Notes under the pieces: generated by a model
Database searches by the model: none
The model's input: only the letters and a program-made list of their open reading frames with translations
What the model was told of the DNA's origin: nothing
From: a virus
Reading direction: 5' to 3' (one strand)
Virus record (IMG/VR): IMGVR_UViG_3300048065_000495
Location: 1 to 22,818 of that record
Length of the DNA: 22,818 bases
Shown here: positions 1 to 22,818 of the stretch, in pieces
How the letters are laid out: the number at the start of each line of letters is the position of its first letter
Position numbering within the stretch: the first letter of the stretch is position 1
Program-made: the position numbers and the translations under genes

Positions 1-829
1 CTTGTCGATTCTTAACAAGATTCAAGTAAACATCTGGCTGTTCTTCTAAACACTTTTTGTCATGTGGCTTTCCGAGACTTTTATACATAAGAGCCTGCTC
101 TCTAATCTTGTTCCTATGAACTACAAAGACTTTATCAGCTAAGTCAGTAATTTCACCAGCACCTCGTATGTTGAACTTGCCAACTCTTTCGTTCTCATCG
201 GCTCCCTTCCTCATATGGCACACTAGGTGGATATGCATCCTGTTTATTTTTGCAGCAGCTCTCAGTTGATTAACAAACTCTGCTTGCTGGGCATAGTCTT
301 CTCTACCCACTCCGCACATGGTCAGGCTGTCAATAACAAGGTGATTAATATCTAATTCTTGACCTGCATAATGCGCTAGACCGAGTATGCGTTCCTGCGG
401 AACTTTATCTAAGCAGTCATAAATATGGCCAACTTCTTTCATTCTATCTAGCCAGCCTTTTGCAAACTCTTTTGATGGAGTACATCCTGCCGCCTGAGAA
501 CACATCCACTGCAAAGTCTCTTCTGGCTTCATTTCCATTGACGCTATGAGCACCCTTCGACCCCTTGCCATCAAGTGAGTGCAAACATTACTAAGGAGCA
601 ATGTCTTGCCATGCCCGTTGATACCACTCCATATCGAAAGCTGTGATTCACCCAATCTCACTGAGTCGTGCGTTTTAGACCACGGCAATTTGTCTCCCAC
701 TAGCCCATGACCATGGCTCATATGATGCAACAACCTTTCTCCATAAGAATCGAAAGTGCCTATCTCTTGTGACTCCTGCCTACCTATAAAGCTGAGTAAT
801 TCTTTGTCTGTCAAATCAATCTTGTTCAT
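1..829 (-). CDS. Replicative DNA helicase, DnaB/T7 gp4 (Twinkle-like) RecA-fold domain, partial
   Basis: Unwinds DNA ahead of the phage replication fork as a ring-shaped ATPase. The readable 276 residues begin at ATG 829, preceded by a GGAGAGAGA ribosome site; the C-terminus lies beyond the window edge. Visible motifs are a Walker A loop (S-G-I-N-G-H-G-K-T, residues 68-76), the catalytic Glu of the family in ASMEM (E99), a Walker B strand LVID (D167) and the DnaB/gp4 H4-type segment around residues 215-240 (KFNIRGAGEITDLADKVF). There is no room for a primase domain at the N-terminus: only about 60 residues precede the ATPase core. It therefore differs from the fused T7 gp4 and relies on separate priming proteins. 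It lies downstream of the candidate origin and of the primase-like and replication-protein genes on the same strand. The helicase assignment is firm; the exact subfamily is less so. Confidence 0.9.
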   Translation of the reverse strand, partial: MNKIDLTDKELLSFIGRQESQEIGTFDSYGERLLHHMSHGHGLVGDKLPWSKTHDSVRLGESQLSIWSGINGHGKTLLLSNVCTHLMARGRRVLIASMEMKPEETLQWMCSQAAGCTPSKEFAKGWLDRMKEVGHIYDCLDKVPQERILGLAHYAGQELDINHLVIDSLTMCGVGREDYAQQAEFVNQLRAAAKINRMHIHLVCHMRKGADENERVGKFNIRGAGEITDLADKVFVVHRNKIREQALMYKSLGKPHDKKCLEEQPDVYLNLVKNRQ

Positions 830-915
830 ATCTCTCTCCATTTTTGTTGAATTTTCTAAACTTTCGTTGAATATTCAATCGGTAATTTAATTGCAAATTA
901 GTTTTCTTACCCATT

Positions 916-1007
916 TGCATTAACGTATGCATTAAGAACGCTAAACCAATAAATCATCCTTAAAAAACCAAATCTATTTGCATTAAGGGCATGAAAACCT
1001 GCATTAA
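916..1007. repeat. Four TGCATTAA direct repeats (iteron-like)
   Basis: Exact TGCATTAA copies occur at 916-923, 928-935, 979-986 and 1000-1007, all in the same orientation. On the minus strand three of the four read CTTAATGCA. Start-to-start spacings are 12, 51 and 21 bases, so the array is irregular. A weaker relative, CATTAA, follows at 1020-1025. They may be binding sites for the replication protein encoded just upstream; that is inference from position. Confidence 0.55.
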
Positions 1008-1032
1008 GGACACATAACACATTAAAGTGTCC
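1008..1032. repeat. Inverted repeat GGACAC/GTGTCC
   Basis: A 6-base perfect inverted repeat (GGACAC at 1008-1013, GTGTCC at 1027-1032) with a 13-base loop, starting immediately after the fourth TGCATTAA repeat. It could be a protein-binding site or a weak hairpin. Confidence 0.45.
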
Positions 1033-1037
1033 GAAAA

Positions 1038-1077
1038 GAGCCAGATAAGGGAAAACCTTTATACCCTTAAATGGCTC
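1038..1077. terminator. Strong two-part hairpin (possible terminator or origin hairpin)
   Basis: GAGCCA (1038-1043) pairs with TGGCTC (1072-1077). After a symmetric 2x2 internal loop, TAAGGG (1046-1051) pairs with CCCTTA (1064-1069), leaving a 12-base loop. On the minus strand, the direction of the flanking genes, the stem is followed by CTTTTC; on the plus strand it is followed by ATTTTTA. It could end or attenuate the replication-protein transcript before the helicase gene, or be an origin structure. The T-tracts are short, so a terminator role is only moderately supported. Confidence 0.45.
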
Positions 1078-1086
1078 ATTTTTACC

Positions 1087-1111
1087 GACAGAACCTAACG
1101 ATAGTTCTGTC
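1087..1111. repeat. 8-bp perfect inverted repeat just after the replication-protein stop
   Basis: GACAGAAC (1087-1094) and GTTCTGTC (1104-1111) are perfectly complementary around a 9-base loop. The repeat lies one base past the stop codon of the replication-protein gene. No T-tract follows on either strand, so it is not a classical terminator. It is the first of three adjacent hairpins in the candidate origin. Confidence 0.5.
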
Positions 1112-1112
1112 A

Positions 1113-1748
1113 CTATGCCCATATCTCGACAGGTTGTTGATTTGTATCACCTTTTTTGATTGTCAATACATCCCACTTCTCCCGTAGTTTTTTAGGGCTT
1201 AGGATGTTTGACTTCCAAAAACTGTCGCTATTGGCAAACCTAAATAAATCTAGGATCTCACTGTGAGTATGACCATCGTTAACACGCATTAATCTAACCT
1301 CATTGGCCCACTGCTCCATATTGGGTTTACGGTGCTTAGGGTTCAACACTAGAAGTAAGTTGAATATGGTTTCAACTGCATCCATATCACCTTTTTCATA
1401 GCGTAGGTTCTTTTTAGGTTCTCTTTTAGGTTTGTGTCCCTGTTTTGGTACTGCTTCAGGTATAAATTGGGCTACCCCTATGCCTGTTTTGGTACTACCC
1501 AGGCTTAGGTGATATAGATTAGATGAACCCTCCACTTTTGTCCTAGAAAGCAGACCTTGCTCATTCAAAGACTTTAAAGATTTTAATACAGTCTTACGAT
1601 TCAAACCTGTTTTCCTAGCGACATAAGCCACACTAGGATTACATTGCCCAGTGTCTGCATTATGGCAGTCTGACAAACACAATAAGACAAACTTCTCACT
1701 GCTTGATACTTCCTGCTCCCAAGCCCAGAAAGTTGCTCTAGCGCTCAA
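1113..1748 (-). CDS. Phage replication protein with N-terminal winged helix (initiator/helicase-loader type)
   Basis: Probably binds the origin and brings in the helicase, as lambda O- or DnaD-type proteins do. The 211-residue product begins with the MSARATFWAWEQ pattern typical of phage helix-turn-helix replication proteins. A winged-helix domain spans about residues 15-80 (PSVAYVARKTGLNRKTVLKS is the HTH core). A basic linker (about 105-117) follows, then a helical C-terminal domain (about 120-200) of the kind used for partner binding. The start is TTG at 1748. It overlaps the upstream primase stop as TTGA, with GAGAGG six bases before it, and no ATG occurs in frame until about residue 120, so TTG with translational coupling is the best choice. 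Its gene is followed directly by the candidate origin. The initiator role is inferred from domain and position. Confidence 0.72.
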   Translation of the reverse strand: MSARATFWAWEQEVSSSEKFVLLCLSDCHNADTGQCNPSVAYVARKTGLNRKTVLKSLKSLNEQGLLSRTKVEGSSNLYHLSLGSTKTGIGVAQFIPEAVPKQGHKPKREPKKNLRYEKGDMDAVETIFNLLLVLNPKHRKPNMEQWANEVRLMRVNDGHTHSEILDLFRFANSDSFWKSNILSPKKLREKWDVLTIKKGDTNQQPVEIWA

Positions 1749-2137
1749 CTAGAGCCTCTCATAGCAATATAAGACTCTAGCTCTGATTGCTTGTCAGCCT
1801 TGCTTTGTTTTTCACCATTGTTTCTTTTACTTTCAGAAATTTGGAGAAGAAGCTCATGGTAATCCACGTCTTTTTTCTGCCTCCTGGCCCTCGAATCGTA
1901 ATCATCATCAGGGAACAAACTTGTTATATGCACACCAACAGCGTCTATTACATCAGTAGCCCCACAACCTGCCCAACACTTGATCAAAACATTTCCTGAC
2001 TCACCTTCGTCAACATAAAGACTTGGGCTGTTATCACTGTGTGCTGGGCATTGTGCAATCCATGACCTTCTGTGCTTCTTTCTAGGCTTAACTTCTTTAA
2101 CCATTGCCAATTTATTAATCAATTCATCTGCCGACAT
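1745..2137 (-). CDS. CHC2-type zinc-binding primase protein without catalytic domain
   Basis: The N-terminal zinc module of DnaG/T7-type primases reads template DNA during primer synthesis. In this 130-residue protein the ligands are C30, H33, C54 and C57 (CPAH...CWAGC), with the family's DNSPSL segment between. The rest is a charged, Lys/Gln-rich tail. No TOPRIM or RNA-polymerase catalytic domain is present, and the helicase nearby lacks one too. The ATG at 2137 is chosen over an upstream in-frame TTG (2161) because AAGGAGG lies five bases before it (2143-2149). The gene overlaps the HTH gene by 14 bases and the replication-protein gene by 4. It may form a split primase with a catalytic subunit outside the window, recruit host DnaG, or serve another DNA-binding role. 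Confidence 0.75.
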   Translation of the reverse strand: MSADELINKLAMVKEVKPRKKHRRSWIAQCPAHSDNSPSLYVDEGESGNVLIKCWAGCGATDVIDAVGVHITSLFPDDDYDSRARRQKKDVDYHELLLQISESKRNNGEKQSKADKQSELESYIAMRGSS

Positions 2138-2318
2138 CCTTTCCTCCTTTTTTCCCTTCAAACTTTTTCAATAATTGGAAATGATCCCACCTTGTCCTTG
2201 GCATTTCATGCTGCCATTGGTAAACAGCCTGCACACTAACGTCAAAAAACTCAGCAACCAATCTCGGCTCACCAAAGTAATCAACCATTTCTTCGTACTT
2301 GTCTTCTTCTAAAATCAT
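2124..2318 (-). CDS. Small Cro-like helix-turn-helix regulator
   Basis: A 64-residue protein whose central part (LVAEFFDVSVQAVYQWQ, about residues 21-37) is a helix-turn-helix of the Cro/YdaS kind, ending in a basic tail. Such proteins bind operators in phage switch regions. It is the first gene of the minus replication operon and faces the plus early operon across a 70-base gap holding divergent promoters, so autoregulation and control of both operons is likely. The ATG at 2318 is preferred because GAGGG stands eight bases upstream. The in-frame ATG at 2336 has no ribosome site and would begin only a few bases after the predicted transcription start. Its end overlaps the primase start by 14 bases. 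A larger CI-type repressor was not found in the window. Confidence 0.65.
   Translation of the reverse strand: MILEEDKYEEMVDYFGEPRLVAEFFDVSVQAVYQWQHEMPRTRWDHFQLLKKFEGKKGGKDVGR
2143..2149 (-). promoter_or_regulatory. Ribosome binding site AAGGAGG of the zinc primase gene
   Basis: A perfect AAGGAGG on the minus strand, five bases before ATG 2137. It decides the start of the zinc primase protein against the upstream TTG codon. Confidence 0.75.
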
Positions 2319-2335
2319 ATTAAAGCCCTCTTTCA

Positions 2336-2364
2336 TTGCAATCTTTTTTAATGTAAGCTATCTT
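2336..2364 (+). promoter_or_regulatory. Possible sigma-70-like promoter for the plus early operon
   Basis: TTGCAA (2336-2341) and TATCTT (2359-2364) are separated by 17 bases, and transcription would start about 20 bases before the first plus gene at 2393. It overlaps the minus-strand promoter almost entirely, so the two could not easily be used at once. The match is moderate. Confidence 0.4.
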
Positions 2365-2378
2365 TAATACAACGTCAA
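2350..2378 (-). promoter_or_regulatory. Sigma-70-like promoter for the minus replication operon
   Basis: On the minus strand TTGACG (2373-2378) and TACATT (2350-2355) are separated by exactly 17 bases. The -35 matches the consensus at five of six positions and the -10 at four of six. Transcription would start near 2343, about 25 bases before ATG 2318. The identification is by consensus and position only. Confidence 0.55.
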
Positions 2379-2392
2379 CACCTGGAGGGGAA

Positions 2393-2575
2393 ATGAGACG
2401 ACCGAGTAAGTGCAATGTTTGTAACAGTTATCTTGATGACGTTATGTGCAGTGAGTGTGGTGGATGCGGTGAAGGCTACACTGAAGGCACGTTATGCAGT
2501 AGTTGTCATGGTATGGGAGTAACTTTAGAACTGTATTGTCCAGTATGTGAGGAGGAAGAAGATGGGGAAGATTAA
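2393..2575 (+). CDS. Small DnaJ-type zinc-finger protein
   Basis: First gene of the plus early operon, 60 residues, with GGAGGGG just upstream of its ATG. It carries four CxxC pairs (C7/C10, C19/C22, C35/C38, C49/C52). The middle two follow the CxxCxGxG style of the DnaJ zinc domain (CSECGGCG and CSSCHGMG), enough for two zinc ions. The last eight residues are almost all Asp/Glu. There is no J-domain. Similar mini zinc ribbons are common in phage early regions; the function is unknown. The gene overlaps the next by 14 bases. Confidence 0.7.
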   Translation: MRRPSKCNVCNSYLDDVMCSECGGCGEGYTEGTLCSSCHGMGVTLELYCPVCEEEEDGED

Positions 2576-2783
2576 AACTTTAGTAACAATAACAGAGTCA
2601 GAAGGAGATCCTGCTGATCATTTGGAAGCCAGCATAGAATACGAATTTTTAAATGTTCTTAATGCTCTTGTGCAACACACAAGTATGGGTAGAATGGAGA
2701 TGCTAGGCTTCATAGAAGATAAAGTAGATCTTGTTTATGACGCTATTGGTGAAGATATTGATTACGACAACTTGCCTTTTTGA
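2562..2783 (+). CDS. Hypothetical acidic early protein
   Basis: A 73-residue acidic protein that I do not recognise. ATG 2562 is chosen over the upstream GTG at 2547 because GGAGGAAG lies directly before it. The sequence has a strand-like start (KIKTLVTITES), a central helix (YEFLNVLNALVQHT) and an Asp-rich C-terminus ending DNLPF. That ending faintly recalls SSB tails but is not one. It sits between a zinc-finger gene and the ERF gene, with starts and stops overlapping or close, so it belongs to the same transcript. Confidence 0.6.
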   Translation: MGKIKTLVTITESEGDPADHLEASIEYEFLNVLNALVQHTSMGRMEMLGFIEDKVDLVYDAIGEDIDYDNLPF

Positions 2784-2794
2784 GAGGAGGAACC

Positions 2795-3430
2795 ATGAAT
2801 AAATCAGAGAACCTAAACGAGCTGGCAACAGCTTTATGCAAAGCCCAAAATGAAATGGGAGGCGCTGTTAAAGACGCTAAGAATCCATTCTTTAAATCAT
2901 CTTACGCTGATCTCACTAGCGTAATCAAAGCTATTAAGGAGCCGTTCAACAAGAACGGTTTGTCCTATGTGCAATTACCTACCACTTCTGATGGTGGCAA
3001 AGGTATTGGCGTTAAGACAATCCTCATGCACACTTCTGGCCAGTTTATCGAGTCAGAGTTTTATTTACCTATAACCAAAGCTGATCCACAAGCAGGTGGC
3101 TCTGCAATAACTTACGCCAGGCGTTATGCGTTACAGGCTATGGCTGGTATACCTACTGCTGACGATGACGCAGAGGCGGCAATGATGCGGGGAAAGCCAG
3201 ATGAGCCTAGCGTAGAAGAGCTTTGCGCTATGGCTGTGGCACGAAATAAACAATCGGTTATGGCTGTCAAAGAATATCTTTCTGATCCTTCTGAAAATAA
3301 TATACAGTTTGCCAAAGAAGCATTTGGTGAGATTGAGGAAGAGGATCAAAGAGCTATGTGGCAAGCGCCTACTAAGGTTTCTACCGCACCATTTACGACT
3401 GAAGAGCGCAGATTATTAAAAGGAGTCTAG
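2795..3430 (+). CDS. erf: ERF-family single-strand annealing recombinase
   Basis: ERF proteins (P22 Erf family) anneal complementary single strands and promote recombination and genome circularisation. The 211-residue product has the family signatures NPFFKSSYADL (about residues 30-40) and a Gly-rich DPQAGGSAITYARRY block (about 97-111), followed by the acidic ADDDA stretch. The region after residue 130 is a variable helical tail. ATG 2795 follows GAGAGGAGG closely; an in-frame TTG at 2780 is less likely. The SSB-tail protein and NinG nearby make up the rest of a recombination set. The length is typical of the family. Confidence 0.9.
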   Translation: MNKSENLNELATALCKAQNEMGGAVKDAKNPFFKSSYADLTSVIKAIKEPFNKNGLSYVQLPTTSDGGKGIGVKTILMHTSGQFIESEFYLPITKADPQAGGSAITYARRYALQAMAGIPTADDDAEAAMMRGKPDEPSVEELCAMAVARNKQSVMAVKEYLSDPSENNIQFAKEAFGEIEEEDQRAMWQAPTKVSTAPFTTEERRLLKGV

Positions 3431-3431
3431 G

Positions 3432-3968
3432 GTGGACATTATTGTTATAGACAATTTCTTCCCAGACAAGATAGCACAATCTTTTTGTGATGTTATGGCT
3501 AAGCAAAAGTTTGAGTTTTATTGGCCTGGTGACAAGGCGGTTCCTAACTTTCATTGGCACATAAAAGATTGTCCTATGGCATTTGCTGTTCATACTCATA
3601 TGCCAGAAAAGCTTATTGGTAAGCTAAGATTGTGTGATTTCTATAGTAACTCGCATACGCATGGGGTTTATCCATCAAAACATTCTGACTTCCAAAGCGG
3701 AGCAGGGAAAACTTATACTGCTCTTTACTACCCAGAAATGGAGTGGAAAGAAGAATGGGGTGGTGGACTATATATATTTAACGATGATAAAGTACATAGG
3801 CTTATTGGCTACAAGGGCAATAGGCTTGTTTTTTTTGATGCTAGTTATGATCATCAAGCTGCTGGTATAATGCCTGCAGCAAATTATTTACGCATTTCCA
3901 ATGTCTTGAAGTATTCTTCTGATATTGGCGATGGGTTTGTACCGTTAGACTTTACTAAAATTAATTAA
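3432..3968 (+). CDS. 2OG-Fe(II) oxygenase (prolyl-4-hydroxylase-like)
   Basis: A non-haem iron dioxygenase of the double-stranded beta-helix fold that uses 2-oxoglutarate and oxygen to hydroxylate an unknown substrate (protein side chain or nucleic acid). Iron ligands are visible as H84-S-D86 (KHSDF) and the distal H141 (SYDHQ); R154 in LRIS is placed to bind 2-oxoglutarate. The strand EWGGGLYIF (about 108-116) is typical of the Tpa1/P4H-like group. The start is GTG 3432, with AAGGAG at 3420-3425 and a six-base gap. It lies between the ERF and SSB-like genes, two bases after the former. No helper enzyme that would identify the substrate is in view. Confidence 0.85.
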   Translation: MDIIVIDNFFPDKIAQSFCDVMAKQKFEFYWPGDKAVPNFHWHIKDCPMAFAVHTHMPEKLIGKLRLCDFYSNSHTHGVYPSKHSDFQSGAGKTYTALYYPEMEWKEEWGGGLYIFNDDKVHRLIGYKGNRLVFFDASYDHQAAGIMPAANYLRISNVLKYSSDIGDGFVPLDFTKIN

Positions 3969-3978
3969 GGAGAGGAAT

Positions 3979-4248
3979 ATGAGTAACTACGATAACACTA
4001 ATTCTGGTGCATTGTTTAAGAACGAAACCAAGCAAGGTAACCAGCCTGACTATCGAGGCCCACTAAATGTTGGTGGCAAGGACTTTGAAGTGTCTGCCTG
4101 GATTAAGAAGTCTCAAGCAGGTAAAAGTTTTATGAGTATGTCTATTCAAGAGAAGGATTCTTGGAAGAAGGATGCACCTAAAGCTGCTGAACCTAAAGTT
4201 GCTGAACCAGCAGGTGCTGATGACTTTGAAGACGACATTCCATTTTAA
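3979..4248 (+). CDS. Small ssDNA-binding-like protein with SSB-type acidic tail
   Basis: An 89-residue protein with a short beta-rich body (GPLNVGGKDFEVSAWIKKS, about residues 27-45, then a second basic stretch) and an Ala/Pro-rich linker. It ends DDFEDDIPF, the same kind of acidic tip that bacterial SSB uses to recruit partners (DDDIPF in E. coli). The body resembles small phage proteins of the DUF736/single-strand-binding kind. It lies in the recombination cluster downstream of ERF, with AAGGAGAGG before the ATG. ssDNA binding is inferred; the tail is directly visible. Its stop overlaps the next small gene as TAATG. Confidence 0.65.
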   Translation: MSNYDNTNSGALFKNETKQGNQPDYRGPLNVGGKDFEVSAWIKKSQAGKSFMSMSIQEKDSWKKDAPKAAEPKVAEPAGADDFEDDIPF

Positions 4249-4388
4249 TGGCTGTCTATACTTGCGACCGTTGTGATCAATTAAAAGATGACGACTGGTC
4301 GCCTTGTTTGGCTATTGGCAAGTACACCTGGATTTGTGAGGGTTGCTTGCCAGAAGTAGAGGAGGAATCAAATGAAGAAGAAAGTTAA
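4248..4388 (+). CDS. Tiny two-CxxC zinc-ribbon protein
   Basis: A 46-residue reading frame starting at ATG 4248, overlapping the previous stop by one base (TAATG), and ending inside the following gene. It has CDRC (C6/C9), C20 and CEGC (C30/C33), enough ligands for one zinc ribbon, and a run of Glu at the end. The tight start/stop coupling and the Cys pattern support it as a real gene. Function unknown. Confidence 0.6.
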   Translation: MAVYTCDRCDQLKDDDWSPCLAIGKYTWICEGCLPEVEEESNEEES

Positions 4389-4632
4389 AAAATTGTGGAA
4401 GGGCCAGTTTGTTTCGGTTAGAGACTATGAGATTGAAAAAGCTAAAGTTGATGGGCTTTTATGTATTAGTTTTGGTGAGTCTAAGATGACGCTAAGATCC
4501 CAGGATTTAGATAGGCTCCAACCATCAAGCCAAGTTTTTAAATCAAAAACTGGTGGAAAAGATTACCGCCTGGTCGATGTTGAATTTAAACCTGATACAG
4601 ATAAAAGCCAACAGGGTTTATTTCATGAGTAA
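4372..4632 (+). CDS. Hypothetical basic protein with C-terminal QxxLF motif
   Basis: An 86-residue protein I do not recognise, starting with a Lys-rich segment (MKKKVKKLWKGQ) after GAGGAGGAA. The centre looks beta-rich (GQFVSVRDYEI, LLCISFGESKMTL). The C-terminus ends in SQQGLFHE, which fits the QxxLF-type linear motif that binds the bacterial beta sliding clamp. A basic body plus a clamp motif would suit a replication or recombination accessory factor, but this is inference from a five-residue match. It overlaps the preceding zinc protein by 17 bases. Confidence 0.6.
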   Translation: MKKKVKKLWKGQFVSVRDYEIEKAKVDGLLCISFGESKMTLRSQDLDRLQPSSQVFKSKTGGKDYRLVDVEFKPDTDKSQQGLFHE

Positions 4633-4807
4633 TACTGTTATTCCATGCCCTGATTGCGGGGCGTTGTTGGAACCAGTCCATAGTGCTAAGGGCGATCTTC
4701 TAGGTTACTTTTGCAAAGGCATTCTTGTTAAGTCTTGCACTTATATTAATGTTAAGTCCACTGCTGAATATGAGAATGAAATAAAGTATGCCAAAAAAGA
4801 AAGCTAA
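4625..4807 (+). CDS. Small zinc-ribbon protein, topoisomerase-finger-like
   Basis: A 60-residue protein with CPDCG (C8/C11) followed by two further Cys (KGILVKSC region), a C4 spacing similar to the zinc fingers at the C-terminus of bacterial topoisomerase I. ATG 4625 overlaps the previous gene's end by 8 bases and is preferred to an out-of-family upstream ATG at 4553, which would add 24 residues read across the preceding gene. Its last bases overlap the ninG start by 20. Likely nucleic-acid binding; specific role unknown. Confidence 0.65.
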   Translation: MSNTVIPCPDCGALLEPVHSAKGDLLGYFCKGILVKSCTYINVKSTAEYENEIKYAKKES

Positions 4808-5219
4808 GACTGTCCAGAAGCTTAGGAAAGAAGCCTTGACGACCTTGCAGAAGCTTGTGAGGCTCAAGGCGGCTGACGACAATGGCTATTGTTCTTGCGT
4901 GACCTGCGGTGTTACAAAGCACTGGAATGATGGCATGCAAGGCGGTCATTTCATAGCCAAAGGAAACGGTGGCAGAAACATGTGGGCTTTGGTAGAGGAG
5001 AACGTGCATCCTCAGTGTGCAGGTTGCAACGGGTTTGGAATGAAATTTGGGAACGCTGAAAGCAGATACACTTTATACATGGAAGACATGTACGGCAGAG
5101 ACAAAGTTGACGAAATGTTAGAAAAGAATGTTGTTTCTAAATTAGATAGGATTGAGTTGCAAGACTTGATTGATGATTGGAAAGATCAAATTAATGACCA
5201 CTTGGAGAGAATTGCATGA
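4788..5219 (+). CDS. ninG: NinG/Rap recombination protein (Holliday junction nuclease)
   Basis: Lambda NinG (Rap) is a structure-specific endonuclease that targets Holliday junctions and D-loops in phage recombination. The 143-residue product has a basic N-terminal helix and the zinc/HNH-like core: C35-x-C37-xx-C40 (CSCVTCG), GGHFI (H54) and VHPQCAGCN (C77/C80/N81). A helical tail from about residue 90 follows. Length and motif spacing fit the family. The gene overlaps its upstream neighbour by 20 bases, and its stop forms ATGA with the next start. ERF and the SSB-like protein upstream are natural partners. Confidence 0.9.
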   Translation: MPKKKAKTVQKLRKEALTTLQKLVRLKAADDNGYCSCVTCGVTKHWNDGMQGGHFIAKGNGGRNMWALVEENVHPQCAGCNGFGMKFGNAESRYTLYMEDMYGRDKVDEMLEKNVVSKLDRIELQDLIDDWKDQINDHLERIA

Positions 5220-5443
5220 TCAAAGAGCTAAGCTTACTTATAGTTAATGACCAGGCTGACGTAGAAATGTCGGTTCATTTTTGTCCATTTGATAAAGAAG
5301 TAAGTTTTTCGATCTGCAATACAAATCAATCAGTGCATGCAGGGTGCAATCAGTTTACATTGCAAACAATGCATGACATTAAAATTATTGCTGATTTTTT
5401 AAACAGCGCATTGGAGGCAGAAAGTGAATTGTTGGGTATGTAA
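5216..5443 (+). CDS. Hypothetical early protein
   Basis: A 75-residue protein with no recognised domain. Its ATG overlaps the ninG stop (ATGA) and GGAGAGA stands upstream, so translation is coupled. The sequence alternates beta-like stretches (MIKELSLLIVND, EVSFSICN) and ends in a helix (MHDIKIIADFLNSALEAESEL). It contains three scattered Cys that do not form a CxxC. The last 20 bases overlap the following GTG-started gene. Confidence 0.6.
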   Translation: MIKELSLLIVNDQADVEMSVHFCPFDKEVSFSICNTNQSVHAGCNQFTLQTMHDIKIIADFLNSALEAESELLGM

Positions 5444-5606
5444 TACTGAATTAATCTGGGGTGGCGACCACGATATTGATGAAGAAAGTGAGTTTTATCG
5501 GATAGTTACAAACTTGTCATGCCCGCATTGTCTGGCTCAAGTCGATGTTTATCATAGCCCAAAAGATGAGCTTACTGGCAAAGAAGACACCTATGTGGGA
5601 GAATAA
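5424..5606 (+). CDS. Small zinc-ribbon protein (GTG start)
   Basis: A 60-residue protein with CWVC (C3/C6) and CPHC (C33/C36), a simple C4 zinc ribbon with an acidic loop between. The start is GTG 5424, fixed by GGAGG at 5413-5417 six bases upstream and by the Cys pair directly after it. It overlaps both neighbours, by 20 and 14 bases. It is the last of the early-operon zinc proteins. Function unknown. Confidence 0.6.
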   Translation: MNCWVCNTELIWGGDHDIDEESEFYRIVTNLSCPHCLAQVDVYHSPKDELTGKEDTYVGE

Positions 5607-6177
5607 ATACATTGTTTGGGCAATACTGCTACTGGTTTTCTATATCTTTATAGCGCCTCGTGCTTTTGGTTCGGAGGCTAATGTAGGGGACTTTGGAACC
5701 AACCAGCAGGCTGAAACAATAACTACTACAACAGAGACTACTGTGAACCAGGAAGGAATGCCTGTAACAACTGCGGTAGCACCCTCTACTCCAACATATC
5801 AAACTGACACCTGCATAGTGACATCTGGAGCAGGTATGCAAACATTACAGATTGGTATTAGCGCGAGTAAAATGAAAGTAGACCAAAACTGTGAGAGGCT
5901 AAAGCTTTCTAGGCAACTAGAGAAGCTTGGATTAAAAGTGGCTGCCACTTCTATTCTTTGCCAAGATGCAAGAGTGTGGTGGGCAATGCGTAATGCACAA
6001 ACACCATGCCCAATAAAAGGGCTAATTGGAGATGAAGCTCTTGACTTCTATAAAGAAAACCCTAGTTTTGTTCCTGATGCTCCTGCTGTCCACAAAGACG
6101 ATTGCGAGCGAAAACGACTTCGATATGACAGCGTTAAGCGAAAGCACGTCTACGATAAACAATGTAATAACAAATAA
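5593..6177 (+). CDS. Exported, Cys-rich periplasmic or membrane-anchored phage protein
   Basis: A 194-residue protein with an N-terminal hydrophobic segment (YIVWAILLLVFYIFIAP, about residues 6-22) followed by AFG-SEA, which could be a signal-peptide cleavage site or a membrane anchor. A Thr-rich low-complexity stretch (about 40-72) leads to a domain with six Cys, an even number that suits disulphides outside the cytoplasm. ATG 5593 is chosen because it puts the hydrophobic segment at the N-terminus; in-frame ATGs at 5545 and 5566 lack ribosome sites too. The last 146 bases are shared, in another frame, with the next gene. The family is not recognised. Position between early and late genes suggests a role in the envelope (lysis, exclusion or DNA entry), which is inference. 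Confidence 0.7.
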   Translation: MWENKYIVWAILLLVFYIFIAPRAFGSEANVGDFGTNQQAETITTTTETTVNQEGMPVTTAVAPSTPTYQTDTCIVTSGAGMQTLQIGISASKMKVDQNCERLKLSRQLEKLGLKVAATSILCQDARVWWAMRNAQTPCPIKGLIGDEALDFYKENPSFVPDAPAVHKDDCERKRLRYDSVKRKHVYDKQCNNK

Positions 6178-6829
6178 CATCCAAGATTACATCCAGTGGA
6201 CTACTCAGTCCATGCTCGATGGCAACACAATCATATACAACAACGATGACGGCACTCAGTACGAGCTGACTCCAGAGCAGATGGATGTCTTTAACCAGGC
6301 TTACGCTGATGGCCTAGTAAATAGCACCCCAGAGGCTCTTACAGCCGTTCTCCTGAACGATATGATTGACCTAGAGCAAGACACCTATGAAGAAGAGAAA
6401 GAGACTCTAATAGAGGCTGCAAGCGAGATAGCTGCAGTTACAGAGATAGCGGATATGCTTGTCACTGGCGATCAACAAACTAAGATTAACGCTGAGCAAT
6501 ATGCAACTGACAATGACCTTCGAGCAATAAAAGAATCTAGCCGCCAAAAGTTCAATACCAGCATTAGCGGGATGCTAGAAGCCAGTATGACTAAGAATAT
6601 GATTGAGGGCTATGCCCAGGATTCTTTTGTTATAGACACAATAGCCAGCTCATTTATGGCTACGAACACGGTTATGGACTTCTTTACTAATACAGCTATA
6701 TCTATAGACCAGCTAAACGTAAGGCAGTTAAACCTAGATTGGGAGGCCCACAATACAGGGGTTGAGAGTGAAATGTACTTTTTGTACTCAAATGAAGCTC
6801 AACAAACTTTGGAGATAATACCTCGATGA
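6032..6829 (+). CDS. Secreted phage protein with signal peptide
   Basis: A 265-residue protein with a classical signal peptide: MKLLTSIKKT, a hydrophobic core VLFLMLLLS and a cleavage-like TIA-SEN site near residue 26. The mature part is acidic, Thr/Asn-rich and largely helical, with no Cys, and is unlike any family I know. ATG 6032 is supported by the signal peptide, even though it makes the gene start inside the previous one with a 146-base out-of-frame overlap. There is no lipobox Cys, so it is not an Rz1-type outer-membrane spanin. It is coupled to the next gene by ATGA. Probably periplasmic. Confidence 0.72.
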   Translation: MKLLTSIKKTLVLFLMLLLSTKTIASENDFDMTALSESTSTINNVITNNIQDYIQWTTQSMLDGNTIIYNNDDGTQYELTPEQMDVFNQAYADGLVNSTPEALTAVLLNDMIDLEQDTYEEEKETLIEAASEIAAVTEIADMLVTGDQQTKINAEQYATDNDLRAIKESSRQKFNTSISGMLEASMTKNMIEGYAQDSFVIDTIASSFMATNTVMDFFTNTAISIDQLNVRQLNLDWEAHNTGVESEMYFLYSNEAQQTLEIIPR

Positions 6830-7260
6830 ATGCACAAGATGTTGCCTTATGGATAGGCATAGCAAGTTCTATTGGTGGAGTAGCTGTAGGCTACGGAACA
6901 TTGAATGAAAAAGTATTGCAGTTAGAAGCGTCTACTGACGCAACTCACCTGGAGTCCAGGCTGACAAAAATAGAAACAAACGCTACTGACGGTACTGGAC
7001 TGGAAAGCAGATTAACTAAACTAGAAGTGAGGATAGAAGATAATGACATTGGACGCATTGGTAAAGAAATTGAACAGCTTAGGGGACAGATTAAAGCTAC
7101 AACTAACAAGGTTGCGGGAATACGTGTCCCAAGCACAAGTCAAATTAAATCAGACATACGAGTCCTTGAAACAGAAGTTGAAACAATTAAAGTCGAACTT
7201 AAAAGTGTTGAGAGCAGACTTGAGAAAATAAGCAATAGAAAAGTTAATCCATTACTTTAG
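6826..7260 (+). CDS. Single-TM coiled-coil membrane protein
   Basis: A 144-residue protein with one short Gly/Ala-rich transmembrane segment near the N-terminus (WIGIASSIGGVAVGYG, about residues 9-24), followed by a long heptad-rich coiled coil to the C-terminus. The coil contains an internal repeat: LESRLTKIE (about 42-50), LESRLTKLE (about 59-67) and VESRLEKIS near the end. The layout resembles inner-membrane spanins and some holin-associated proteins, but no family signature fixes it. Its start overlaps the stop of the secreted-protein gene (ATGA). Together with the two preceding genes it makes an envelope-directed module. Confidence 0.65.
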   Translation: MNAQDVALWIGIASSIGGVAVGYGTLNEKVLQLEASTDATHLESRLTKIETNATDGTGLESRLTKLEVRIEDNDIGRIGKEIEQLRGQIKATTNKVAGIRVPSTSQIKSDIRVLETEVETIKVELKSVESRLEKISNRKVNPLL

Positions 7261-7268
7261 GAGGGCTT

Positions 7269-7550
7269 ATGTACCCAATAGTTAGAGTAACTTGGAATGA
7301 CGCTCAAGAAGGTGAACAAGGCTGGTTAGACATCCAGGATTGCGTTAATACACCTATGGCTGTTTGTTATACAGTTGGTTGGCTTGTAGAAAACACCGAT
7401 GAAAAAATAACCATAATGACATCTGCGGCTAAGTGCCAGACTGAAAAAGAGATAACCCAAGGGGGTGGTTGTACTTCTATTCCTGCTGACTGGTGTACGC
7501 TGATAGAATACCTGGAACCCAAAACAACTAGACCTTTAGATAGTATGTAG
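7269..7550 (+). CDS. Conserved-looking hypothetical phage protein
   Basis: A 93-residue protein preceded by TAGGAGGG. It has the layout of a small phage family with a VTWxDA start, a Gly-Trp motif (VGWLVENTDEKITI) and a late Cys/Pro/Trp segment (TSIPADWCTLIEYL). Five Cys are present (residues 25, 33, 56, 68 and 76). I recall similar proteins among podovirus-like phages, but no function is known to me. It closes the tightly packed part of the early operon. Confidence 0.6.
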   Translation: MYPIVRVTWNDAQEGEQGWLDIQDCVNTPMAVCYTVGWLVENTDEKITIMTSAAKCQTEKEITQGGGCTSIPADWCTLIEYLEPKTTRPLDSM

Positions 7551-7574
7551 TCTATACTTAGGCAACATAGTTAA

Positions 7575-7640
7575 GTGAACATGCCAGTGGGTAGGCATTC
7601 CTCCAGAGCTGCACCGACCAGCTTCTCCCGCAGTCGGTAC
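7575..7640 (+). promoter_or_regulatory. Structured RNA leader with possible H-type pseudoknot
   Basis: The 95-base gap before the last plus gene is more G+C-rich than its surroundings and highly self-complementary. A hairpin ATGCC/GGCAT (7581-7585 with 7594-7598) is followed by AGCTG/CAGCT (7607-7611 with 7619-7623). The loop of the latter, ACCGAC (7613-7618), is complementary to GTCGGT (7633-7638). That gives an H-type pseudoknot with a 1-base loop over a 6-bp stem, no spacer, and a 9-base loop over a 5-bp stem. In addition GTGGG in the first hairpin loop (7587-7591) can pair with CCCGC (7627-7631). The element ends eight bases before ATG 7646, which lacks a visible ribosome site. A leader-RNA control element is inferred; no known riboswitch class was matched. 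Confidence 0.5.
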
Positions 7641-7645
7641 TTATT

Positions 7646-7786
7646 ATGGGTAAAGGATCAAAGCCAAGACCAATGGAAGTCAGTCGTAAGGAGTTCAAAG
7701 AGAACTACGATAAGATATTCCGTAAGAAAAAAGATTCACAACTTAAAAAAAATAAAAACACTATCCTTCCTAGACAAAAACCTTAG
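7646..7786 (+). CDS. Small basic phage protein
   Basis: A 46-residue, Lys/Arg-rich protein beginning MGKGSKPRPMEV and continuing with a KEFKENYDKIF helix. The start pattern is one I associate with tiny proteins found widely in phage genomes, function unknown. It lies directly after the structured RNA segment. No Shine-Dalgarno sequence is evident in front of the ATG. Its stop codon (7784-7786) overlaps the end of the large late gene on the opposite strand. A longer frame in another phase (7575-7802) runs through the RNA hairpins and is less credible. Confidence 0.6.
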   Translation: MGKGSKPRPMEVSRKEFKENYDKIFRKKKDSQLKKNKNTILPRQKP

Positions 7787-10700
7787 CCTTCAATCTTTTT
7801 AAGATCTTCTTCGGCAAGTTCTGTTTTGATTTCCATATACATTGCATCTAAAGCTTCGGCTGCTTTGGCATTTATTGCTGAATAAAGTGCTTCAGTTAAA
7901 GATTTCTTTTCATCTATCGTGTACTCTTTGCTGTAGTAAACGTAATCTATCATCTGCCTAAGTTTAGTTATATCTCTGTTAGTTGCTACAGCAATCTTGT
8001 AATCAAGAATCCCTCCAGCTTCATTAAACCTGTGCATGCTTTTTACAGCTCTCTCATTTTGACCTCTTTTTGCTTGTGTACGCATAGCTCTGTATTGTTC
8101 TTGCATTCCATTTAAAGCTTCATAAAACTCAGTTACAGATTTTGTGTTAGTTCTCCCTTCAGCAATAGTTTTGCCATCCCAAAAAGCAATTGAATCAGTT
8201 AATTGTTCTAATGGCTTATTAACTGGAGGAGAAAGGTCATCACTAACAGCGTAGTATGCTGTGTCTAATAACGCTAAAGCCGTTTCAGAAGCTCCGTTAA
8301 AAATTGAATTAACAAAATGTTCAATCCTTGGAGCAGAAGCGTAATCATCAAAAGGTGTACCTGCAAATCTATCAGTCATTGCGCTGATAAGAGGACTTCC
8401 TCCCTTTTTCTGTCTTTGGCTTGCAGGCATTGCTTCCATGCCCATTGTTTCTATAGGTGCGCCAGTAAAAAAGTCTTGATTAATTGCTTGCTCCCCTATT
8501 ACTTTTATAAATTGAGGAATTAAAGGAAGTGTACTAACAAGTCTGAGCATTGTCTCAAAAGTACCTGCCGCAAATTCTTTTTGGTCAGCGTTTGCTGTAT
8601 CGCCAGTCATTACTGCATAAGCAAATTCAACAGATTGTTCCGCTATGTTTGCAATCACACCAATTTCATATAGTTTTGGCAACCTAAATAATTTTACTTC
8701 TCCCGTAAGTGGGTCTCTGTAAAAAATATTTGAATAAGCTAATTTTTCCCAATCTTCTAGCTCGTCATACTCTTCTTTAAAATGTTTTAAGCTGTAGGCA
8801 ACTAAACCGCCAGAGAATAAAGCAAATGCACCAGCTTTGGCAGCTACGGCTCTTCTTTGACCTGGAGAGCTTTTTTCTGAAACTGATCTAAAACCCCAAT
8901 CAAGAGCTGTTAAACCAGCCTGTTGGAACATAACTGTAGAAGTGTAATTATTAAAACCTTCATTTGTCCCTCTCATAGCAAAATCGCCACCTATTTCTCT
9001 TCCTAAATAAGCGGCATATCTTGGACTGTCTCCTCTTTTCCTGGCTTTTTGAAACTCTGCAAATTTTGTCGCCATCTCTACGTTGTTAGCTAAGTTTTGC
9101 CACTCTAACAATAACTTTCTAGCGCTAGTTATTAATACAGCTTTATTACCTGTAGTGGTTATCCTTTGCGTTGCAAGGTCTAGCATGTCTTCGCTAGTAA
9201 AATAAGAAGAATACCCTCCACCATTAGCAATAAACGATTGATACTCAGGGCTGTTTGTTGCCACGTTATAAAACCCTTTTATAGAGTTTGCAAAAGGTAT
9301 TTGTCCTGTCTTACTGAAAATAGCGTTACCGATAGTTTCTCTATATATACTAGCAAGTAAGAATTTTGGCCCTAGAGTTATTGTTGTTTGCCCAATAACT
9401 TTAGGAAGAGAAAGCCACCTGACTAACGCGCTTTTTCTTGGGGGTGTAAACGATTGGAATGATTTGTAAAGCTGTTCATCTACAATTTCAACTTCGTATG
9501 GCTTACCTTTGTCCATGTATTGCACAATGTTCTTGCCCCCTTGTGAATGACCAAAGGTGTAGAACTGCATGTAATCAGGCATCATTGTAAGAGTGTCAAT
9601 CATTTCCTCAAGAACTTCTTCCCTTATATTGTCATCCATAATAGAATTATTCATAAGTTGTTTGACAATATTTTCAACTTCCGATCTAGGAATCTTTTCC
9701 ATTTTTGGAACTTTTCTTGCAGGCTCCATAAACATACCCATTGCCGAGCTTGCTTGTATTGCTTGGATAGTTGTTCTTTTTGCTTCATTGTGCAGAGCTT
9801 GAGTTAAAAGCATTGTTACTTGCGCTATAATATTCTCGCCTGCTGGCGCTAAGTTTTCTGAACTACCGTAAGCTCTTTGAACAGAATATGCTGCCTTGTC
9901 TAAGCTCACCCTTCTACTTCTGCCTTGTTTTGTTTTATTTGTTTCCACTGTAAGTGTAGGAACATATTTTTGCCTTTCCCATCTTCCTACTTGTTGTTCA
10001 CTAAGCAGTCCCATGTCAATGCCAAACTGTACGTTTTGGCTATTCCATTTTAGATAGTTTTCAAAAGCCTTTATCATTTGAGGATGATTTGCTTCAACAG
10101 TATTTATAACTGCTTGCATTTCTGGAATGTCAAACCTGTTTTGACGACCTTGCTCTTGCAGCTCTAAAGAAGTTTGTGCGTAAAGGTAATGATAGAAAAG
10201 TTGTAAATGATCGCCTTTTATGTCTGGATTATTCCTAGCTAACATTATTATCTCATCTACTAATTTAACACCTTCAAATGCAAATGAAGTAACTACTTTT
10301 CCGTTTTCTATAGTTTTCTTTACTACAGGAGCGCCATCTTGAAATGATTTGCCAACAAATGCAGATGCGTTTTTAACATTGCGAACTAAGTGATAAGGAT
10401 TTTCTTGGTCAAGAAAAGTCTCACCGCGCTCGTAAGCAGCTAAAACAAAGTTTTTGACACCCTGCATATCATCTATAGTTGCTTGTCTTAGCCTACTCCT
10501 GCGTGTTCCGCTAGTGTTTACTGATCCTTCATCACCAATCTTAGAAGCAAACCTTGTGGTGTAATCCTGGTTGTACCAGTCAATCATTCCTTTCTGTGCT
10601 TTTTTAATTGCCTTTCCATATGGAGAGCTTTTTAACCAGTTCTCATACCAGTTGTAAATGTTTGGAGCCATTTCTTTAGCAACTTCTGGCTGAGTCATAT

Positions 10701-13700
10701 ACAATCTATGGAACTCTGCAAATCCTTCTTTTAATGAAAGATTATAAGCTTGTGAATTTCTTGGCCCTTTGGATTTCTGCAAAGTATCATTATTGTCTAC
10801 ATACGATAAAGTTCTTATCTCAATAGCAGGCCCGAACAAAGGTTGTGGCCCAGAGAATTGTGGGTTTTTTAGAACATAATTTTGCACAACCTTACGGTCA
10901 ATAAATGATCTCTGTAGATCTTTCATTTCTGATGGGAATATGTTTGAGCTGTAAAACTCTCTTATCTCTGGATTTCTAAAATCTATAAGGTGAGCTATTT
11001 CGTGAGCAACAATTTCTAAATCATTAACTCTTGCAACTCTAACAACATCTTTTCCTGGAATATGATACCCAAGAACATTTTTACCAACCTTCATAGACCT
11101 GGCAATGTTTCCATTAAATAAAGGTATCTTTAATGCTTTTAATAAAGGTTTTAATATCTTTGCTCGTCTTATAGGATGATTAGAAGCCTTACCGCCTAAA
11201 GCAGTGTTTATGCTTGCGTCTGGCGGAGGAGTACCTTGCGACTTTCTATGCTCATCAAAAAGACCTACATAATTGTAACCAGGGCCAAATTCTGGAGCTT
11301 GTGAACCTGTTATTTCATTTGATCTGTTTATAATGTCTGATGCTTTTTGATAATCAATTTTATCTTTTTTTGTCTGGAATGAGCTTTCAGTAGCTATAAC
11401 ATTGTCAGGATTAAATATTAATGTTTCTTTTCCGTCTAGGCTATTTAGCCCTACAAAACCTTGATCTTCTAAATATTTGTTTCTTGCTGTCTCTCTTTCT
11501 TCTACAGACCTGTTAGGATCTCCAACAATTTTATCAGCTAAAATCAAATCATCTCTTGTTGCTATTTTGCCTTTTACATAAGCAGTTACTCTCCTTGCGT
11601 TAGGAGAATCTAAGTCTACATATCTTTTGCCGTATGACTTATTTGAAGATAGGTAAACGCCTTGCCCGTATTTACCTTTAACAGACTTTGCAAATTGCTC
11701 AAAAGATTTTTCAGTCCAATGAAAAAATGGCTGGTTTAAATTAAACCCTTGCGCTGCGTAAAACATTCTCATGTTTTTATCAAACTGAGCTAAGACGCTA
11801 GCATTTTTGGCAGGAGTAGGAGTTTGAGAAAACCCTGGATCTGGTCGCTGAGATAAATCAACAATCGGCCCAGTTGCGTCAGGATCAATATCTGGTAACG
11901 TAGCTTCAGGCTTAACGCTAGCAGGCTTAGTTGGAACAAAAAACCCTCTTTTAGTTAAATCGCTATCAAGGGCTATTCCAGCTTCAGCAACAGCACGAAT
12001 TTTATTTTCTAGTTGTTTTCTTGTATCAAAAAACCCTATATTGTCATAAGGGCTATTTGGCATACCTTCTTCGTAAACTGCATATTTTGCTTTTTTGTGT
12101 CCAAAAAGATAAGCTTCTTTTTTGCTTATTTTTCTTATAGCTAAACCGCTAGGCTCTCCATTTATCAGTATATTGTATGATACTACGTCTTCTCTTACAT
12201 TGTCTCCAGGCGTAAATCCCTTCATCTGAGTTTTATAAGTTACATTAATTTTTCCAGCAGTTTTAAATTTAACTTTATAAGGCTCACCAACTTCATTGTC
12301 TTCATATATAGAGTCGTCAGTTTGGTCGTCTAATAAAGGATTGTCATCTTCAGGAAGAATGTCGTCTAAGACTGGGCTAGATCCAACAGTGTCATCTATT
12401 TCATCATTAACAAGAACATATTCGTTTGGAGAAGCTTCTTGCAATATGCCATCTGCAACTAATTGATCAATATGATCCTGGGCAATTGCCTCAGTAACAT
12501 TTAATCTTTTTTGTAGATCCTCTAAAGCAAAAGATCCAAAAGAACCGATATCGCCTGCAACTTCTATAGCGCGTTCGTAACCCCTACTAAGCCCAGAGTC
12601 TTCTACAGGAACATCGTCTATAGGTGTGTCGTCTATAGGTGTGTCGTCTATAGGTGTGTCGTCTATAGGTGTGTCGTCTGTTTCTGCAACAGGAGTAGCC
12701 GTTGTTGTTGCTTCGGTAGGCAAAGACTCGTCAAATTGAGCTTTGTAATCATCCATTAACTTTTGTTTAAGATTTTTTAATGTAGTCTCGCCAGTGTTAG
12801 CTTCACTAACATTGTCTGTTGGTCTTCCTGTTTCTGTATTAACATATTCACCCATCATATTTCTAAGATGATAAGTACCCATTGTAGAGCCAGACATTGT
12901 TTGTAATTTAACGTATTGGCGTTTTATATCACCTAAAGTAAAAATTGTAACTGGGTCGCCCTGACCTGTAGTAGCTCTGTTTGTTTTTATTTTTAAATTG
13001 TTTAAGTCTACGCCAGGAGGAACAGGTTTTAATACTGGAGTAGAATCAGCTTCTTTAGTAGGCTCTTCTACTACTGGAGCAGGCTCTTCCTCTAATGGGA
13101 GTGTTTCTTGTGGTGTGTCGGGTAAGTCTGATTGGATTGTGTCTTCATCAGGGACAAAAACAAAAGTACCGTCATTGTCTATACTCATTGTTCCGTTAGG
13201 GATGTCTTCTTCGTTTAACTTTACAAGTCCTTTAGGAACCTTTCCTGTTGTAAACCTTATCTTGTTTTGTGCATCCATGTAATACTGGCCGTCACCCTTT
13301 TCACCAGTTTTATAAACTCCGTAAGAAAGACCAACATCTACGGGGACTGTAGATATTTCTCCTATTGCCTCAGCAAAAACTGCGCCTGGTTCTTTTATTT
13401 CTCCTTCAGTTAATATCTGAGCAGTTGCCTCTCCTGAAGCACCACCAGCCATCTGTACGACAGTTTGAAGAGCTACGTTCTCAATAACTTGCCCGCCAAA
13501 TGGTACTTCTTTGCTAAACTTACTTGCTGCTATAGAAGAAATCGGATTAAGTCTTGTTTTTGTTGCTATACCTGCGGTAAGTGTGTCAAAAGCTCCTATT
13601 GCTACCGCCCTAGTTCCTGCATATTCATAAAGCTCTTTCATTGAATCTTCATCAGCAACAAAATCAGCAATTGATTCTACATCTGTTACGTCAACTCCAG

Positions 13701-14487
13701 CCTTTTTTAAACCTTCAGTTATCGAAGCTGCATACTCTACGTTAGCAGAGCCTACGCCAGTCATAAAAGAAAACCCAAACGGCCCCATCGGAGCGCCTGT
13801 TAAACCTGTGCCTATAGATTCCAGCATTCCCATACCAGATCTAGCAGTTACTTCAAGAACAGCCCTTATTGGATCTTCAGCAAAAGCACTAAACGCCTCA
13901 TCAAAAGTAGGCGCTTCTAGCATTCTTTGAACGCTTGGGCTATGAGCTACATCTCTGGTGCGATTTAAATATTCAGCAGATCTTTGTAAGTCTTCTGCTG
14001 CATTAGCATATTGCTTTTCTTTGTATTTTCCTGGCTCTCCATACCTTTCTTCTAACTGCCTCAACGCCATAAGGCCACTAAAACCGCCTACTGGATTAAA
14101 TGGGCTTAATCCTGCTGAATATTGAGGATCTATTGCTTTAGGATCTTCCGCTGTTTTTATTCTAGTGTGAGCATCTAAATTAAGATTAAATGAACTCCAC
14201 TCATCAAACCCTTTTTTTGCTAAATCGATTAAAGAAGATCCTACGTTTGTGGGATCAGCAAGGCTTCCAGGGTCAAACGTGCTGCCGTACATTTCAGCAA
14301 CAGAAGAATCGGATGGTTGATCAACAGAGTCAATTTGTTCAGCTTGAACTACAGGCTTTTCTACAAGTTCTTCTACAGGCTCTTCTTCTGTGATGCCAAA
14401 AAACTTATCCCAATCTGTTGTTGGTTCTTTTTCTGTAATATCAAAAAAATCATCCCAATTTGTAGCTTGGTTTTGTTTTACTGCCAT
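7783..14487 (-). CDS. Giant polyvalent ejection-type protein (winged helix, ART-like, zinc metallopeptidase)
   Basis: At 2234 residues this resembles the phage polyvalent proteins thought to enter the host with the DNA. From the N-terminus: a duplicated WDxFFxITExEP motif (residues 11-37); hydrophobic Ala/Gly-rich helices (about 180-400); an acidic linker with four DDTPI repeats (605-624); a winged-helix-like domain (about 635-694); an ADP-ribosyltransferase-like domain (about 905-1030) with H923, GQGVYLSS (941-948) and E1021 in a family-like KETLIFNPD ending; a zincin motif HEIAH (1162-1166) with EGFAE about 90 residues later as possible third ligand; and a long helical region. Around 1845-1955 the helical region looks like the large polyvalent protein-associated domain LPD38. 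No lysozyme motif was seen. AGGA lies upstream of ATG 14487. The ART and zincin calls rest on short motifs; ejection is inferred from size and late position. Confidence 0.75.
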   Translation of the reverse strand: MAVKQNQATNWDDFFDITEKEPTTDWDKFFGITEEEPVEELVEKPVVQAEQIDSVDQPSDSSVAEMYGSTFDPGSLADPTNVGSSLIDLAKKGFDEWSSFNLNLDAHTRIKTAEDPKAIDPQYSAGLSPFNPVGGFSGLMALRQLEERYGEPGKYKEKQYANAAEDLQRSAEYLNRTRDVAHSPSVQRMLEAPTFDEAFSAFAEDPIRAVLEVTARSGMGMLESIGTGLTGAPMGPFGFSFMTGVGSANVEYAASITEGLKKAGVDVTDVESIADFVADEDSMKELYEYAGTRAVAIGAFDTLTAGIATKTRLNPISSIAASKFSKEVPFGGQVIENVALQTVVQMAGGASGEATAQILTEGEIKEPGAVFAEAIGEISTVPVDVGLSYGVYKTGEKGDGQYYMDAQNKIRFTTGKVPKGLVKLNEEDIPNGTMSIDNDGTFVFVPDEDTIQSDLPDTPQETLPLEEEPAPVVEEPTKEADSTPVLKPVPPGVDLNNLKIKTNRATTGQGDPVTIFTLGDIKRQYVKLQTMSGSTMGTYHLRNMMGEYVNTETGRPTDNVSEANTGETTLKNLKQKLMDDYKAQFDESLPTEATTTATPVAETDDTPIDDTPIDDTPIDDTPIDDVPVEDSGLSRGYERAIEVAGDIGSFGSFALEDLQKRLNVTEAIAQDHIDQLVADGILQEASPNEYVLVNDEIDDTVGSSPVLDDILPEDDNPLLDDQTDDSIYEDNEVGEPYKVKFKTAGKINVTYKTQMKGFTPGDNVREDVVSYNILINGEPSGLAIRKISKKEAYLFGHKKAKYAVYEEGMPNSPYDNIGFFDTRKQLENKIRAVAEAGIALDSDLTKRGFFVPTKPASVKPEATLPDIDPDATGPIVDLSQRPDPGFSQTPTPAKNASVLAQFDKNMRMFYAAQGFNLNQPFFHWTEKSFEQFAKSVKGKYGQGVYLSSNKSYGKRYVDLDSPNARRVTAYVKGKIATRDDLILADKIVGDPNRSVEERETARNKYLEDQGFVGLNSLDGKETLIFNPDNVIATESSFQTKKDKIDYQKASDIINRSNEITGSQAPEFGPGYNYVGLFDEHRKSQGTPPPDASINTALGGKASNHPIRRAKILKPLLKALKIPLFNGNIARSMKVGKNVLGYHIPGKDVVRVARVNDLEIVAHEIAHLIDFRNPEIREFYSSNIFPSEMKDLQRSFIDRKVVQNYVLKNPQFSGPQPLFGPAIEIRTLSYVDNNDTLQKSKGPRNSQAYNLSLKEGFAEFHRLYMTQPEVAKEMAPNIYNWYENWLKSSPYGKAIKKAQKGMIDWYNQDYTTRFASKIGDEGSVNTSGTRRSRLRQATIDDMQGVKNFVLAAYERGETFLDQENPYHLVRNVKNASAFVGKSFQDGAPVVKKTIENGKVVTSFAFEGVKLVDEIIMLARNNPDIKGDHLQLFYHYLYAQTSLELQEQGRQNRFDIPEMQAVINTVEANHPQMIKAFENYLKWNSQNVQFGIDMGLLSEQQVGRWERQKYVPTLTVETNKTKQGRSRRVSLDKAAYSVQRAYGSSENLAPAGENIIAQVTMLLTQALHNEAKRTTIQAIQASSAMGMFMEPARKVPKMEKIPRSEVENIVKQLMNNSIMDDNIREEVLEEMIDTLTMMPDYMQFYTFGHSQGGKNIVQYMDKGKPYEVEIVDEQLYKSFQSFTPPRKSALVRWLSLPKVIGQTTITLGPKFLLASIYRETIGNAIFSKTGQIPFANSIKGFYNVATNSPEYQSFIANGGGYSSYFTSEDMLDLATQRITTTGNKAVLITSARKLLLEWQNLANNVEMATKFAEFQKARKRGDSPRYAAYLGREIGGDFAMRGTNEGFNNYTSTVMFQQAGLTALDWGFRSVSEKSSPGQRRAVAAKAGAFALFSGGLVAYSLKHFKEEYDELEDWEKLAYSNIFYRDPLTGEVKLFRLPKLYEIGVIANIAEQSVEFAYAVMTGDTANADQKEFAAGTFETMLRLVSTLPLIPQFIKVIGEQAINQDFFTGAPIETMGMEAMPASQRQKKGGSPLISAMTDRFAGTPFDDYASAPRIEHFVNSIFNGASETALALLDTAYYAVSDDLSPPVNKPLEQLTDSIAFWDGKTIAEGRTNTKSVTEFYEALNGMQEQYRAMRTQAKRGQNERAVKSMHRFNEAGGILDYKIAVATNRDITKLRQMIDYVYYSKEYTIDEKKSLTEALYSAINAKAAEALDAMYMEIKTELAEEDLKKIEG
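12616..12675 (-). repeat. Four perfect 15-base tandem repeats
   Basis: GTCTATAGGTGTGTC occurs four times without interruption (12616-12630, 12631-12645, 12646-12660, 12661-12675). In the large late gene this codes for DDTPI four times in an acidic linker. The identity at DNA level points to recent slippage expansion, and copy number is likely to vary between relatives. Confidence 0.9.
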
Positions 14488-14499
14488 TTAAAATCCTAT

Positions 14500-15633
14500 T
14501 TATCTTTTAGAAAGTTTAAGCGCAATTTTATCAGCTGTTTTTTTCTTTTCTTCTGCTGACAAAGCTGTAAACTCGGCAATCTTTGCGTCTTTTTCTGCGC
14601 CATCAGGCATTGCATTTATTTGATCTTGCATTAGTTGTTCAGCCTGGGCATAAAAATTGTTGTAGTCTGGACTTTTTCTAAACGCTTCCATAGTTACACT
14701 TTCTTTTGCTGGTTGTGCGGTAGCACCGCCAATGCTCATAGCTTTCCATTTTGCTGCTTCTCCGTCTTTTGATCCATCTGCAAAATATAAAGATTCGCCA
14801 GCTTCTTGCGCTAACTTTGTTAAAGCAGGATTGTATGCTGCGTTTGGTATGGTTTTTGCTCCTAGAAATTGAGTAAGAAGATCCTCAAACTGTGCTCGAT
14901 CTGCTTCATTTTTTGGTTGCCCTTGAGGGTCTAAAGGTATATTGTTTTGTTCTGCGAGGCTTCTTGATATTTGTGCGTTTTTAATATCTTCTAAAGTGCC
15001 GCCTTCCTCGTAGAAGGTAAGAAGTCCTTCCCTTGCAGAGAAAATATTTGCGTTTTTATTAAATTGCTCAATTGTCAAACCGTCTCTTTGATTTTCAAGC
15101 GTATTTTTCTGCCTCTGTATGCCATTTAGCCATGATGCTCGTTCCTCGGAATTTGCAGCTCTAGTATCAGCGTTTCTTCTTAACTCCATACTTTCTTCTT
15201 GCTGACCAGCAGTAAAGATTGATTGACTTATTTTTGATTTTCCAGAGATAAGATCTCTTTTAGCAGCTAAATCTTCTAAATTTAATTTAGAAAAAGCCAT
15301 GTCTCTTGCCATCTCTTTATTGCGAACTTTATCCATTCCTTCTACGCCAGCACCCAAAGCAGCTCCTACTCGCTGTGACAATGCTTTATTTGGATCTGAA
15401 GCCAATAAAGTTGTTCCAAAATCAAAAATAGCTCTACTTTGAGCTGCATCAGGGTTTTTAAAAGCTTCAAGGCTAGTTTGGCCTTCATTCATAAACCCAT
15501 ACCTTACTGGCCTGTTTAAGGTATCTCTTTGCTTTTGTGATAATGCTAATCTTTCTTGCTCTAAAGCATCTTGTTGCGCCAATTGATTTTGAAGCATAGC
15601 AATGTAATTATCATATGCGTTAGGTTCAGCCAC
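14500..15633 (-). CDS. Helical internal virion/ejection-type protein
   Basis: A 377-residue, Gln/Ala/Glu-rich and almost wholly helical protein with probable coiled coils in the first 30 residues (LQNQLAQQDALEQERLALSQ) and around 150-200. No catalytic motif is visible. The sequence FDFGTTLLASDPNKALSQRVGAALGAG (about 70-96, partly hydrophobic) resembles segments in podovirus internal core or ejection proteins. It starts with GTG 15633, sharing a base with the upstream stop (TAGTG), with GAGG upstream. It lies between the membrane-active-looking protein and the giant polyvalent protein, so these are likely assembled together inside the capsid. Role inferred from context. Confidence 0.6.
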   Translation of the reverse strand: MAEPNAYDNYIAMLQNQLAQQDALEQERLALSQKQRDTLNRPVRYGFMNEGQTSLEAFKNPDAAQSRAIFDFGTTLLASDPNKALSQRVGAALGAGVEGMDKVRNKEMARDMAFSKLNLEDLAAKRDLISGKSKISQSIFTAGQQEESMELRRNADTRAANSEERASWLNGIQRQKNTLENQRDGLTIEQFNKNANIFSAREGLLTFYEEGGTLEDIKNAQISRSLAEQNNIPLDPQGQPKNEADRAQFEDLLTQFLGAKTIPNAAYNPALTKLAQEAGESLYFADGSKDGEAAKWKAMSIGGATAQPAKESVTMEAFRKSPDYNNFYAQAEQLMQDQINAMPDGAEKDAKIAEFTALSAEEKKKTADKIALKLSKR

Positions 15634-16532
15634 TAGATCATACCTCTGTTCATCATTCTCATGTATTCTTCTTCTTTCATTGCCTGGCTTACTTCAAAAT
15701 TACCTTTAGGAATAAACTCAGGTGTTCCGTCACTTTTACCTCCAGCAGCTATAAGTCTATCCTCTGCTGGTGCATAAGGTTGCACTTGTTGTTGTCCACC
15801 GTAAGTTGGGCCACCGCCACCACTAACAGCGTAGCTTCCTTGGCCTCCACCGCCACCAAGCATGCTCATCATAAAAGCAGTTTCTAAAGGTTTTTCTTTA
15901 ACGGTAGTTAATAGTTTTGATCCCATTCCAGCAGGTTCTGCAGCTGCTAAACTTTTAGCACTTCCTTGCAATGTTTTGTCTAAGGTTGCAGCAGTTAATT
16001 GGTTGCCAGACAATGCTCCTGGGCCTGCATTATAAGCATTTAATAAAGTCGATTGACTAGCGCCAGTAGCAGGACTAAACGCTCCACCCATGCCTCCACC
16101 TTGTTGCAAAGTAGCTATTGACTTTGGAGTTAAAGACATTTGACCGCCTGACTGTGCAACTGCATCTAGTATGCTATTTTGTTGTTGCTGTAACGCAATA
16201 CTGTTAAGTTGATTTGCCGTTTGTGCTTTTGCTGCGGTAGTTGGAGCGCCTGCCTTTAATGCAGCAGCAGACGTGCTTTCTACTACAGGAACAGAGGCAG
16301 CCTTACCTGCTGCCATTGCGTCTGTTAATGCTTTACTGCTTGCCAATTTACCACCAGTTGTTGTTGTTGCAGCAGCACCTTTGGCTCCTAACATTCCTGG
16401 TAAAGCTGAAGCGCCCCCAAGCGTCAAACCAAATAAAGCGCCTTTAAGTGCGCCTTTCTTTTTGTCTTTTCCTGCTGTAGCTGCACCTATTGCAGCACCA
16501 CCTAACATTAGTGGTATTAGTGGTAATGGCAT
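15633..16532 (-). CDS. Gly/Ala-rich internal virion/ejection-type protein
   Basis: A 299-residue protein with a hydrophobic Gly/Ala-rich N-terminus (LPLIPLMLGGAAIGAATAG, then ALFGLTLGGASALPGMLG) that could insert into membranes. A long Ala/Gln/Thr/Ser low-complexity middle and two Gly runs near residues 225-245 follow. The C-terminus is charged (KEEEYMRMMNRGMI). This composition is typical of podovirus DNA-ejection or pilot proteins. ATG 16532 lies one base after the upstream stop, with GGAG inside the previous gene. No enzymatic motif. Function inferred from composition and position in the late operon. Confidence 0.55.
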   Translation of the reverse strand: MPLPLIPLMLGGAAIGAATAGKDKKKGALKGALFGLTLGGASALPGMLGAKGAAATTTTGGKLASSKALTDAMAAGKAASVPVVESTSAAALKAGAPTTAAKAQTANQLNSIALQQQQNSILDAVAQSGGQMSLTPKSIATLQQGGGMGGAFSPATGASQSTLLNAYNAGPGALSGNQLTAATLDKTLQGSAKSLAAAEPAGMGSKLLTTVKEKPLETAFMMSMLGGGGGQGSYAVSGGGGPTYGGQQQVQPYAPAEDRLIAAGGKSDGTPEFIPKGNFEVSQAMKEEEYMRMMNRGMI

Positions 16533-16533
16533 T

Positions 16534-16881
16534 TTAGTAGCTCCAAATAACTGGTGTTGTGTCTCTTACGTCTACATGAACAAATGTTTTAGCAATACCT
16601 ATTCCTGTAAAACCCATTGCAAGTGCATTTTGTACAATAATGTAGCGATCAGCTCCGTGATGAATGCGAATGTCTGCTGCAATACCTAAAGTATGCTGCC
16701 CGCCTTTAGATTTATGCTTTTCAGCACTATGAGAAAGATCTCGATACCCTGACGTAATAATAAAAGGAAACCCGCAAGCCTCTCTAAGCTCGTCAAGTTT
16801 ATGTATAAACCCTTCGCTCATGTTGTTTTTGCCAGTTTCCTGACAATCAAAATCTTCTATTTTAAAATATTTATACGTCAT
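16534..16881 (-). CDS. M15-family peptidoglycan peptidase (endolysin or virion-associated)
   Basis: A zinc peptidase of the D-Ala-D-Ala carboxypeptidase/L-Ala-D-Glu endopeptidase group (M15A-like), which cleaves peptide links in the cell wall. In 115 residues it shows the family pattern TSGYRD (43-48), GGQHTLGIAADI (60-71, with zinc ligands H63 and D70) and VHVDVRD (101-107, zinc ligand H102). There is no signal peptide or transmembrane segment. The start overlaps the upstream gene's stop (ATGA). It could be the lysis enzyme or a hydrolase carried in the virion to open the wall during infection. Its place among ejection-type genes leaves both open. The enzymatic family call is firm. Confidence 0.88.
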   Translation of the reverse strand: MTYKYFKIEDFDCQETGKNNMSEGFIHKLDELREACGFPFIITSGYRDLSHSAEKHKSKGGQHTLGIAADIRIHHGADRYIIVQNALAMGFTGIGIAKTFVHVDVRDTTPVIWSY

Positions 16882-17264
16882 TTAGAGATACTTTTTGCTA
16901 TAGTTGGGTTCATAATCTGGCCTTGCGCTATCTGCTGTTGCCCAATAGATGCAGCATTTCCTAGCATTCCTGAACTCTGGCCTGATCCTTGGTACATAGG
17001 AGCGCTGGTCATTCCTTGGTAATTATTAAACATAGGAGTTTGTTGATTGTTAAAATCCATTCCGTAACCCATCTGAGGAAGCAAACCAAAAACAGCATCT
17101 AAAGCAGCTTTTCTTTCTGCCTTGCTCATATCTGGAATATTTAAGTTTGCTCTTTGAGCATCATCAGCAAAAATCATTCCCGCTGCTGTTGCGCTAAAAT
17201 CATCGTCAGAGCCAGCGCCAAAAAAAGTTTCGTTTGAGTTCCCGCCTGCCAGTGAAAAAAGCAT
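16878..17264 (-). CDS. Hypothetical late protein, Met/Gln/Gly-rich
   Basis: A 128-residue protein with no recognised domain. A charged helical part (about residues 40-62, SKAERKAALDAVFG) is followed by a Gln/Met/Gly/Asn-rich low-complexity tail. Such composition matches its neighbours in the late operon, suggesting an internal virion or tail-associated component. It starts at ATG 17264, three bases after the upstream stop, and overlaps the peptidase gene by four bases (ATGA), implying coupled translation. Confidence 0.55.
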   Translation of the reverse strand: MLFSLAGGNSNETFFGAGSDDDFSATAAGMIFADDAQRANLNIPDMSKAERKAALDAVFGLLPQMGYGMDFNNQQTPMFNNYQGMTSAPMYQGSGQSSGMLGNAASIGQQQIAQGQIMNPTIAKSISK

Positions 17265-17267
17265 AAT

Positions 17268-18029
17268 TTATCCTGGTAATTTTGTTGGTGAGTTAAATAG
17301 TCCGTAACCAGCTAAACCTAGACCTAAAGCGCCAGCTAAATCTGAGCCGCCTCCACCGCCACCACCTGAAGTGGTTGATATTTGGCCAAGGTTAACACCT
17401 GTAATACGACTAGCAAGACGGTCAAGAGCTGTTTGTGGAGCCTCTTGATTAAACGCAAACCGTTCTCTCGCAGCATCAATAAGTGCTTGGTCATAACCCA
17501 TTTGCTGACCACCAACACCTGCAACCGTTTGAGAAGGCTGTAGGAGCGCTCTCTGAGAGATTGGAAGAGCAGACATAGCTTGAGCCTGGTTTCTAAGCAT
17601 CGCCTGTGTAGCGGCTCCTGCGGTCGCCTCAGCAGCTTGTTGCTCCTGGATTCTTTGTCGATCACCACCAAACGCGCCTTGCTGTATTGCTTGACTTCCT
17701 ATTCCTGGAAGAATTTGACTTTGAAGCTTAGCAATAAAAGGATTCATTACAGCTTGTGATTGCTCAGATGTAGGATCAAGCATTGCAGCAGTTGATCTAG
17801 CTCCAGCCATACCTAACGCTGACTGTGCATTTGCAGCATCTAAAGCCATTTGCTGACCAGCTTCTATGTTAGGGTTCATTGAAGCAACTGTTTGGCCTGG
17901 AAAAAACTGCATCCCACCTCTATTAAAAGCTTCTTCTGATAACCCAAACAAACGAGTTAAAGCCCTTTCCTGTGCTGGAAACGGCCTACTGGTTTGAGTA
18001 GTATCTGATGGTACGTCTGAGCCACACAT
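17268..18029 (-). CDS. Virion protein, ejection/tail-tip type
   Basis: A 253-residue protein, mostly helical and Ala/Gln-rich, with a structured-looking FGGDRQRIQEQQAAE motif (about 120-134) and FNQEAPQTALDRLASRITGVN (about 193-213). Then comes a run of eight Gly and a hydrophobic Gly-rich end (ALGLGLAGYGLF). I have seen this arrangement (xEAPxxALxRLxSxIxGxN, then a Gly run and a hydrophobic tail) in structural proteins of short-tailed phages, but a precise role is not established. ATG 18029 follows AGGA. It is next to the GNAT-like gene and the other ejection-type genes. Confidence 0.55.
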   Translation of the reverse strand: MCGSDVPSDTTQTSRPFPAQERALTRLFGLSEEAFNRGGMQFFPGQTVASMNPNIEAGQQMALDAANAQSALGMAGARSTAAMLDPTSEQSQAVMNPFIAKLQSQILPGIGSQAIQQGAFGGDRQRIQEQQAAEATAGAATQAMLRNQAQAMSALPISQRALLQPSQTVAGVGGQQMGYDQALIDAARERFAFNQEAPQTALDRLASRITGVNLGQISTTSGGGGGGGSDLAGALGLGLAGYGLFNSPTKLPG

Positions 18030-18032
18030 AAT

Positions 18033-18386
18033 TTATTCCTTTATAAACATATTGGTAGGCCACACTGGTTTGTAGCCAAATTTTTCCATATGATTTATGT
18101 AATTCGATTTGTCGTTGCAAGCTATAAAATAAGCTGGCGTACCCCTATCGTTCATAATTGAATCATATGTATTTTTTAAAATTAAACTTTCTCTTACACT
18201 AACTGCGTCTGACTTGTGCCAGACCATTACTAGCGGAATTCCCGCTAAAGACCAGGCTCCTACTATCTCACCGTTTTTTTCTACAACATGCGTTGGACAG
18301 GTCATGTTGTCGTTATCGCCTATTGCTGCTTCTATAGTCTTTTGCTGATCTTCTATTGTTAAAATCTTTCTCACTGTTGGGTACAT
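18033..18386 (-). CDS. GNAT-like acetyltransferase-fold protein
   Basis: A 117-residue protein that looks like a compact GNAT-fold domain: a helical start, strands around EKNGEIVGAWSLAGIPLVMVW (residues 36-56), a helix, then PAYFIACNDKSN (104-117 region begins soon after) and the closing KFGYKPVWPTNMF. Podovirus late operons often carry such small GNAT-like proteins; the T7 internal-protein region also has one. The R/Q-x-x-G-x-G/A loop for acetyl-CoA is not obvious, so activity is doubtful and a structural role is possible. AGGAGAGAG precedes ATG 18386. Confidence 0.5.
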   Translation of the reverse strand: MYPTVRKILTIEDQQKTIEAAIGDNDNMTCPTHVVEKNGEIVGAWSLAGIPLVMVWHKSDAVSVRESLILKNTYDSIMNDRGTPAYFIACNDKSNYINHMEKFGYKPVWPTNMFIKE

Positions 18387-18395
18387 ATCTCTCTC

Positions 18396-18632
18396 CTAGC
18401 CTATTCTATGCCAAGCATTATTGCTGCCATATCTGTAAAGCCCTTCTGAAGACGAGCCAAATGTTGATCCATTGCCGTCATTATAAGCAACAGTTCCAAC
18501 CTTGGGGTTTACAGGCGCATCCGCTAAAGGTATAAAAAAGTTAAAAGTTTTTAAGTCATCAATTATTTGCCTTAAATCTCTTAACTCTTCTTCTATTGTT
18601 ACACGATCATACTCTTCAGGTAAATTAGTCAT
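18396..18632 (-). CDS. Small tail/fibre-associated protein
   Basis: A 78-residue protein with an N-terminal coiled-coil helix (about residues 10-30, TIEEELRDLRQIIDDLKTF). A compact beta part follows, ADAPVNPKVGTVAYNDG then GLYRYGSNNAWHRIG, the pattern used in many phage fibre or receptor-binding accessory proteins (PxxGxVAYxDG...GLYRYxxxxWxxIG). Its ATG shares a base with the stop of the nozzle gene (TAATG). Probably a trimerising virion decoration or fibre component; role inferred. Confidence 0.6.
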   Translation of the reverse strand: MTNLPEEYDRVTIEEELRDLRQIIDDLKTFNFFIPLADAPVNPKVGTVAYNDGNGSTFGSSSEGLYRYGSNNAWHRIG

Positions 18633-20518
18633 TACCTGTCACCCTCAAATCTTCCCTGCACAACCATATCAGTTATTATCCAATCATTACCATCTACGCT
18701 TTCAATCTTTAAATGAATGTATCTGCCAGCAGTTCTTAGTGGGAAACTTTCAAATGTGTTATTTATAGTAAAAGAATCTCCTGTTGAAAAATCTGGCACT
18801 TCATCAATTGTACTGGTAGATGCAATAGATATTTGTGGAGATCCTTTACCTTCCTTGCCTACACGCATTGCTGAAAGCTCTTTGATTCTATCAGCATCTC
18901 CAAAATCATGCGACTTAGTAATTGCAGAAACAACCGTTCCTGGCGGCAAATCTGGCCTACTTCCCTCGTAGTATATTTTGCATTCACCATCTGCAGAGAT
19001 AGGGTAATTAAAAACACCCCTTTCTAAAAATGCTGTTCTGTTAGAATCTCGCATTCCCCATTGATTTGTTTTGTAGTTATAATATATTTCTTGCTTTATA
19101 TCCAACGAGGATTTAGGCATAGCCCATACAACTTCATTTTCTTTAGAGTTGTCGTAAGCTACAACAATGCCTAGTTGAGAAGACGAAGTAAAAGCAATGT
19201 TTTCTCTGTAGAATTCATTCATCCCAGACTCTCTGCCAATCATCTTAACACTGGCTCCGTCTGTTACAAAAAAACCATCTCTTGATAATCCGTAATTTTT
19301 TCTACCTACGGTTACAACTGCATGAGGAGAAACAGCGCCTACGTTGTTTTCTAGCGCTGGCCTGTAACCAAATATGTTAGGCAGCCCAACGTAGTTAATA
19401 ATAAACATTTGGTTTTCTGTATATGCAGCTAACGCATTACCTAATTGTGCCACACAAACGATAGGTGTGTTTGCTTCTCTTATTTGTAAACTACCTGCTG
19501 TATTAGCAGCACCAGCTTCCCAAATGTCTAAATCATCTGCTGAACACCAGGCAAAGCTAGTTGGATATTCTATTGATGGTACAGTTAAATCTGCTCTAGT
19601 TCTGTTGTAATTAAAAGCCAGCATATGCGGCCCTTGTTTATGAAAAATCTTAACCCCATCAAACTGACAATCAGGCGTTTGAATTGTTAGCTTTAATCCC
19701 GTTCCTGCTGATCCACCTGAAGGGCGAGTAGCAGTGCCTCCATCAATTACATTGCTATTTGTAAATGCTGTGTAATCACCATAACTGTTTACTTTTATAC
19801 CTGTGACCTCTCCCCCAGATACAGTAGTGACAGTTACATCAACATTTGTATTTGTAGCCGTTCCTTCTAATTCCATATTTACTATAGTGTCGCCTACCGC
19901 ATAGTTAATACCAGGCGTAGATATAGTAAACCCGCTGGGCTTGCCTTTGTAAAAATCTGCAAATGTTTCGTGACCTTTTTTAATCTGCGCTTGCGTAGAT
20001 CCTTTAGCACCCATAACAAAACTGCCAAAAGTAGCAAATGACCAAGTTTCAGCTTCGTTTACACCGTAGTCCCAAACTGTATCGCCCCCATCCCAAATGT
20101 CTACGTTATTAGCTTGCCCGCCAGCATCAGGGCCGTAAGTCCAAGTTGTTGCAGCAGTGTCTGCTAAAAGCCCGTATGTTTTTCCAGCAGAAACATCTAT
20201 TGCTGCATCAGATAAATTTCTATATCTGTATAACTTAGTAAGACTTCCTGCATAAGCTGTTTTATCGGGAGTTAAAGTTCCGTTTACAGGAATAGATTCT
20301 CTTGTAGCAGTTATTCCTCTAATTAAACCTGTACCGAAATCAGCCAAAGGAATTGATCTGCCAGCTTTGCGCTTCATCCCAAACTCAGTGTATTGAACAC
20401 CGTTTACGGTTTCCCACATAGGAATTCTTCGGTCAAAAGCTTCTGGGAAAACACCAGTCTTTAGAAGATCCGATGCGTCAAATTTAAACCCATTGCTTTT
20501 ATCTGTTTCAAATGGCAT
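18632..20518 (-). CDS. Tail nozzle/stabilisation-type protein with inserted beta module
   Basis: A 628-residue beta-rich protein similar in layout to podovirus nozzle proteins (T7 gp12 / P22 gp10 type), which extend the portal-adaptor channel. Supporting segments are FPEAFDRRIPMWETVNGVQYTEFG near the start and, in the second half, GNALAAYTENQMFIINYVG, NNVGAVSPHAVVTVGRKNYGLSRDGFFVTDGASV and YNYKTNQWGMRD, which read like blades of a propeller. Residues about 195-285 form a separate module (PGINYAVGDTI ... GGEVTGIKVNSYGDY ... GGSAGTGLKLTI) that looks inserted. The ATG shares a base with the upstream stop (TAATG). The family is inferred from these patterns and from its place between fibre and ejection genes. 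Confidence 0.65.
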   Translation of the reverse strand: MPFETDKSNGFKFDASDLLKTGVFPEAFDRRIPMWETVNGVQYTEFGMKRKAGRSIPLADFGTGLIRGITATRESIPVNGTLTPDKTAYAGSLTKLYRYRNLSDAAIDVSAGKTYGLLADTAATTWTYGPDAGGQANNVDIWDGGDTVWDYGVNEAETWSFATFGSFVMGAKGSTQAQIKKGHETFADFYKGKPSGFTISTPGINYAVGDTIVNMELEGTATNTNVDVTVTTVSGGEVTGIKVNSYGDYTAFTNSNVIDGGTATRPSGGSAGTGLKLTIQTPDCQFDGVKIFHKQGPHMLAFNYNRTRADLTVPSIEYPTSFAWCSADDLDIWEAGAANTAGSLQIREANTPIVCVAQLGNALAAYTENQMFIINYVGLPNIFGYRPALENNVGAVSPHAVVTVGRKNYGLSRDGFFVTDGASVKMIGRESGMNEFYRENIAFTSSSQLGIVVAYDNSKENEVVWAMPKSSLDIKQEIYYNYKTNQWGMRDSNRTAFLERGVFNYPISADGECKIYYEGSRPDLPPGTVVSAITKSHDFGDADRIKELSAMRVGKEGKGSPQISIASTSTIDEVPDFSTGDSFTINNTFESFPLRTAGRYIHLKIESVDGNDWIITDMVVQGRFEGDR

Positions 20519-21678
20519 TAAGCTGTCCTAACCCAAATATAAGTCGCTATATAAGGCGATATAGTGTCAAAATGCGGTCTGTCATCCGCACCAGTAATGT
20601 CTCTGTTGTTGTCTGTATAATAGTTACTAAATAATGAGGCTGCGTCTGGAAACTCTACTAAGTTTGCATTTGCGTTATAACTTCCTTTACCATTATTGTC
20701 ACCAATTAAGTCTATCCTGTGATCTTCAGTTCCAGAAACAGTGCCATGCCACTGATGGTTATGATTCATTTCAGAGGCAGTTAAGGAGTGCGTAGACGAG
20801 CCGCCTATTTCTTGGCCTACATTAAACCTTGTATTGATTGCTTTTCTATTTGTTCCTGTTGCATCTGGATTCCCAGACGTGCCTGTAACTTCAACTGTAA
20901 AAGATGTTGACGTTGGAACTGACGTAACAACTTTGCTTCCATCTGGATCAACGCTTGTTACAGTATCAAACCCACTAAGTACTGCTGTATCACCTACGCT
21001 GAAATTATGCGCGGCAGTAGTGTTTACAGTCATTAAGTTTGTAGTTGAATTTATAGCGGCTGAACTTACGTTTGCATCTCCAGAAGAGCCTGTATTTGGA
21101 TAATGCAACCCCTGGTCTACACCCATAATCGCTCTGCCTTGCGAATAAAGCTGCCAAGTGCCAAAAGAAACACCTATGTAAAAATATCCGCTAGTGCCAG
21201 GGTTTGTTGAGCTTTTAGAATGTATTATTGAATTTACTGGATAAGTAACTCCTAAAATCGCTGTAAAGAGCGCATCATCTTCTCTAAATACATTTACTGC
21301 TCTAAAATTAGCGCCATCCCAAAATATATCATATATTCCATTTTGCTGAAGATCGCCTATGTTTAAAGGCTGTCCTGTTGTGCTTTTAATAACATAAAAA
21401 TTATTACCTGCATCTACGCTTAGTCTTGGCGCTGTAGTAGTATTGGTTTTGCCAGCAGTGTTTTGTATGTGTATTGTAAATCTATCGCCTTGGACTAAAG
21501 TAATAGCATCATCAAAATCAACTTGATAATCAATTGGGCCGCCTGTAGTTGACTTGTATTCCTGACTCATTCTAAAAAAGGAATTTAACTCAGAAGCAGC
21601 GTGTCCAAAGTTAGACCTAACATCTGATGTTAAAGCATTTCCTGACGTTGGTTTTGTGGAGTTTATTTGTGAACTCAT
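20518..21678 (-). CDS. Tail fibre/collar protein, paralogue 2
   Basis: A 386-residue fibre protein. The N-terminus (TKPTSGNALTSDVRSNFGHA, about residues 7-26) is the short attachment-type motif shared with the next gene. The C-terminal half looks like a phage tail-collar/microcystin-dependent-type domain: YPVNSIIHS, a FGTWQLYSQGRAIMGVD core, and a His-rich SLTASEMNHNHQWHG followed by PYIATYIWVRTA. An extra beta module (about 200-275, HNFSVGDTAVLSGF and PTSTSFTVEVTG) lies inside the collar domain. ATG 21678 with GGAGGAGAA is chosen over the upstream GTG at 21693. It overlaps the preceding gene by ATGA. Likely recognises the host surface. Confidence 0.75.
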   Translation of the reverse strand: MSSQINSTKPTSGNALTSDVRSNFGHAASELNSFFRMSQEYKSTTGGPIDYQVDFDDAITLVQGDRFTIHIQNTAGKTNTTTAPRLSVDAGNNFYVIKSTTGQPLNIGDLQQNGIYDIFWDGANFRAVNVFREDDALFTAILGVTYPVNSIIHSKSSTNPGTSGYFYIGVSFGTWQLYSQGRAIMGVDQGLHYPNTGSSGDANVSSAAINSTTNLMTVNTTAAHNFSVGDTAVLSGFDTVTSVDPDGSKVVTSVPTSTSFTVEVTGTSGNPDATGTNRKAINTRFNVGQEIGGSSTHSLTASEMNHNHQWHGTVSGTEDHRIDLIGDNNGKGSYNANANLVEFPDAASLFSNYYTDNNRDITGADDRPHFDTISPYIATYIWVRTA

Positions 21679-22598
21679 GCTGTTCTCCTCCACATATACA
21701 CAACCTGGTAGGAAGATCGCCTATCTACTGCTGTCTGCGTAAAAGTATCAGCGTCAGCATCTCTGATTGTACTAGACTTACCTAATGTTGGCTCAGCACC
21801 AGTGTTATCATTACATATTTGGTAATTATAAGATCCACTTGAGTCACCGCCTGTTCTAGGAATAGCATTATCAGAAGTTGGCGATCCCGCGCCTCTTGAA
21901 ATATGATTTCCAGTAAGAAGCATATGCCTATGTGAAGCCATATTTTGTGTAGTAAGAGTTACATTGTCATCACCACCAGTAGTGCCTGTTCCAGCCCCAA
22001 AAGTGTAAGTATTTGTACCGTTGCCGCCTACCCCTATTAAGACTCTGCCTTCGCCATGAGCCACCCAAGTTCCAAACCCAAAAAATGTAGCTACAGCGGA
22101 TGCTGTGTTATGAGTGCCGTTTGCAGTTATATAAATAGATTGTGCAGGGTATAAAGCTTTTAAGGTGATAATTTTAATGTCTTCAACAACTACAGAGCTA
22201 ACAGAGTCCAACCAGATCCAATTAGTTCCATCATAAACTAGATCCAAATACATTCCTTTTTTTATCTGACCGTCAATAATAGCCGATCCATCTTGACGTT
22301 TTATTGTTTTAGCTGCCCCGCCATCTACAGAAAGAGTTGACTCTGCTGTGTTACCTGTACCTCCGCTTGCAGAATCTAAATCAGGTACTTTTAAAAGAAC
22401 TCTAATTTTATCTTCTAAAGTAGGGCTTGGTGCGTAAGTTGCGGTTAAGACATTATAAGTCCCGCCTGCGGTTGCAGCGTCTTTGTGCAATCGAAGAGAA
22501 GATTCTATTTCAGTTTTAGCGTTACCAAAATTAGACCTTACGTCAGAAGTTAATGCTGTCCCTGATGTTGGCTTTGTTTGATCAATAGTAGAAGCCAT
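21675..22598 (-). CDS. Tail fibre/collar protein, paralogue 1
   Basis: A 307-residue paralogue of the following gene with the same N-terminal motif (TKPTSGTALTSDVRSNFG, residues 8-25). Then come a beta domain (about 40-140) and a collar-type C-terminus (LYPAQSIYITANGTH, FGTWVAHGEGRVLIGVG, MASHRHMLLTGNH, ending YMWRRTA). It lacks the extra module seen in its neighbour. The ATG shares a base with the adaptor stop. The pair probably arose by duplication. They could form different fibres, or two parts of one fibre. Confidence 0.75.
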   Translation of the reverse strand: MASTIDQTKPTSGTALTSDVRSNFGNAKTEIESSLRLHKDAATAGGTYNVLTATYAPSPTLEDKIRVLLKVPDLDSASGGTGNTAESTLSVDGGAAKTIKRQDGSAIIDGQIKKGMYLDLVYDGTNWIWLDSVSSVVVEDIKIITLKALYPAQSIYITANGTHNTASAVATFFGFGTWVAHGEGRVLIGVGGNGTNTYTFGAGTGTTGGDDNVTLTTQNMASHRHMLLTGNHISRGAGSPTSDNAIPRTGGDSSGSYNYQICNDNTGAEPTLGKSSTIRDADADTFTQTAVDRRSSYQVVYMWRRTA

Positions 22599-22818
22599 TA
22601 GATTAACGGGCCTCCGTATTGAGCAATAGAATCGTCTTTAATTCTTCCAACAGTTTTCATTTGTTTGTTAGCTTCTAGAATTGCTTCATCATATTTAGCT
22701 TTAAATATAGCAACTCTGTTATCATCTTTTAAATACATATAAGCGTTATGTAATATTCCGTAAAGAAAAACATCATTAAAAGCTGTATAAAGATAACCAG
22801 TAGGAGGGTAATTATTCA
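22598..22818 (-). CDS. Head-tail adaptor-type protein, C-terminal part
   Basis: Only the last 72 residues are in the window; the start lies beyond its right edge. The segment reads YPPTGYLYTAFNDVFLYGILHNAYMYLKDDNR, then VAIFKAKYDEAILEANKQ and ends AQYGGPLI. This is the helical C-terminus typical of phage head-tail adaptors (gp6/gatekeeper-like; a helix with LLYGxLxxAxxYL, then a helix with KYxxAL). The stop TAA shares its last base with the next ATG. Its place upstream of the fibre and nozzle genes agrees with this. The call is moderate because the protein is partial. Confidence 0.55.
   Translation of the reverse strand, partial: NNYPPTGYLYTAFNDVFLYGILHNAYMYLKDDNRVAIFKAKYDEAILEANKQMKTVGRIKDDSIAQYGGPLI

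Follow-up and report, generated by a model that had tools for sequence, protein, structure and literature searches.

A compact double-pseudoknot element in the early operon of uncultured phages as a probable new family of structured RNA

The window analyzed here is a 22,818-nucleotide stretch of viral DNA, positions 1 to 22,818 of IMG/VR record IMGVR_UViG_3300048065_000495. Among its genes are a phage SSB gene, a 93-residue gene and a 46-residue gene whose product carries the motif MGKGSKPRP. The last two flank a 58-nt element that, in the window sequence, can be folded into two interlocked H-type pseudoknots. The coordinates of the genes and of each part of the fold are given in Table 1.

Table 1. 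Genes and predicted RNA parts in the window.
Feature	Position	Strand	Basis or details
Phage SSB gene	3979..4248	+	PHROG 18154, E 5.3e-15
93-residue gene upstream of the RNA	7269..7550	+	PHROG 25889
Predicted interlocked double H-type pseudoknot RNA element	7581..7638	+	sequence, conservation, covariation, covariance model
P1 hairpin	7581..7598	+	ATGCC 7581-7585 with GGCAT 7594-7598; loop AGTGGGTA 7586-7593
PK1 5' strand GTGGG	7587..7591	+	partner is 7627-7631
Linker TCCTCCAG, predicted single-stranded, contains CCTCC	7599..7606	+	alignments
P2	7607..7623	+	AGCTG 7607-7611 with CAGCT 7619-7623; loop 1 is C 7612
PK2 5' strand ACCGAC	7613..7618	+	partner is 7633-7638
PK1 3' strand CCCGC	7627..7631	+	within loop 3 (7624-7632)
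PK2 3' strand GTCGGT	7633..7638	+	covariation
46-residue MGKGSKPRP gene, no Shine-Dalgarno	7646..7786	+	adjoins the RNA in group G1

Read along the strand, the parts of the fold come in the order P1, PK1, P1', linker CCUYY, P2, PK2, P2', PK1', PK2'. The first-pass annotation had proposed a single H-type pseudoknot at this site, formed by the stem AGCTG/CAGCT and by pairing of its loop ACCGAC with GTCGGT, and every one of these pairs is in place, with P2/PK2 loops of 1, 0 and 9 bases in the window sequence. It had also offered GTGGG/CCCGC as a side pairing of the hairpin at 7581-7598. Covariation keeps this pairing, which includes one U-G pair in the window, as a full member of the fold. By sequence and covariation, both P2/PK2 and P1/PK1 have the short loop 1 and the adjoining stems expected of H-type pseudoknots. 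Judged from the sequence data, the proposed pseudoknot is real and is part of a larger, two-pseudoknot structure.

Relatives of the element were found in about 50 IMG/VR contigs, which fall into eleven sequence groups (G1, G2, G3, G4a, G4b, G4c, G5, G6, G7, G8 and G9) with a common architecture and mostly different helix sequences. G1 comprises ten contigs close to the window with a matching leader, one of them cut by the contig end. A loose pattern applied to the collected loci yielded G2, in which the order and spacing of the parts are equal and the helix sequences are different. G3, G4a-c, G5 and the lower-scoring G7 were found by a four-helix descriptor run on relatives of the ERF recombinase, while G6 and G8 were recognized by gene position, on inspection of the equivalent gene gaps. 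Lastly, G9 was found with a covariance model that held base pairs for P1 and PK2 only, and its PK1 (CAGGGA/TCCCTG) and P2 (CGTAG/CTGCG) pair even though they were absent from the search model. The window, itself among the model-building sequences, scores 53.7 bits.

The element is conserved beyond its surroundings. Between the window and L015 its identity is 97% vs 65–79% for the neighboring genes. In L152, about 145 nt (vs 31 nt) separate the element from the upstream gene and mostly cannot be aligned, and the element is identical at 55 of 58 positions. Each of 13 clade records that were searched whole (13/13) contains one match, a count that refers to records whose genome completeness is not established. 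No credible copy was present in isolate phages whose ERF genes are related (Pseudoalteromonas, Vibrio and one uncultured record) or in more distant ERF phages (L205–L228); for the latter, the limit may be that of the model itself. In bacterial genomes, one narrow pattern gave no match and no ERF relatives were found. Scans of IMG/VR with a loop-and-linker pattern returned only further G1 and G2 members and chance matches. The exact 17-mer AGCTGCACCGACCAGCT was discarded as an IMG/VR probe, as 11 of its 13 matches were unrelated sequence.

The first-pass annotation had described a G+C-rich segment in an A+T-rich phage. Indeed, the element has a G+C content of 62% (whole window, 40%), and 0.13% of 58-nt windows are as G+C-rich. 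A nested-only folding program gives no signal for the element (z = -0.38) because pseudoknots cannot be represented there. Because the sequences were partly picked for complementarity, the shuffle control matters; G3, G4 and G5 came from a scan that requires complementarity, and their pairing is partly a selection effect. Across 18 sources (216 kb), the four-helix descriptor gave 12 matches at a score of 52 or more, all 12 with a CCTYY linker. Thirty dinucleotide shuffles of the same 18 sources gave 0.63 matches per set, or 0.000 when CCTYY was required, and no shuffled match with CCTYY reached a score of 50 or more.

Covariation of both stems among homologous regions was the check proposed in the first-pass annotation, and both pseudoknot pairings covary. 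In an alignment of 17 distinct sequences, the whole-structure covariation score was 0.552; shuffled sequences scored 0.261 and slid partners no more than 0.192. PK2 was paired in 100% of cells over these sequences, with two-sided changes at all six of its pairs, while the counts for PK1 and P2 are lowered because some rows of the alignment are out of register. We also permuted the 3' strands of ten group representatives, each parsed by its own structure, and the observed pairing was reached in 0 to 1 of 20,000 permutations for each helix. PK1 has 5–7 bp across the groups and two-sided changes, with variants such as TTGGGGA/TCCCCAA in G2 and GCTAAAC/GTTTAGC in G5 and one pair missing in G8; in L015 and L148, its 3' strand reads CCCAC, and the U-G pair becomes U-A. 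P2 is replaced in other groups by GGTAG/CTACC, GCCG/CGGT, CGTAG/CTGCG and others. One PK2 pair varies among the G1 contigs, being A-U, G-U or G-C. P1 covaries between groups, yet it is the weakest helix, with three of four pairs in G7 and two of four in G6. As sequence evidence, covariation of this strength supports the fold.

Within groups, departures from Watson-Crick pairing are mostly G-U when read on this strand. This bears on the suggestion that the element works at the DNA level, as a structured single strand in, for example, replication or recombination, and not as RNA. Recombination genes (ERF, SSB and NinG) do adjoin the element, but the G-U departures on one strand would be A-C on the other and its orientation always follows transcription, so that we regard a DNA role as extremely improbable.

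In the alignments, the linker CCTYY is the only strongly conserved unpaired sequence. It reads CCTCC in six groups, resembling the 16S anti-Shine-Dalgarno. Pairing of this CCTCC with the Shine-Dalgarno of a neighboring gene was considered and dropped, as it is not conserved. An out-of-frame ORF of 75 residues (7575-7802) overlaps the RNA and the small gene. Since its frame changes among close relatives, it is probably not coding, and coding was rejected as the source of the conservation. Because one-base indels freely shift the overlapping frame in these relatives, frameshifting is not indicated, in agreement with the first-pass annotation, which had called it unlikely.

In all groups, the RNA is on the transcribed strand of an early operon with ERF, SSB and NinG-type genes. 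Most groups have it starting no more than about 30 nt from the stop codon of the preceding gene, and in some that codon falls inside the P1 loop. What follows the RNA varies. Seven groups (G4a, G4b, G4c, G5, G6, G7 and G8) have SSB as the next gene; in G1 it is the MGKGSK gene and in G2 a DUF3310 gene. G3 and G9 have the RNA at the 3' end of the operon, where a convergent gene faces it and no operon gene comes after. Near-identical ERF genes can be found in different contexts, as L132 carries a G2 element and L192 a G7 element. In L192, L197, L200 and L183, the space between the RNA and SSB contains a common AAATTTGAGAGTTATTTTCCACCT stretch. In L112 and L113, imperfect repeats GGATCTTAAGGAGAGTGGAAGGAG...CGACTGACATCC occur from about position 3300 on, 3' of the homologue of the 93-residue gene.

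The frequency of SSB as the next gene (7 of 11 groups) raises the main rival reading, an autogenous translational operator of SSB like that of T4 gene 32. Free SSB would nucleate on the pseudoknot, spread over the A+U-rich stretch behind it and block the start; groups like that of the window would then have another gene placed under SSB control. The T4 gene 32 operator is also a pseudoknot, followed by UUAAA repeats, with a stringent structure and a relaxed sequence (PMC535899), and structure likewise outweighs sequence in the element. As with the T4/RB69 operator, the pseudoknot RNA is linked to a phage SSB and, in several groups, has an A+U-rich stretch and a start region behind it. The distance from RNA to SSB is about 20–90 nt, and in several groups a TTAATTAA-like stretch lies between them, which is weak evidence because the genome is A+T-rich. 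In contrast to the T4/RB69 operator, a single pseudoknot of about 28 nt, the element has two interlocked pseudoknots over about 58 nt and is also found before other genes and at operon ends. A pseudoknot precedes the SSB start in the seven groups, whereas the window's group, G2, G3 and G9 lack this arrangement, and in G3 and G9 there is no following gene to control. Additionally, no RNA lies upstream of the SSB gene in the window, L047, L172 or L173, and the sole model match in the L201 record is away from SSB. We consider an SSB operator unlikely, yet a serious rival.

The first-pass annotation had assigned the element to the 46-residue gene, as a leader that controls or enables its translation, and had noted an ATG at 7646 without a ribosome site. 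The ATG is present and a Shine-Dalgarno is absent. The RNA ends 7–8 bases before the ATG in all G1 members, and the Shine-Dalgarno-like sequence that is usual in the rest of the gene family is missing in G1: the complementary run is 3 nt in all nine G1 members tested and at least 4 nt in 39 of the 46 other members sampled. The MGKGSKPRP family is a widespread one among phage contigs, with 108 loci confirmed in IMG/VR (the best 80 were kept). However, it has no such RNA leader outside G1. In 10 of the 11 groups the RNA is not directly before the MGKGSK gene, and in G2 phages, which have the RNA as well as the gene, the two are about 335 nt apart and separated by other genes. As a general role, control of the 46-residue gene does not hold up, given that elsewhere the RNA class precedes SSB, DUF3310 or no gene, and we regard a cis-acting leader, whether it blocks the start or enables initiation without a Shine-Dalgarno, as improbable. 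A local effect on this gene may nevertheless exist in the window; a folded element 8 bases before an ATG without a Shine-Dalgarno should hold down its translation. The MGKGSKPRP protein has no Pfam match, and its family gave four weak tblastn matches to GenBank phage records (E 0.4–0.8).

Scans of two loci revealed no consistent promoter or terminator: a promoter-like site at 7529-7558 of the window is not above chance, and neither the window nor L172 has a terminator-like site close to the element. For a small RNA to be released, processing would therefore be required. The element might itself be a self-cleaving ribozyme, or a processing or stability element of the early transcript. Its compact double pseudoknot with free helices and its intergenic or 3'-terminal sites, regardless of the next gene, would fit such a role. 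Known ribozymes have more fixed unpaired nucleotides than this element, which has very few beyond CCTYY. As the window and 12 further loci also lack any match to the known self-cleaving ribozyme classes in Rfam, this role appears decidedly improbable.

At the gathering threshold, Rfam 15 gave no match of any kind in the window or the 12 further loci, and raising E to 10 added only one chance-level match. Like the element, the STAXI motif is an RNA with a pseudoknot found close to SSB and further DNA-handling genes; it occurs as two or three tandem copies, which often have UUCG loops (PMC2864571). The element differs from STAXI in its fold and in having one model match per record. The manA and wcaG motifs are structured RNAs found in phages, mostly from marine metagenomes (PMC2864571); they resemble the element as structured phage RNAs but are linked to metabolic genes and have other structures. 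The nearest described motifs are the T4 gene 32 operator and STAXI, and the element fits neither. A limited search of the open-access literature found no description of this fold in phages. On these comparisons, the element seems to represent a new family of structured RNAs.

We favor a role for this family that is independent of the next gene, because a role tied to one downstream gene misfits G3 and G9. A trans role, which the first-pass annotation had given as its second option, or a protein-bound RNA that serves the whole phage, is compatible with all contexts; in contrast, such a role does not predict SSB as the next gene in seven of eleven groups. We give roughly even odds (about 0.5) to a new compact family that acts independently of the next gene, either bound by protein or released. 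The family would be encoded in the rightward early operon of an uncultured, probably marine clade of tailed phages, with a fixed shape, free helix sequences and the CCUYY linker as its one conserved unpaired stretch and likely contact site. The folded RNA may be bound by a phage or host protein and serve the phage as a whole or, alternatively, may be a small RNA that is released from the operon's transcript. We infer its transcription, its folding in the cell, its binding or release, and its target. More tentatively, and at less than even odds, it may represent an undescribed phage RNA class with an exposed, anti-Shine-Dalgarno-like CCUYY linker, present in one copy per genome at changing gene places, that would have translation or a protein as its trans target. 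A single copy in changing gene contexts poses the question of which partner needs the RNA. Few structured RNAs of uncultured phages have been described, and scans for nested folds miss pseudoknots; the covariance model provides a handle for finding such RNAs in other phages.

Between ERF and SSB, the window also encodes a 2OG-Fe(II) oxygenase-like protein at 3432-3968 (Pfam PF13640, 2.6e-7). The name of its best PHROG, DNA endonuclease V, disagrees with this Pfam match.
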